This document shows, in pieces, positions 1 through 64,000 of a DNA stretch of 64,000 nt; the stretch's first letter is position 1; every line of letters starts with the position of its first letter. The notes under the pieces are model-generated. The model saw only the letters and a program-made list of their open reading frames with translations. It was not told where the DNA came from and ran no database searches. Source of the stretch: Paraflavitalea pollutisoli. Lineage in GTDB: Bacteria > Bacteroidota > Bacteroidia > Chitinophagales > Chitinophagaceae. A program made the translations under genes and the position numbers. The stretch is taken from NCBI RefSeq assembly GCF_029360705.1, contig NZ_JARKMX010000008.1, forward strand, positions 2,162,202-2,226,201. Reading direction: 5' to 3'.

Positions 1-320
1 CTACGTTGACCGAATTGGCCGGCGTGGCACTGGCCAGGTGCAGGAATTTTTCGGTACCAATGTTTTGCAGGGTGTAATTATTGCCGTTCACGAACACTAC
101 CCGCCATCGTTCGGCATCGCTGTCGGTATCGGTCCAGATATCGACATTGGCGCCATTGGCCAGTGAGGCGTTGCTCACGTTCAGCAATTTGTTGTTGGCT
201 TTAGAACGGATCTTGTAAATAGCGCCGGATTCGATACCGGCTGTCTGAGCCTGGACAGTAGCCGCCGCTATCAGCAGCAATACGGTGCCAGTACATAGGA
301 AAAGGTTTGTCGACTTCATG
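1..320 (-). CDS. Secreted protein with ricin-type beta-trefoil lectin domain (N-terminal part only)
   Basis: The reading frame starts with ATG at 318-320 and runs off the left edge. The first 24 residues form a signal peptide (basic start, hydrophobic core, VQAQ cleavage region), so the product is exported. From about residue 30 the sequence reads like a RICIN repeat: GAIYKIRSKANNKLLNV, a later D-I-W-T-D stretch, then A-E-R-W-R-V and Y-T-L-Q-N, which is the usual carbohydrate-binding trefoil pattern. The catalytic or C-terminal part lies outside the window, so the activity is unknown; such domains often precede or follow glycoside hydrolases. It lies downstream of, and in the same direction as, the beta-galactosidase, but a strong hairpin separates them, so it is probably its own transcript. 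Confidence 0.75.
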
Positions 321-417
321 TGGCAATTATTGTTTGGTTATAAAATACAGCAATCATTCATCCGTAATAATCATAGTATACATTTAGTGTATTCCCGAAT
401 ATTTTCAGGTAAAAATG

Positions 418-461
418 GGTCCGCTGTACCGTGAACAAAAAGTTCACCCGTACAGCGGACC
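418..461 (-). terminator. Long two-step hairpin terminator after the beta-galactosidase gene
   Basis: A 12-bp perfect outer stem (418-429 with 450-461) encloses a second 6-bp stem (431-436 with 442-447) around an A5 loop, with only one or two unpaired bases between the stems. On the minus strand the hairpin is followed by CATTTTT. It starts 26 bp after the beta-galactosidase stop, which fits a factor-independent terminator closing the SusCD operon. Confidence 0.8.
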
Positions 462-486
462 TGGTTTTCTATCAATGTCAATGTTT

Positions 487-3681
<3,195 letters not shown>

Positions 3682-3742
3682 TTATACTGTTTCAAAAATG
3701 CAACAGCCGGCCCTTGCCGGCCTGTCGCGATTCACTAACGAA

Positions 3743-4720
3743 TTAAAAGGCGTTCAATTCCGCCAGGTAGGTATACGAAGCGCTATAGGACGAATTGATG
3801 GTCACTTTAAAGTAGCGGGCTGGCTTGAATCCCTCCGGGAGAAATACAGGCTGCAGATTTTTGTTGTTTTGCAGGCTGAAGGTGCCAGCATCAGTCCACA
3901 CCGTATTGTCTGTACTTACCTGCACATTTACCTCGTTGGCCTTACCGTTACCATCCACCTGGCGGCTCAGGAATGATAAGCCGTGCAATACCTGCTCTAC
4001 ACCAAGGTCAATGGTCAGCGAATGGGGAGGGCCGGGCGTGCCGCCCTGCCATTGTGTATGCCAAAAGGTAGAAGGGTCGTTGTCGAGTACAAAAATGGCG
4101 CGGCCATTGTTCGCCCCCTCCCCGGTTGCTTCCTGCGAAGAAAAGGCGATAATCTTCCAGGCTGCACGATCATAATTGGGATAATCTTTTAAGTCGGGCT
4201 GCGCTTTCACCACAAAGAAGGTGGTACGCAAGGCTTCATTGACGGGTGTCGCTTTGGTGGTCACACCGATGGGCAGCACATAAGTTTTCAGCGCATTCAT
4301 CGCTCCTGCTCCACTGGTCTTGAAGGTCACGCTCAGTGGATCAGTGTTCAACTTTCCTTTAGGTATCACCGCACTGGTGGCTGACAGGGTATAACAGCTG
4401 GCAGGCAGTAAGGCGTAGTTTGTCCGGTTGGCCTTGTTGAAACTATCCAACTTGGCATCATTGATAAAAAACTCAACGGGTATATCGGCATCCGGATACC
4501 CCTGGCCGCCGTAATTGGCACCATATACCAGTGACTGTTCTTCTGTGGTAATCTTCAGCGTCCTCACCACCGGACCGTTGACCGACTGGGCCATATAAAT
4601 CCTGGTATAACTTTCAATAGGTTGATAAGGCAGGTTGTAGTCATCCTTGCAGGCATTCAGCGCCAGGCAAGCGGCCAAACACACGAGAAAAACGAAGCGG
4701 GACATATATTGATTGCGCAT
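3743..4720 (-). CDS. DUF1735 and discoidin (F5/8 type C) surface lipoprotein
   Basis: A 325-residue predicted lipoprotein: signal peptide with lipobox ALNAC and Cys24 as the first mature residue. Residues about 40-170 look like a DUF1735 (BT_3987-type N-terminal) domain, and about 185-325 like a discoidin/F5-8C carbohydrate-binding domain (FVLDNDPSTFWHTQW, LTIDLGVEQVLHGLSFL, ARYFKVTI). Such proteins occupy the SusE/SusF-like slot of Bacteroidota glycan loci and help bind the polysaccharide at the outer surface. It sits 31 bp after susD and before the beta-galactosidase. Met6 is an alternative start that would still leave a good signal peptide. No catalytic motif was seen, so a binding role is inferred. 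Confidence 0.85.
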   Translation of the reverse strand: MRNQYMSRFVFLVCLAACLALNACKDDYNLPYQPIESYTRIYMAQSVNGPVVRTLKITTEEQSLVYGANYGGQGYPDADIPVEFFINDAKLDSFNKANRTNYALLPASCYTLSATSAVIPKGKLNTDPLSVTFKTSGAGAMNALKTYVLPIGVTTKATPVNEALRTTFFVVKAQPDLKDYPNYDRAAWKIIAFSSQEATGEGANNGRAIFVLDNDPSTFWHTQWQGGTPGPPHSLTIDLGVEQVLHGLSFLSRQVDGNGKANEVNVQVSTDNTVWTDAGTFSLQNNKNLQPVFLPEGFKPARYFKVTINSSYSASYTYLAELNAF

Positions 4721-4751
4721 GATCGTTCACTTGATTGAGTTAATAAAGAGC

Positions 4752-6542
4752 TTACCATCCGGGATTTTGCACCACCAGTTTCGACCGGTCCATATCATAT
4801 TGACTGATCGGGAACCAATAAGAGGCTGGGAAGCGGAACAGGTGTTCACTGGCCACCACTCGCGTGTAGAAACTGTTGTCATCCTTGTTGATGTTCATGC
4901 CGTGCATGGGGCCCATTACCTGTGGCGCGATCTTCCAGCGTCTGATATCGAACCAGCGATGTGTTTCGAAGGCCAGTTCTACCCTGCGTTCCTGCCAGAT
5001 CCTCGCCCGCATATCAGCCTGGCTCGCGGGCATGGACAGGTTGGCCGATCCATATTCAGGCACATTGGCGCGCACCCTTATCAGGTTGAGGTATTTGGCA
5101 ATGTCTGCATTCCCCGGGTCGTATTCATTCAGCGCTTCGGCATAGTTGAGGTACACTTCTGCCAGCCTGAACAGGCACAAGGGGCGTGCGTACCTGGTGC
5201 CATTACCACCAGATCCGGCATTGGTTTGCGTAGCCACATTTTTACGGACCAGGTAACCGGTCTTCGTAAAGTCGGTGGGATGTCCATTCTTGCCATTGGG
5301 GCTACCGGCAAAGAAGCTGATCGCTTTGGCGCTTTGCATATTACCGCCCTGGAACATGCTATTGTTGTAGGTGACCGACGCGTAGAACCGGGGTTCCCTG
5401 TTCATGTACATATTGGATACCTGAACGCCATTCACGGTTGTAAAACCAGCTTCGGTATACAGCCCAGATTCTCCAATCGGTTTTCCATCCGACATGAAAT
5501 AAGCATCTACCTGCTCCTGCGTTACGCCTACGCCATTCCAGCCACCGGCTTGCCTAGGCATGCAATGCACATCCCAGGTTGGCATATTGTTGTTCTTGCG
5601 GTTAAATATTTGCTCCGCATTCCAGGCCTGTAACAGCGCGCCCTGCACCGATTTGATGGGGTCATTGCCCGGATCTTTGTACAGGCTATACAATCCCAGG
5701 TCGATCACGGCCTTAGCCGCATCCGCCGCCCTTTTCCATTTACCGGCCTGGTAGCTTTGGTTGATCAGCTGACTCCCATCTTTATTTATAAAGCCGGCAA
5801 AGTCGGTATTGCCGTTATACAGCGGGCTTGCAGCATACAAGAGTAAGCGCGCTTTTACTGCCAGGGCCATACCCAAGGTAGCACGCCCATATTCGATGTC
5901 GCTGGCCTGACCGTTATTGGAAGGAATTCGTGGTAATACTGCGGCTGCTTTATCCAATTCGCTGGCCACATAGTCCACACAGGTATCGAATGCGCTGCGG
6001 GGCAATTGCATGGCTTCAGCAGAAGCATCGGCCGGTATCTCTGTTTCCCCAATGATCACTACCGGGCCATACTGCCGCATCAGCAGGAAATAAAAATAGG
6101 CGCGCAGAAACCGTGCCTCTGCTTTGTATTGATCGATCCGGGATTGACCATTCAGTGCCAGTATCTCCGCATTGTTGTCGATGTGGTTGATGAAATAGGT
6201 GGCTGAGCGAATGCCCCTGTAGTAGTTACCCCAGGTATCAAACAGCGTTGCGCCCGCACTGATATTGCCGATATTAAGGGCATAGGTGGGGTACTTGGAC
6301 CAGGTAATATCGATCTCATCCGAATTGCCTCCCCAGGGATTGCCTTCCCACTGACTGAAATCATCATTCACGTAATTGTACACATTGGCCAGGTATTGTT
6401 CGGAAGGTCCTTTCTTTTGAAACACCTGCTCGATGGTGATACGGTCATTGGGTACCTGCTCGAGGTATTTGTCGCAACCACTCGTAACCAACGTGACCAG
6501 GGTGCCTATAAGCAGTAAATTATAGCCTGTTATCTTTTTCAT
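4752..6542 (-). CDS. SusD/RagB-family outer-membrane glycan-binding lipoprotein
   Basis: A 596-residue SusD-type protein with lipobox VTSGC (Cys23). The N-terminus DKYLEQVPNDRIT is typical, as are the TPR-like helical segments (EARFLRAYFYFLLMRQYG near residue 140) and the C-terminal RWFDIRRWK / YWFPIS region. SusD proteins lie on the outer surface as a lid on the SusC channel and bind the glycan. The gene follows susC by 24 bp, so the two are cotranscribed. The specificity is unknown, but the beta-galactosidase two genes downstream suggests a galactoside-containing glycan (inference). Confidence 0.95.
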   Translation of the reverse strand: MKKITGYNLLLIGTLVTLVTSGCDKYLEQVPNDRITIEQVFQKKGPSEQYLANVYNYVNDDFSQWEGNPWGGNSDEIDITWSKYPTYALNIGNISAGATLFDTWGNYYRGIRSATYFINHIDNNAEILALNGQSRIDQYKAEARFLRAYFYFLLMRQYGPVVIIGETEIPADASAEAMQLPRSAFDTCVDYVASELDKAAAVLPRIPSNNGQASDIEYGRATLGMALAVKARLLLYAASPLYNGNTDFAGFINKDGSQLINQSYQAGKWKRAADAAKAVIDLGLYSLYKDPGNDPIKSVQGALLQAWNAEQIFNRKNNNMPTWDVHCMPRQAGGWNGVGVTQEQVDAYFMSDGKPIGESGLYTEAGFTTVNGVQVSNMYMNREPRFYASVTYNNSMFQGGNMQSAKAISFFAGSPNGKNGHPTDFTKTGYLVRKNVATQTNAGSGGNGTRYARPLCLFRLAEVYLNYAEALNEYDPGNADIAKYLNLIRVRANVPEYGSANLSMPASQADMRARIWQERRVELAFETHRWFDIRRWKIAPQVMGPMHGMNINKDDNSFYTRVVASEHLFRFPASYWFPISQYDMDRSKLVVQNPGW

Positions 6543-6566
6543 ATAGCGTAGTTATTTGGAAGGTCT

Positions 6567-9500
6567 CTATTTGAAAGAGCACTTGATGCCGAAATTGAAT
6601 GTCTTCGTCAATGGGTAGGTGGCCCCTTTGCCATCTCCCAACTCCACATCCCACATATCGAACTCACTTTTTGTCCATAGGTTGTATCCGATAAAATATA
6701 CACTGAGGTTGGACATACCGACATATTTGAGCCAAGATGAACGGGCAAAATCATAGGAAAGCTGCAAGGTCTGCAGACGAAGGAAGGCCCCATTCTTCAC
6801 CCACCAGGTGCTGTTCGCATAGTTCATATTGTCATTACCATAGGTAAGGCGGGGATACAGGGGGCGCGGGTTCGTATTATCGGGTGTCCAGCGATCCGTG
6901 ATCTGTTTCATCAGATTGCCTCGCTCTCCTCCCTGACTAAAGGGCTGCAGGCCATCGCCATTGAGCGAGATATCAACATTGCTGATCCCTTTGAACCAGC
7001 CTGCGATGGAAAATCCTTTCCAGGAAATAGTAGGTCCGAAGCCATATACAATCTCGGGAAAGGCGCCATAGCCAATAGGACCCTGATCGTAAGAGTCAAT
7101 CTTACCATCACCGTTCATGTCTTTGTATTTGATGTCGCCGGCTTTGTTGGTACCGGTTTGATAGGGGCTGTTGGCTACATCTTTGTCGTCCTTGAACAGG
7201 CCCAGATCGGTATAACCAAAACGTTGGCCAAACTTGCGGCCGATCCTTTGCTGCCAGGGATAAGGCCAGGGCGCGTTGGCATCGTCGATCACTTTGGCTC
7301 TCGTCCAGGTGAAATTACCACGCAGTCCGATCATCCAATCTTTACCGACCTGCTTGTTCAGATCGATCGAGGCATCGATACCGCGATTGTGCACTTCTCC
7401 CAGGTTGGCATAAGGCAATGACAATACCCCCACATAATTCGGCACATCACCGCGCTGACGGAAGATCGCTTTACGGTCTTCGCGGAATACATCCACCTGC
7501 AATGTCAGTGCATTGTTCCATGTCTTGAGCTCCACCCCCAGGTTTTGTTTGATGGCTTTTTCCCAAGTCACATTTACAGCATAGTCACCGATATCCAATC
7601 CATTGATGGTCTGGTTAGTGCCGTTTTGTCCGTAGGTATAGTTACCGTCGAGGTAACGATTGCCACCACCTACAGTAGATATGTAGGCAAAACGTCTGCC
7701 ACCTATATTACTGTTACCGACTTCTCCATAGGTGTATTTGACCTTCAGGAACTGAACAATATCGGAGAGCGGTTCGAAGAAGTCTTCCTGTGAAGCAACC
7801 CAGCCAACACCATAGGCCGGGAAAAAACCGTACCGTTTGTTGGGAGCAAAAGTTTCAGAGCCGTTGTAACCAAAATTAATATCTGCCAGGTATTTGCCGT
7901 CATAACCATAGGTAGCACGACCGGCTATACCCATAAACCGGAATGGAATAGATCCAATGAAATCACCCGCAAAGGCGTCCGATCGATCATACTGATTAAA
8001 GAGCAACATACCAGTTACATCATGGAGGCCAAATTTATTGATGTAGTTGACCGAAGCTTCCAGGTTGTATTGACGTGACCCACCATTTGCACGCTCATAG
8101 CCCAGAAAGCTGGTACCGATGGAGGTTTGATCCAGCAACAACTTGCCGGCTGAATCACGACCACGTGCGAGGTAGCCGTCCACCGATTTCGTACGACGGA
8201 TGGTATGGGTATTGTAGTTATCGAATGAATACATCGCTGTGGCCGACAGTCCTTTCAAGATCTTGCCCAAGTCCTGGGTTACCCGGATATTGCTCCACAA
8301 CTGACTTCTGAATTCTGTTACATAACCCGTTTGTGTTAGCCTGTTGTAAGGATTGAAGATATCGCCTGTCCGCAACTGCGAGTACAAACCATTGGAATAT
8401 ACCTTGGGAATAAGGATTGGTGGCAGCAGGTAGGCAGCACCCCAGATATCGCCCACGGAACTACCGGGAAAGTTACCGTTGCTGATCCAGCCTGCAGCAC
8501 CAAAATCAACCTTGGTCGACTTGGTCACTTTTAAGGTAAGATTAGAGGTAAAGTTGTACCTGGTAAATTTGATGGCCGAGTTATAGTTTGCCAGATCGTC
8601 TGTTTTGTACAAACCATTTTCATCATAATAACCGAGCGACAGATAGTACTGGGCATTGTCCGACCCACCGCTGGCATTCACCCGGGCACGCCGGTTCTGT
8701 CCTGTTTTCTTGAACAGTTCGGCAAACCAGTCTACATTGGGATACAGGTCGGGATCAACTCCGCTGATCGTCTTATCGATCCTGTCCTGCGTATATTTGG
8801 GAAGCGGATCGTTGGGATTGCTGTTGTGATAGGCTTCATTTGCCATCTGCATGTAGGTGACGCCGTCAGCAAACTCTGGCAACTGGGTAAACTGTGTGAT
8901 ACCCTGATCATATTGCATATTGATGAGGGGCTTACCAACCTTTCCTTTTTTCGTGGTAATGATGATCACGCCATTGGCGCCACGCACACCGTATACCGCA
9001 GTTGCAGAGGCATCCTTCAGTATACTGAAGCTGGCAATATCTTCAGGATCGACATTCGAAAAATCCCGCTCCACACCGTCCACTAAAATCAGCGGCCTGC
9101 TGTTGGTAAAGGTGGAGATGCCCCGGATGTAAATATCGGCGTTGTCATAACCTGGCTGACCACTGCGCTGCACTCCTACGATACCGGCTACACGACCAGC
9201 CAGCAGGTTGGTCATATTGGCAACCGGCTGTTTGAGGTCTTGCGCATTAACCGTACTGATGGCGCCGATCAGGCTCACCTTTTTTTGCTGGCCGTAACCT
9301 ACTACCACTACATCTTCGAGGCCCGTAGCCTGTTCGCGCAGGGTAATATTGATGACGGTGCTTTTGTTGACGACTACTTCCTGCGTAGTATATCCCACAT
9401 AGGAGAATACAAGCACGGGATTGCTTTCGGTGATCTTAATGGAATACAGCCCGTCCTTGTCGGAGGTAACGGTCGCCGTACCGCTTTTGGTGGAAACGGT

Positions 9501-9866
9501 AACGCCGGGCAAGGGCTCGTTGCGCCCGCTGATGACCTTCCCTGTCACCACCGCCGCCACGGCTTCAGTCGATGCAGGTTTCGGTGTAATGAGCACCGTC
9601 CGGTTGTTGATGGTATAAGTAAAGGGTTGGTTGTCGAAGCACTGACGCAAGGCTTCCTCTACAGAGCCATCGCGTACATGAACGTTTACAGGCTGGGCCT
9701 TCCGGATGAGGGCTTCGTCGAACATAACGCTGAAGCCACTTTGTGTTTGGATAGCGGCCAACGCTTCCGTGAGCGGGATCTTGTCTCGGTTTAAAGTAAT
9801 CTTTTGCGCAAAGGATGAGGAGCATAGTAGCATGCCTGCAGTCAACAGCAGTAGTGCAAATCTCAT
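6567..9866 (-). CDS. SusC/RagA-family TonB-dependent outer-membrane transporter with STN domain
   Basis: A 1099-residue TonB-dependent receptor with a signal peptide ending SSFAQ. Residues about 22-95 form an STN (secretin and TonB N-terminal short) domain, which passes the ligand signal to a FecR-type anti-sigma factor. Residues about 105-185 form a carboxypeptidase-regulatory-like domain (VTGKVISGRNEPLPGVTV). Then comes the SusC signature plug (LEDVVVVGYGQQKK, RGISTFTNSRPLILVDGVERDF, ILKDASATAVYGVRGANGVI) and a long beta-barrel ending in an aromatic-rich strand at the C-terminus. It imports oligosaccharides with SusD using TonB energy. The STN domain and the upstream FecR/ECF pair indicate trans-envelope autoregulation. 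Confidence 0.97.
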   Translation of the reverse strand: MRFALLLLTAGMLLCSSSFAQKITLNRDKIPLTEALAAIQTQSGFSVMFDEALIRKAQPVNVHVRDGSVEEALRQCFDNQPFTYTINNRTVLITPKPASTEAVAAVVTGKVISGRNEPLPGVTVSTKSGTATVTSDKDGLYSIKITESNPVLVFSYVGYTTQEVVVNKSTVINITLREQATGLEDVVVVGYGQQKKVSLIGAISTVNAQDLKQPVANMTNLLAGRVAGIVGVQRSGQPGYDNADIYIRGISTFTNSRPLILVDGVERDFSNVDPEDIASFSILKDASATAVYGVRGANGVIIITTKKGKVGKPLINMQYDQGITQFTQLPEFADGVTYMQMANEAYHNSNPNDPLPKYTQDRIDKTISGVDPDLYPNVDWFAELFKKTGQNRRARVNASGGSDNAQYYLSLGYYDENGLYKTDDLANYNSAIKFTRYNFTSNLTLKVTKSTKVDFGAAGWISNGNFPGSSVGDIWGAAYLLPPILIPKVYSNGLYSQLRTGDIFNPYNRLTQTGYVTEFRSQLWSNIRVTQDLGKILKGLSATAMYSFDNYNTHTIRRTKSVDGYLARGRDSAGKLLLDQTSIGTSFLGYERANGGSRQYNLEASVNYINKFGLHDVTGMLLFNQYDRSDAFAGDFIGSIPFRFMGIAGRATYGYDGKYLADINFGYNGSETFAPNKRYGFFPAYGVGWVASQEDFFEPLSDIVQFLKVKYTYGEVGNSNIGGRRFAYISTVGGGNRYLDGNYTYGQNGTNQTINGLDIGDYAVNVTWEKAIKQNLGVELKTWNNALTLQVDVFREDRKAIFRQRGDVPNYVGVLSLPYANLGEVHNRGIDASIDLNKQVGKDWMIGLRGNFTWTRAKVIDDANAPWPYPWQQRIGRKFGQRFGYTDLGLFKDDKDVANSPYQTGTNKAGDIKYKDMNGDGKIDSYDQGPIGYGAFPEIVYGFGPTISWKGFSIAGWFKGISNVDISLNGDGLQPFSQGGERGNLMKQITDRWTPDNTNPRPLYPRLTYGNDNMNYANSTWWVKNGAFLRLQTLQLSYDFARSSWLKYVGMSNLSVYFIGYNLWTKSEFDMWDVELGDGKGATYPLTKTFNFGIKCSFK

Positions 9867-10059
9867 GGCAAGAATGTTTTAATCAGTGGCGAACAAGCCT
9901 TTCGCGACTGACAGCAGTTAATTGTTAAAATGTAAGAACGGGTTTGTCATATATATCGGAACGCTCGGATGGGCTTTATGGCCAGAACAAATGATACCCG
10001 GTACCAGGGACATCGATGTCATTGGTCATTAACCGATCCTATTACTTGCTATTAATTGG

Positions 10060-11229
10060 CTATTGGTAGATGATCACTTTCTTCCCCACGATCCTGTACC
10101 TGATACCACCAGTGATCTGCAGGTTCTGCAGCAATTCGCTGATGTCTTTATACTTCGAAATACTGCCGCCTAATTCTTTGCTGAACTTGTCGCCCTGGTA
10201 CTCTACTTCGATATCGTACCAACGGGCGGCCTGCTTCATCACTGCTTCAATGGGCTCATTGCGGAACATGAACCAGCCTTCTTTCCAGGCTACGATATCT
10301 GCTACGTTTACTTGCCGGATGGCAATGGAAGATTGACCATCTACCACCCTGGCCTGCTGGCCGGGCACCAGGTCAACAGACCTGGCAGCAGTGCGGATAG
10401 CAGCTTTGCCACTCGCCAGCGTTACCCGGAGATCGTTGTCGTCGTCATAGGCACTGATGTTGAAAGCGGTACCAAGGTCCACGATGGTTTGGCCTTTGGC
10501 CTTTACAAAAAAGGGTCGTCGCTCATCATGTATTACATCGAAATAAACCTGTCCGGTAATTTCCACCTGCCGGGCTTCTCCCCGGAATACAACGGGATAG
10601 GTAATGGAAGAACTGGCGTCGAGCGTCACTTCGGTCCCATCCGACAGGGTCAGTTTATACATCCCGCCCCGGGGCGTACGAAGGGTGTTGTAGGTAAGGG
10701 GGGCTTGTGGCTCTTCTTTGACACCTGTTTTGTAGGCAATCTTCCCCTGCTGTACCTGCTCTACGCTGGTATTGCTTTGGGTGGCGATCGTACCTGTTTG
10801 ACTGTCGCCGAGATCGATCACACGTCCATCGGCCAGCACGAGTATAGCTTTATCACCGCCGGGCTTGATCAGGCTGCCTGCCGTGTTTCCGGTGGCCGTA
10901 TCCTGTTTTTGCGTAATGCCCGTGGCGGGCGCAGGCCGGTTGTTGAATACCACCAATAATATGACCGCCAGCACGGCGGCCGCAGCGGCTACCCTGTACC
11001 ACATCCACGAGATGCCCCTATGAGTAGCGGGCGCCATGCGCTCACGCAAATCATTGTACAGCAGTGATGATAAATTTTCATGGCCGCCCTGTTCCCGGAG
11101 CCAGGCATCCATGGAATGTGACCCCGGGTTCCAGCTATGAAACCAGTTGTCCAACTCCTCCCCTTCCTCCGGGGTGGCCTGGTTCGATTGATGACGGTTG
11201 ATCAGGTATTGTAGCCGATCCTGGTCCAT
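10060..11229 (-). CDS. FecR-family anti-sigma factor
   Basis: A 389-residue inner-membrane protein read from ATG at 11229; a longer frame exists, but the conserved N-terminus MDQDRLQYLINRHQ starts here. Residues 1-70 form the cytoplasmic sigma-binding part with E-x-E-L-D-N-W-F. A single membrane helix spans about 78-95 (AAAAAVLAVILLVVF). The periplasmic FecR domain follows (about 175-290: LSDGTEVTLDASSSITYP, FVKAKGQTIVDLGTAFNI), then a C-terminal DUF4974-like domain ending YRIVGKKVIIYQ. It should hold the divergently encoded ECF sigma factor inactive until the STN domain of the SusC transporter signals substrate. It lies upstream of susC in the same direction with a 193-bp gap, so the SusCD operon probably has its own promoter. 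Confidence 0.92.
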   Translation of the reverse strand: MDQDRLQYLINRHQSNQATPEEGEELDNWFHSWNPGSHSMDAWLREQGGHENLSSLLYNDLRERMAPATHRGISWMWYRVAAAAAVLAVILLVVFNNRPAPATGITQKQDTATGNTAGSLIKPGGDKAILVLADGRVIDLGDSQTGTIATQSNTSVEQVQQGKIAYKTGVKEEPQAPLTYNTLRTPRGGMYKLTLSDGTEVTLDASSSITYPVVFRGEARQVEITGQVYFDVIHDERRPFFVKAKGQTIVDLGTAFNISAYDDDNDLRVTLASGKAAIRTAARSVDLVPGQQARVVDGQSSIAIRQVNVADIVAWKEGWFMFRNEPIEAVMKQAARWYDIEVEYQGDKFSKELGGSISKYKDISELLQNLQITGGIRYRIVGKKVIIYQ

Positions 11230-11387
11230 AGAGTTGCGAGGTGTTTTAACCAACAGCTTTTGAAGCAGTTGCAGCACGTAGCGTTAATAAGACGTGCCAG
11301 GGAACGCCCGCCGTTACTCCGTCCTAAAAATAATTCCGATCGTATTATTACCTGCTAAATTGTTATAGTTAGCGGGCTTGAGGCTTG

Positions 11388-11416
11388 TTTGGAATTAAAA
11401 AAAATGTTTAATATTG
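11388..11416 (+). promoter_or_regulatory. Candidate Bacteroidota-type promoter for the ECF sigma gene
   Basis: TTTG at 11388-11391 and TAATATTG at 11409-11416 are separated by 17 bp. This resembles the Bacteroidota primary-sigma pattern (TTTG near -33, TAnnTTTG near -7) with one mismatch. Transcription would begin near 11420-11424, shortly before the proposed non-standard start codon at 11448. The assignment is by pattern only. Confidence 0.4.
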
Positions 11417-11447
11417 TCATGCGACGATTAACACTTGCAATATCAAC

Positions 11448-12020
11448 ATTCCTCAACAACATAGTGACCAGGCCCTGATCACGTTATGGCAACAGGGAGA
11501 CGAACAGGCTTTTGAAAGCCTCTATCACCAGCACGCGGTGACTTTGCTCACCATCGCCCTGCAGAAAACGGATGACCGCGAGATCGCCAAAGAATTGGTA
11601 CAGAGTACATTTATTACCTTCTATAAGATCAAGGACACCGCGCATCAGATCAACAGTCTGCCTGCCTACCTGTATACCATCCTGAAAAACCGGCTGCTGG
11701 ATCATTACCGCCATGCACTGGTGCATCAGAAATTGCAGGACATGTCGCAGTACCGGCATGAACACGACACCGCCAATGATGTAGAGACTTATATAGATAC
11801 CCGGGAAATGGAACGCCGCCTGCAGGAAGAGATTGGCAAACTGCCTCCCCAATGTCAAATGGTGTTCAGGTTGCGGCGTGAAGAAGAATTATCCAATAAA
11901 GAGATCGCCCGGAGGCTCAGCATATCCGAGAATACGGTAGAGCAACATATGCGAAAGGCTATCCGGCTGCTTCGGGTAGCCATGAACATCAGCAAAAAAG
12001 CGTTGTTCACCCTGTTATAA
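11448..12020 (+). CDS. ECF RNA polymerase sigma factor (probable ATT start)
   Basis: The protein shows sigma region 2 (DQALITLWQQGDEQAFESLY, then AKELVQSTFITFYK) and region 4.2 (CQMVFRLRREEELSNKEIARRLSISENTVEQHMRKA). It is divergent from the FecR gene and should activate the SusCD operon. The first standard in-frame start is GTG at 11538, but that would cut away conserved region-2 sequence. The frame is open back to a stop at 11409 with no ATG, GTG or TTG. ATT at 11448 would give IPQQHSDQALITL, a normal-looking N-terminus with about 190 residues, and a candidate promoter sits just upstream. The sigma identity is certain; the start is inference. A sequencing error or a CTG start at 11475 are alternatives. 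Confidence 0.85.
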   Translation: MPQQHSDQALITLWQQGDEQAFESLYHQHAVTLLTIALQKTDDREIAKELVQSTFITFYKIKDTAHQINSLPAYLYTILKNRLLDHYRHALVHQKLQDMSQYRHEHDTANDVETYIDTREMERRLQEEIGKLPPQCQMVFRLRREEELSNKEIARRLSISENTVEQHMRKAIRLLRVAMNISKKALFTLL

Positions 12021-12149
12021 CCTCCTTGTCTCTACTACCACTTTGCGTGTTTTGTCAGACCCTCGCAAACAATTACCTAAGCTATTTGTAACTCAACGGG
12101 CCATCCCTGGCAAACAGCAACGAGTTTTTCAACTACTAAGGACGATACC

Positions 12150-12262
12150 TTGAAAAATACTTCAGGACAGCAAGCACTGGCGCAGGCATTTTTAAGATTG
12201 GCGATGGGTATAGGTTTTCTCTCCCCCACCCTAGACCGCCTGGGTGGCCGGGGACCTTACGG
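12150..12262 (+). pseudogene. Remnant of a DoxX-type membrane protein (N-terminal fragment)
   Basis: From TTG at 12150 the plus strand encodes about 37 residues including QALAQAFLRLAMGIGFL and TLDRLG, which resembles the first membrane helix of DoxX-like proteins (typically LRLALGIGFL, then DRFG). After about 12262 the similarity stops and the frame becomes polar, so the gene body is missing. On the opposite strand, 12231-12353 is a 40-codon ATG frame with one hydrophobic helix (YAVGIPALFGWLIVFYM) that may be another gene fragment. I read the region as degenerate. The rest of 12021-12560 holds two palindromes and a terminator and no other gene that I can support. Confidence 0.45.
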
Positions 12263-12410
12263 CATATCCAGGCATATAGAAGACAATCAACCAGCCAAAC
12301 AGGGCCGGAATGCCGACTGCATACAGTTGAAGTAGTTGTGCTGTTATAGTCATATCAATCAGTTTTATAGTCCAAAGCTGCGGCATTTACCGACGCCCAT
12401 CACGATACAT

Positions 12411-12426
12411 ACCGTTTATAAACGGT
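12411..12426. promoter_or_regulatory. Perfect 16-bp palindrome, operator-like (copy 1)
   Basis: ACCGTTTATAAACGGT is a perfect inverted repeat. A second copy with one mismatch lies 106 bp away at 12517-12532. Size and symmetry suit a dimeric helix-turn-helix repressor such as TetR or HxlR. No such regulator gene is in the window, and the site does not resemble a Crp/Fnr box. Confidence 0.45.
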
Positions 12427-12454
12427 CGTCTTTTTTTGAAACAAAGCATAAAAA

Positions 12455-12477
12455 AAACGCCCGATTTCCGGGCGTTT
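12455..12477 (-). terminator. Rho-independent terminator of the SDR gene
   Basis: A 9-bp perfect stem, AAACGCCCG (12455-12463) with CGGGCGTTT (12469-12477), has a 5-nt loop. Read on the minus strand it runs directly into a run of T residues. It lies 84 bp after the stop of the short-chain dehydrogenase gene. Confidence 0.85.
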
Positions 12478-12516
12478 ACTCAATATTTAACCAAATTGGC
12501 CGCACTTCCCGTCAAA

Positions 12517-12532
12517 ACCGATTATAAACGGT
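12517..12532. promoter_or_regulatory. 16-bp near-palindrome, operator-like (copy 2)
   Basis: ACCGATTATAAACGGT differs from the perfect copy at 12411 by one base. It lies just after the stop of the SDR gene, on the far side of the terminator from copy 1. A partial third half-site (GTAAACGG) follows immediately. Confidence 0.4.
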
Positions 12533-12560
12533 GTAAACGGATCGCTGCTGCAGCCATGCA

Positions 12561-13418
12561 TTAGTTACTGTAGGCAGCCAACCATTTTGCCTTGATGGCG
12601 GCACGGGACTCGATAAATTCTTTATCGGTACCCTGCGCGATCGCATCCAGGGGGAAACGCAGTGGACGTGTGCCCTTCTTCTTGTCAACCAATTGCAGGA
12701 TGCCATCGGCGATGGTTTGGGGGTTCATATTGAATTGGGCCATCTTGCCGAACAAGGCTGTTCCCAGTGCATTGAACTGTTCCGTGGCCGCTTCACCATA
12801 GGCTGCAACGATCTCGGGTTTATCTGCCGGTAAGCCTGCCTTGGAGCCATTGGTCATTTCTGTGGGATACACACCCGGTTGTATACTGACATTCTCAATA
12901 CCAAAGCCTGCCAGCTCATCCTGCATGCCTTCGGTAATACTCTCTACGGCCAGTTTAGAAGCCATATAAGGAATCATAAAAGGTAGTGTATGTCCGCTGG
13001 CGCCTGTTGTGATGTTGATGATCAACCCGTTCTTTTCGGCCCGCATGGAAGGCAGTACAGCCTGGTAAGTCCGCAATACGCCATAAAAATTCGTCTCAAA
13101 CATGGCACGAACCTGGTCGAGGGAATAGCCTTCGAGTAATCCAAAACCGCTCACGGCCGCGTTATTGACCAGCACATCAATTTTGCCGTATTTGGCAAGC
13201 ACATGCTGAAAAGCCGCTTGTACTGAAGCATCACTGCTGATATCGATATCAACCACCTCTATATTGGGCAGCTCGCCCAGTTCCCGGGCCACAGCCGCAT
13301 TCTTAGTAGTGGTGTTGCGCATCCCCGCGATGACTGAATGACCTGCCGCTGCCAGCGTAATAGCGGTCAGTTTTCCGAATCCTGTACTTGTACCGGTAAT
13401 AAAAATCGTCTTTGACAT
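12561..13418 (-). CDS. Short-chain dehydrogenase/reductase (classical SDR)
   Basis: 285 residues from ATG at 13418 (MSKTIFITGTSTGFGK); the upstream in-frame extension is not conserved-looking. The Rossmann fold shows the cofactor motif TGTSTGFG (8-15), D59-I-D near the adenine pocket, NNAAVSG (85-91), and the catalytic Y151-x-x-x-K155 in YMASK with an upstream serine/threonine at about 138-141. It is an NAD(P)H-dependent oxidoreductase of unknown substrate. It lies 133 bp downstream of a Crp/Fnr-type regulator in the same direction, suggesting co-regulation. A terminator follows. Confidence 0.93.
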   Translation of the reverse strand: MSKTIFITGTSTGFGKLTAITLAAAGHSVIAGMRNTTTKNAAVARELGELPNIEVVDIDISSDASVQAAFQHVLAKYGKIDVLVNNAAVSGFGLLEGYSLDQVRAMFETNFYGVLRTYQAVLPSMRAEKNGLIINITTGASGHTLPFMIPYMASKLAVESITEGMQDELAGFGIENVSIQPGVYPTEMTNGSKAGLPADKPEIVAAYGEAATEQFNALGTALFGKMAQFNMNPQTIADGILQLVDKKKGTRPLRFPLDAIAQGTDKEFIESRAAIKAKWLAAYSN

Positions 13419-13551
13419 GATTATCTTTTTTTGACTGTTTAAATATTTTGACAGCACAAAAATGAGATAACCGCTGCCCCTGCACATTGAGGTAGCGCAA
13501 GAAATTACTTGACATACATCAAGACAAAATGCAGTAGCCCCTTGTATGGGA

Positions 13552-14133
13552 TCAGGACTTCTTGCTGGCGTTTTTCCGGACGCGGCTCAGTGTTTCGGGC
13601 GTGATGCCCAGGTAAGAAGCAATCATGTTTTGGGGCAAGCGGTTGGCAAACGCAAAGTATTTATCCAGGAAAGCCCGGTATTTTTCCTCTGCGGTATAGC
13701 TAAGGGCGGCCTGGATGCGATTTTGTGAGGCTATGAAACTTCTTTGCAGTATCTGGTTGATCAACTGGCCAAAAGCCGGAATGGTCATGCAAAGTTGCTC
13801 GAAGTTGGCATGGGTAAACAGGATGACCTCGCTGTCTTCTACCGCATCGATGTTGAACCTGGAAGGCTGGCCCGATAGCAAGCTTTCCCGGTCACCAATC
13901 CACCAGTTTTCAATACCAAACCCAATGATGTGCTCGATGCCGGCCTCATCGATGGAATAAGTGCGCAGGCATCCCTTCGCGATAAAGGCATCGTATCGCC
14001 AAACATCGCCCTCCTGCAATAGGTATTGCCGCTTCCTGATCCTTTTAATGATTGCACATTCGCGAATACTGGAAGCCTCCTCACTAGTCAACGAAATCTT
14101 CCCGTCCAGGTATTGCTGAAAAACGTCATACAT
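13552..14133 (-). CDS. Crp/Fnr-family transcriptional regulator
   Basis: 193 residues from ATG at 14133. The N-terminal cyclic-nucleotide-binding-like barrel covers about 20-120 (KRQYLLQEGDVWRYDAFIAKGCLRTY, GIEHIIGFGIENWWIGD). A long dimer helix and a short C-terminal helix-turn-helix follow (NMIASYLGITPETLSRVRK). This is the short Bacteroidota Crp subtype, which usually lacks a proven cAMP ligand. It lies just upstream of the SDR gene in the same direction and is probably its regulator (inference). A longer frame exists upstream but carries no conserved residues. Confidence 0.9.
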   Translation of the reverse strand: MYDVFQQYLDGKISLTSEEASSIRECAIIKRIRKRQYLLQEGDVWRYDAFIAKGCLRTYSIDEAGIEHIIGFGIENWWIGDRESLLSGQPSRFNIDAVEDSEVILFTHANFEQLCMTIPAFGQLINQILQRSFIASQNRIQAALSYTAEEKYRAFLDKYFAFANRLPQNMIASYLGITPETLSRVRKNASKKS

Positions 14134-14285
14134 GGGGTCAAAAATAGCAAAAACAGGTATAAGGAAGCATGAACACGACGCCAAATCTACTACAACACCG
14201 CCTGCAACCGGCACCAGTATATAATATCTCCTATGCGCATATGATTGTCCAGCATTTATTTTATGCTCACCCTCTCGCACAAAAA

Positions 14286-14310
14286 GGGCGTCCTCCATCC
14301 GAGGACGCTC
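14286..14310 (-). terminator. Rho-independent terminator after the 212-residue unknown gene
   Basis: The stem GCGTCCTC (14288-14295) pairs with GAGGACGC (14301-14308) and extends by two further pairs, with a 5-nt loop. On the minus strand it is followed by TTTTT. It ends the transcript of the gene whose stop is at 14335. Confidence 0.8.
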
Positions 14311-14334
14311 CTTGAAAAAGATCAACATAAAACC

Positions 14335-14973
14335 TCAATCTCTATTCATCAATAGCCCACTGCCATCCACTGCCATGCAAGATGAGTGGCTAATGATATG
14401 CAAGGGAAGTTCTTCTAACGGATGCAGACTCGATAGGTCTGCACAGGAAAGATTATCAACTTCTACCGTATCTATTTGAAGGCCATAGCTACGCTCCCCC
14501 AACAGGTTGTAGACCGCAGCAAAAGCCAGTTGCAGAAAGGCAGCGCTGTTGTTATCTGTACACAACGGGTGATATACTACTATTATTTCCTGGTCACCAT
14601 CCTTAAAAGAAAAGCTGCACTCGAGGGGATCGATCCCAAGTTGCCCGATTTGCTTGTCAAGCAAAAAATCGGCAGGCATCGCATCTTCGAGCGCCTGGAT
14701 GCTCCAACCCGGTATGACCGGCGCCGTAGCCACGAAGGCCTCCACTTGTTTAAAATATTTTGCTTTGCCATAGACGGTAATTGTCAGCTTGGCCATGCCC
14801 TGATTAGGGCTTGATAAGCTATACCCCAGGAATTTGTAATACGCCCGCAAGTGGGCGTCCAACTCCCGCAGTCGGTACATTACTTCTTTCTTAGGTTGCT
14901 TCAGCAATTCCCGGTATTCGTGCTGATGGCGTTGGAACCAATCCCAGAAATGACGCTTGGCTAACTTACTCAT
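14335..14973 (-). CDS. Uncharacterised cytoplasmic protein (FWDWF N-terminal motif)
   Basis: 212 residues from ATG at 14973. No signal peptide or membrane helix is visible. The N-terminus RHFWDWFQRHQHEYREL, followed by a segment ending in VEAFVATAPVIPGWSIQAL, resembles a family of Bacteroidota proteins of unknown function. Those start with a W-x-W-F box and contain an A-A-P-x-I-P-G-W-x-x-x-A-L segment. The C-terminal half is acidic and ends near MNRD. I cannot assign an activity. It has its own terminator and stands 74 bp from the upstream gene in the same direction, with another terminator between them. Confidence 0.75.
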   Translation of the reverse strand: MSKLAKRHFWDWFQRHQHEYRELLKQPKKEVMYRLRELDAHLRAYYKFLGYSLSSPNQGMAKLTITVYGKAKYFKQVEAFVATAPVIPGWSIQALEDAMPADFLLDKQIGQLGIDPLECSFSFKDGDQEIIVVYHPLCTDNNSAAFLQLAFAAVYNLLGERSYGLQIDTVEVDNLSCADLSSLHPLEELPLHIISHSSCMAVDGSGLLMNRD

Positions 14974-15002
14974 GGTATAAATATTTAAGCGGATCATAAA
15001 AT

Positions 15003-15034
15003 GGCAGGTGCCCGATTGTTTCGGGGCACCTGCC
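15003..15034 (-). terminator. Strong bidirectional-type hairpin terminator
   Basis: An 11-bp perfect stem (15003-15013 with 15024-15034) has a 10-nt loop and is flanked by TTTT on both strands. It lies 13 bp after the stop of the 188-residue gene and ends it on the minus strand. Confidence 0.8.
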
Positions 15035-15046
15035 TGTTTTGCAAGA

Positions 15047-15613
15047 TTAGATGGACACTTCCATCGCACCCTCGTTGCCGGGCACATCGGTGGCAATAGC
15101 CACGATCCTGCTATCAGGAAGTTGACTATTGACCTTCGTTGCGGTATAGATCCAATCGATGCCATTGGAATCAAGGGTAGAATTTCCGGCCTCAATCAGT
15201 GTACCGGCGGCAGCATAGATCTCTACCCGCACACTGACCACCCGGAAATCATCGATCGCGCGGACCTTAAGCGTATTGCCGATCGCCCCTGTGTAATTGC
15301 GCACGTCGACCTTGCTTACCACGGGGGAAGACATAAAGTCCTGTACAGCCCTGGCGTAAACATTCTGACGGGGGCGCAATACTGCTGTATAGGCCTCAGC
15401 CATGCCCTTGTCGTCATTATTGACAACAGCTTTTGCGAACTTCGATGCATATAGGAACCTTTCCTGTATCTCAGCTTGCTCAGCACTTGGAGCGCCCTTC
15501 CTGCTTTTAGGCGACTTGGCGACGACTGTCTTGCCAGCCCAATCGCGAAAGACGATCTCTTTACCGAGTTGTCCGCTGAATTTCCCTGAAACGATACTGT
15601 TAACTTGTGCCAT
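15047..15613 (-). CDS. Uncharacterised 188-residue protein
   Basis: Starts MAQVNSIVSGKFSGQLGKEIVFRDW and continues with a basic stretch KSPKSRKGAPS, a helical segment (about 45-110), and a predicted beta-rich C-terminal half (VRAIDDFRVVSVRVEIY, then GIDWIYTATKV). The opening G-K-x-S-G-x-x-G pattern followed by a basic, proline-containing stretch resembles a small Bacteroidota family of unknown function, perhaps the DUF6266 type, but I could not confirm this. There is no signal peptide. It is a single-gene transcript with a clear terminator. No function is proposed. Confidence 0.7.
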   Translation of the reverse strand: MAQVNSIVSGKFSGQLGKEIVFRDWAGKTVVAKSPKSRKGAPSAEQAEIQERFLYASKFAKAVVNNDDKGMAEAYTAVLRPRQNVYARAVQDFMSSPVVSKVDVRNYTGAIGNTLKVRAIDDFRVVSVRVEIYAAAGTLIEAGNSTLDSNGIDWIYTATKVNSQLPDSRIVAIATDVPGNEGAMEVSI

Positions 15614-16097
15614 TGAAAATTGATTTTTAAGTGTTAATAGAAATAATTGGGTACCGGTAGCTGCCGGAGGAGAAGGTTAACAGGTTAGCCCTCCCGTTAG
15701 CCCTGGGCCAAACCCCTCCTGCCGCTACTGATGACACAAAAGTACAGCGGCACAAACCCCATCCGCTTGAAAATGGGGTGGCCTTCGACCGATCTTGTGA
15801 TGACCTTCGACGATAGTTGGGATGAACGGGCAGTTTTACCCGGATTTATATTTTTTCGGGGATGGAGATACTAAAATCCTGTGATGGTTGCCGGTATGTG
15901 GTGTGATGAACGGGAGGTTTTACACGCCTTCTTCTCTGTTCCTCCTCGATTCCACCTCTGTAGCCCCTCGGGTCCCGAGAAGGCAATGAGGAGGAACAGA
16001 GGTCCTACTCTGTAGAAAGAGGCGATTTTTTTCGGATATATTCAAAACAATACATATATTGAATACATATTAAATCCATCAACGATTGTCCAATAGC
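15614..16097. other. Structured intergenic region without a supported gene
   Basis: No convincing reading frame is present. Two near-repeats of GATGAACGGG-x-x-GTTTTAC occur about 80 bp apart (near 15824 and 15904). A 14-bp inverted repeat (15934-15947 with 15988-16001) encloses a second perfect hairpin CTCGGG-T-CCCGAG (15967-15979). The region before 16098 is AT-rich and may hold the promoter of the LytTR gene. Confidence 0.5.
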
Positions 16098-16418
16098 ATG
16101 CAAAAACCGTTTTTTGTCTGGCTTAAAAAAAAGCTCCGCAGAATTGACCCCGAAGAGGTCATGGCCTTGGTTACCGAAGGAAACTATACCAAAATCTTTC
16201 TTTCCGATCAAACGCATTGTATGGTGCGAACAACACTCACAGCCGCATTGAAAAAACTTCCGCCAGATATGTTCATCAGAACACACCGCTCTTGTGCTGT
16301 ATCGATATTTTACATCAATAACATCGAAAAGGACTGTTTAACCATTGGTGAACACCCAATCCCCATCGCGAAGCGCTATTACAAGTCTGTGTTCGAGCAG
16401 TTGAATATTATTGAGTGA
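16098..16418 (+). CDS. Single-domain LytTR DNA-binding protein
   Basis: 106 residues from ATG at 16098; a TTG four codons earlier is possible. Nearly the whole protein is a LytTR domain (EVMALVTEGNYTKIFL, TTLTAALKKLPPDMFIRTHRSCAVSIFYINNI, IPIAKRYYKSV). There is no receiver domain, so phosphorylation control would have to come from elsewhere. It precedes the AT-rich defence island but points the same way as CBASS and is separated from it by the convergent ImmA/IrrE gene. Its target is unknown. Confidence 0.85.
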   Translation: MQKPFFVWLKKKLRRIDPEEVMALVTEGNYTKIFLSDQTHCMVRTTLTAALKKLPPDMFIRTHRSCAVSIFYINNIEKDCLTIGEHPIPIAKRYYKSVFEQLNIIE

Positions 16419-16625
16419 GGCGGGTATCAATCGGATTAACTATTTATGCTCCGTGATGAGCCGTGTGGCATTAATTTGATTCCTTCTTGGCTTGTTTTCT
16501 CGAACCGGCTTGCATATGCAATTCTGTATAGAGTTGTCAGTTTTGTAGTACCATATGATATATAGTCGAAAACCTTCATCAGCTAAATACATAAAACTAA
16601 AAATAAATAACATACTTTTTTCCCG

Positions 16626-17390
16626 TCATGCAGTCCATATACATGTTACCAAGCTTTTTTCACCTACAGGAAAACATTGTTCCCAAAGTTTACGGTTTGG
16701 TTCTCGTTGTGCCGTGTAATCTTCAGGGAACCACTCAATGGCGTGTACTTTTTCCGGAGTCGGCTCTATAACCCCTCTATAATGATGATCACCGGCTACT
16801 GTGTATGATGGTAATGGAGTACCTGTAGGTAACCATTTATAAGGAAAGTCATTTGAGTGTTGTTTCCATTTAATTACGCCGTTTTCGATAAAGACAACCA
16901 TAACCGGATATTCCCCATGTTCCCGGTATCGTAAAAAAGTGGCAGTCTTAGAAGTACCGAAATATGCAGCTACATTTTCGATCAACTTTACACTAAGCTT
17001 CTCTTTACTGACTTTCTTTTTAAACAACGTCTCAGGCATCAGCAATTCGGCTGCAAACTCATTCGCTTCTTTTTCATGTGTTCCCTTGGCATACCATTCA
17101 TTCAGGGTAAGCTTGTTGTCAGTAAAAAAAGAAAGGTGCTTATGGAGCCGCGCATGCCCTATTTCATGGGCAATCACGTAATTAATCTTCGGTTGGTAAT
17201 TTATCGCCGCTTTAACATTAACAATACCCATATTTCCATTCATAAGAATATGCCCATCACTACCTTCCATATCCTTACGCTGTACCATTAGCCCACATGC
17301 ATAGGCCATTTCTTCGATAGTAAGGTCACCCGGAGTGGACCATCCCAATTCATCTAATAGCAGTTGTGCTTCACGGCTTGGACGACTCAT
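16626..17390 (-). CDS. ImmA/IrrE-family zinc metallopeptidase
   Basis: 254 residues. The zinc motif HEIGH is at 75-79 (YVIAHEIGHARLHKH) and the third-ligand segment KEANEFAAELLMP is at about 107-119. Family members cleave DNA-binding repressors (ImmA, IrrE, CapP). The usual N-terminal helix-turn-helix is absent, so the DNA-binding partner must be separate. The C-terminal 110 residues look like a sensory or regulatory extension with many aromatic residues. Its start overlaps the end of the preceding small gene by 20 bp, forming a tight operon with a sigma-like protein that runs divergently from CBASS. A role as the CapP-like switch of this CBASS is inferred from position only. Confidence 0.88.
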   Translation of the reverse strand: MSRPSREAQLLLDELGWSTPGDLTIEEMAYACGLMVQRKDMEGSDGHILMNGNMGIVNVKAAINYQPKINYVIAHEIGHARLHKHLSFFTDNKLTLNEWYAKGTHEKEANEFAAELLMPETLFKKKVSKEKLSVKLIENVAAYFGTSKTATFLRYREHGEYPVMVVFIENGVIKWKQHSNDFPYKWLPTGTPLPSYTVAGDHHYRGVIEPTPEKVHAIEWFPEDYTAQREPNRKLWEQCFPVGEKSLVTCIWTA

Positions 17391-17790
17391 CGGATTGGGA
17401 GTTACTAAGCTTATCTTTTAATATACTAAACAAATGCAGCAGCTCTTGATCTTCGGCTATGGAACCTTTATCTTTTTCGGTAAGTTGTTCAAATCGGTTA
17501 AATAACGGTTGTAATTGCTGCATCTCCCGCTGAGAAAGCATTTGTTTTAATTTATCAAAACCGAATTCCTTTAGACGTTTTACCTCCGCAACCAGGTTAC
17601 TATATAGCGACTTTTGCCGCACTGCTTTTAATTTTGCAGTCCGAAGCTTTATTTGCCGTAAATGCTTTGTAATGAATGGATCTTGTTCATAACTATCCCC
17701 TTCCCAAATATCTTCATCAGGCTCATGAAAATTCATGTCCAGCAACAGGCCGTACAGATGGTTTAATATCTCAGCGTTTGACTTTTGCAT
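17371..17790 (-). CDS. Small helical protein of the sigma-like/metallopeptidase operon
   Basis: 139 residues from ATG at 17790; ATG at 17805 is possible. It is almost entirely charged, predicted helical sequence (KHLRQIKLRTAKLKAVRQ, LVAEVKRLKEFGFDKLKQML, then EMQQLQPLFNRFEQL), with no cysteine motif, signal or membrane segment. The start overlaps the end of the sigma-like gene by 20 bp and its end overlaps the peptidase gene, so all three are translationally coupled. I do not recognise the family. By position it may link the peptidase to the sigma-like protein, for example as an adaptor, inhibitor or cleavage target (inference). Confidence 0.75.
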   Translation of the reverse strand: MQKSNAEILNHLYGLLLDMNFHEPDEDIWEGDSYEQDPFITKHLRQIKLRTAKLKAVRQKSLYSNLVAEVKRLKEFGFDKLKQMLSQREMQQLQPLFNRFEQLTEKDKGSIAEDQELLHLFSILKDKLSNSQSDESSKP

Positions 17791-18421
17791 AGTAATCCGA
17801 TTCAAAATAAGGAGAAGACTGAATTTTCCTGATAAAAACTTCGCGTAGTTTATAAACTTGCTTAGGCGTCTTTTCCATTATAGCAGCAATTTCCGCCGGT
17901 TTCATGCCTTCTTTGATACAATCCCAGAACAGTACACATTCAGTGTCCCTTTGAATTATGGCTTCTATCGCCTGGATTTTCTGATCAAGGATCAGTTGGT
18001 CCATATCACTCCCCCCCTCCGGCAATTCTTCCTGCTGGTAAAAGTATGTTTCCAGATCGTCAAAAACGCCCCCATAAACCACCTCTGGCTCACCATTCTT
18101 CTGCTCAACCCTAAACTTATTAACCTCTGTATCAATTACACTGCCAGCGATCCGGCAAAGCTGCTGTGAAAGCGTGTGTCCGTCCTTCCACTGCCAGGAT
18201 CCGTTGAGCACGGCTTCAATGGCATATCCGACATAGTAATCAATAGCTTCCGCACCCAACCTTGTGGCGGAGTGAGCCCCAAAATGGGTTCGTTTAGCCA
18301 GACGGATACACACCTCCCTCCGGCATTTCTCTATAGCGGCTGCCCAGGCAGCCTCTACATTTTGTAAACCATCCAGCTTTTGATGGTTCCTTTCAAAGTA
18401 TTCTCCAGTTTCTATATCCAT
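17771..18421 (-). CDS. Sigma-70-like DNA-binding protein divergent from CBASS
   Basis: 216 residues. The C-terminal part (about 145-200) looks like sigma region 4: LDQKIQAIEAIIQRDTECVL, then FWDCIKEGMKPAEIAAIMEKTP and KQVYKLREVFIRKIQ. The middle (about 55-100) could be a diverged region 2 (AIDYYVGYAIEAVL, LSQQLCRIAGSVIDTEV). The aromatic core-binding and -10-melting residues of true sigma factors are not obvious, so it may be a sigma-derived regulator rather than an active sigma. It is the first gene of the three-gene operon and shares a 94-bp intergenic region with the CBASS phospholipase gene, so it is well placed to control both promoters. Confidence 0.75.
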   Translation of the reverse strand: MDIETGEYFERNHQKLDGLQNVEAAWAAAIEKCRREVCIRLAKRTHFGAHSATRLGAEAIDYYVGYAIEAVLNGSWQWKDGHTLSQQLCRIAGSVIDTEVNKFRVEQKNGEPEVVYGGVFDDLETYFYQQEELPEGGSDMDQLILDQKIQAIEAIIQRDTECVLFWDCIKEGMKPAEIAAIMEKTPKQVYKLREVFIRKIQSSPYFESDYYAKVKR

Positions 18422-18515
18422 TATAACCGAAAAATTTTCTTTTTCCCTTTCGGGTAATTTCAGTTGACGACGGTTAGGTAATAATAACGGACAAAAGCTC
18501 CTGGTAACTAATATA
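18422..18515. promoter_or_regulatory. 94-bp divergent control region between the sigma-like operon and CBASS
   Basis: This AT-rich stretch must hold the promoters of both divergent operons. A short symmetric element CCCTTTCGGG lies at about 18446-18455 and a TAATAATAAC run near 18479. No good match to TTTG/TAnnTTTG was found on either strand, which would fit use of a dedicated regulator or sigma factor. Confidence 0.5.
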
Positions 18516-19529
18516 ATGAAAATGATAAAATTATTAACAAAAGAAGATTACAGACCGTTCAAGATCTTGTGTATAGATGGTGGCGGGATAAAAGGGCTCT
18601 ATTCAGCTACAGTGCTGGAGCACCTGGAGCAACGGTTTGGCCCCTGTGGAGAATACTTCGATATGATCTGCGGCACCTCCACCGGCGGGTTGATCGCTCT
18701 GGGACTTGCCCTTGGAAAACCGGCAACAGAGATCAGTACGCTCTACGCCGATGAAGGGAGGAAGATATTTCCACGTAGCATCGTACCCTTTGGACGTCGA
18801 ATCTGCCAGGCATTATGGGGCGGCAAGTACTCCGACAGGCCGTTAAAGAAGATTCTGGAAGCCTTTTTCCAGGAAAAGAAGGTCGGCGATTTAAAGAACC
18901 TGATCTGCATTCCATCCTATTCGGTCACGGATGCGCGCCCTTGGGTGTTCAAACGTGACCACGGCCTTCTGGATCGTGATAATGGCACTCTCCTGGTCGA
19001 CGTTGCATTAGCCACCTCGGCAGCACCTACGTTTTTCCCACTATGTGAGATTCCAAGATACGACCATAAACAGTTCATTGATGGTGGTGTCTGGGCCAAC
19101 AACCCCACTCTTGTGGGGATTATTGAAGCCTTAACCTATTTCGTCGGTAAAGACAAGCCATTCAATGCCGTAGAGGTGCTGTCCGTTAGCAGCCTCAGCA
19201 ATACCGGCGGTAAATCAGTAGGGCTTTCCAGACACCGGTCATTTATACGCTGGGGCGCCGACCTATTCGACACTTCCCTTAATGGGCAGAGCGTCTTTAC
19301 GGACTACTTCCTTCAGAAGTTATGCGAAATGAACGACATCAAGTTCAAATACGTGCGTATTCCATCGGAACTGGTATCTGCAGAGCAACAACATCTTGTA
19401 AAATTGGATTGTGCCCGAACCAAGGCCATACGGTTCATCAGGGGAAAGGGTAATGATAGGGGTACCATGGCCAAAAAAGACCCAACGATTGCCGCATTTT
19501 TCAATAACAAAAAACTATATAATATATAA
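18516..19529 (+). CDS. capV: CBASS effector: patatin-like phospholipase (CapV type)
   Basis: 337 residues. Patatin features are the oxyanion loop DGGGIKGLYS (21-30), nucleophile Ser55 in GTSTGG, and catalytic Asp189 in FIDGGVWANNP. In CBASS a CapV phospholipase is switched on by the cyclic nucleotide made by the neighbouring CD-NTase and degrades the inner membrane, killing the infected cell. It is the first gene of a plus-strand operon and is followed after 4 bp by the CD-NTase gene. The catalytic residues are intact. Base composition is AT-richer than the flanking housekeeping genes, as expected for a transferred defence module. Confidence 0.95.
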   Translation: MKMIKLLTKEDYRPFKILCIDGGGIKGLYSATVLEHLEQRFGPCGEYFDMICGTSTGGLIALGLALGKPATEISTLYADEGRKIFPRSIVPFGRRICQALWGGKYSDRPLKKILEAFFQEKKVGDLKNLICIPSYSVTDARPWVFKRDHGLLDRDNGTLLVDVALATSAAPTFFPLCEIPRYDHKQFIDGGVWANNPTLVGIIEALTYFVGKDKPFNAVEVLSVSSLSNTGGKSVGLSRHRSFIRWGADLFDTSLNGQSVFTDYFLQKLCEMNDIKFKYVRIPSELVSAEQQHLVKLDCARTKAIRFIRGKGNDRGTMAKKDPTIAAFFNNKKLYNI

Positions 19530-19533
19530 GACT

Positions 19534-20592
19534 ATGGCACACTTACACGAGACCTTCAAACAGTATAATCAGGTTATACGACTATCAGATGAGAAAAGGG
19601 ATGAACTGATTCGCTCACGTAACGAACTCCGAGCACGCATCAGCAGCCGCCACAAACTACATCAGAATACCGCTCAAAAACCATACGAAGAGCTTGAATT
19701 CCAAAGTCAGGGGTCTTTTGAGATGGACACCATTATTGCACCTGAAAACGACGACTATGACCTGGACGACGGTGTATACTTTATAGGTAAATTGCCTGCC
19801 AGCCAAAGACCTGCGCCAACAGTTTTCCATAAGGCAATCATTGATGCAATTGGCAACTACGATTCTTCCAAAGAGGTGATCGACAAGGACACCTGCGTAC
19901 GCGTAATAGAAAAGAAGGGGTTTCATATTGACCTCCCTATCTATTATGCTGGCAATAAGGAATGCCCGGATCTCGCAGTAAAATCCAAAGGCTGGATACT
20001 GAGCAATCCGATTGAATTTATTGCCTGGTTTGAAGAAAAGGCCCAGTCGGGATTCAAGAAGGGGTTTCTTTATGAGGCAAAGCTTTTTTCGGAGTACGAA
20101 AGATGGCTGGGTGATGTGCGTAAAAATGACGTCCAGATCAGACGAATAGTACGATACCTTAAAGCTTGGGGTGACTTAAGAAGGGAGGAGATGCCCTGCG
20201 GGCTGGTTATGACGATCCTGGTTGCAAACAATTATTATCCGCATGACAGGGATGATATTTCGTTGAAAGAGACCCTTGTTTTGATAGAGAGTGCCTTGCG
20301 CAAAGACTTCAAATGCCTGCGCCCTACATCTCCGCAGGGAGAAGACCTACTGGCTAGCTATAACAACAAAGAGGCATTCATGCGTTACCTTCAATATTTT
20401 ATCGATAACGCTAAAAAAGCACTGACAGAAGAAGATCACACTATTGCTTGTGAACACTGGAGGAAAAGCCTTGGCAAACGCTTTAAATGCCAGGAAAAGC
20501 AACAGCTTAATGTTGCACCTTATGTCAAGGCAACAACCAGCCTTGCTGCGGGAGCAGGAACATCCAAACCTTATAGCCGCATAAATGAGTAA
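19534..20592 (+). CDS. CBASS cyclic oligonucleotide synthase (CD-NTase, DncV-like)
   Basis: 352 residues from ATG at 19534. The nucleotidyltransferase core shows G60-S61-F (QGSFEMDTI), the metal-binding Asp pair D76/D78 in DYDLDDGVYF, and the third Asp D133 in FHIDLPIYY. The DLDDGVYF segment is typical of the DncV-like clade, whose members make cyclic dinucleotides; the exact product cannot be read. The linked CapV effector would be its receptor. The tail is loosely structured, alanine- and glycine-containing, and ends SRINE, not in a terminal glycine or alanine as in many Cap2-conjugated CD-NTases. The stop overlaps the next start by 8 bp. Confidence 0.95.
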   Translation: MAHLHETFKQYNQVIRLSDEKRDELIRSRNELRARISSRHKLHQNTAQKPYEELEFQSQGSFEMDTIIAPENDDYDLDDGVYFIGKLPASQRPAPTVFHKAIIDAIGNYDSSKEVIDKDTCVRVIEKKGFHIDLPIYYAGNKECPDLAVKSKGWILSNPIEFIAWFEEKAQSGFKKGFLYEAKLFSEYERWLGDVRKNDVQIRRIVRYLKAWGDLRREEMPCGLVMTILVANNYYPHDRDDISLKETLVLIESALRKDFKCLRPTSPQGEDLLASYNNKEAFMRYLQYFIDNAKKALTEEDHTIACEHWRKSLGKRFKCQEKQQLNVAPYVKATTSLAAGAGTSKPYSRINE

Positions 20593-21244
20593 AGGATATT
20601 TGTGTTTTCTGGAGCAGTTAGACGAAGCCATTAAGCGCTACCCCACCCTGCAAAAAAAAGAGGTGAATGAGCGGACTATTTTAGCTGGTCGTTTGTCAGT
20701 TATTGACCGGGACGGGCAACAATGGGATGAGTATGAGGTGGAAATTCATGCTACAGACTTGTTTCCCAACCGGTTCCCGGATCTTTACGAAACCGGCGGA
20801 AAGATTCCCCGTATTGGTGATTGGCATATTAATGAAGACACGTTCACCTGTTGCATTACCGTACCTCCTGAAGAGATCATTCGCTGCAAAAAAGGAATCA
20901 ATCTATGCACCTACATTAGTGAGCAGGTCATGCCCTACCTGTTCAATCAAACGCATCGGCGGGTCGAAGGATATTATGTCAACGGGGAATATTCGCATGG
21001 AATTAGGGGATTGATGGAGTATTACAGCGATCTTCTCCAGACAGGAGATGATGTTTATACTACCGTAAGACTGATCATTTTTATCGCGGAACACAATCGC
21101 CCATTGCGGACTAGTCTATGTTTCTGCGGTAGTAGTTTAAAATACCGTCACTGTCACAGAATTGCATACGAACAGTTAAAGGAGTTGGATAAAGAACACT
21201 TACTTCAGCATGCCATACTTATAGCAAAACGTTATGGCCTTTAA
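20585..21244 (+). CDS. CBASS E2-like protein with C-terminal SEC-C zinc motif (type II-short accessory)
   Basis: 219 residues. The first 150 resemble a bacterial E2 fold: EVEIHATDLFPNRFPDLYETGGKIPR, then DWHINEDTFTCCITVP, where His81 and Cys89/Cys90 match the HxN...C arrangement of E2 active sites. No E1 or JAB partner is encoded, which marks type II-short CBASS. Residues 179-191 (CFCGSSLKYRHCH) form a SEC-C-like zinc site. It probably handles the CD-NTase (priming or complex formation) rather than acting as effector. The start overlaps the CD-NTase stop. E2 assignment is by pattern; the zinc motif is clear. Confidence 0.8.
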   Translation: MSKGYLCFLEQLDEAIKRYPTLQKKEVNERTILAGRLSVIDRDGQQWDEYEVEIHATDLFPNRFPDLYETGGKIPRIGDWHINEDTFTCCITVPPEEIIRCKKGINLCTYISEQVMPYLFNQTHRRVEGYYVNGEYSHGIRGLMEYYSDLLQTGDDVYTTVRLIIFIAEHNRPLRTSLCFCGSSLKYRHCHRIAYEQLKELDKEHLLQHAILIAKRYGL

Positions 21245-21254
21245 AATATAAAAA

Positions 21255-21280
21255 AAGGGATCACCTTTCAGTGATCCCTT
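21255..21280 (-). terminator. Terminator of the tRNA-Cys transcript (may also stop the CBASS operon)
   Basis: A 10-bp perfect stem AAGGGATCAC (21255-21264) with GTGATCCCTT (21271-21280) has a 6-nt loop. On the minus strand it is followed by a T run, right after the tRNA 3' end. On the plus strand it lies 11 bp after the stop of the E2-like gene. Confidence 0.85.
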
Positions 21281-21285
21281 CCGGG

Positions 21286-21356
21286 AGGTCCCGACCAGAT
21301 TTGAACTGGTGTAGGAGCTTTTGCAGAGCTCTGCCTAGCCGCTCGGCCACAGGACC
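21286..21356 (-). tRNA. tRNA-Cys (anticodon GCA)
   Basis: Read on the minus strand from 21356: acceptor GGTCCTG pairs with CGGGACC, the D arm is GCC/GGC, the anticodon stem GAGCT/AGCTC encloses loop CTGCAAA (anticodon GCA), and the T arm is ACCAG/CTGGT with TTCAAAT. The discriminator base is U73, the cysteine identity base. CCA is not encoded. Its 3' end faces the CBASS island. Confidence 0.97.
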
Positions 21357-21449
21357 CTCTATTTTCCCACATCCTTACCATCGGTTCGAATGGGGTGTGC
21401 AAAAGTAGGATATTTGTTGGATATTTGACAAGTATCCTAACAACTTTTT

Positions 21450-22328
21450 ATGCAACGTATCCCGGAATCGGAACTGATTATCAATCATCGGGGGGCTATC
21501 TACCACCTCGATGTACGTCCAGAAGAGCTTGCCGGCACCATTATCACCGTCGGCGATCCCGACCGCGTAGCCCAGGTCAGCAAGCATTTTGACCGCATCG
21601 AATTCCAGCGCCAGCACCGCGAATTCGTTACCCACACTGGGTTTGTTGGGAACAACCGGGTGTCCGTCGTCTCCACCGGCATCGGGCCCGACAATATCGA
21701 CATCGTCCTCAACGAACTCGACGCCCTCGTCAACATCGACTTCGACACCCGCACCATCAAACCCGAACACACTACCTTAAATATTATACGCGTGGGCACC
21801 TCCGGGGCCCTGCAAGCTGATATTCCGGTCGACAGCTACGTGGTTTCCACCTACGGCCTCGGTATCGACAACCTCCTCAACTTCTACCGCCACGAGGAAA
21901 ACGACGCCGAAAAACAGCTGCTCCAGGCCTTTATCACCCAAACCCAGCTCCACAGCCGCATCTCGCAGCCTTATATAGCTTCCTGCAGCGGCCACCTCAT
22001 GAAGCATTTTGCGGGCGATGGCTTTCATGCGGGCATAACTGTCACCTGCCCCGGATTTTACGGTCCCCAGGGCCGTGTACTCCGCCTTGGCCTCAGCAAT
22101 CCCAATCTAATCGACCTATTGACCGAATTTAGCTACGGCGTTCACCGCATCACCAATTTTGAGATGGAAACCTCCGGCATCTATGGCCTGGGCCGCCTCC
22201 TGGGGCACCACTGCCTCTCGCTCAGCGCCATTGTAGCCAACCGGGTCGTTAAAGAATTCTCAAAAGATGGCAGTCTGGCCGTTCAGGGCCTCATTACCAA
22301 AACACTGGAAGTGGTGGCCGCGTTATGA
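21450..22328 (+). CDS. Nucleoside phosphorylase (uridine phosphorylase-like)
   Basis: 292 residues. Typical PNP/UDP-family motifs are present: TVGDPDR (phosphate binding), STGIGPDNIDIVLNEL, IIRVGTSGALQ, and NFEMETSGIYGLGRLLGH, which carries the ribose-binding Glu-Met-Glu. It should cleave nucleosides phosphorolytically in salvage; uridine is the likeliest substrate from the overall pattern, but purine use is possible. It starts after the tRNA gene on the opposite strand and is followed by dapF. Its base composition returns to the GC-richer host type, marking the right edge of the defence island. Confidence 0.9.
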   Translation: MQRIPESELIINHRGAIYHLDVRPEELAGTIITVGDPDRVAQVSKHFDRIEFQRQHREFVTHTGFVGNNRVSVVSTGIGPDNIDIVLNELDALVNIDFDTRTIKPEHTTLNIIRVGTSGALQADIPVDSYVVSTYGLGIDNLLNFYRHEENDAEKQLLQAFITQTQLHSRISQPYIASCSGHLMKHFAGDGFHAGITVTCPGFYGPQGRVLRLGLSNPNLIDLLTEFSYGVHRITNFEMETSGIYGLGRLLGHHCLSLSAIVANRVVKEFSKDGSLAVQGLITKTLEVVAAL

Positions 22329-22393
22329 TAGTTGGCTGATTGTTAGTAATTTTGGACTCTGATTAATTGCAAAACCGTAGAGGAAATATATTG

Positions 22394-23176
22394 ATGAAAC
22401 TGAAATTTTACAAATATCAGGGAACCGGCAACGACTTTGTCATCCTTGATAACCGGGACGGAGCCTACAACGAGCTCAATACCGAGCAGATCCGCTTCTT
22501 ATGTGATCGCCGCTTTGGCATCGGTGCCGACGGCCTCATGCTGCTCAATACGAAAGCAGGTTACGATTTTGAAATGAAATATTACAATGCCGATGGCCGC
22601 GAAAGCACCATGTGCGGCAATGGCGGCCGTTGCCTCGTAAAATTTGCCTACCACCAGGGTATCAAACGCAACGCCTACCATTTCATCGCCGTTGATGGTG
22701 ACCACGAAGCCGAGATCGACGACGATGGCACCGTAAGCCTGAAAATGAAAGACGTAAATGCCATCAAAGAATCGCACGGCGATTTCATCCTCGATACTGG
22801 CAGCCCCCATTACGTTAAAATGGTTCCCGATGTGATGTCGTTCGATGTATATAAGAAAGGAATGGACATCCGCTACAACAATACTTTCGCCAAAGAAGGC
22901 ATCAACGTCAATTTCGTCGAGCAGAAACGCGAAGACGAGATCATTGTACGCACCTACGAACGTGGCGTGGAAGACGAAACCCTCTCCTGTGGCACCGGTG
23001 TAACGGCCAGCGCCCTCGTCTGCTACCACAACGAACGTGGTTTCAACGACGTCACGGTACTGACGCGCGGCGGCAAACTGTCGGTTGAATACGACCGGAT
23101 CGCCGATGATACGTACAACAATGTATGGCTTTGCGGTCCCGCAGAAAAAGTATTTGAAGGAGGGATCGAGCTATAA
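22394..23176 (+). CDS. dapF: Diaminopimelate epimerase
   Basis: 260 residues from ATG at 22394, with AGGAAAT a few bases upstream. It interconverts LL- and meso-diaminopimelate for lysine and peptidoglycan synthesis in the cytoplasm. The start KYQGTGNDFVILDN and both catalytic cysteines are present: C74 in STMCGNGGRC and C199 in LSCGTGVTA. The length is normal. The stop TAA shares one base with the ATG of the next gene, so the DinB-like protein is translationally coupled. Confidence 0.97.
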   Translation: MKLKFYKYQGTGNDFVILDNRDGAYNELNTEQIRFLCDRRFGIGADGLMLLNTKAGYDFEMKYYNADGRESTMCGNGGRCLVKFAYHQGIKRNAYHFIAVDGDHEAEIDDDGTVSLKMKDVNAIKESHGDFILDTGSPHYVKMVPDVMSFDVYKKGMDIRYNNTFAKEGINVNFVEQKREDEIIVRTYERGVEDETLSCGTGVTASALVCYHNERGFNDVTVLTRGGKLSVEYDRIADDTYNNVWLCGPAEKVFEGGIEL

Positions 23177-23724
23177 TGACGAATTATCCGGAAACCCTGA
23201 CCATAGAAGAGATACTGCGCGATTCGGAAAAAGCTTTCCAACGGTTTACTGCTTTTTGCAAAGAATTACCCGCCGAAGTATTTTTCGATGAAACACGTGG
23301 AGACTGGTCGGTTGCACAACACATGCAGCACCTGATCATCTGTATCAAAACAGCCACCGCCGCCTATGCCCTGCCCCGTTTTCTCGTTCGCCTGTTTGGC
23401 GGCAAACCCGGCCGGGTATCGCAATCCCTGCCCGACCTGATCGCCAATTACAAGGCCGTATTGGCTGCCGGCGGCACCGCCACCGGTCGCTATGTCCCCA
23501 AGCATTTCAAGCCCAATTCCAATAAGGAGGAGCTGGTGAAGCAATGGCGTCAGTTCACCACCATCTACCTGCAGGCACTGGGTAAGAACTGGAAAAAGGA
23601 ATCCCAACTCGATCATTATGTGGTAAAACACCCCCTCCTGGGTAAGATCACCCTGCGGGAACTGTGCTATTTTACCATCTACAATACCGATCACCATCTT
23701 AATAGCGTGAAAGCCAGGGTCTAA
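23176..23724 (+). CDS. DinB-like four-helix-bundle protein
   Basis: 182 residues. Helical and cytoplasmic, with histidines spaced as in the DinB/YfiT metal site (WSVAQHMQHL near 50-60 and IYNTDHHLNSVK near the C-terminus). DinB-like proteins are metal-dependent transferases or hydrolases, often thiol-linked; no substrate can be named. It is coupled to dapF by a TAATG overlap. A terminator hairpin overlaps its stop codon. Confidence 0.75.
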   Translation: MTNYPETLTIEEILRDSEKAFQRFTAFCKELPAEVFFDETRGDWSVAQHMQHLIICIKTATAAYALPRFLVRLFGGKPGRVSQSLPDLIANYKAVLAAGGTATGRYVPKHFKPNSNKEELVKQWRQFTTIYLQALGKNWKKESQLDHYVVKHPLLGKITLRELCYFTIYNTDHHLNSVKARV

Positions 23725-23745
23725 GCACCCTGGTTTTGCTTTTAA
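23714..23745 (+). terminator. Rho-independent terminator of the dapF-DinB operon
   Basis: The stem CCAGGGT (23714-23720) pairs with ACCCTGG (23727-23733), with the stop codon TAA inside the loop, and is followed by TTTTGCTTTT. Confidence 0.85.
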
Positions 23746-23870
23746 CACCTGCCCTCCCCGCCGTATTCCGGCATCTGGGTAAAAGGCTCCAAAGCAAGCA
23801 CAATTAATGTTTTCAACAACCCGAATTCGCAATTCGGAACTACATTTCCCCCTACCTTTGCGCCGGCAAA

Positions 23871-24809
23871 ATGATCCAGTACTTCAAAAATATCAACCAC
23901 CAGACGGTCGCCATCGACAAACCCGAAAATGGCTCCTGGGTCAATGTATTGCCCCCGCTGAAGCAGGAAGAGTTCTCCGAACTGGCCGATCAGCTGGACC
24001 TCCCCCTCGACTTCTTGACCGACTCACTCGATATCGACGAAAGAAGCCGTTTTGAGGAAGATGACAACGTGAAGCTGGTGGTCATCAAAACGCCTACGGA
24101 GAACAACTCGTTCAACGAAAGCGACGCCCAGTACATCACCATCCCCATCGTGATCATCCTCACGCACAACCAGATCGTGACGGTCAACTCCTTCGACAAC
24201 GAAGCCATCAAGAAATTCCTGCATACCTTCCAGAACCGTCACCCCGACAACCGGAAGATGATGGCCCTGAAAATCTTTGAAAAGATCATTCAGACCTATA
24301 TGCAGTCATTGAAGGAAATTAACCATCGCCGCAACCTGGTAGAGCAACGCCTGTATGCCGCCAACCGGAATGAGGAATTGCTGCAACTGATGCGTATCCA
24401 GAAAAGCCTGGTGTATTTCGTGACGGCCCTGCGCTCCAACGAAATGCTGTTGATGAAGATCGAGCGCACCAATTTCCTGGGCCTCAACGAAGACGAGAAA
24501 GAGTTTCTCGCCGATTTGATCGTAGACAACTCACAGGCCCTAGAAATGGCCAATATCTATACCAACATCCTGAGTAGTACTTTGGATGCCTTTGCCAGTA
24601 TCATCGCCAATAACCAGAACGAAGTGTTGCGCCGCCTGTCGGTGATCACGATCGTATTATCGTTCCCCGTACTGGTGGCCAGTATCTACGGCATGAACGT
24701 GCCCATCCCCTACAAGGATTCACCGTACGCGTTTTACATACCGGTATTCCTCTCCCTCATCATCTCCCTGGTGATCGGTTGGTTCTTCCTGAAGCGGAAG
24801 ATCTTCTAG
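23871..24809 (+). CDS. corA: CorA-family divalent cation channel
   Basis: 312 residues. The long cytoplasmic domain and stalk helix are followed by the signature YGMN at the end of the first membrane helix (LSFPVLVASIYGMNVP), a short outer loop and a second helix (FYIPVFLSLIISLVIGWFF) with the basic C-terminal tail KRKIF. It transports Mg2+ or Co2+ across the inner membrane. It is a single gene; no cation riboswitch is visible in the short upstream region. Confidence 0.95.
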   Translation: MIQYFKNINHQTVAIDKPENGSWVNVLPPLKQEEFSELADQLDLPLDFLTDSLDIDERSRFEEDDNVKLVVIKTPTENNSFNESDAQYITIPIVIILTHNQIVTVNSFDNEAIKKFLHTFQNRHPDNRKMMALKIFEKIIQTYMQSLKEINHRRNLVEQRLYAANRNEELLQLMRIQKSLVYFVTALRSNEMLLMKIERTNFLGLNEDEKEFLADLIVDNSQALEMANIYTNILSSTLDAFASIIANNQNEVLRRLSVITIVLSFPVLVASIYGMNVPIPYKDSPYAFYIPVFLSLIISLVIGWFFLKRKIF

Positions 24810-24872
24810 TGCAGTTTAGCCAATAGCATTTTGCCAAATAAGTACTAAGTTTATGCCCTCAACATCAGGTAT

Positions 24873-25334
24873 ATGTTCAACGTACGGGTATACGGTATCT
24901 TAATGAACGAGCAGAAACAGGTATTGGTGGCAGACGAATACATACGCGGAAGTTATTATACCAAGTTTCCGGGTGGTGGATTAGAATTTGGAGAAGGCAC
25001 CCGCGATTGCCTGAAAAGGGAGTTCAAAGAAGAGATGGACCTCGATGTTCGTATCGGCGATCATATTTATACCACCGACTTTTTTCAGATGAGCGCCTTC
25101 ACCCCCGATCAACAGATCATCGCCATCTATTATTTTGCCCACGCACTCGAACCGATCAAGGCTCCCCTACGCACCAGCCAATTCGATTTCGACGACCGCG
25201 AAATGGAGCTCTACCACCGCACCGGCGAAACCGAAACCTTCCGGTTCATCGACTGGGATGATTTTTCGGGTGAACACATTACGCTGCCGATCGATAAGAT
25301 CGTGGCGGATTTATTGAAGGCAACCCTGAAATAA
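24873..25334 (+). CDS. Nudix hydrolase
   Basis: 153 residues. The Nudix box is present with G35, E41, R49-E50 and E53-E54 (FPGGGLEFGEGTRDCLKRE, then FKEEMDL). The final glycine of the consensus is Asp56. It hydrolyses a nucleoside diphosphate linked to another group; the substrate is unknown. It may share a transcript with corA (63-bp gap). Confidence 0.92.
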   Translation: MFNVRVYGILMNEQKQVLVADEYIRGSYYTKFPGGGLEFGEGTRDCLKREFKEEMDLDVRIGDHIYTTDFFQMSAFTPDQQIIAIYYFAHALEPIKAPLRTSQFDFDDREMELYHRTGETETFRFIDWDDFSGEHITLPIDKIVADLLKATLK

Positions 25335-25348
25335 ACAGCACTGATTGG

Positions 25349-25957
25349 CTATTTCTTTTTGGAGACGGCTTTCTTTTCTAATCGAGCAATGAGTTTTTCA
25401 ACATCTTTTGCTTCCGGTCGCATGACCGGCTTAAGCTTTTCCTGCAAGAAAGCAATATCATCAATTGTTCCATGCTTTTTAAGCAGTTCAAGCACTTCAA
25501 TTGGATACTTATCATAGATCTTCTTCAGGACAACTATCAATTCCTTCGAATTCCGGAAGCCTCCCTTTAACGGAAGAGCTTGGACCAATGAGGCTCTTTC
25601 AAAGGTGGCATACTCCTTCAACAGTTGATGCTTTAACCAATTTGAAATATCTGTTGTTTTTGATACAGCAATCACATGTCCAACCGTCCACATAACCACT
25701 TTATTAAAATATCCATCTTCGAAAAACTCAATAAGTGGGGCTGGATCAAACGGTTCTTCCGCCGCGATCAATGAACGCAATAAATCTCCACCATGCCCGC
25801 GGTGATCTTTATAAACCTCCGGAAATAGCTGTAAAATAACTTGCACTGCTTCAGACGGCAACGTCTTTCGATTAAACAGATCATATATTCCTGTTGTCCT
25901 AAAGCCGACTTTCTTCAGCGCGGTAATAAGTTTGATTTCACCCTTGCCCATAGTCAA
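25349..25957 (-). CDS. Uncharacterised HEAT-like helical protein
   Basis: 202 residues, convergent with the Nudix gene. It is all-helical in appearance, with hydrophobic repeats of roughly 30-40 residues (GGDLLRSLIAAEEPFDPAPL, YFNKVVMWTVGHVIAVSK, ATFERASLVQALPLKGG, IEVLELLKKHG), suggesting a HEAT/ARM-like scaffold. It has a lysine-rich tail AVSKKK. No signal peptide or catalytic motif was seen. Start at Met1 or Met3. Function unknown. Confidence 0.65.
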   Translation of the reverse strand: MTMGKGEIKLITALKKVGFRTTGIYDLFNRKTLPSEAVQVILQLFPEVYKDHRGHGGDLLRSLIAAEEPFDPAPLIEFFEDGYFNKVVMWTVGHVIAVSKTTDISNWLKHQLLKEYATFERASLVQALPLKGGFRNSKELIVVLKKIYDKYPIEVLELLKKHGTIDDIAFLQEKLKPVMRPEAKDVEKLIARLEKKAVSKKK

Positions 25958-26053
25958 AATCTTTTACATACGCCAACCTGGTTTACTTTACCTAGCTACA
26001 TCCCGCAAACTTCTACAATGTGACACCTTGACTAAATCCCCCTGTGCAATCCC

Positions 26054-27319
26054 CTACCCCTGCAAACTCACCTTCACCGGCTGGTAAACCGGTAGTGTGA
26101 TCGTAAAGGTAGTACCCACATCGGCCTTGCTGGTAGCCGTGATGAAGCCGTGGTGTTTCTCGACGATCTTTTTGCAAAGCGCCAGGCCAATACCTGTTCC
26201 TTCAAAAGCGGTATTGCCATGCAACCGGCGAAACATCTCGAATACCTGCTCCGCATAGATCTGGTCAAACCCAATACCGTTGTCCTCCACATATATCCGG
26301 CAGTACTTACCATGCTCCTTCGGATCGGACTTTCCGTTTTGACCGGAGGTCAACTCATAACGGATCGTGACCCGCGGCGCCACATCGTCTTTGCTATATT
26401 TCAGCGCATTGCTGATGAGGTTATAAAATAATGGTCTGATGAGGCCAGGCTTTACTTCCAGCGCCGGCAACGGCGATACGATATCGATCTGCGCCGCTTT
26501 CTCGCGGATCATACTTTCCAGGTCTACCAATGCCTCATCCAACAAAATATTCAGGTCGGTAAATTCAAAGGTATCTTTCTCACCCGTCAGTTTGGAGAAG
26601 GCAAGAATGTCTTTGATCAGGGCCTGCATGCGGCTGGCCGCACTCTGTATGCGGCTGATATAGGTATTGGCATCTGCATCCAGTACCTCCTTGTATTTGG
26701 TGGCCAACAAATCGCTGAACGTACGGATCTTCCGGAGCGGCTCCTGCAGGTCGTGCGAAGCCATGAAAGCAAACCGGTCCAGGTCGCGGTTGGCCGACTC
26801 CAGCAAGCTGATATTGGCCAGCAATTGCCGGTTCAGTTGCCGCACCTTTTCTTCCGAAGCACGGCGTTCCGCGATCTCATTCTCCAGGTTCTTGTTGATG
26901 GCTTTCAATCGCTGCTCCTGGATCTGTAACCGGTGGTTCTTTTGGTACAGATCGATGAACACCCCCACCTTGGCCCGCAGCAGATCGGGATTGATCGGCT
27001 TATAAATATAATCCACCGCGCCACTCCGGTACCCCTTGAAGATATTGTCCTCGTCGAAGTTGTTGGCCGTGATGAATATGATCGGTATATGACGCAGCTT
27101 TTCCCGCTCGTAGATCAGGGACGCCGTCTCGAACCCACTCAGGTTGGGCATCTTGACATCCATCAGGATAAGGGCAAAGTCGAATTCCGTCAGAAGGATC
27201 TTCAGCGCATGGCGGCCGGATGTCGCTTTGACAAAATGGTATCCTCCAGGCTCCAGGATCGCCTCCATGGAAAGCAAATTATCTTCGCGGTCGTCTACCA
27301 ATAAGATCTTTTGCTGCAT
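26054..27319 (-). CDS. Response-regulator/histidine-kinase hybrid (REC-coiled coil-HisKA-HATPase)
   Basis: 421 residues. The N-terminal receiver domain has Asp54 (ALILMDVKMPNLSG) and D9-D10, T84 and K107. A coiled coil (about 120-180) leads to HisKA with His189 (ASHDLQEPLRKIRTF), then HATPase_c (YVEDNGIGFD, FEGTGIGLALCKKIVEKH). No membrane segment is present, so it is cytoplasmic. The gene follows the giant HAMP kinase by 60 bp and is probably cotranscribed. The receiver may accept phosphate from that kinase and gate this one (inference). Confidence 0.95.
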   Translation of the reverse strand: MQQKILLVDDREDNLLSMEAILEPGGYHFVKATSGRHALKILLTEFDFALILMDVKMPNLSGFETASLIYEREKLRHIPIIFITANNFDEDNIFKGYRSGAVDYIYKPINPDLLRAKVGVFIDLYQKNHRLQIQEQRLKAINKNLENEIAERRASEEKVRQLNRQLLANISLLESANRDLDRFAFMASHDLQEPLRKIRTFSDLLATKYKEVLDADANTYISRIQSAASRMQALIKDILAFSKLTGEKDTFEFTDLNILLDEALVDLESMIREKAAQIDIVSPLPALEVKPGLIRPLFYNLISNALKYSKDDVAPRVTIRYELTSGQNGKSDPKEHGKYCRIYVEDNGIGFDQIYAEQVFEMFRRLHGNTAFEGTGIGLALCKKIVEKHHGFITATSKADVGTTFTITLPVYQPVKVSLQG

Positions 27320-27379
27320 GTGCTTTTTTTAAAGTTCAGTTGATTAGCGGTAGCCATCACAGGGTACGGATTAATAGAA

Positions 27380-33832
<6,453 letters not shown>

Positions 33833-34255
33833 AGCAAAAGTTTATTAAAGAAGCCTTTAACATATAACAAATCATGCCAGAAATACAGAAAATCACTTAC
33901 GTAGACGGGTATTGACTTGTAGCGAAAAAGCAAAAAGCCAGCTTAAACAAAATTCCCCATTTCGAGCAATAAAATATACATTTTGTCCCATTTGCACCCC
34001 TGTATCATATTGCCTTTTTCTGCTACATCATAACTTTTATTGAATCGATTTAAACAAAGCCAGCCTGCATTTGAGCGATTGTCAACATCGTGCAAAGCCT
34101 TGTTTAACAAATCGGCACGTTTTTTCTACAGGATAAGCACCTTTCTACAATTATTGCCCTGAACCATTCATGAAAAATTTTTCGCACCAACCTTACAGTA
34201 CTCCGGTACCCCTATGTTCATATTACCTATTGTCTAACATTTATAACTATTAGAT
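33833..34255. promoter_or_regulatory. Divergent control region between the giant kinase and the RsbRST operon
   Basis: This AT-rich stretch of 423 bp has no supported gene. It must carry the promoters of both signalling operons. Several TTTG and TATTG words occur, but no well-spaced promoter pair could be singled out. Confidence 0.45.
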
Positions 34256-35113
34256 ATGAAAGCCGATCTTGTAAAAACGCTTCAGAAGAAAAAAAAGCAG
34301 ATCCTGGAGATCTGGATGGAAAAGCAACTGGCCGATGCGGGGTTGCGCGATGACCTCATTAGCAATGAGGAATTGCGCATTCAATCAGAAGAACTGGTCC
34401 AGGCGCTGGTCCAATCGATCACAGAAAAAAACCTGGGGAATGTAGAATCTTCGGAGTTTGAACCGGTTTACGAGATCCTGGCAGGTATCAGCCTGTCGCG
34501 CGCCAAGCAGGGTTTCTCACCCCGGGAAACGGGTATTTATATCTTTAGCCTGAAGGATAGCCTGCTCCAGGTGATCCAGGAAGAGATGCGCGATGACCCC
34601 GCTGCAATGTACGCGGAAACTATTCGTATCAGCAAGCTCGTCGATAGCTTTGGCATCGCCACCTTCGAAACATTCATTAAAGGCCGCGAAGAAGTGATCT
34701 ATCGCCAGACCAATGAGATCACGGAGATCTCAACCCCGGTGATACGCGTGTGGGATGGTATCCTGGCCCTGCCCATCATCGGCACCCTCGACAGCTCCCG
34801 TACCCAGGTGGTGATGGAAAATTTGTTGCAAGAGATTGTCGAGACTGGTAGCAGCATTGCCATTCTCGATATTTCCGGCGTACCGGCTGTAGACTCGCTG
34901 GTAGCCCAGCACCTGATCAAAACGGTAAGTGCGACCCGCCTCATGGGTGCAGAATGCATCATCAGCGGTATCCGTCCGGAGATCGCCCAGACCGTAGTAC
35001 ATCTTGGCATCGACCTGTCGAATATTACGACGAAGGCCAGCCTGGCCAGCGCCCTGCGGCATGCCTTCAGCCAATTACACCTGGAAGTAAGAAAGAAACA
35101 AAAACAACAATAA
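34256..35113 (+). CDS. rsbR: RsbR-like stressosome scaffold (N-terminal sensor plus STAS)
   Basis: 285 residues. The N-terminal helical domain (about 1-150) resembles the RsbRD/RsbT co-antagonist sensor region. The C-terminal STAS domain (about 158-275) contains IAILDISGVPAVDSLVAQHL, where Ser214 is at the position of the phosphorylated Thr205 of Bacillus RsbR; T160 lies in the linker. With RsbS it should form the stressosome that holds RsbT. It is the first gene of the operon, 14 bp before rsbS. The signal sensed is unknown. Confidence 0.92.
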   Translation: MKADLVKTLQKKKKQILEIWMEKQLADAGLRDDLISNEELRIQSEELVQALVQSITEKNLGNVESSEFEPVYEILAGISLSRAKQGFSPRETGIYIFSLKDSLLQVIQEEMRDDPAAMYAETIRISKLVDSFGIATFETFIKGREEVIYRQTNEITEISTPVIRVWDGILALPIIGTLDSSRTQVVMENLLQEIVETGSSIAILDISGVPAVDSLVAQHLIKTVSATRLMGAECIISGIRPEIAQTVVHLGIDLSNITTKASLASALRHAFSQLHLEVRKKQKQQ

Positions 35114-35127
35114 GTAACAGATTGAGC

Positions 35128-35535
35128 ATGGAAAAGATTCCTATTCTTCGGATGGGACACTTCTTGTTGGTAACCATTCAGGTTGATCTGTACGACCGTC
35201 TTGCCGTGAATCTCGAAGCGGATCTGGTGCAGATGGTTAATAAAACAGGAGCCAGAGGAGTGTTGATCGATATTTCAGCTGTATCGATCGTTGACTCGTT
35301 CATGGGCAGGATCATCGGCAATATTGCTAATATGTCGAAGATACTGGATGCCGAAACTGTCGTCGTAGGTATGCAGCCGGCAGTAGCCATCACACTCGTT
35401 GAACTGGGCCTTCCCCTCCAGGGTGTATTTACGGCATTGAATGTCGAACGGGGCATGGAGTTGTTGCGGAACAGAATTGATCTTGACCTAAACCCCGAAG
35501 ACGATGATGACGACGCAATTAGTGACGCTGACTAA
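35128..35535 (+). CDS. rsbS: RsbS-like single STAS-domain protein
   Basis: 135 residues from ATG at 35128. It is a STAS domain with GVLIDISAVSIVDSFMGRI; Ser57 matches the serine phosphorylated by RsbT in Bacillus RsbS. The C-terminal tail is strongly acidic (LNPEDDDDDAISDAD). That tail is encoded by the 32 bp that overlap the start of the rsbT-like gene, which couples their translation. It is the core stressosome component that sequesters RsbT. Confidence 0.93.
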   Translation: MEKIPILRMGHFLLVTIQVDLYDRLAVNLEADLVQMVNKTGARGVLIDISAVSIVDSFMGRIIGNIANMSKILDAETVVVGMQPAVAITLVELGLPLQGVFTALNVERGMELLRNRIDLDLNPEDDDDDAISDAD

Positions 35536-35929
35536 AGACCGCATGGTGGTGAAGCTCGAGCAGGATGTTGTTCCTTTCCGCAACCGCGTCAAGGAACATG
35601 CGACGAAGATCGGCATGGGGCTGGTCAATCAAACCAAGCTCATCACAGCCGCCAGCGAATTGAGCAGAAATATGCTCAGGTATGCAGGCGGTGGCGAAGT
35701 ATTGATAGAAGTGGTGAGTAAAGGCCGCGAAAACGGCATTCGCCTCACCTTCTCCGATAAAGGCCCTGGTATTGAAGACATTAAAAAAGCGATGCAGGAC
35801 GGCTACTCTACGGGCAAAAGCCTTGGGCTGGGCCTGCCGGGTACCAAAAGGCTCGTCAGCGAATTCGACATCAAAAGCGTTCCTAATCAGGGAACGACGG
35901 TGATCATATTAAAGTGGAAGAACGGTTGA
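35504..35929 (+). CDS. rsbT: RsbT-like serine/threonine switch kinase
   Basis: 141 residues; start at Met1 or Met2. It is a GHKL ATPase of the anti-sigma kinase type: N box ELSRN (E52, N56), G1 box SDKGPGIED, G2 box GKSLGLGLPGTKRL. It should phosphorylate RsbR and RsbS on stress and then leave the complex to act on a partner. In Bacillus that partner is the phosphatase RsbU; no RsbU is encoded here, so the downstream ATPase-PP2C protein or the histidine kinase is the likely target (inference). Confidence 0.95.
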   Translation: MMTTQLVTLTKDRMVVKLEQDVVPFRNRVKEHATKIGMGLVNQTKLITAASELSRNMLRYAGGGEVLIEVVSKGRENGIRLTFSDKGPGIEDIKKAMQDGYSTGKSLGLGLPGTKRLVSEFDIKSVPNQGTTVIILKWKNG

Positions 35930-35931
35930 TT

Positions 35932-36936
35932 ATGGCACATGTGCGCTTCAATGCATCCGACAGGAGTTATACTGCACTGATCAAAAAAGATATTCACCGG
36001 ATGGTCTCCAACGCCGGGTTGGAGGTCAAACGTGTCGATGAAGTGGATATCATTGTGGCAGAAATAACCTCAAACCTGCTCAAGTATGCAAAAGAAGGAG
36101 AATTATTGGCCTTGATCGGCGAGGAAACCGGAAATAAATACTTAGAGTTGATCGCCATCGACAAAGGACCAGGAATGGCAGACCCTGCCAGGATGCTGGA
36201 AGATGGAATATCAACCTCCGGTACACTGGGGCAGGGACTGGGGGCCATCAAACGCCTGGCCGACACCTGCGAAATATACTCTTTGAAAGGCTGGGGTACC
36301 ATATTGCTGGCAAGGATCTATCAAAAGCCACCACCTTATAAAAAGCCCCCAAAATTTACTTTCCGGGGCCTCGTAGTCGCGAAACCCGGAGAAACCGTAA
36401 GTGGCGATGGGTGGCAATTGCAGCAGGATCATTTAAGAATACGTGTGATGGTAGCAGATGGCCTGGGACATGGTCCGGAAGCACAAAAAGCAGTGCAGAC
36501 CGCTGGTCAGGCATTTCTCCAAAGTGATGCATGGACGCCGGCAGAGATCATCCGCCAGCTGCATCTCGACGTAAAACGTACACGGGGACTTGTTGCCACG
36601 ATACTGACTCTCGATCTGCAATCAAAGGCGGTACAGGTATGCGGTGTGGGCAATATATCCTGTAAGGTTTACGGCGGTGCACAATCCAAAGGCTTGATCA
36701 GTTATAATGGTATTATCGGTATGAACATTCCCGGCACCATGAAGGACCACCAGTTCTTCGTAGCCGAAGGACAGCAATATATCATTCTCTGTTCAGATGG
36801 CATCCGGTCACAGTGGGAGATCATTAGGTATCCGGGCATCCTGAAATACGACCCTTCCGTGCTGGCAGCCGCGATCTATAAGGATTTTGCCCGCCAAACC
36901 GATGATATGTCTGTCGTGGTTGGCAAATTAAATTAA
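35932..36936 (+). CDS. Fusion of RsbT/RsbW-like ATPase and SpoIIE-type PP2C phosphatase
   Basis: 334 residues from ATG at 35932. Residues about 1-135 are a second GHKL ATPase with N box AEITSNLLKYA, DKGPGMADP and TLGQGLGAIKRL. Residues about 145-334 are a PP2C/SpoIIE phosphatase (VMVADGLGHGPEAQKAV, IILCSDGIRSQWE, TDDMSVVVG) with the metal-binding aspartates in place. In Bacillus the phosphatase RsbX resets the stressosome; here the phosphatase is joined to an ATPase that might recognise the same STAS proteins. It lies 2 bp after rsbT. Confidence 0.92.
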   Translation: MAHVRFNASDRSYTALIKKDIHRMVSNAGLEVKRVDEVDIIVAEITSNLLKYAKEGELLALIGEETGNKYLELIAIDKGPGMADPARMLEDGISTSGTLGQGLGAIKRLADTCEIYSLKGWGTILLARIYQKPPPYKKPPKFTFRGLVVAKPGETVSGDGWQLQQDHLRIRVMVADGLGHGPEAQKAVQTAGQAFLQSDAWTPAEIIRQLHLDVKRTRGLVATILTLDLQSKAVQVCGVGNISCKVYGGAQSKGLISYNGIIGMNIPGTMKDHQFFVAEGQQYIILCSDGIRSQWEIIRYPGILKYDPSVLAAAIYKDFARQTDDMSVVVGKLN

Positions 36937-36940
36937 GAGT

Positions 36941-38608
36941 ATGTATGAATTGACCCGTCTCAGTCTAGAAAATGACATGGACATTATCCTCGCCCACCGG
37001 CGATCGATGAAGTTGGGCGAACTGGCAGGATTATCCTTGTCCGGTCAAACCACTTTTGCGACGGCCGTGTCAGAGATATGCCGGTACGGGATCGATTTCC
37101 TGGTACGCCCTGTACTGCGCCTCGGTATGCATGTACAGGACAAACAGATTGTTGCGATTATTGAGGGGATCAGCCCGGTATCGGACAAACATCACGCTAA
37201 CCTGCAGTATGCCCGCAAACTTGCGGACCGTTTTATCGTACACGAAAAAAGTATAGAAACCGGTTTTCGCACGCCTCCCAACAAACAACTCACCGAAGCC
37301 GCTGTGAAACTCTGGGCAGGCAGTTTCAGCAATGAATATCCCCTATCTCCCTATGACGAGATCAAACGTAAGAATATCCAACTGCAGCAGCTGGCCGAAA
37401 AACTGCAGGAAAGTGAACTCAAGTATAAGCAGCTGTCGGAGTCGGTACCGCTGATGATCTTTACCCTGGATGCTGACGGCGATCTAACCTACGCCAATCA
37501 TTGGCTGCTTGACTTTACCGGCGCCACGATCGACCAAATACGTGAAGCCCATTGGGCGAATATTATGCACCCCGATGACTGGGAACAGGCAAGGATCATC
37601 TGGGAAAATGAAACGCCCCTCTTGCAACCGATGAATATGCAATACCGCTTGCGGAGCCAGTCTACGACGGAATGGGTATGGCATATGGCAGCCACGATGC
37701 CGGTGAAAGACCAAAACGGCCATTTCACCTGGATTGGCTATGCAGTAAACATCCATCACCAGAAACTGATAGAACAGACGCTAAAAGACAACAGGGAATT
37801 ACAGGACATTCAAAACAAATTACAAACATATCAGTCTGAATTAGAAAATAAACTATACGAACTTAACCGCAGCAATGTAGAATTGGCTCAATTTGCCTAC
37901 GTAGCCTCCCATGACCTGCAAGAACCGTTGCGTAAAATACTGGTGTACAGTGATTACCTGCAACGGAAATTCCCCGAACTGGATGCCCACATGGTGACAA
38001 TTCTCAACAATATGATTGGGGCCACCACCCGTATGAAGCGACTGATTGAGGATCTCCTGCTATTTACCCGCCTGTCTGCAGAGAGTCAGGAACATGCACC
38101 AGCCGACCTGAACGACCTGTTTCAAAGCGTACTGGATGACTTTGACATGCAACTGCAGGAGAAACATGCCCGGGTGGAAGTGGCCGCCTTGCCGGTGTTT
38201 CGCTGTAGTCCCCAACACCTTAAACAGGTTTTCGCCAATCTGTTGTCCAACTCCATCAAATATTCCCGCCCCGGCCTTGCACCCGAGATCAAGGTACGTA
38301 GTGAAACGGCCGGCAACAAGCTTATGATCCATTTCACAGACAATGGCATTGGGTTTGAAGATAAATATGCAGACAGGATCTTCGGCATGCTTCAGCGGCT
38401 GCATAGCCGCGAAGAGTTTGAGGGTACCGGTATCGGCCTTTCTATTGTCCAGAAGATCATCGATATGCACAAAGGTTCCATTGTAGCGCGCAGTCAGCCG
38501 GGTCACGGCGCCACCTTCATCATCACCTTACCCTTTGAAGAAAACCTGGCTGTAAAGTTGGTACAGTCCTCCGAAAAACAAGATATAACAACAAAAGTCC
38601 ACTTATAA
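36941..38608 (+). CDS. Histidine kinase with degenerate RsbT-like N-terminus, PAS, HisKA and HATPase
   Basis: 555 residues. Residues 1-120 align by eye with RsbT-like ATPases (SGQTTFATAVSEICRYGIDFL against QTKLITAASELSRNMLRYA). However, the N-box Asn is Tyr49 and the DxGxG box is lost (IIEGISPV), so this part should not hydrolyse ATP. Residues about 158-280 are a PAS domain, followed by a coiled coil, HisKA with His324 (ASHDLQEPLRKILVY) and HATPase_c (TDNGIGFE, FEGTGIGLSIVQKI). The gene follows the PP2C fusion by 4 bp. The pseudo-RsbT part may dock on the stressosome and let it control phosphotransfer (inference). Confidence 0.92.
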   Translation: MYELTRLSLENDMDIILAHRRSMKLGELAGLSLSGQTTFATAVSEICRYGIDFLVRPVLRLGMHVQDKQIVAIIEGISPVSDKHHANLQYARKLADRFIVHEKSIETGFRTPPNKQLTEAAVKLWAGSFSNEYPLSPYDEIKRKNIQLQQLAEKLQESELKYKQLSESVPLMIFTLDADGDLTYANHWLLDFTGATIDQIREAHWANIMHPDDWEQARIIWENETPLLQPMNMQYRLRSQSTTEWVWHMAATMPVKDQNGHFTWIGYAVNIHHQKLIEQTLKDNRELQDIQNKLQTYQSELENKLYELNRSNVELAQFAYVASHDLQEPLRKILVYSDYLQRKFPELDAHMVTILNNMIGATTRMKRLIEDLLLFTRLSAESQEHAPADLNDLFQSVLDDFDMQLQEKHARVEVAALPVFRCSPQHLKQVFANLLSNSIKYSRPGLAPEIKVRSETAGNKLMIHFTDNGIGFEDKYADRIFGMLQRLHSREEFEGTGIGLSIVQKIIDMHKGSIVARSQPGHGATFIITLPFEENLAVKLVQSSEKQDITTKVHL

Positions 38609-38639
38609 TCACAGAATGCTCTGTCTAAAAAAAGTGCCC

Positions 38640-39068
38640 ATGGCTGAAAAAACAATACTACTGGTAGAGGATGATGAGGAAGATCAGTTTCTGATGCGTG
38701 AAGCTTTCAACGATAATGGGATCGGAGAAGCTTTGCGTTTTGCCAGCAACGGTGAATCAGCCATCGAATTTCTCGATGAGCTGAACGAACAAGAACTCCC
38801 CTCTCTCATCGTGATGGACCTGAACATGCCGCGTATGAATGGCCGGGAAACGTTGACCCACCTGAAGCAGCACGATGTCTACAAATCCATTCCCGTTATT
38901 ATCTATTCGACCTCGATCAACGATATCGAACGCATACGTTGTAAAGAGATCGGTGCAGCAGCTTATATCATAAAGCCCACCACCTTTACTGAATGTCAGG
39001 AGATCGCCAAATGGTTTCATAAGATCGGTTGCGGAAGCGAAGTGAAAGAGGAGAATACCGAAGCCTGA
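38640..39068 (+). CDS. Single-domain response regulator
   Basis: 142 residues from ATG at 38640. It is a receiver domain only, of the Rcp1/CheY-like subtype, with acidic pocket E10-D11-D12, phospho-acceptor Asp60 in LIVMDLNMPRMNG, Ser/Thr in IIYSTS and Lys in YIIKPTT. No output domain is present. It lies 31 bp after the histidine kinase gene and is its probable partner; it would act by protein contact or as a phosphate sink. Confidence 0.95.
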   Translation: MAEKTILLVEDDEEDQFLMREAFNDNGIGEALRFASNGESAIEFLDELNEQELPSLIVMDLNMPRMNGRETLTHLKQHDVYKSIPVIIYSTSINDIERIRCKEIGAAAYIIKPTTFTECQEIAKWFHKIGCGSEVKEENTEA

Positions 39069-39107
39069 TGGCATCATCTTTTTAGCGCTACTGGTAAAAC
39101 CATCATT

Positions 39108-39290
39108 ATGAAAACTACCAGAAGCAGTAACACGAAGCAAAGCAAACAGGGACATAACTCCATACCGAGGCCCGAGATCCGTGACAACCTCGACAGCCGT
39201 AAAAATGAGGAGCAAGATACGAAGGGAGATGATGTCACCCATAACAGGAAACCGCATCACAACCATGGTAAATCAAAACATTCGCGGTAA
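39108..39290 (+). CDS. Small highly charged protein at the end of the stressosome operon
   Basis: 60 residues (MKTTRSSNTKQSKQGHN, then RPEIRDNLDSRKNEEQDTKGDDVTHNRK, ending HHNHGKSKHSR). It is basic at both ends and acidic in the centre, predicted disordered. I believe similar short proteins with a LDSR-x-N-E-E-Q-D-x-K-G-D-D-V-T-H-N core occur in related bacteria, but this is memory, not a search. It may be a stress protein. It starts 39 bp after the response regulator and is followed by a hairpin. Confidence 0.6.
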   Translation: MKTTRSSNTKQSKQGHNSIPRPEIRDNLDSRKNEEQDTKGDDVTHNRKPHHNHGKSKHSR

Positions 39291-39322
39291 GATGTACCGG
39301 GTTCAACACACTTATTGAATCG

Positions 39323-39353
39323 AAGCCGGTGGCGCCAACCGCTCCGCCGGCTT
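39323..39353 (+). terminator. Hairpin terminator closing the stressosome operon
   Basis: AAGCCGG (39323-39329) pairs with CCGGCTT (39347-39353), with further partial pairing inside and TTTGTTGT after the stem. It lies 32 bp after the small protein gene. Confidence 0.6.
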
Positions 39354-39501
39354 TGTTGTACCACATTGTCCGTTGATCATTAACCTATCCCGCACCAGTC
39401 ATTACAAAGAGGACCATCGACCATTAACCTATCCAACTTAGCCATTAGCCTTATTACCATTAATCATTAACCTTTACTATTTCCTGTACTTTTTGCCTGC
39501 C

Positions 39502-39993
39502 ATGTTGTTTGAAAACAAAGCAAATACTATCCGCGCGATCCTCATCGAACGCCACGAAACCCTGGCTGTTGCCGAAAGCGTAACAGCGGGTTATGTGCAG
39601 GCCATCCTCTCCGCGGCCGATGAAGCCCTGTTTTTCTTTCAGGGCGGTATTACCGCCTACAACCTGGGTCAGAAGGCCCGTCACCTACAGATAGATCCTA
39701 TCGAAGCACTCAAGACCAATTGTGTGTCGGCCAAGATCGCCTTACAAATGAGCCTGGGGGTGCAAAAAATGTTCATGAGCGATTATGGCATTGCGATTAC
39801 CGGTTATGCAGCGCCGGTTCCCGAAAAAGGCATTCATGAGCTATTCGCCTGGGTGGCGGCCACCCATCGATCGGAAGTACTGGCCATCGAAAAGATCAGC
39901 TCCACTGCCGACAATCCTCCAGCCATACAAATAGATTACGCCGAACAGGTACTCCGCCTCTTCGAATCCTGCATCAGCGGACAGAAAAGCTGA
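39502..39993 (+). CDS. CinA C-terminal-domain (PncC-type) amidase family protein
   Basis: 163 residues from ATG at 39502; TTG at 39493 is possible. It contains the CinA C-terminal pattern: LAVAESVTAGYVQAILS, FFQGGITAYNLGQKARHL, NCVSAKIALQM, GIAITGYAAP. Stand-alone members (PncC) deamidate nicotinamide mononucleotide in NAD recycling. Here the catalytic Ser/Lys/Thr region is recognisable but diverged (AITGYAAP instead of AxTGxAGP), so activity is uncertain. Confidence 0.85.
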   Translation: MLFENKANTIRAILIERHETLAVAESVTAGYVQAILSAADEALFFFQGGITAYNLGQKARHLQIDPIEALKTNCVSAKIALQMSLGVQKMFMSDYGIAITGYAAPVPEKGIHELFAWVAATHRSEVLAIEKISSTADNPPAIQIDYAEQVLRLFESCISGQKS

Positions 39994-40256
39994 TCATTTC
40001 CGCCGTTCTCCTTTCACCCCTCTCCCTCTTATGCCTCTCTGCCTCGTTCCCTCGTTGCCTTCTTCCGCCTTCCCGGCTCAAGCCTTTTACCACTTTGCCT
40101 ATTTCCATTACATATTTCGTTACTTTGTAGAGCGTTCTCCCCATTTCTTACAATCCGTCTCCTAAATAAGCCGACGCGAAAAAGGCTTGCTTTTTGAATT
40201 ACACAACCTGCCTGTCCGCCTAACTGATAGTATTACAAATAAATGCAAGATTAATT

Positions 40257-43200
40257 TTGAAACAACCGAGCACTGTGCCTGCTAAACTCAAAAAGATCGG
40301 GAGGATCCTGTTAAAGACTTTCCTGATCATCCTCGGTATTCTGATCCTTATTATTTTACTCATTCAAACGCCCCCCGTTCAAAACTTCATTCGCGGCAAG
40401 GCGGTCACCTGGCTGCAAAAAAAACTCGATACAAAGATCGAAGTGGGCAAGATTTATATCGGCTTCCCCAAGAAGATCGTACTGGAAGGTATTTATATAG
40501 AAGACAAACAAAAGGACACCTTATTCTATGGTGGCAAAATGAAGTTTGACGTCAACCTGTGGCGATTGCTGAAAAGCGAGCTGGTCGTGAAAGAGATCAA
40601 CCTAGAGGACCTCAATGCCAAGGTAAAACGCACCCTGCCCGATACGACCTTCAACTTTCAATTTATTGTGGATGCCTTTGCTTCCAAAGAACCATCCGCC
40701 CCCTCTACCGATACCAGCTCTTTCAAAATTTCGATAGACCGTGTTGTACTAAACAATGTCCGGGCGCAATACCAGGATGTGGTGAATGGCAGTGATATGA
40801 AAGTACTGATAGGTCACCTTGACACCCGCATCGATCAGTTTGACCTCGACAAATCCATCTACTCCGTTCCTTCTACTGAACTACGCGGACTACGCGCTTC
40901 TATCTACCAGCATAAACCTTTGGTAGAGCCGGCAGCTGCCGACACAGCCAACGTGGCCGAACCGATCGACATGCAGCTGAAGATCAGAAAGGTGGCCCTG
41001 GAAGATTGCCGACTCGATTACGGCAATGACGCCAGTGCCTTATACGCCAACCTCAACCTCGGAGAATTACTGTTGCAGCTAAAAGAACTCGACCTGCGGC
41101 ACCAGCGTATAGTAATCGACGAGGTAACACTCGACAAGACGATTGCAGCGATCCGGATGGGTAAGAAAGAAGCGGCCAAAGTGGTGGCGAAAGAAGTGAA
41201 GCAAGAGGTACAGGCGCAGGCCGAAGCCGGCTGGCAGGTCAACGTGAACGGCGTGGCCTTGAAACAGGTCGCTTTCAAAATGGATGATGACAATGCACCG
41301 AAAGCCCCTAAGGGCATGGACTACGCGCATCTCGACCTAAACGAGCTGAATTTTGCAGCAGAAGACATTTATTACGGTAATGATACCATCAGTGGCGCCG
41401 TCACAGAAGGACGATTTAAAGAGAAGTCAGGCTTTACCCTTGTCAAACTGGAGACCGAGTTTCAATACACTGCCAAAGGCGCTTACCTCCACGATCTGGT
41501 GGTACAAACACCCGGCACCCAGCTCAGTCGCAGCCTCGACGTCTCCTACCCTTCGCTGGAAGCCTTACAAAAAGATATTGGTCAGTTGAAGCTCGATATG
41601 GACATTCGCGACAGCAAGGTGCAGGTAAAAGATATCCTGACCTTTGCGCCGTTCCTGGCAGAGCAGCCTGCCTTTGCCAACCCACAGGCCACCTGGTTCA
41701 TCAACAGCCGGCTAAATGGCTCCGTGAGTGATCTGCGCATCGCCAGCCTGCGAGTGAAAGGGATGCAGCAAACGAACCTCGACCTGGCGGGCAATATCAA
41801 AGGTCTGCCCGATATGAAAAAACTGCAGGCCAACCTGACCATCAGAGACATCAGCAGCAGTGCCCGCGACGTCAACAGTCTGCTGCCCAAAGGCACCATC
41901 CCCAACAATATCACCATCCCTTCGCAATTCAACCTGTCGGGCAAGATCGCCGGCAATGAAAAGAACCTGCAAACTGACCTCGTCATCAATACGACGCTCG
42001 GTACCGCTACCCTCAAAGGCAATGTACAAAACCCGGCCGACTCCATCAACCTGGGTTACGACCTGGTATTGACAGCCCAATCATTCGACCTGAAAACTTT
42101 GTTGAAACAACCTGATCTTGGCTTGCTGTCGCTGCAGGTAAAAGCAAAAGGCAAAGGACGTGTGTTCAAAACGATGCAGTCCAATATCGATGGCCTCGTA
42201 ACGGTCGCAGATTATAAGGGATATCGCTACCATGATTTCAAGCTTACCGGCGAGATCGCACAACAAGTATTTAAAGTGAATGCAGGCATACAAAATGAAC
42301 CGATCCACCTGAATATCGACGCGTCTGGCAGCCTGGCCGGCGCTTACCCGGCCGTTAAGGTGGTAGCGGTAGTTGATAGCATCAAGACGGCGCCCTTGCA
42401 CCTGACAACAGATAACATACAATACCGTGGCGTGATCGATGCCGATTTTCCCTTACTCAACATCGATAGCCTGGAAGGCAGGTTACTTGTTACCAAAAAC
42501 CTGCTTGTGATGGGCGATCGCCGCATCGAAACTGATTCGCTGGAAGTACTGGCAGCCCACCGACCCGATTCGGGGCAGGTGATCAAACTCACCAGCGAAA
42601 TAGCGCGGGTCAGGTTATGGGGCAAATATCACCTGACCGAACTGGGCTCTGTTGTGCAGCGTTCCATACAGAAATATTACAATAATGCCCCGGACTCACT
42701 CACACAACTTCCTCCGTATGATTTCCAGGTTAGGGCAGTAGTATTCAAGGGCCCCTTGATGGAAGCCTTTGCGCCTGATATCAAACAACTGGAGCCGGTG
42801 AGACTCGATGGACATTTTACCAGCGATGAAGGCATCGATGCCACCCTAAAAGCGCCCCTGGTCGTTTATGGTACTACAGAGCTGAACAACCTGCAACTGG
42901 TGGCCGGCACGGAAGGCAATAGCCTGCAGGCCAACCTGGGCTTCGATGCCTTCCGCAGCGGTGAATCCCTGGTCGTATACGCTACAAGGCTACGCGCCAC
43001 GCTGGCCGACAACAAGATCAATTTTGCCCTGCACACGAAAGACATGAACGGGCGCGACAAATACCACCTCGAAGGCAACCTGGCACAACCGAATAAAGGA
43101 GTCTATGATTTTTCCCTACGGCCCGACTCCCTGTTGCTCAACTACCAGGAATGGCTGGCTAGCAACGACAACAATATTCATATCGACTCTGCCAACATTA

Positions 43201-45446
43201 CGGCCAGCAATTTCTGGATCAGCTATATGGACCAGCGCCTATCCATACAATCACGGACCGGCGAGCCCGGACAGCCCCTCGGCGTCAGCTTCGACCGGTT
43301 CCGGATCGGCACGCTGGTCAGCTTCGTACAAAAAGATTCGCTGATCGTAGATGGAGAGTTGAATGGCGGTGTCAACTTTACCAATATCATGAAGGAGCCA
43401 GTGTTTGTTGGCGACCTCGCCATCAATAACGTGAGCATGAACAAGGATACCTTGGGCGATATCAAGGTAAAGGTCAACAATGAAACCGCCAACAACTATG
43501 CAGCGGATGTTACCTTGACGGGCAAGGGCAATGATGTTGGTATAAAAGGGGTTTACAAAGTAGCCGACGTGAGCACCTTCGACTTCGATGTGGCGGTGCG
43601 TACACTGCAGATGAATACCCTCGAAGGCGTCAGCATGGGAAGTATCCGTAAAGCCTCAGGCACAGCCACCGGACAATTTGCCGTGAAAGGAACGATCGAT
43701 AAACCATCGGTAAATGGGGAACTTAATTTCAACAAAGCCATCCTGACGCCCTCCTTCCTGGGCTCGCCGATCAAGATTGACCAAACGGGTATTAAAATGA
43801 CGGATGAAGGCGTCGTGTTTGACAAATTTACATTGCGCGACTCGGCCAACAATACCGCTACGCTCGATGGCACTGCGTATACCACCAACTTCAGCAATTA
43901 TAAATTCGACCTCGACTTTGATGCCCGCAATTTCCAGGCATTGAACAGCACAAAGAAAGATAACAACCTTTATTACGGCGCCTTATTTTTCAATAGCAAC
44001 CTGCACATCAAAGGCACCGAATTGCACCCGGTAGTAGATGGGTCACTGACAGTCAATGAAAAGACCAAACTAACCGTCGTACTGCCCCAGGAAGACCCGG
44101 GTGTGCAGGAACGGGAAGGCATTGTACGATTTGTAGATAAAGACGCCGTTCCCAATGACTCGCTGTGGCGCAGCGGTCTCGATTCCCTGAACACTGCCAG
44201 CATACGGGATTATGATATCAACGTCAATATCACCATCAACAAAGAAGCAGAGCTCAACCTCATCATCGATGAAGGCAATGGCGACTTGCTGCAGGTAAAA
44301 GGCGAAGCCAACCTCAACGGTGGTATCGACCCCAGCGGCAAGGTAACGTTGACCGGCACCTACGAACTGCAGCAGGGCAGCTACCAGCTAACGTTCAACT
44401 TCCTGAAACGCAAGTTCGATATTCAATCCGGCAGCCGCATCATCTGGCAGGGCGAGCCAACAGAAGCCGACGTAGACCTCACAGCGATGTATACGGCGAA
44501 CACGGCCCCCATCGACCTGGTAGCTGGTCAGTTGGGAAGCGATGTATCGGCCACCGACCGGAACAAGTACCGGCAACGGCTGCCCTTCCAGGTATTCCTC
44601 ATCATGACGGGCAAACTGCTCAAACCAGACCTGGCTTTCGACATCAAATTACCGGAAGACAAAAGCTATGACGTCGACAAAGGCATCGTGGAAGCCTCCA
44701 ATGTAAAGCTGGAACAATTGCGTCAACAGCCCGCCGAGCTGAATAAGCAGGTATTTGCCCTCTTGCTGCTAAACAGGTTTATACAGGAAAATCCGTTTGA
44801 AACCGGAAACAGCAGCCTCACGGCAGAAGGGTTTGCCCGCCAGAGCGTCAGCAAACTCCTTACGGAGCAATTAAACAACCTGGCAGCGGGACTTATTGAA
44901 GGCGTAGACATCAACTTCGATGTACAATCGGAAGAAGACTATACCACGGGTCAGTTCCAGAACCGGACGGACCTGAATGTGGAAGTATCTAAACGCCTGT
45001 TGAATGACCGCCTTAAAGTAACCGTAGGCAGCAACTTCGAACTGGAAGGGGCCCAGAACACCAATCGCCAGAGCAACAATATCGCCGGCGACGTGCGGCT
45101 CGATTACCAGTTGAGCAAGGACGGCCGGTACATGGTACGTGCCTATCGCAAAAACGAATACGAAGGTATATTGGAAGGATATATCGTGGAGACAGGGGTT
45201 GGCCTCGTAATTACGATCGACTATAACCGGTTCCGGCAAATATTCGAATCGGCCAAAAAACGGGAAGCCCGTCGACTGGAGCGGCAGAAACAACGGCAGC
45301 AGTTGGAAGACAAGGAAGCGGTACCACCCAAGGTGCCTGAAACACCGCCGACTGTACCCACCACGGGCAAAGAAGCCAAGGAAGAGGATCCACCACAGTT
45401 ACCTCCGCCACCACCCACCCTGCCTACAGCCGGGAACAACGAATAA
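40257..45446 (+). CDS. tamB: TamB-family inner-membrane/periplasmic lipid-transfer protein
   Basis: 1729 residues. A single N-terminal membrane helix (about 17-37, TFLIILGILILIILLIQ) anchors a long beta-rich periplasmic body with AsmA-like start (FIRGKAVTWLQKKLDTKIEVGKI) and a C-terminal TamB/DUF490 domain (about 1180-1640, with PEDKSYDVDKG, VFALLLLNRF, DVNFD-type motifs and VSKRLLNDRLKVTVGSNFEL). It bridges the periplasm toward the outer membrane and is thought to move phospholipids or assist barrel assembly. The tail is proline-rich (PPQLPPPPPTLP). The start is TTG at 40257; no better in-frame ATG precedes the membrane helix. It is followed by tamL after 34 bp. Confidence 0.93.
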   Translation: MKQPSTVPAKLKKIGRILLKTFLIILGILILIILLIQTPPVQNFIRGKAVTWLQKKLDTKIEVGKIYIGFPKKIVLEGIYIEDKQKDTLFYGGKMKFDVNLWRLLKSELVVKEINLEDLNAKVKRTLPDTTFNFQFIVDAFASKEPSAPSTDTSSFKISIDRVVLNNVRAQYQDVVNGSDMKVLIGHLDTRIDQFDLDKSIYSVPSTELRGLRASIYQHKPLVEPAAADTANVAEPIDMQLKIRKVALEDCRLDYGNDASALYANLNLGELLLQLKELDLRHQRIVIDEVTLDKTIAAIRMGKKEAAKVVAKEVKQEVQAQAEAGWQVNVNGVALKQVAFKMDDDNAPKAPKGMDYAHLDLNELNFAAEDIYYGNDTISGAVTEGRFKEKSGFTLVKLETEFQYTAKGAYLHDLVVQTPGTQLSRSLDVSYPSLEALQKDIGQLKLDMDIRDSKVQVKDILTFAPFLAEQPAFANPQATWFINSRLNGSVSDLRIASLRVKGMQQTNLDLAGNIKGLPDMKKLQANLTIRDISSSARDVNSLLPKGTIPNNITIPSQFNLSGKIAGNEKNLQTDLVINTTLGTATLKGNVQNPADSINLGYDLVLTAQSFDLKTLLKQPDLGLLSLQVKAKGKGRVFKTMQSNIDGLVTVADYKGYRYHDFKLTGEIAQQVFKVNAGIQNEPIHLNIDASGSLAGAYPAVKVVAVVDSIKTAPLHLTTDNIQYRGVIDADFPLLNIDSLEGRLLVTKNLLVMGDRRIETDSLEVLAAHRPDSGQVIKLTSEIARVRLWGKYHLTELGSVVQRSIQKYYNNAPDSLTQLPPYDFQVRAVVFKGPLMEAFAPDIKQLEPVRLDGHFTSDEGIDATLKAPLVVYGTTELNNLQLVAGTEGNSLQANLGFDAFRSGESLVVYATRLRATLADNKINFALHTKDMNGRDKYHLEGNLAQPNKGVYDFSLRPDSLLLNYQEWLASNDNNIHIDSANITASNFWISYMDQRLSIQSRTGEPGQPLGVSFDRFRIGTLVSFVQKDSLIVDGELNGGVNFTNIMKEPVFVGDLAINNVSMNKDTLGDIKVKVNNETANNYAADVTLTGKGNDVGIKGVYKVADVSTFDFDVAVRTLQMNTLEGVSMGSIRKASGTATGQFAVKGTIDKPSVNGELNFNKAILTPSFLGSPIKIDQTGIKMTDEGVVFDKFTLRDSANNTATLDGTAYTTNFSNYKFDLDFDARNFQALNSTKKDNNLYYGALFFNSNLHIKGTELHPVVDGSLTVNEKTKLTVVLPQEDPGVQEREGIVRFVDKDAVPNDSLWRSGLDSLNTASIRDYDINVNITINKEAELNLIIDEGNGDLLQVKGEANLNGGIDPSGKVTLTGTYELQQGSYQLTFNFLKRKFDIQSGSRIIWQGEPTEADVDLTAMYTANTAPIDLVAGQLGSDVSATDRNKYRQRLPFQVFLIMTGKLLKPDLAFDIKLPEDKSYDVDKGIVEASNVKLEQLRQQPAELNKQVFALLLLNRFIQENPFETGNSSLTAEGFARQSVSKLLTEQLNNLAAGLIEGVDINFDVQSEEDYTTGQFQNRTDLNVEVSKRLLNDRLKVTVGSNFELEGAQNTNRQSNNIAGDVRLDYQLSKDGRYMVRAYRKNEYEGILEGYIVETGVGLVITIDYNRFRQIFESAKKREARRLERQKQRQQLEDKEAVPPKVPETPPTVPTTGKEAKEEDPPQLPPPPPTLPTAGNNE

Positions 45447-45480
45447 CAGCAACATTTAACACGCACAGAATCGACACCGC

Positions 45481-47778
45481 TTGAAAAGAAAAGGAATTAT
45501 ATACTACGGAACCCTCCTCTCCCTGGTGAGCATACTGGCTTCCTGCAGCAATACCAAGTACCTGCCTGCCAACGACGCGCTCTATACCGGTGCTACCGTC
45601 AATGTGAAAGGCGAAGACCTGAGCCGCAAAAAACGCAAAGCCATTACCAGCGAACTTAACAGCCTTACCCGGCCCAGGCCCAACAAAAAATTCCTGGGTA
45701 TGCGGTTTAAGTTGTGGGTGTACAATATCGCCGGCAATCCCAAAAGCGAAACTTCATTCCGGGGTAAACTGAAAAACAAAACAGGCGAACCGCCGGTCTT
45801 GCTCAGCCAGGTGAGCCTTTCCCGCAATATGGCCGTGTTGGAAAATTACCTCGAGAACAGGGGATTTTTTAACGCCGTCGTACGGGGCGATACCACCGTC
45901 AAAAACAAAAAGGCCAGCGCGACCTACACCGTCAGAACTGGCAAACAATACATCATCGACACCGTTCGCTACCAGATGGACAGCAGCTTTCTGTCCAATA
46001 CCATCCGGCAGACTGAGCAGAACACCCTGCTCAAACGCGGACAACCGTTTGACCTGGATATCATCAAAGCAGAACGCGATCGCATCGACATCTACCTCAA
46101 AGACAATGGATTTTACTACTTCAATCCAGAATACCTGTTGATAGAAACCGACAGTACCATTGGTAACAACAAGGTAAACATGTATGTGATCCTGAAGAAT
46201 GGCATTCCCAAAACCGCCTCAGAGATGTACACCATCAAGGATGTGGTCATCTATACCAATTTCCGGCTGAATGCGGAATCCGACACCAGCAAACGCGGAG
46301 GCACTCTACACAAGGGTTATACGGTGGTGGACCGCAATAAACAATACAAGCCTTACCTGTTTGAGACAGCCATGCAATTTGAACCTAACGACATCTATAA
46401 CCGCCGCGACCACAATCTGTCGCTGACCCGCCTGATCAATATGGGCGTATTCAAATTCGTAAAGAACCGGTTCGAAAAAGTGCCTAACTCCCCTTTTGCA
46501 CAGCTGAACACCTACTATTACCTGACCCCCTACGCCAAGAAATCACTAAGGGCCGAGATCAATGGAACTTCCAAAAGCAACAACCTGGTCGGTAGCAATA
46601 TCGCCGTATCCTGGCGCAACCGCAACACCTTCCGTGCCGGCGAACTGTTGCGCATTACCGCTTCCGGTGGTGCGGAAGTACAGTACAGCAGTGCGCAACG
46701 TGGATACAATGTGTACCGCCTGGGGCTGGAAGGCGCGCTCACCTTCCCCCGTTTCCTGATCCCTTTCTTCCGGCTGGATACCCGGGGTGCATTTGTACCC
46801 AAAACGAATATCCTGCTGGGCTATGACCTGCTCAACAAACGAAAACTCTATACACTCAATTCCTTCCGTGCCTCCTACGGTTATGCCTGGAAGGAAAGCC
46901 TGTACAAAGAACACCAGTTCAACCCCATCGCGATCAATTACGTGCAACCCATGAATGTGACCTACGAATACGATACGCTGATGCAGAAAGATCCTACGCT
47001 CGCCAAGGCCATCGAAAAGCAGTTCATTCTCGGCAGCACGTACAATTTCACCTACGATAACCGGGTCGATAAACAAAAACATGCTTCCGGGTTCTATTTC
47101 AGTGGAACGGCGGATGTATCGGGCAACCTGGCCGGTCTCATCTTCGGCGACAGTGCCAATGGCAAATCGGGCCAGATCTTCGGCGCCACCTTCTCCCAAT
47201 ATGTAAAAGGGGAATTGGACATACGCTACTATCTGCAAACCGGCACCAACAGCAGCCTGGCCAACAGGTTGATCATCGGAGCCAGCTTACCCCACGGCAA
47301 TTCGAAGTCACTACCTTATATCAAACAATTCTTTAGCGGCGGTAGCAACAGTATCCGCGCCTTCCGGAACCGGAACGTAGGACCGGGTACTTATTACGAC
47401 TCTACCACATCGGGCGTTCCCGACCAGACCGGTGATATCAAGCTGGAGTTCAACACGGAGTTGCGCGCTAAGTTATTCAGCATCATAGAAGGCGCCGCCT
47501 TCATCGATGCCGGCAATATCTGGTTGTACAACAATGACACACTGAAGAAAGGCGCCCAGTTCAGCAAAAACTTTCTCAAGGAGATCGCCGTGGGTGCGGG
47601 TCTTGGTCTACGGGCTGATGTCAGTATCCTGATCATCCGCCTCGACGTAGCCTTCCCGCTGCGTAAACCCTGGTTGCCCGACGGACAGCGTTGGGTGATC
47701 GACAAGGTAGATTTCGGCAATAGCACCTGGCGCAAGAACAACCTGATCTGGAACCTGGGCATTGGCTATCCGTTCTAG
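45481..47778 (+). CDS. tamL: TamL: lipidated TamA/BamA-type Omp85 protein
   Basis: 765 residues, TTG start. A lipoprotein signal with SILASC (Cys22) replaces the ordinary signal peptide of TamA. POTRA-like repeats cover about 30-350 (VLENYLENRGFFNAVVRGDT, KAERDRIDIYLKDNGFYYF). The C-terminal half is an Omp85 barrel with QFFSGGSNSIRAFRNRNVGPG and the final strand NLIWNLGIGYPF. Lipidated TamA variants paired with TamB are known from Bacteroidota and named TamL. It sits in the outer membrane and partners TamB encoded just upstream. Confidence 0.93.
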   Translation: MKRKGIIYYGTLLSLVSILASCSNTKYLPANDALYTGATVNVKGEDLSRKKRKAITSELNSLTRPRPNKKFLGMRFKLWVYNIAGNPKSETSFRGKLKNKTGEPPVLLSQVSLSRNMAVLENYLENRGFFNAVVRGDTTVKNKKASATYTVRTGKQYIIDTVRYQMDSSFLSNTIRQTEQNTLLKRGQPFDLDIIKAERDRIDIYLKDNGFYYFNPEYLLIETDSTIGNNKVNMYVILKNGIPKTASEMYTIKDVVIYTNFRLNAESDTSKRGGTLHKGYTVVDRNKQYKPYLFETAMQFEPNDIYNRRDHNLSLTRLINMGVFKFVKNRFEKVPNSPFAQLNTYYYLTPYAKKSLRAEINGTSKSNNLVGSNIAVSWRNRNTFRAGELLRITASGGAEVQYSSAQRGYNVYRLGLEGALTFPRFLIPFFRLDTRGAFVPKTNILLGYDLLNKRKLYTLNSFRASYGYAWKESLYKEHQFNPIAINYVQPMNVTYEYDTLMQKDPTLAKAIEKQFILGSTYNFTYDNRVDKQKHASGFYFSGTADVSGNLAGLIFGDSANGKSGQIFGATFSQYVKGELDIRYYLQTGTNSSLANRLIIGASLPHGNSKSLPYIKQFFSGGSNSIRAFRNRNVGPGTYYDSTTSGVPDQTGDIKLEFNTELRAKLFSIIEGAAFIDAGNIWLYNNDTLKKGAQFSKNFLKEIAVGAGLGLRADVSILIIRLDVAFPLRKPWLPDGQRWVIDKVDFGNSTWRKNNLIWNLGIGYPF

Positions 47779-47786
47779 CCAACAAA

Positions 47787-47812
47787 AAGCCACCCGGGAG
47801 CATGGGTGGCTT
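47787..47812. terminator. Bidirectional terminator between tamL and the convergent small gene
   Basis: AAGCCACCC (47787-47795) pairs with GGGTGGCTT (47804-47812) around an 8-nt loop. T residues follow on the minus-strand side and are few on the plus strand. It separates two converging transcripts. Confidence 0.7.
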
Positions 47813-47885
47813 AGACATTATGGTGATGCCAATAAAGGTCGCTGTACTTGATCACCAGATAAGGATCGGTTATGGTATAGACAAT

Positions 47886-48161
47886 TTATGCGGTTAAAAA
47901 GACATGGCCTCCATTGTTGTTGAACTGCCGGACCACCAACGTAAGCACCAAGGCGGGATCGACCTTGATCAGTGCGGCAATCTCATAGATCTCTTCCACA
48001 GACAATTGCTGCGGATGATCGATCAACCGGGTCAACCGGTAATTATTGGAGCGCCAGTCCTTGATCAGCACAGTTTTAGGCAGATAGGTAAATATCTCCT
48101 TGAACTCGACGATCTTCCCCCGTTCTATAAAATCTTTTACAACATCATAGCGATGGTCCAT
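47886..48161 (-). CDS. Small HTH-like protein of unknown function
   Basis: 91 residues from ATG at 48161 (MDHRYDVVKDFIERGKIVEF). The layout FIERGKIVEFKEIFTYLPKT, then NNYRLTRLIDHPQQLSVEEIYEIAALIKVDPALVLTLV resembles a compact XRE-like helix-turn-helix of the kind found as orphan genes in Chitinophagaceae (recollection). There is no other domain. Upstream lie 22-bp spaced repeats that could be its own operator. Confidence 0.65.
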   Translation of the reverse strand: MDHRYDVVKDFIERGKIVEFKEIFTYLPKTVLIKDWRSNNYRLTRLIDHPQQLSVEEIYEIAALIKVDPALVLTLVVRQFNNNGGHVFLTA

Positions 48162-48219
48162 AGCTGTCAACAATCTCCAAAGTAACAGCTTTGCTACACC
48201 ACGACCCATTCAGTATCGC

Positions 48220-48274
48220 ACTTTTAAAAGCAGCATTACTAACTTTTAAAGTGATAAATGCTAACTTTTCTTCT
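48220..48274. repeat. 22-bp spaced direct repeats (ACTTTTAAA iterons)
   Basis: ACTTTTAAAAG at 48220, ACTTTTAAAGT at 48242 and ACTTTTCTTCT at 48264 lie exactly 22 bp apart, two helical turns. The first two 22-mers agree at 15 of 22 positions; the third keeps only the first half and reaches up to the stop of the SnoaL-like gene. They lie upstream of the small HTH-like gene. Confidence 0.5.
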
Positions 48275-48280
48275 AGTTCT

Positions 48281-48871
48281 CTACTGCTGCGGAGCCGGAT
48301 CGGGCAACTTTTTAAGCTCCCCTGGCGCGCGGACGGGCGCACCGATATCCGCCGGCAATACCCCCAGGCCCTGCAGAAAACCCAGCCTGTCGGTATACGA
48401 TGTTCCGCTGACCGCTTTCCCATTCCTCAAGGTGAAGATGCCGATGCCATAAATGCTGACCTTTCTACCCGTAGCTGCCAGCTCCTGGTAGGTTGCCAGG
48501 TGCGTTCCCCGGAAGGTCCACCGGATCATTACGTTGTCTCTTTCAGCGATTATCTCTTCAATATGCCATTCGACGTCTGGGAAGGCATTGATCAAGGGCT
48601 GTAATGTGGAGGCAAAGCCAGCCGGTCCCCGGGCGCCGTTAACGCCGGCATAGTCCTCGGCGACGAACTGATCTAACTTGTTCAGCTGATGTTTGTTCAG
48701 GGTTGTTTCATACAGGTTGCGAATAACTTGCTTGTTGGCTTCAACAGGGTTCATGGAATCCTCCTTGCTTTTTTTAGTCAATAGATTTGGTGTATTCGGT
48801 TGTGCATCGCTGCCAATAGCCGCGCCCAGCAGCGTAAGCACCCAAAAGATCGAAGTAATACCTGGTTTCAT
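48281..48871 (-). CDS. Secreted SnoaL-like (ester cyclase type) protein
   Basis: 196 residues from ATG at 48871; residues 1-23 form a signal peptide (ending SDAQ). The rest is a SnoaL/NTF2-like fold: NKQVIRNLYETTLNKHQL, QFVAEDYAGVNGARGPAGF, PDVEWHIEEIIAERDNVMIRW, GTHLATY, GIGIFTLRNGKAV. Catalysis by such proteins varies widely, and no substrate can be assigned. A longer in-frame extension upstream lacks signal features. Confidence 0.85.
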   Translation of the reverse strand: MKPGITSIFWVLTLLGAAIGSDAQPNTPNLLTKKSKEDSMNPVEANKQVIRNLYETTLNKHQLNKLDQFVAEDYAGVNGARGPAGFASTLQPLINAFPDVEWHIEEIIAERDNVMIRWTFRGTHLATYQELAATGRKVSIYGIGIFTLRNGKAVSGTSYTDRLGFLQGLGVLPADIGAPVRAPGELKKLPDPAPQQ

Positions 48872-49017
48872 TATTGCTTTACTTTGAATCGCAAATCTCA
48901 CTACTACCAGCTTCTCGTCCTTGTAAAAAATCATTGACTTTGTACTCCCTGGCGGAACAGCTATACCTGCCGTGTCATTGATTATACACAATATACCGTA
49001 CACCAATTCCATGAGCC

Positions 49018-49587
49018 ATGAAACAGTACCTCCTGTTAGTGCTCAGCATAGCTATCTGCAGCTATGTAGCTGGGCAGGAAGACGCACTCGTCGTTAAAGA
49101 AACTACCAAAATTAACCGCCAACTGACACCAAAACCAGTCATTGATTCGCTCAACAAGATCTTCCCGCGATCAGTGGCCATAGAGTATTACTCCATGCCG
49201 CCGTACGTTGCCAAGAATGCCTGGGCCATCGCCGATGTCGATAGCCTGGTTTCTTACCGCGACACGACCAGCTATTACCTGCTGGTCATCAAACGCGGCG
49301 ACCTGAAGTTTTACAGTGTATTCTCTGCTACGGGACAGTTGATCATGACGAAGAAGAAGGAAACAGCCGCCATTTTACCGGTAATGGTTCAGCAATCCAT
49401 GCAGGATATCCGGCGCGACTATCCGGGCTACAAGGTGCGCTCTTCGTCGTGTTACACCAATGAAAGCCAGTCTCGACAGCTCTACTACGAAGTGGTGGCC
49501 GAGCGGGGCGCCAACATGCAGCGCTTTTTCTATGATGTGGGGGGCACCCTGGTGAAGATCGATGTTGTGCGGAGAGACAATGACTGA
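49018..49587 (+). CDS. Secreted PepSY-like protein (paralogue 1)
   Basis: 189 residues with a signal peptide ending YVAGQ. It is a beta-lactamase-inhibitor-like/PepSY-like periplasmic fold of Bacteroidota: VIDSLNKIFPRSVAIEYYSMP, then WAIADVD, FYSVFSATGQLI, IRRDYPGYKV, YYEVVAERG, FFYDVGGTLVKI. It is clearly related to the protein at 59159-59710 (shared VIDSLNK-x-F-P, YP/HPGY and F-x-Y-D/A-x-x-G-T-L/I-V-K). Function unknown; a binding or inhibitory role outside the inner membrane is likely. Confidence 0.8.
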   Translation: MKQYLLLVLSIAICSYVAGQEDALVVKETTKINRQLTPKPVIDSLNKIFPRSVAIEYYSMPPYVAKNAWAIADVDSLVSYRDTTSYYLLVIKRGDLKFYSVFSATGQLIMTKKKETAAILPVMVQQSMQDIRRDYPGYKVRSSSCYTNESQSRQLYYEVVAERGANMQRFFYDVGGTLVKIDVVRRDND

Positions 49588-49613
49588 GCGGGGTAAAAAA
49601 TTGATCGCTGCGA

Positions 49614-50381
49614 TTACATGATGATGGGCTGTTGTTGAAAGGCGGTAGGCGTTTGCCCCGTAAACAGCTTGAAGTCTTTGTTGAAGTGAGGCAGGTCGTA
49701 ATAGCCGGCATCGAAAGCCATGTCGGCCAGGGAATCTTGTTGTTGCGCACGCAGCACGATCGCACGCATTTTTGTAATAAAGGCGAACTGTTTGGGCGTA
49801 ACGCCCGCCAGCCGGCGGAAACGTTTTTCAAAAGCATCCTGACTGATATAGAGCGAACCAGCCAGTTCACGGATCTTTACCTGGCCTTGCTTTGCCTGTA
49901 TGCGGCGGATCGATTCCAGGATCAACGGATCGGATTTGGTCCCTAGCAGTTGCTGCAGCAGGTAGCGCTCTACCAGCGCCACCCGGTCGGTGGTATGGAC
50001 AGCTTCCCCCAATTGCTCTTCCAACAAGTGAAGACCGCTATGGCCTTCCAGCTGATCGAGCGGCACATGCGCTTCAAACAACCCATGCAAAGGCTCTTTG
50101 AAGAAAGCAGTTGCTGCCCCCACGCGGAATACCACCAACAAATTGGCCGTATACTCGCCATAATTGGCGATACGATTCGTTTTGCGCAAACCCGATAACG
50201 TAAAGGTGGGCAGATCGACAATGGTGTCGTGAGCAGCGAGACTTACCTTTCCCTGTAGCCGGATGGACAATACCAGGGAGGTATCGGGCAACAACCGGTT
50301 GACCATACCCTCGCGGCTTTCTATCAACAGGTAACGATGAACGAAAGGTTGCAATGGTTCAGTTGGGAAAAACGCTTCCAT
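49614..50381 (-). CDS. AraC-family transcriptional regulator
   Basis: 255 residues. The N-terminal ligand or partner domain (about 1-150; LLPDTSLVLSIRLQGKV, LSGLRKTNRIANYGE) is of the DUF6597 type. The C-terminal AraC pair of helix-turn-helix motifs covers about 158-250 (IRELAGSLYISQDAFEKRFRR, MAFDAGYYDLPHFNKDFK). Its end lies 26 bp from the end of the convergent PepSY-like gene. The target is unknown. Confidence 0.92.
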   Translation of the reverse strand: MEAFFPTEPLQPFVHRYLLIESREGMVNRLLPDTSLVLSIRLQGKVSLAAHDTIVDLPTFTLSGLRKTNRIANYGEYTANLLVVFRVGAATAFFKEPLHGLFEAHVPLDQLEGHSGLHLLEEQLGEAVHTTDRVALVERYLLQQLLGTKSDPLILESIRRIQAKQGQVKIRELAGSLYISQDAFEKRFRRLAGVTPKQFAFITKMRAIVLRAQQQDSLADMAFDAGYYDLPHFNKDFKLFTGQTPTAFQQQPIIM

Positions 50382-50476
50382 TGTTCATAAAGATAATACA
50401 CAACCAGCAAAAACACCAGCGGGCGCACCTGACGCGCCGCAGTTACGCACAAACACTAAAAAACAAGATGATGAGG

Positions 50477-51766
50477 TTATTCGTAAGGCAGCACTACGGT
50501 AAACACGGCTCCTTCGCCCAGCACTGCGCGGGCACTAATGCTCCCCTGGTGGTTCAATACGATCTTCTTGCATAAAGGAAGGCCAATACCGGTGCCGGCA
50601 AAAGCCTCTTTGGAGTGCAGTCGTTGAAAGAGGTTGAAGATCTGCTCCGCATGCTCTTGGCCAAACCCGATCCCATTGTCTGCTACCTGTAGAATACAAT
50701 ATTTTTTATCGGGTACCAGTTCGGGATAGGCCAGCAATTCCTGCGGCTCTCCGACACAGGCGGTAATCGTCACCTGGGGAGTTCGCCCGGGGTGACTGAA
50801 CTTCAACGCGTTGCTCAGCAGGTTGGTGAACAGCTGGTTGATCTGCAGGGGAATACCCTTGATCACCGGCAAACCGGTAGCTTGTACCAGGGCCTGCTTT
50901 TCAGCTATCAGCAGCTCGAGGTCGGTGAGCACCCCATGCAACACATGCGTCAGGTCTACCGGGCAAAACAATTCTCCCGGCCCCGACAACCGCGAAAAAT
51001 CCAGCACATCCTGTATGAGTTTGCTCATGCGGGCAGTAGAAGCATCGATTTTATCGACCAGTTCATTGGGGGCCTGGCTGTTCTTCTTTAAGATCCCCGT
51101 AAATACCCGCACTTTGCGCAATGGCTCCTGCAAGTCGTGCGAGGCCACCCAGGCAAACTGCTCCAGCTCCAGGTTCGATCTCCGCAGTCGCAGGTTAGAG
51201 GCAGCCAATTCGGCCGTTCGCTCTGTCACCTGCTTTTTCAGTTCGCGGGAAAATTCCACCACCGTAGCCAGTTGTTGTACTTTCTCGGTGGTTTCTGTAC
51301 AAGTGACCAGGATGCCGGCCACCTGGTTGTTTTCATCAGCAACCGGGCTGAAGCTATAGGTCCAGTATACATCTTCCAACCGGCCATTGCGATAAATAGG
51401 TATGAGTTGATCTTCCCGCCATACGGCCGGGCCACCAGCCATCACCTGGTCGATATAAGGCTTTACGATCGACCAGATCTCCGGCCACACCCCTACGGCT
51501 GTTTTGCCGAGCGCAGCGGGATGTTTTCCGTCATTGCCAAGAATAGGCCGGTAGGCATCGTTATAAAAACAAAGGAGATCATCGCCCCAGAAAAGGAACA
51601 TGGGAAAGCGATTGTTCAGCACGATGCTGATGGTGGTGCGGAGACTTTGTGGCCACGCCTCGGGCGGACCCAGGGAGGTTGCCTCCCAGTTGAAGGAACG
51701 GATCAATGCTCCCATCTCTCCTCCACCCTGCAGAAACTGCCACTGTGGGGTTGTACTGGTCATCAT
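50477..51766 (-). CDS. Soluble PAS histidine kinase
   Basis: 429 residues. The N-terminal PAS domain (about 45-165) has the SLGPPEAWPQSLRTT lead-in seen in phytochrome-like Bacteroidota kinases. A helix follows, then HisKA with His210 (ASHDLQEPLRKVRVF) and HATPase_c (VADNGIGFGQ, FAGTGIGLPLCKKIV). No membrane segment. It follows the response regulator gene by 54 bp in the same direction and is the probable partner. The H-box is nearly identical to those of the kinases at 26054 and 36941, which suggests paralogy. Confidence 0.95.
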   Translation of the reverse strand: MMTSTTPQWQFLQGGGEMGALIRSFNWEATSLGPPEAWPQSLRTTISIVLNNRFPMFLFWGDDLLCFYNDAYRPILGNDGKHPAALGKTAVGVWPEIWSIVKPYIDQVMAGGPAVWREDQLIPIYRNGRLEDVYWTYSFSPVADENNQVAGILVTCTETTEKVQQLATVVEFSRELKKQVTERTAELAASNLRLRRSNLELEQFAWVASHDLQEPLRKVRVFTGILKKNSQAPNELVDKIDASTARMSKLIQDVLDFSRLSGPGELFCPVDLTHVLHGVLTDLELLIAEKQALVQATGLPVIKGIPLQINQLFTNLLSNALKFSHPGRTPQVTITACVGEPQELLAYPELVPDKKYCILQVADNGIGFGQEHAEQIFNLFQRLHSKEAFAGTGIGLPLCKKIVLNHQGSISARAVLGEGAVFTVVLPYE

Positions 51767-51820
51767 TCAAAAATTGCCGGTGTAATACGGTTATCTGTTT
51801 GCTCTGTATGGCAGTCGTTA

Positions 51821-52213
51821 TCAGGCTACGATGCGTCCCAGCACCGACCGTAGTTTATCGACCAGTTCATCGAAATTATAAGGCTTGGTGATAAAATCTT
51901 CCGCGCCCATTGCCCGCACCCGGGAGATGGTCAACGGATCGGCCGTCGTGGAATACATAATCGTTGGTATACCGGAGAGACCCGGATTGGATTTGAGCTG
52001 TTGCAAACACTCCAGGCCATTCATAACAGGCATGTTAAGATCAAGAAAGATGACATCGGGTTGTGCCATCGAGCCGGCCAGTTGGCGGATCGCATCCTGC
52101 CCATTGGCAGCCCCCGATAATTGAATGGTAGGATCTACGGCGTTCAAGGCTGTATTAAAGATCCACTGCTCGTCTATATCGTCGTCTACAAGGAAAAGCC
52201 GGCGGGTATTCAT
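51821..52213 (-). CDS. Single-domain response regulator
   Basis: 130 residues, receiver only: acidic residues D10-D11-D12, phospho-acceptor Asp58 (VIFLDLNMPVMNGLE), Ser/Thr in IMYSTT and Lys in FITKPYN. It is related to the receiver at 38640. It is first in a two-gene operon with a PAS kinase. No output domain. Confidence 0.95.
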   Translation of the reverse strand: MNTRRLFLVDDDIDEQWIFNTALNAVDPTIQLSGAANGQDAIRQLAGSMAQPDVIFLDLNMPVMNGLECLQQLKSNPGLSGIPTIMYSTTADPLTISRVRAMGAEDFITKPYNFDELVDKLRSVLGRIVA

Positions 52214-52655
52214 AAGCGCATTTTGGATTATGAAAAAATAAGGTTCGTACCAATGAACAACACGGTCGTTACACGAACGTTCAGAAGGACAGATAGCTAC
52301 TGGCTACCAGTATCCGTAAAGCATGTGCAAAAAGGTTGGTTGGTGAGTTGCTGCTACAATCAGTTGCCGGAGGTTGCGTAAGTTGACAAGGTAATATGCC
52401 TACACCATACGGTGCGATACAAATATAATACTCTATTGTGGAAATTCAGAAACATATGATGCCAATTGTTATAAAAACGGGCCTCATGTTTAAGTTAATT
52501 ACAAATACCCATAGCGTGCCACTCCACAAATCAGCGATCCATACAAACGCAGCTATGATACTGCCAACAAATAAATAAATGCAAAAAGGATCCCGCGACG
52601 AGGGATCCTTTTCATCATTGAAAACACCTGCTTTATCAAAACAAAAGGCTGATGA
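52214..52655. other. Intergenic region upstream of the response-regulator operon
   Basis: I see no gene here. The left part must hold the promoter of the response regulator/kinase pair; a short palindrome GAACGTTC is at 52275-52282. The right part is AT-rich and holds the terminator of the FGE-like gene. Confidence 0.45.
52584..52612 (-). terminator. Rho-independent terminator of the FGE-like gene
   Basis: An 11-bp perfect stem AAAAGGATCCC (52584-52594) with GGGATCCTTTT (52602-52612) has a 7-nt loop. It lies 44 bp after the stop of the minus-strand gene, and the stem runs into T residues on that strand. Confidence 0.85.
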
Positions 52656-53858
52656 TCATTTGTTCATGGCTATACTGGTGGGCAGGTCCTTTACACAACG
52701 AAAACCCAGGTGGTTGGCACCGGACCGCCATTCCCCCTTGCCCCGGGTACCTACCATATACCGGGTACAATATTCATCGGTACAGAGAAAAGATCCACCC
52801 CGTTGCACTTTCTTGCGTTCGGTGGGCTCGGCAGGGTCCCAGGGCGCCATCGGTCCACGCGGATTGACTACTGTACCTTTACGTTGAAGGTCCTGGTAAT
52901 AATCTGGCCGGTACCAGTCGCCACACCACTCCCATACATTGCCGGCCATATCATAAAGGCCAAATCCATTAGCCGGAAAATGCCTGACAGGTGCCAGTCC
53001 GCGGAAACCGTCCGCAGCAATATCCTGTACCGGAAACTTACCCTGGTAGGTATTGGCCATCCATTGGCCATCGGGTTTAAACTGGTTACCCCAGGCGTAT
53101 AGATTGCCCGCCTTGCCGGCACGCGCTGCATATTCCCACTCGGCCTCCGACGGCAATCGCTTTCCAGCCCATTTGGCATAAGCGGCCGCATCTTCCCAGG
53201 CTACCTGTACGACCGGGTAATCACCTTTACCTGCAATCGTGCTACCCGGCCCTTCGGGATGCCGCCAGTTGGCTCCTTTGATATAAGTCCACCATTGCAG
53301 GTGATCGTTCAACTTTACCTCCATCGCAGGCGGAACAAATACAACAGACCCGGCCACCAGGTTCTCGGCAGGAGCTCCGGGAAACTCTTCCGGCCGTGGT
53401 CGCTGTTCGGCAACCGTCACATATCCGGTCGCTGCCACAAAAGCGGCGAATTGTGCATTCGTCACTTCTGTTGCATCCATCAGGAAACCATCGAGGTATA
53501 CCCGATGCACCGGTCGTGCATCCCGCATATTCTCTTTGCCACCATCCTGCATACCGGCAGGGTCTACACCGCCCATGCTGAATTCACCACCGGGTATCCA
53601 CACCATTCCGTCAGGAACTACCGGTGCTTTAACAATATGTACAATCGTGCTGTCGAAATCGAGACCGCCACCCTGGCTGTACAGGAGGCTATCAGAGTGA
53701 GTAAGACCATTACTCGTACAGGAAATGGCCTGTGCTACTTGTTGTTGTTGAAGTGTTTCCGCAGAATTGAGATCATTGCAGGCAGGTAAAGAAAAAAAAG
53801 CTATGTATAGACATACACAGCTTGCTAATCGACTTACTGCTATTCCTGCTCTGTCCAA
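52656..53858 (-). CDS. Formylglycine-generating-enzyme (SUMF1) family lipoprotein
   Basis: 400 residues. A lipoprotein signal (SLPAC, Cys27) is followed by a linker and the FGE-sulfatase domain (about 85-395: MVWIPGGEFSMGG, DGFLMDATEVTNAQFAAF, YPVVQVAWEDAAAYAKWAGKRLPSEAEWEYAARAG, DMAGNVWEWCGDWY, ending LGFRCVK). The segment SFLCTDEYC holds Cys359 and Cys364, which correspond to the two copper-binding cysteines of true FGE. It could therefore convert a sulfatase cysteine to formylglycine, and it would do so outside the inner membrane. No sulfatase is encoded in the window. Many family members lack these cysteines and are not FGEs, so their presence is meaningful. Confidence 0.9.
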   Translation of the reverse strand: MDRAGIAVSRLASCVCLYIAFFSLPACNDLNSAETLQQQQVAQAISCTSNGLTHSDSLLYSQGGGLDFDSTIVHIVKAPVVPDGMVWIPGGEFSMGGVDPAGMQDGGKENMRDARPVHRVYLDGFLMDATEVTNAQFAAFVAATGYVTVAEQRPRPEEFPGAPAENLVAGSVVFVPPAMEVKLNDHLQWWTYIKGANWRHPEGPGSTIAGKGDYPVVQVAWEDAAAYAKWAGKRLPSEAEWEYAARAGKAGNLYAWGNQFKPDGQWMANTYQGKFPVQDIAADGFRGLAPVRHFPANGFGLYDMAGNVWEWCGDWYRPDYYQDLQRKGTVVNPRGPMAPWDPAEPTERKKVQRGGSFLCTDEYCTRYMVGTRGKGEWRSGANHLGFRCVKDLPTSIAMNK

Positions 53859-54335
53859 AACTTTATTTATTATTTAGATAAATGTGTCGTTGTTTTACCA
53901 CTGACGAGGACGAAGAACTTTTGAAGAAAGAAGACCGATGGCTGGCACCGGCCTTTCTTTTTTTTAATCCCCGACCCCAAATCGTTCTATATAGCAAACA
54001 CTTAAAGATCTTTTCATTTCAGCTCGCCGACATATTTTCCCAGTTGCCTTTTTGCCTTTCCTCACTCGTTGCTGGGGTACCTCGTTGCTTTCCTGACTGT
54101 TTTCAAAAAGTGCCCCGGTATCAGCGCTCCTATCGCCAGATTCGTCAACACTAATACCGGAAGCACAAAAAAGTGAAAGGCGTTAAAAAAAATTCTATAA
54201 AACTTAAATGCCAACAACCGGATTTCAATTCATCTACACATATCTGTTATCTCTGAATCGAAGTTACATACCAACCTCGCGCTTACCAAATATTGAGGCT
54301 TGTTCTATGCCAACATTTATAATGTTTGGCACTGT
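53859..54335. other. Intergenic region with pyrimidine-rich tract
   Basis: There is no supported gene. A 90-codon plus-strand frame (53882-54154) has no family-like sequence. The stretch 54040-54095 is pyrimidine-rich with repeated TTGCCTTT and CTCGTTGC words, similar to 40010-40080. The part before 54335 is AT-rich. Confidence 0.45.
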
Positions 54336-54764
54336 TCAAAATTTAAAATAGCGCTTTGAATAATCAGCGAAACTCTGCCCCGTAAACTTCTTAAAAGCAG
54401 TAGAAAAAGTAGTACGATGCTGGAAGCCACATCTTGCTGCTACTTCATTGAGAGACAGCCGCGACGCCGCTCCGCTTTGAATAAGGGACTCGCAATACTT
54501 AACACGGTACTGATTCATGTAATCGCTGAAATGCAAGCCCATACGCTGATTGATATGAGCCGACAGCTGCCAGGCAGGCACCTGCAGGTCCTCCGCCATC
54601 TGCTTGATGGTGTAGCCAGGTTTCAGGAATGGCTTCTTCTCATGCATCCACTGTTCCAGGCGATACTGCAGCATATCGACCGGCCGGATATCGGGCGGCA
54701 AAGCTGCACCTCTTCGTTTATTCGTGAAAAGATTCCGCAACCAACTCCACACATTATTGCTCAT
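54336..54764 (-). CDS. Small AraC-type DNA-binding protein
   Basis: 142 residues. Mainly an AraC double helix-turn-helix (about 50-140: YTIKQMAEDLQVPAWQLSAHINQRMG, VKYCESLIQSG, LNEVAARCGFQHRTTFSTAFKKFTGQSFADY) with a short basic N-terminus and no ligand domain. Stand-alone HTH proteins of this type resemble the output part of membrane AraC regulators; control of its activity is unclear. It lies 54 bp beyond the terminator of the envelope operon. Confidence 0.88.
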   Translation of the reverse strand: MSNNVWSWLRNLFTNKRRGAALPPDIRPVDMLQYRLEQWMHEKKPFLKPGYTIKQMAEDLQVPAWQLSAHINQRMGLHFSDYMNQYRVKYCESLIQSGAASRLSLNEVAARCGFQHRTTFSTAFKKFTGQSFADYSKRYFKF

Positions 54765-54817
54765 ACAATTGATTTAGATCAGTTGCAATCACCAACCAAC
54801 CATAATACCCTGAAAGA

Positions 54818-54848
54818 AAAGTGCCCCCGTAGTATAGGGGGACACTTT
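54818..54848 (-). terminator. Terminator of the DUF481-DUF4136-barrel operon
   Basis: AAAGTGCCCCC (54818-54828) pairs with GGGGG-A-CACTTT (54837-54848), with one bulged A, and is followed by TTCTTTC on the minus strand. It lies 60 bp after the barrel gene. Confidence 0.75.
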
Positions 54849-54907
54849 CGCTGTTCGCTGTACACGCATATATTCACCGTACAAATCACTGTAACGAACC
54901 ACCTCGA

Positions 54908-55501
54908 CTAGAACCGGGAGAATTTAATCCCAACGTTCAAAGAGAGAAAGGTTTGACCGTCCAGGTCACTGCTGTTGAAAGGCCAGTAGTATTTAACACC
55001 CACGAAAGGACTTACCCCGGACGCCGTTTTAAATACAAAGCCTGCTTCCGGACGCAAGGCAAATTGCCAGGCCTCATTGGTAATGCGGTACAAGCCCAGG
55101 TCCGTAGAACGGTTGGAATATACCGTACCCAAACCAATCCCTACATAGGGCGCCGCTTTCTTGCTCTTGGAATTGGGCCAGTATTGTGCACCCACCAGGA
55201 TCGGCACCGAATTGGTGTACCGGTATTGCTTACCGGTTACCGTAACCGTTTTATCCTGGTATTGCACTTCGCCGGCATCTTGGTAAAAGACATTCCAGCC
55301 AACCTCCAGCCCCACCGACACCTGCGGCTTTATCTGACGGTTGAATTCAAAATTAATCCCCCGGAAACTGGTCTTGCTAATGTAATCATTCAAATCACCC
55401 ATGGGGAAAGCGATCGGATAGGAAACCGTAATATTCCCACCTTGCGCCAGCGCACTCATCGAGCAGAGGGCCAGCGCTACCGTCCATATTATTGATCTCA
55501 T
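54908..55501 (-). CDS. Small outer-membrane beta-barrel protein
   Basis: 197 residues with a signal peptide ending SALAQ. It shows alternating beta strands typical of eight-stranded barrels (ITVSYPIAFPMGDLNDYI, GINFEFNRQIKPQVSVGLEVGW, SVPILVGAQYW, PYVGIGLGTVY, FALRPEAGFVF, SPFVGVKYYWPF, FLSLNVGIKFSRF) and a terminal phenylalanine for BAM recognition. It is probably an OmpW/OmpA-barrel-like protein of unknown ligand. It follows the DUF4136 gene by 10 bp. Confidence 0.85.
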   Translation of the reverse strand: MRSIIWTVALALCSMSALAQGGNITVSYPIAFPMGDLNDYISKTSFRGINFEFNRQIKPQVSVGLEVGWNVFYQDAGEVQYQDKTVTVTGKQYRYTNSVPILVGAQYWPNSKSKKAAPYVGIGLGTVYSNRSTDLGLYRITNEAWQFALRPEAGFVFKTASGVSPFVGVKYYWPFNSSDLDGQTFLSLNVGIKFSRF

Positions 55502-55511
55502 ATACTTTCAT

Positions 55512-56159
55512 TTAATGTTTTAGATAAGGAGATTGTGCAAACGCTTTATCAATGCTATTGGTTATGCGTCCTACGAGGTTAGTAGTACTACCTTCCGCCA
55601 GCCCATTGATGATCGAACTCCATACGACAGGAATATTGTCAGCATTTTTGCCAGCCTGATGGTCCACCATCTGAACGAATACAGAGCCTGAGCGATACCC
55701 CGTCACATAGGCCGGATAATAGTATCCCGGATAATACCAACCCCAATCGTACCAGCCTGGATACCACCAATCCCAATACCACCAGTCATAATAGTAGTAA
55801 ACATTGGTCGTAGTCATGGAAGAGGTCAGCAGGATCACATCGGGATTGGCATTCTTATTGACCAATGTCCAACCATTCTCGGCCATTTGTTTTTTCAACT
55901 CCGTAACGATTGGCACTGCATAGGTGGCACTTAGGAACGTTGGCTTGCCATCACCATCCGGGTCCGTAAATTGATCACCCGTGATCTTGATCACACTGTC
56001 CGACATTGCATAAGTTTTCTTTGCCTTGAAGTCGAACTGATCATAATAGTTGGTGTACACCAGATCCAGGTCTTCGTCGTACTCCGCTCCCTTGGGATAA
56101 CAGCCCCACATCACCGGAAGCAGGAACACAGCCAGCCAGTAACGAGATTTACTTGTCAT
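55512..56159 (-). CDS. DUF4136 lipoprotein with a Tyr/Trp-rich segment
   Basis: 215 residues; the lipobox region ends in MWGC (Cys20). The DUF4136 core is KTYAMSDSVIKI, then AVPIVTELKKQMAENGWTLV, NPDVILLTSSM, and SVFVQMVDHQAG, SIINGLAEG. Between residues 121 and 150, 20 of 30 residues are Tyr or Trp, with D, G and P between them. Envelope-attached; function unknown. It is in an operon with the DUF481 and barrel genes. The related lipoprotein at 58163 has a milder version of the aromatic loop. Confidence 0.88.
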   Translation of the reverse strand: MTSKSRYWLAVFLLPVMWGCYPKGAEYDEDLDLVYTNYYDQFDFKAKKTYAMSDSVIKITGDQFTDPDGDGKPTFLSATYAVPIVTELKKQMAENGWTLVNKNANPDVILLTSSMTTTNVYYYYDWWYWDWWYPGWYDWGWYYPGYYYPAYVTGYRSGSVFVQMVDHQAGKNADNIPVVWSSIINGLAEGSTTNLVGRITNSIDKAFAQSPYLKH

Positions 56160-56210
56160 AATACGTAGGTTTAAATGTTTAATATGAAGAGTTTACAAAA
56201 AACGAACACC

Positions 56211-57260
56211 TTAAAACTTGTAGGTAACACTTAATACTACCCCATAATCGTATTTATTGCCGCCTGCAGGCGGCTGACTGTCGAAATTGGTGTAAGGATT
56301 GAGCGTGATGTAGAAATAGCGGATGACCTGCCAGGAAAAACTGGTATTCCCTTCCATCCGGAAACGACCAAACTGTGTCAATCCCAAATAAGCCGATTGC
56401 GTTGAACTGATCTGGATGTTGGGATGATGAAACTTAAAATAATTAAACCGGAACATCACCGGAACCTCCAGCAACATCCCCTCCGATTCACCAGCAGTAC
56501 TCAACTCCTGATTAAACGATATGCCCGAGATACCGTACAACTGCCAGCGTTTTCGAACCACCAGCTTATTGCCTGCCCCCACCGACTCCTGGAACCGGCG
56601 CGCAATAGACAACTCCAGGTTACGCTGATAACTGGCAGTAGCCGATATAAACCAGGTGGGTGTCACACTATAACCAGCCATCAGGCTCAGGTCTTCCCGG
56701 TCACGGCTGAAAGACGCCGAATCGATCGAATAGTTGGCAGACGCGGTCAACTGATACTCAAATTTACTGGCGGCGTACACGACGGATGAGCTTAGGTTCA
56801 CCTGCCCAACCCCACTTGACTTTGTATAGCTGAAACCAGTTGACAGGTTACCATGCAGACTCTTAAAAAACTGCTTCTCCAGCGGAATGACGACATGCAG
56901 CTGCTCCATCGTGACGGGTATGGTATTTCCGTTATCGGCATGTATATCTACCCACCCATCTTTAACGCCACCGACCATCGTACCATAGAATAACTCCTTG
57001 TCATCCAATTCAAATTTGAACCTCCGGCTTGATTTGAGCACCCGTATCTTATACAACTTCACATTCATCATTTTAAGGTCTATATCATCAATTGACACTT
57101 CCCCCAGCGATATGCTCTGTATCTCACCGATCAGTACCTGACCATTGTACAGGAACAAGGAATCACGCACCTGGCATTGAACGACGGAAATCCGCAGTAC
57201 AAACAATACAAAGCAAATTACCCATAGCACATATCGCGGCGTTTGAGATAATAGCTGCAC
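56211..57260 (-). CDS. DUF481-type outer-membrane beta-barrel protein
   Basis: 349 residues with GTG start at 57260; the nearby ATG at 57264 is out of frame. A signal peptide ends VVQC/Q. The N-terminal region (about 35-125) has a repeated small beta domain (FLYNGQVLIGEIQSI, LYKIRVLKSSRRFKFELDD, DGWVDIHADNGNTIPV), followed by a DUF481 barrel (FKSLHGNLSTGFSYTKSSGVGQ to VVLSVTYKF). Function unknown; such proteins are salt- or stress-linked in other bacteria. First gene of the minus-strand envelope operon and divergent from an ECF sigma gene. Confidence 0.85.
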   Translation of the reverse strand: MQLLSQTPRYVLWVICFVLFVLRISVVQCQVRDSLFLYNGQVLIGEIQSISLGEVSIDDIDLKMMNVKLYKIRVLKSSRRFKFELDDKELFYGTMVGGVKDGWVDIHADNGNTIPVTMEQLHVVIPLEKQFFKSLHGNLSTGFSYTKSSGVGQVNLSSSVVYAASKFEYQLTASANYSIDSASFSRDREDLSLMAGYSVTPTWFISATASYQRNLELSIARRFQESVGAGNKLVVRKRWQLYGISGISFNQELSTAGESEGMLLEVPVMFRFNYFKFHHPNIQISSTQSAYLGLTQFGRFRMEGNTSFSWQVIRYFYITLNPYTNFDSQPPAGGNKYDYGVVLSVTYKF

Positions 57261-57485
57261 GCATTAATGACACCTGTGCACGGTCCATGCCGTAAAAATT
57301 GAGCTATCTTTTTGTTGCCTGCTTTTCTAAATAGAAGCCAAACACGGAAGGTATCTCAAGCAAATACTTATCAAAGGTTCTATCTTGTCGGCATCGCACT
57401 TAACTATGCTCCTTACTGTGCTCCTTTGCGCTGCCATCACCCCCCTGCACCGGCCGTATCTCTAACGGACAAAACTTCATCAGTC

Positions 57486-58085
57486 ATGAACAAACCATCA
57501 ACTACCACTCAAGTATCCGACCAATCCCTCATTGACCGCATTCACCAAAAAGACGACAACGCATTCAGGCTGCTATATGAGAAATACTGGAAGCCATTAC
57601 TCCATTTTGCGTCGCATTTCATACCGGATGAGGACACCTGTCAGGAAGTCGTACAGGAACTTTTCATCACCCTTCATTTGAAACGACAGCAACTGAATGT
57701 AAACACCTCTGTATCGGCCTATCTGTATGGATCACTACGCAACCGCATCTATAATTATATACGTGATCAATCAGTCTACAACAAACATGTAAAGGGAGCA
57801 TCCCGCGCACGGTGGATGACAACGGTCGACAACAGCATGCAGCAGACACTCGACATGCTCGAGCTGCACCGCATCATCGAAGAGTGCCTGACGACCATGC
57901 CCAATAAATACCGGGAAGTATATGTTTTGCACAGGCAATATGGATATACCTTAAAAAAGACCTCATCACTGTTGCAACGACCTGTCGACACGGTCGAAAA
58001 ACAGTTCAGGCGTGTAATGGTCTTGCTGCGTACTTATCTCCGCCGGCAGGAAGCACTGGAAACACGATCCTCTGCCAAAAAATAG
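57486..58085 (+). CDS. ECF RNA polymerase sigma factor without adjacent anti-sigma
   Basis: 199 residues from ATG at 57486. Region 2: SDQSLIDRIHQKDDNAFRLLYEKYW, then DEDTCQEVVQELFITLHLK. Region 4: LTTMPNKYREVYVLHRQYGYTLKK, then SLLQRPVDTVEKQFRRVMVLLRTYL. No FecR or other anti-sigma gene lies next to it. It is flanked by envelope genes on both sides, including two DUF4136 lipoproteins, so it may drive them (inference). The last codons and the stop are inside a 40-bp perfect palindrome. Confidence 0.93.
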   Translation: MNKPSTTTQVSDQSLIDRIHQKDDNAFRLLYEKYWKPLLHFASHFIPDEDTCQEVVQELFITLHLKRQQLNVNTSVSAYLYGSLRNRIYNYIRDQSVYNKHVKGASRARWMTTVDNSMQQTLDMLELHRIIEECLTTMPNKYREVYVLHRQYGYTLKKTSSLLQRPVDTVEKQFRRVMVLLRTYLRRQEALETRSSAKK

Positions 58086-58109
58086 AGATATCTCTATTTT
58101 TTGGCAGAG
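58070..58109. repeat. Perfect 40-bp palindrome across the sigma-factor stop codon
   Basis: The left arm is CTCTGCCAAAAAATAGAGAT (58070-58089), and the right arm is its exact reverse complement with no spacer (centre GATATC). The TAG stop is at 58083-58085. It may form a terminator-like RNA hairpin, but the T run is inside the stem rather than after it, so a DNA-protein site or mobile-element scar is also possible. Confidence 0.9.
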
Positions 58110-58162
58110 ATGGCGGAACGATTTAGGTAAAGGTGTCTTATCAGCTAAAAGCTAAAAACAGT

Positions 58163-58735
58163 ATGAGTATGAAAAAAAATATGCTGCCAGCTATCTGCCT
58201 GGCCACCCTCTTATTCAATGCGGCCTGCGGCCCCACGTTGAAGGTCAACACCGACTATGACAAAAGCACCGACTTCAACAAGTACAAAACATTCAGCCTG
58301 TACATGAGCGACAGTACGAGTTCTGCCATTAGCCCACTCAATCAGCAACGTATCACCAGTGCTGTAACACAAGCCATGCAAAGCAAGGGCTACCAGCTCG
58401 TGGGCAGTAATCCTGACCTGCTGGTGAATACCGTCACCGTCATCAAGAACAAAGTGGCGCTCAGCTCAAATACCGATTATTACGGATATGGAGGGGTATA
58501 CCGGCCCTACTACTGGGGTACCGGTATGGGTGTTTCCTCTACCACCAATTACAATGTCCAGAATTATAAAGACGGATCGCTCATCATCGACATTGTAGAT
58601 GCCAGTACTAAAAAACTGCTCTGGCAAGGCACCGGCAACAGCGAGATCGACAAACCCTTGAAAGATCCCGACACACAGGTACCCCAGGCGGTTAACAAGA
58701 TACTGGCCGGCTTTCCTCCGGGAGCAGCTAAATAA
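58163..58735 (+). CDS. DUF4136 lipoprotein
   Basis: 190 residues from ATG at 58163; ATG at 58169 is also possible. Lipobox FNAAC. DUF4136 core: TDYDKSTDFNKYKTFSLY, SAVTQAMQSKGYQLVGSNPDLLVN, SLIIDIVDASTKKLLWQGTG, VNKILAGFPPG. Such lipoproteins sit in the envelope; function unknown. The loop YYGYGGVYRPYYWGTG is aromatic, like the longer tract in the lipoprotein at 55512. It is downstream of the ECF sigma gene on the same strand. Confidence 0.9.
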   Translation: MSMKKNMLPAICLATLLFNAACGPTLKVNTDYDKSTDFNKYKTFSLYMSDSTSSAISPLNQQRITSAVTQAMQSKGYQLVGSNPDLLVNTVTVIKNKVALSSNTDYYGYGGVYRPYYWGTGMGVSSTTNYNVQNYKDGSLIIDIVDASTKKLLWQGTGNSEIDKPLKDPDTQVPQAVNKILAGFPPGAAK

Positions 58736-58781
58736 CTAATACAAGCTTGCCAACCGTATTTAATAAATCACAACCAAACCG

Positions 58782-59081
58782 ATGGCTACCCAACGAAGGA
58801 AGTTCAGCACCGATGAGAAGATTGGCATCGTTCAGAAAGCCGGCCAATTGGGGGTCACCGCCGTACTACATGAACACCATCTATCTTATAGCGTGTTTGC
58901 TCGCTGGAGAAAACAATACCAACAGGCAAACGCCAGCGCCGCAGAACATGCTGCCGCCAACAAGGTCAGAAGCGAACTGAAGCAACTACTGGAAGAAAAC
59001 GCCAGGTTGAAAAAGATCATCGCCGACCAGGCGCTGGAACTGGAGAGAAGGGAAGAAGACCTGAGAAAATACAAAAAGTAA
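58782..59081 (+). CDS. Orphan IS3-type transposase OrfA-like HTH protein
   Basis: 99 residues. HTH of the IS3 OrfA type (RRKFSTDEKIGIVQKAGQL, LSYSVFARWRKQYQ) followed by a coiled coil (ELKQLLEENARLKKIIADQA, LELERREEDL). No OrfB with the DDE catalytic core follows, and no terminal inverted repeats were seen. The frame is intact, so it is either a remnant or a retained DNA-binding protein. Confidence 0.8.
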   Translation: MATQRRKFSTDEKIGIVQKAGQLGVTAVLHEHHLSYSVFARWRKQYQQANASAAEHAAANKVRSELKQLLEENARLKKIIADQALELERREEDLRKYKK

Positions 59082-59158
59082 CACCAGCAGTACCCGGCCA
59101 TGTGCCGGGTGCTCCTATACGCGGGACACCATTAGTCACCCAAACAAAATACAACAAA

Positions 59159-59710
59159 ATGAAAAAGTATCTCATTCTCCTGCTTACTGCCGTTATAGTA
59201 AGCAGTGCCTGGGCGCAAGACGACGAGCTCATCATCCACGGCACTACCAAGGTCAGCAAAAACCTCGCGCCCAAGGTAGTGATCGACTCGCTCAACAAAA
59301 CATTCCCCAATGCCAAAGCCGTCCAATACTACAAAACGCCGAAATCAGTAGCCCAATCGGGTTGGACGGTCACCGAACAAAATGACCTGGGCCCCACAGA
59401 TGATGTCGACTACTACACCATCAGTTTTACCCGTAACAACATGAAATACTATGGCCTGTACCGGGCCAATGGTGAGCTCGTCAGTTCGCGACTGCGCCAG
59501 AATGTGACCCAATTGCCACGCGCCATTTCTACCTCGCTCAAATCACTCGGCACCCAACATCCTGGTTACAGCGTTGTTTCCAAGACCTACTACAAGAATA
59601 CCAACCACAGTAAAAAGAAAGAGTATTACGAAGTAGTGGCCACCAATGGCAAAAACAAGAAGACCCTTTTCTATGCGCCCGATGGCACCATCGTAAAAGT
59701 AAAAGGCTAA
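59159..59710 (+). CDS. Secreted PepSY-like protein (paralogue 2)
   Basis: 183 residues from ATG at 59159; signal peptide ends SSAWAQ. Same fold and spacing as the protein at 49018: VVIDSLNKTFPNAKAVQYYKTP, SGWTVTEQND, YYGLYRANGELV, GTQHPGYSVV, YYEVVATNG, LFYAPDGTIVKVK. Periplasmic or secreted; function unknown. It is followed after 10 bp by a beta-barrel gene, so the two are probably cotranscribed. Confidence 0.82.
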   Translation: MKKYLILLLTAVIVSSAWAQDDELIIHGTTKVSKNLAPKVVIDSLNKTFPNAKAVQYYKTPKSVAQSGWTVTEQNDLGPTDDVDYYTISFTRNNMKYYGLYRANGELVSSRLRQNVTQLPRAISTSLKSLGTQHPGYSVVSKTYYKNTNHSKKKEYYEVVATNGKNKKTLFYAPDGTIVKVKG

Positions 59711-59720
59711 CATCCGCATC

Positions 59721-60857
59721 ATGCATTTACACATCCGGTACATCTTATTGCCCGCAACACGCAGCATCATCCTTCTCCCGGTTTGGGGTTGCCTGCTGAT
59801 CCTGACGCTCATCATGACGCAGCAGGCAACTGCCCAGAACCCTTCCCGCAAGCACCTGGGCGACAAGCACCAGGATTACTACGACAGCCTGACGAAAATG
59901 AACTACGACAGGGTGTTCCCGCTGCTGGGCACCAAGGTTTACAAACGCGGCTTCGACATACCCTGGCCTATCGGTATCATGTTCAATACCTTCTACGCCA
60001 ACCAGGGCATCAACATCTCCGACATCCGCGTAGGCATTCAGGGGGCAGACACCACCCTGGGACCCGTCGACCTCAGCCAGGTAGTGCAGTTTGGTGATGT
60101 TAAAGCCAAAGGTCTTACACTCAATATGCGTGCGGATCTCTACGTGCTTCCTTTCCTCAACGTGTACGCCATGTTGTCGTACCTGCCGAAGGCCAGCACC
60201 GATGTCACCCTGGTAAAACCTGTGCAGCTCTCTACCAACGCCACGCAGCAGGGCTGGGCCTATGGATTTGGCATCATGGGGGCTGGCGGTGTGGGGCCGG
60301 TATGGATCCAGGCTGATTACAATGTCAATTGGGCCGACATGCAGCTGCTCGACAACAAGGTCTTTACGCAGATCGTGGGCATACGCGTAGGCCATGTATT
60401 TCCCCTCCAGGGAAGCCCTGAAAAAAACATCTCCCTGTGGGTGGGTATGATGGGCCTCTTCATCAACAATGACACCAAAGGGCAGATCAAATTAGCCGAT
60501 GTTTTCCCAGACATATCCCAGGACAAAATCAATGAGATCAAGAACAGCTATGATCAATGGTACAACGGTCTCAGGCCAGTGCAACAAAAAGTGGTGGACA
60601 AGATCGTCGAAAAGCTGCAGGACAAGATAGACGGCCACCCGATCGATGATGTATCCATCAACTACGAAATGAATAAGGCCGTTAAATCGAGATGGGCGGG
60701 GCTGGTAGGCGCCCAATACCAATTCAACAAACGCTGGCAGCTGCGTACAGAATGCAACTTGATCAGCCAGGACCGGTTCTCGCTGATGTTGTCTATCAAT
60801 TACCGGTTCCTGGGATTCAAGAAAAACATCAATCATACAAATCGTTCACCAGATTGA
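59721..60857 (+). CDS. Predicted outer-membrane beta-barrel protein
   Basis: 378 residues. A long signal region (hydrophobic about 15-33, then QQATAQ) precedes the mature protein. It contains strand-like segments with small-residue and aromatic alternation (FDIPWPIGIMFNTFYANQ, LNMRADLYVLPFLNVYAMLSYLP, WAYGFGIMGAGGVGPVWIQAD, SLWVGMMGLFIN, WAGLVGAQYQFNKRWQLRTE, SLMLSINYRFLGF). One helical insert lies at about 260-310 (DISQDKINEIKNSYDQWY, VVDKIVEKLQDKI). No family name can be given. Confidence 0.75.
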   Translation: MHLHIRYILLPATRSIILLPVWGCLLILTLIMTQQATAQNPSRKHLGDKHQDYYDSLTKMNYDRVFPLLGTKVYKRGFDIPWPIGIMFNTFYANQGINISDIRVGIQGADTTLGPVDLSQVVQFGDVKAKGLTLNMRADLYVLPFLNVYAMLSYLPKASTDVTLVKPVQLSTNATQQGWAYGFGIMGAGGVGPVWIQADYNVNWADMQLLDNKVFTQIVGIRVGHVFPLQGSPEKNISLWVGMMGLFINNDTKGQIKLADVFPDISQDKINEIKNSYDQWYNGLRPVQQKVVDKIVEKLQDKIDGHPIDDVSINYEMNKAVKSRWAGLVGAQYQFNKRWQLRTECNLISQDRFSLMLSINYRFLGFKKNINHTNRSPD

Positions 60858-60972
60858 CATAAACCATATAACTCTCCGATATACCAACCGTTAGATACAT
60901 GATACAAGGTGATCGAAAGACACTTAAACCGCATTCGATTGACGTAAAACAGACGGTACAACAGTACTAAAT

Positions 60973-61941
60973 ATGGCAACTCGCGATCAAATACTGGATT
61001 TGAAGAAACAGATCGGCGAAAACATCATCGGCCAGGAGGATGTGATCACCAAGATCCTGATCGGACTATTGACCGATGGCAATGTTTTGCTCGAAGGGCT
61101 GCCCGGCCTGGCCAAAACAAGAGCCGTTAAAAGCCTGGCAAAGCACCTCTCGTGTAAACTCAGCCGCATACAATTTACCCCCGATCTGCTACCCGCTGAT
61201 ATTACCGGTACGGAAATATACCAACCCGAGGGAGAAGAGAAATTTCGTTTTCAACCGGGTCCTATCTTCAGCAACCTCGTACTGGCCGACGAGATCAACC
61301 GGGCACCAGCCAAAGTACAGGCAGCCCTGCTGGAAGCTATGGAAGAAAGGCAGGTATCTGTAGCAGGTAAAACACATCCCATGGAGCCCCTGTTCATGGT
61401 GCTGGCCACCGAAAATCCCATCGAGCAGGAGGGGACCTATCCACTGCCGGAAGCCCAGCTCGATCGCTTCATCATGAAGATTGAGGTCACATATCCTGGT
61501 TACGATGAAGAAATTAAAATAGTACGGCTCGTTCGGGAAGAAAGCAAGCAACAAAAAAATAGCCAGCAGGGGCCCTCTCCGATACCCCAGGAAGTCGTCT
61601 TTGCGGCACGGCAGGAGATCAGCGAAGTAAAAGTCAACGAGCCCGCAGAAAAATACATGGTCGACATCATTTCCGCCACCCGTTATCCCGATCAGTTTGG
61701 TGAAAAGCTAAAAAAATGGATCAGTTATGGCGCCAGCCCGCGCGGCACCATCGCCCTCGACAAATGCGCCCGCGTTACCGCGTGGCTCGAAGGCCGGGAC
61801 TATGTAACGCCCGATGATATCCGTTTTATTGCCAAAGATGTATTACGGCACCGGCTCATCCTTAGTTACAACGCAAATGCTGACGGCATGAATGTCAACC
61901 AGGTAATCGATGAACTATTAAAAAATGTATCCGTCAGCTGA
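60973..61941 (+). CDS. MoxR-family AAA ATPase
   Basis: 322 residues. Walker A is GLPGLAKT (42-49), Walker B LVLADE (102-107), with sensor region MVLATENPIEQEGTYPLPEAQLDRF. MoxR ATPases act as chaperones for VWA-domain proteins. It starts an operon with DUF58, DUF4381 and BatA-type genes, the Bacteroides aerotolerance-like arrangement. The stop TGA shares a base with the next ATG. Confidence 0.96.
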   Translation: MATRDQILDLKKQIGENIIGQEDVITKILIGLLTDGNVLLEGLPGLAKTRAVKSLAKHLSCKLSRIQFTPDLLPADITGTEIYQPEGEEKFRFQPGPIFSNLVLADEINRAPAKVQAALLEAMEERQVSVAGKTHPMEPLFMVLATENPIEQEGTYPLPEAQLDRFIMKIEVTYPGYDEEIKIVRLVREESKQQKNSQQGPSPIPQEVVFAARQEISEVKVNEPAEKYMVDIISATRYPDQFGEKLKKWISYGASPRGTIALDKCARVTAWLEGRDYVTPDDIRFIAKDVLRHRLILSYNANADGMNVNQVIDELLKNVSVS

Positions 61942-62891
61942 TGGCACTTCCTACCCAACATACTATCGCTGAATATCCACCCGAAGTGGTCACTACGCTG
62001 CCTGATCTGTTGCGCTTTGAATACCTCGTGCAAGCAGGCCACCTCCTCCCTGCTCACCCCGTGTATTCACTACTTGCCGGCCGTCACGCTTCCAAGCTAC
62101 GCGGTCGCGGACTCGATTTTGAAGAAGTACGATTGTATATACCCGGAGACGATATTCGCAACATCGACTGGCATGTAACTGCCCGAACGGGCAAAACCCA
62201 CTCCAAGGTCTTCAACGAAGAAAAAGAACGGCCCACCTTTATCGTGCTTGATCAGACTACCAGCCTGTTCTTCGGATCCCAACGATATGTAAAATCCGTT
62301 ATTGGTGCCCATGCAGCCGCGTTGGGCGCCTATTACACCATCAAAAGAGGCGATCGCGTGGGCGGCATCATTTTCAACGAATCAGGAGCAGACTATATTC
62401 CACCACGGCGTAGTAAAGCAGCCGTGGAGCATTTCCTGCAGTGCGTGGTCAACCGCAACCAACAACTTCCGCAACGGCAGTCAGTACAAAACAATACCCC
62501 CCACCTCAACAAGGCATTACACCAGGTGCAGGCGTCCGTCACCCACGACTACGTCATCACGGTGATCAGTGATTTCAGCCGGATCGATGACGAAACGCAG
62601 GAACGGCTGCGCAGCCTCAGCTACCACAATGACGTTATCCTGATCCATCTATATGATCCGTTTGAGGAAGCACTGCCCGATGGAAAACTGGTGCTTTCCA
62701 ATGGCCCACATCAGCTGCTTTGGCGCAACAACCGGCGACAGGCAGAGGACACCTACAGCAACCAATTTAAACAATGGCAACAGGAAATCACCAGCGCCTT
62801 CCGTCATACCCGTATTCCCATCGTATTCTTTACCACTGCCCAACCAGTAGAAGAACAGGTACGCCGCTCAATGGGCATCCTGCTCGATTGA
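61941..62891 (+). CDS. DUF58 (VWA-like) protein of the MoxR/Bat operon
   Basis: 316 residues. The DUF58 signature is GRGLDFEEVRLYIPGDDIRNIDWHVTARTGKTHSKVFNEEKE, split by no gaps, followed by a degenerate VWA fold (FIVLDQTTSLFFGS, VITVISDFSRID). No membrane segment. It is translationally coupled to moxR and is expected to bind the MoxR ATPase or the membrane Bat proteins. Confidence 0.94.
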   Translation: MALPTQHTIAEYPPEVVTTLPDLLRFEYLVQAGHLLPAHPVYSLLAGRHASKLRGRGLDFEEVRLYIPGDDIRNIDWHVTARTGKTHSKVFNEEKERPTFIVLDQTTSLFFGSQRYVKSVIGAHAAALGAYYTIKRGDRVGGIIFNESGADYIPPRRSKAAVEHFLQCVVNRNQQLPQRQSVQNNTPHLNKALHQVQASVTHDYVITVISDFSRIDDETQERLRSLSYHNDVILIHLYDPFEEALPDGKLVLSNGPHQLLWRNNRRQAEDTYSNQFKQWQQEITSAFRHTRIPIVFFTTAQPVEEQVRRSMGILLD

Positions 62892-62909
62892 TCATTAAAT
62901 ACAAAGACT

Positions 62910-63386
62910 ATGGATGATTATGGAAGCCTGATAGAACCCGCCCCTGTCACCTTCAGCTTTGGAGCACCGGGCTGGTATGTTCTGGCCATTGCGGTCATCC
63001 TGTTGCTGGCGATCATTACAGGTCTATTCATCCGGCGCTACCAGCGTAATCAATACCGCCGACATGCGCTGGCCTGGCTGCGTTTGCGGGAACAGGAGCT
63101 ACAGCAGTCCGACACTACCTTATTGGTATATGAAACCAATATGTTGCTGAAACGGGTGGCCATGCGTCAATATGGTCGCAGCCCCATAGCGGCTATTCGC
63201 GGTGACGCCTGGATAAACCTGCTCAACCAAACAATGAACCGAAGCCTATTCACTGTTCAGGAACAGGACCTGCTCCAACAGGTATTGTATCAACCACAAC
63301 GTAAAATCAACACTGCAGACGCGGCCAACTTCGTGGCCCATTCAAAAAACTGGCTTCAACACCACCGTCACCACTATGCATTTTGA
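62910..63386 (+). CDS. DUF4381 membrane protein
   Basis: 158 residues. A single membrane helix spans about 22-43 (WYVLAIAVILLLAIITGLFI), followed by a cytoplasmic domain (RRHALAWLRLREQELQ, MLLKRVAMRQYGR, IAAIRGDAWINLLNQ). It occupies the usual DUF4381 position between DUF58 and BatA. Its end overlaps the next start by 11 bp. Confidence 0.92.
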   Translation: MDDYGSLIEPAPVTFSFGAPGWYVLAIAVILLLAIITGLFIRRYQRNQYRRHALAWLRLREQELQQSDTTLLVYETNMLLKRVAMRQYGRSPIAAIRGDAWINLLNQTMNRSLFTVQEQDLLQQVLYQPQRKINTADAANFVAHSKNWLQHHRHHYAF

Positions 63387-64000
63387 GATAGCCTATAAAT
63401 GGATATTCCTCCTGTTACCCCTGCCCTTGCTGGTATACTGGCTGCTGCCAGCCTGGCGAAAAAAAAGAGCGGCACTCCTGGTGCCCTTCTTTGACCGGGC
63501 AGCGAAAGCATCGGGCCAACGCCCTGCCCAAAGCGCCTGGATCACCGGAAGAAGCTGGATTAACTGGACTACCCTCTTCCTTTGCTGGATATTACTATTG
63601 GGAGCCGCTGCTTCACCCCGGTATGTTGGGCAACCCGGTAAGCGCGTAAAAACCGTTCGCAGCTTTCTCATCGCTGCCGACATCTCCTTCAGCATGGCGC
63701 AAACAGATTGGGTATTGCATGGTAAAAGAACCTCCCGCTGGGATGCCGTGAAAACCATCATGAAAGATTTTGTACAACACCGCCAAAGTGACCAGATTGG
63801 TTTGGTAATGTTTGGCACCCACGCCTACCTGCAGGCACCCCTCACCACCGATCTCGGCGCCATTAACTGGCTGCTCGATCAAACAGAAGTGGGCATGGCC
63901 GGTCAAATGACCAGCATTGGCGAAGCCATCGGCTTCAGCATAAAGATATTCCGGGAAGATACCATCAAACAAAAGATCATGTTGCTCCTCACCGATGGAT
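63376..64000 (+). CDS. batA: BatA-type VWA membrane protein (truncated by window end)
   Basis: The ATG at 63376 lies inside the end of the DUF4381 gene. The N-terminus has a membrane helix (KWIFLLLPLPLLVYWLLPAW) with a basic loop and a second helix (WTTLFLCWILLLGAAA). The VWA domain starts with FLIAADISFSMAQTDW, a D-x-S-x-S metal site (MIDAS), followed by DQIGLVMFGTHAYLQAPLTTD. The last visible residues, LLLTDG, contribute the final MIDAS aspartate. BatA proteins sit in the inner membrane with MoxR and are linked to oxygen or stress tolerance. The C-terminus is beyond the window. Confidence 0.9.
   Translation, partial: MHFEIAYKWIFLLLPLPLLVYWLLPAWRKKRAALLVPFFDRAAKASGQRPAQSAWITGRSWINWTTLFLCWILLLGAAASPRYVGQPGKRVKTVRSFLIAADISFSMAQTDWVLHGKRTSRWDAVKTIMKDFVQHRQSDQIGLVMFGTHAYLQAPLTTDLGAINWLLDQTEVGMAGQMTSIGEAIGFSIKIFREDTIKQKIMLLLTDG

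Follow-up and report, generated by a model that had tools for sequence, protein, structure and literature searches.

The window, that is, the whole 64,000-nucleotide stretch of Paraflavitalea pollutisoli DNA that was analysed, carries three adjacent minus-strand genes (16626-18421, transcribed in the order P3, P2, P1), which face a plus-strand CBASS operon and are separated by 94 bp from the patatin ATG at 18516. The genes and features of the locus are as follows.

16626..17390, minus strand: P1, CapP-like M78 zinc peptidase, 254 aa (PADLOC capP 4.8e-60; Pfam M78 1.5e-13)
17371..17790, minus strand: P2, small charged helical protein, 139 aa; proposed anti-sigma and CapP substrate
17771..18421, minus strand: P3, ECF-family sigma factor by profile comparison, 216 aa; proposed activator of both divergent operons
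18422..18515, no strand: shared control region, 94 bp; proposed two-way ECF promoter
18424..18429, plus strand: TAACCG arm of the clade dyad; proposed -35 for the CBASS operon
18445..18454, no strand: central inverted repeat CCCTTTCGGG; proposed -10 for both directions
18471..18476, minus strand: CGGTTA arm (TAACCG on the minus strand); proposed -35 for the sigma-P2-CapP operon
18516..19529, plus strand: CBASS patatin phospholipase effector (NF041079 7.4e-99)
19534..20592, plus strand: CBASS DncV-like cyclic dinucleotide synthase (cGAMP synthase; NF041078 1.6e-66, PADLOC Cyclase 1.3e-104)
20585..21244, plus strand: CBASS E2-like protein with SEC-C motif (PADLOC E2 7.2e-71; SEC-C 1.6e-5)

The ORF coordinates and CBASS family matches bear out an earlier note on this DNA, which had described three overlapping minus-strand genes sharing a 94-bp region with a CBASS operon; P3 and P2, and likewise P2 and P1, overlap by 20 bp. 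We took an ATG as the start of P2, giving 139 aa (automatic ORF calling extends it to a TTG, 144 aa), and an inner ATG as the start of the cyclase gene (automatic ORF calling begins at a GTG at 19411). The CBASS operon (18516-21244) consists of cyclase, effector and E2 genes without an E1 or JAB gene, and the translation of the ORF that follows (21450-22328) does not read as E1-like. CBASS with an E2 and no E1 goes by the name ‘type II-short’. The same six genes are present in Chitinophaga sp. Ak27 (L004), where the trio proteins are 80% (P3), 88% (P2) and 86% (P1) identical to those of the window.

The PADLOC capP model covers P1 nearly end to end (residues 3-252, model positions 4-240 of 242), and CapP 7t5t is both its best solved relative (1.1e-7) and the sole solved sequence at E≤0.01. 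A HEIGH zinc site (HExxH) lies at residues 75-79, with H75, E76 and H79 invariant across three orthologues, and no HTH family is among the Pfam and PADLOC matches of P1, in agreement with the earlier description of a HEIGH peptidase without an HTH of its own. P1 is by family assignment a CapP-like peptidase, for which we predict ssDNA-activated cleavage of a partner. Published accounts describe CapP as an ssDNA-activated peptidase whose target is the repressor CapH (PMC13373217, PMC10904395). An HTH repressor of the CapH kind is absent from beside P1, and its neighbours are an ECF-type sigma factor and P2. By its gene content the trio is not a CapH/CapP module, and the earlier suggestion of a CapP-like peptidase lacking CapH holds.

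By itself, the window P3 gave no significant sigma match, and its HTH matches in Pfam, PADLOC and NCBIfam were all below threshold. TIGR02937 was matched at E≤0.1 by 22 of 27 trio relatives of P3 (best 2.1e-19), the window P3 not included, and a profile of 19 relatives from outside the window clade matched solved ECF sigma factors (best 6.5e-9), several of them across both domains. Comparison of the seven-member window-clade P3 profile with this independent profile of ECF-like trio sigmas gave 97.7% (E=1.6e-12 over 173 columns), where a control alignment of CapP scored 0.1%; through this comparison the earlier note's sigma-derived partner is upheld. Profile comparison likewise shows that members of the P3 family have both sigma regions, 2 and 4, within a single protein. 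Against the PDB, the window-clade profile alone reached the ECF sigma RpoE at 0.03. Structure models, for each of which two sequences were used, were of poor quality (pLDDT 52 and 55), and Foldseek of the poor P3 model returned no match at E≤0.001, with the ECF sigma SigH first at E=0.23. Judged by these profiles, P3 belongs to the ECF sigma family along its length.

The control region shared by the two operons contains an inverted pattern, TAACC-N42-46-GGTTA, that we found in six of seven window-clade intergenic regions (the window, L004, L009, L023, L130 and L131; the arms are missing from L008) and in 0 of 20 regions of other trio loci. Shuffles of the six dyad-bearing regions contained the dyad in 2 to 25 of 2000 each. 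A 10-12 bp inverted repeat sits mid-dyad at the same place in all six, 15-16 bp from each six-base arm by manual count. The dyad of the window rests on this clade comparison and not on single-region scans, as for the window alone neither a general dyad scan (p=0.61) nor an arm scan (p=0.22) was significant; the former gave p≤0.02 in four of 20 regions (L023, L060, L064 and L065) and the latter p≤0.05 in six of 27 (L062, L064, L065, L071, L074 and L076). Other trio loci bear other dyad arms, for example TATGCTC in L064, L065 and L071 and TATAGCTG in L076. Set beside the spacing rules of ECF promoters and the layout of two-way promoters, the 94-bp region looks like two face-to-face ECF promoters, with a putative -35 on each side, an ECF-like spacer and a common -10.

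The earlier note had instead given the repressor role to the sigma-like protein. On that account, P3 would be a sigma-derived, DNA-binding repressor of CBASS and P2 its adaptor or co-repressor, and CapP would destroy one of them on DNA damage, following the logic of CapH/CapP. The known partner of CapP is indeed a repressor (PMC13373217), the window P3 has diverged to the point of matching no sigma model by itself, and one arm comes within 2 nt of the start codon of the sigma gene, where binding could block. However, both sigma domains are retained family-wide, the spacing of the six-base arms (40-44 bp, with a repeat at the centre) is better suited to a pair of sigma promoters than to a single dimer site, and the repressor-like tail described below belongs to P2 rather than P3. 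We regard repression by P3 as unlikely, and this part of the earlier note as probably wrong. Because both sigma domains are kept and the promoter layout is ECF-like and face to face, P3 more likely activates than represses, and is predicted from the dyad layout to direct RNA polymerase to a -35/-10 promoter.

P2 is kept between the sigma and CapP genes across trio loci. Searches of Pfam, PADLOC and NCBIfam assign it to no family, and no recognisable anti-sigma domain was found in it by Pfam or among PDB profile matches up to E=10; by these searches it is not a recognisable member of any known anti-sigma family. Its tail, FNRFEQLTEKDKGSIAEDQELLHL, resembles those of repressors whose genes immediately precede ImmA/CapP peptidase genes, as may be seen by comparison with the tail of the L068 repressor, YRNIDNLTAEDREF. 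When 736 ORFs were ranked with a profile of the P2 tail only, the 34 peptidase-adjacent ORFs scored above the others (p=1.8e-7 for the two tail groups together; p=9e-5 for the first tail group alone, over the same 736), and the top four ORFs with the joint profile of both groups were all peptidase-adjacent. Single tail matches were weak (E=0.073), and the tail profile did not find DdrO in the PDB. The full P2 profile matched the CapH of L091 at 2e-4, leaving the other four CapH-type genes unmatched; among 1315 control ORFs, its sole match at E≤0.1 was an HTH repressor encoded ahead of an ImmA gene (0.003). The likeness of the P2 tail to tails of peptidase-adjacent repressors thus appears weak yet beyond chance.

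In L008 and L096, a sigma-like gene precedes a gene that encodes a fused peptidase, and the genes opposite are ubiquitin-like by reading of the sequence. The L096 fusion joins the N-terminal half of P2 (7.9e-5) to the peptidase and is missing the tail of P2; any cleavage of this protein would therefore need to take another form. The P2 profile did not match the fused peptidase of L008.

To gauge how common the trio is, we searched 395 Bacteroidota genomes with the capP model and obtained 38 near-full-length places among the matches listed, counting those whose match reached capP position 239 or more and counting G471:C33, which is split over two frames, once. Matches ending earlier, such as the G004 and G031 fusions and shorter ImmA-type matches, were excluded; the surroundings of G031, G413, G297, G484 and the G004 region were examined among these. 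Upstream ORFs of the CapP places were scanned with the P3 and P2 profiles, over 1.9 kb in the case of L083. Sigma and P2 genes lay upstream of CapP in 31 of the 38 places among the matches listed, a recurrence of the three-gene order that is beyond chance. A CapH-type HTH gene took their place in five of the 38 (L068 and L091-L094, so labelled by reading of the HTH translations; again among the matches listed), and none of these five had the sigma and P2 pair. L083 had P2 and no sigma within the scanned 1.9 kb, and L069 had neither. The detecting profile itself contained 24 of the 31 trio sigmas, and the other seven (L072, L077, L080, L082, L085, L088 and L090) scored 6e-13 or better. As a control, 45 ImmA-type loci of viral (phage) contigs yielded no P3-like ORF.

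Searched directly with the P3 profile, the phylum gave 14 matched genomes, 11 of them weakly (E 9e-6 or worse), and the six of those 11 that were examined held no trio. A search of the family matched 31 genomes, 26 of them weakly (E 2.5e-5 or worse). A tree of 41 CapP proteins, which omitted L069, L083, L088, L090, L093 and L095 of the 38 and added L004, L009 and L130-L136, contains one branch (99/98) that divides 36 sigma-linked from five CapH-linked proteins. Beyond the Bacteroidota, the trio gene order also occurs on two alphaproteobacterial plasmids, found among four examined of 120 plasmid records with a match. The first trio gene of the Azospirillum plasmid is annotated ‘sigma-70 family RNA polymerase sigma factor’; the P3 profile matched the Bradyrhizobium plasmid at 0.009 and left Azospirillum unmatched, and the P2 profile matched neither plasmid protein.

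L023, from a distant genome, faces a ubiquitin-like operon and carries TAACCG arms as in the window clade. Its sigma groups with the window clade (100/99), and placement with L073, L075 and L133 is rejected (p=0.0007); its P2 also groups with the window clade (91/92), not firmly (p=0.059 for the alternative); its CapP does not (p=0.016). These clade groups were named after the trees had been viewed, and the branches of the P2 tree are long. It seems that sigma, P2 and promoter remain associated while CapP is exchanged, as would be expected of a sigma/anti-sigma pair.

This co-inheritance of sigma and P2, together with the gene order, leads us to infer that P2 silences the sigma factor. P2 is likely to be both the anti-sigma and the substrate of CapP, with sigma binding and cleavage predicted from co-inheritance and from the tail. 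The earlier note had offered P2 as an adaptor or a cleavage target; the likeness of the tail favours the second role. Direct cutting of the sigma factor by CapP was also considered and dropped, as the repressor-like tail sits on P2, as was a toxin-antitoxin reading of the trio, which has no toxin-like partner.

If the sigma factor were active, P2 could serve as its chaperone or co-activator, and CapP would end the response by cutting P2 or the sigma. The sigma-P2-CapP order and the co-inheritance of sigma and P2 would suit any obligate sigma partner, this one included. The P2 tail, however, is like those of repressors beside ImmA/CapP peptidases, whose cleavage switches systems on (PMC13373217, PMC10904395), and a DNA-damage-gated off-switch is hard to explain in a defence operon. 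We consider such an arrangement rather improbable and retain P2 as the candidate anti-sigma.

The operons that the trios face bear on what the switch might control. Among the matches listed, the 31 trios face CBASS in seven cases, ubiquitin-like operons in nine, Tn7-like genes in one and none of these in 14. Those facing CBASS, by cyclase family matches, are the window, L060, L063, L064, L067, L070 and L073. Ubiquitin-like conjugation operons were recognised by family matches opposite L061, L065, L074 and L079 and by reading of translations opposite L023, L062, L066, L076 and L077, and L075 faces a TnsA-like gene (family match) and a transposase gene. Outside the 38 places, L004, L009, L130 and L131 also face CBASS (L130 and L131 by reading). 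A Pontibacter plasmid carries a trio opposite genes annotated as multiubiquitin and ThiF, and umuD and a gene for a Y-family polymerase come after this trio; on a Spirosoma plasmid, the gene opposite the trio reads as ubiquitin-like. With 16 of 31 trios facing CBASS or ubiquitin-like operons among the matches listed, the co-occurrence with defence operons for which the earlier note had proposed a search is borne out.

The trio is not found mostly away from defence genes, but 14 of 31 among the matches listed (L071, L072, L078, L080, L081, L082, L084-L090 and L095) face no recognised CBASS, ubiquitin-like or Tn7-like operon. Downstream of CapP, L086 carries genes that read as CRISPR-Cas-like and L080 genes that read as restriction-modification-like. 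Ordinary chromosomal genes surround five of the 14 (L081, L084, L085, L087 and L090), and L085, L087 and L090 are next to truB/ribF-like genes. Such loci would suit a free-standing DNA-damage sigma response with its regulon elsewhere, the defence neighbours then reflecting incidental clustering in defence islands. In the window's own genome, however, the 24-bp left half of the dyad occurs at one place only at up to three mismatches. The arm pattern occurs at five places against 30 for the reversed control, and the other four look GC-rich and are without A/T tracts. Because both half promoter and arm pattern are rare genome-wide, the predicted target of P3 is its own locus, and we hold a regulon elsewhere to be highly improbable.

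Our preferred reading, to which we assign a probability of about 0.62, is that the trio forms a sigma/anti-sigma/protease switch that would turn on the facing CBASS operon upon DNA damage, with binding of P2 to the sigma, cleavage of P2 and activation all proposed from sequence and gene arrangement. In an unstressed cell, P2 would keep the ECF-type sigma P3 inactive. ssDNA arising from phage attack or repair would activate CapP, a trigger carried over from published CapP and PprI, and activated CapP would cut P2 near its repressor-like tail and so free P3. Free P3 would then transcribe both ways from one symmetric promoter in the 94-bp region. CBASS would rise, as would sigma, P2 and CapP themselves, giving positive feedback, and newly made P2 would reset the switch. 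The trio may thus best be read as CapP control with inverted logic, functioning like CalpS/T/L.

More tentatively, and with somewhat less than even confidence, the trio might represent a further class of activating immune controller, in which CapP works with a dedicated sigma/anti-sigma pair. In the Bacteroidota survey no other CapP partner would be as common as this pair, which is apparently also present on alphaproteobacterial plasmids. Such controllers might use a symmetric two-way promoter to drive CBASS, ubiquitin-like and Tn7-like operons, and perhaps CRISPR-Cas and restriction-modification; some lineages might have them as a free-standing DNA-damage sigma response.

CapH/CapP pairs reportedly control CBASS and other immune operons, a description attributed to Lau et al. 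in 2022. The trio shares with them the CapP peptidase, the divergent placement beside CBASS and a likely DNA-damage input, but here an ECF-type sigma and P2 replace CapH, activation is predicted rather than derepression, and the CapH-linked CapPs (five of 38 places among the matches listed) lie across one branch of the tree. In one account, CapH/CapP, CapW and CapK/CapS all work by lifting a repressor, and CapK/CapS, a kinase and a STAS-domain repressor, forms a DNA-damage controller beside immune operons (PMC13373217). CapK/CapS resembles the trio as an immune-operon DNA-damage controller that recalls parts of sigma pathways, but it includes neither a sigma factor nor a protease. In Deinococcus, the ssDNA-activated M78-type peptidase PprI cuts its regulator DdrO in the C-terminal region (PMC10904395); DdrO, in contrast to the trio's regulators, is an HTH repressor, and no sigma factor is involved.

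A likeness in logic exists with CalpL-CalpT-CalpS of type III CRISPR, where the Lon-SAVED protease CalpL is triggered by cA4 and cleaves an anti-sigma, freeing a sigma factor (PMC12751052). The trio as proposed would likewise have a defence-linked protease releasing a sigma through anti-sigma cleavage. Its peptidase, however, is of the M78/CapP type with a presumed ssDNA trigger, and this comparison is one of logic, not of P2 with CalpT or P3 with CalpS in sequence. Going by its peptidase, the trio is not a Calp system. Titles and abstract openings in the literature searched, which took in few subscription papers, describe no sigma-P2-CapP module, as the earlier note had also supposed.

As proposed, the trio would combine traits of damage-triggered immune controllers and of protease-released sigma factors, and looks like a new activating route to immunity. 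If this reading is true, control by a sigma/anti-sigma pair would supply a genuine on-signal with built-in amplification and would explain the control of most CapP-linked operons in the Bacteroidota survey, with targets predictable from a short promoter dyad. It would also add a second instance in which defence triggers the cleavage of an anti-sigma, here by an unrelated protease, and would open the link between DNA damage and immune expression to direct testing.

Beyond the sigma, P2 and CapP genes of the window trio itself, three open reading frames in the window were picked out by eye:

11538-12020, plus strand, ECF-sigma-like ORF
15047-15613, minus strand, ‘GKxSGxxGxxVFRxxxGK’ family gene, about 1 kb away on the far side of CapP
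16086-16418, plus strand, LytTR-like ORF convergent with CapP, starting or ending close beyond it

Genes resembling that at 15047-15613 were likewise recognized by eye close to trios at L072, L080, L086, L088 and L089. At L086, CRISPR-Cas-like genes were also found by reading, on the same strand as the trio and approximately 0.4-6 kb downstream of CapP.

A sigma-like gene precedes a fused peptidase gene at two loci:

L008, 8090-9703, fused product of 537 aa
L096, 6818-8452, fused product of 544 aa

At both, ubiquitin-like genes lie opposite the sigma-like gene, and a kinase/adenylosuccinate-synthetase-like gene comes after the fused peptidase gene, both assignments being made by reading. In the capP search, CapP of L095 (6998 to approximately 7760) appeared in two pieces split over two frames, which may reflect decay of the trio or a sequencing error.

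The trio of L133, a Pontibacter actiniarum plasmid, is flanked on its divergent side by genes annotated as multiubiquitin and ThiF. Immediately after CapP in this locus (5919-7639) come umuD and the gene of a Y-family DNA polymerase, hinting that this trio is under DNA-damage control. At L075 (3633-6334), the trio faces genes for a TnsA-like protein and a Mu-type transposase, and Tn7-like transposition is possibly controlled by damage there. Around the trios of L085, L087 and L090, which contain canonical ECF-like sigmas and adjoin truB/ribF-like genes, no defence genes were seen, and these trios perhaps serve a general DNA-damage response.
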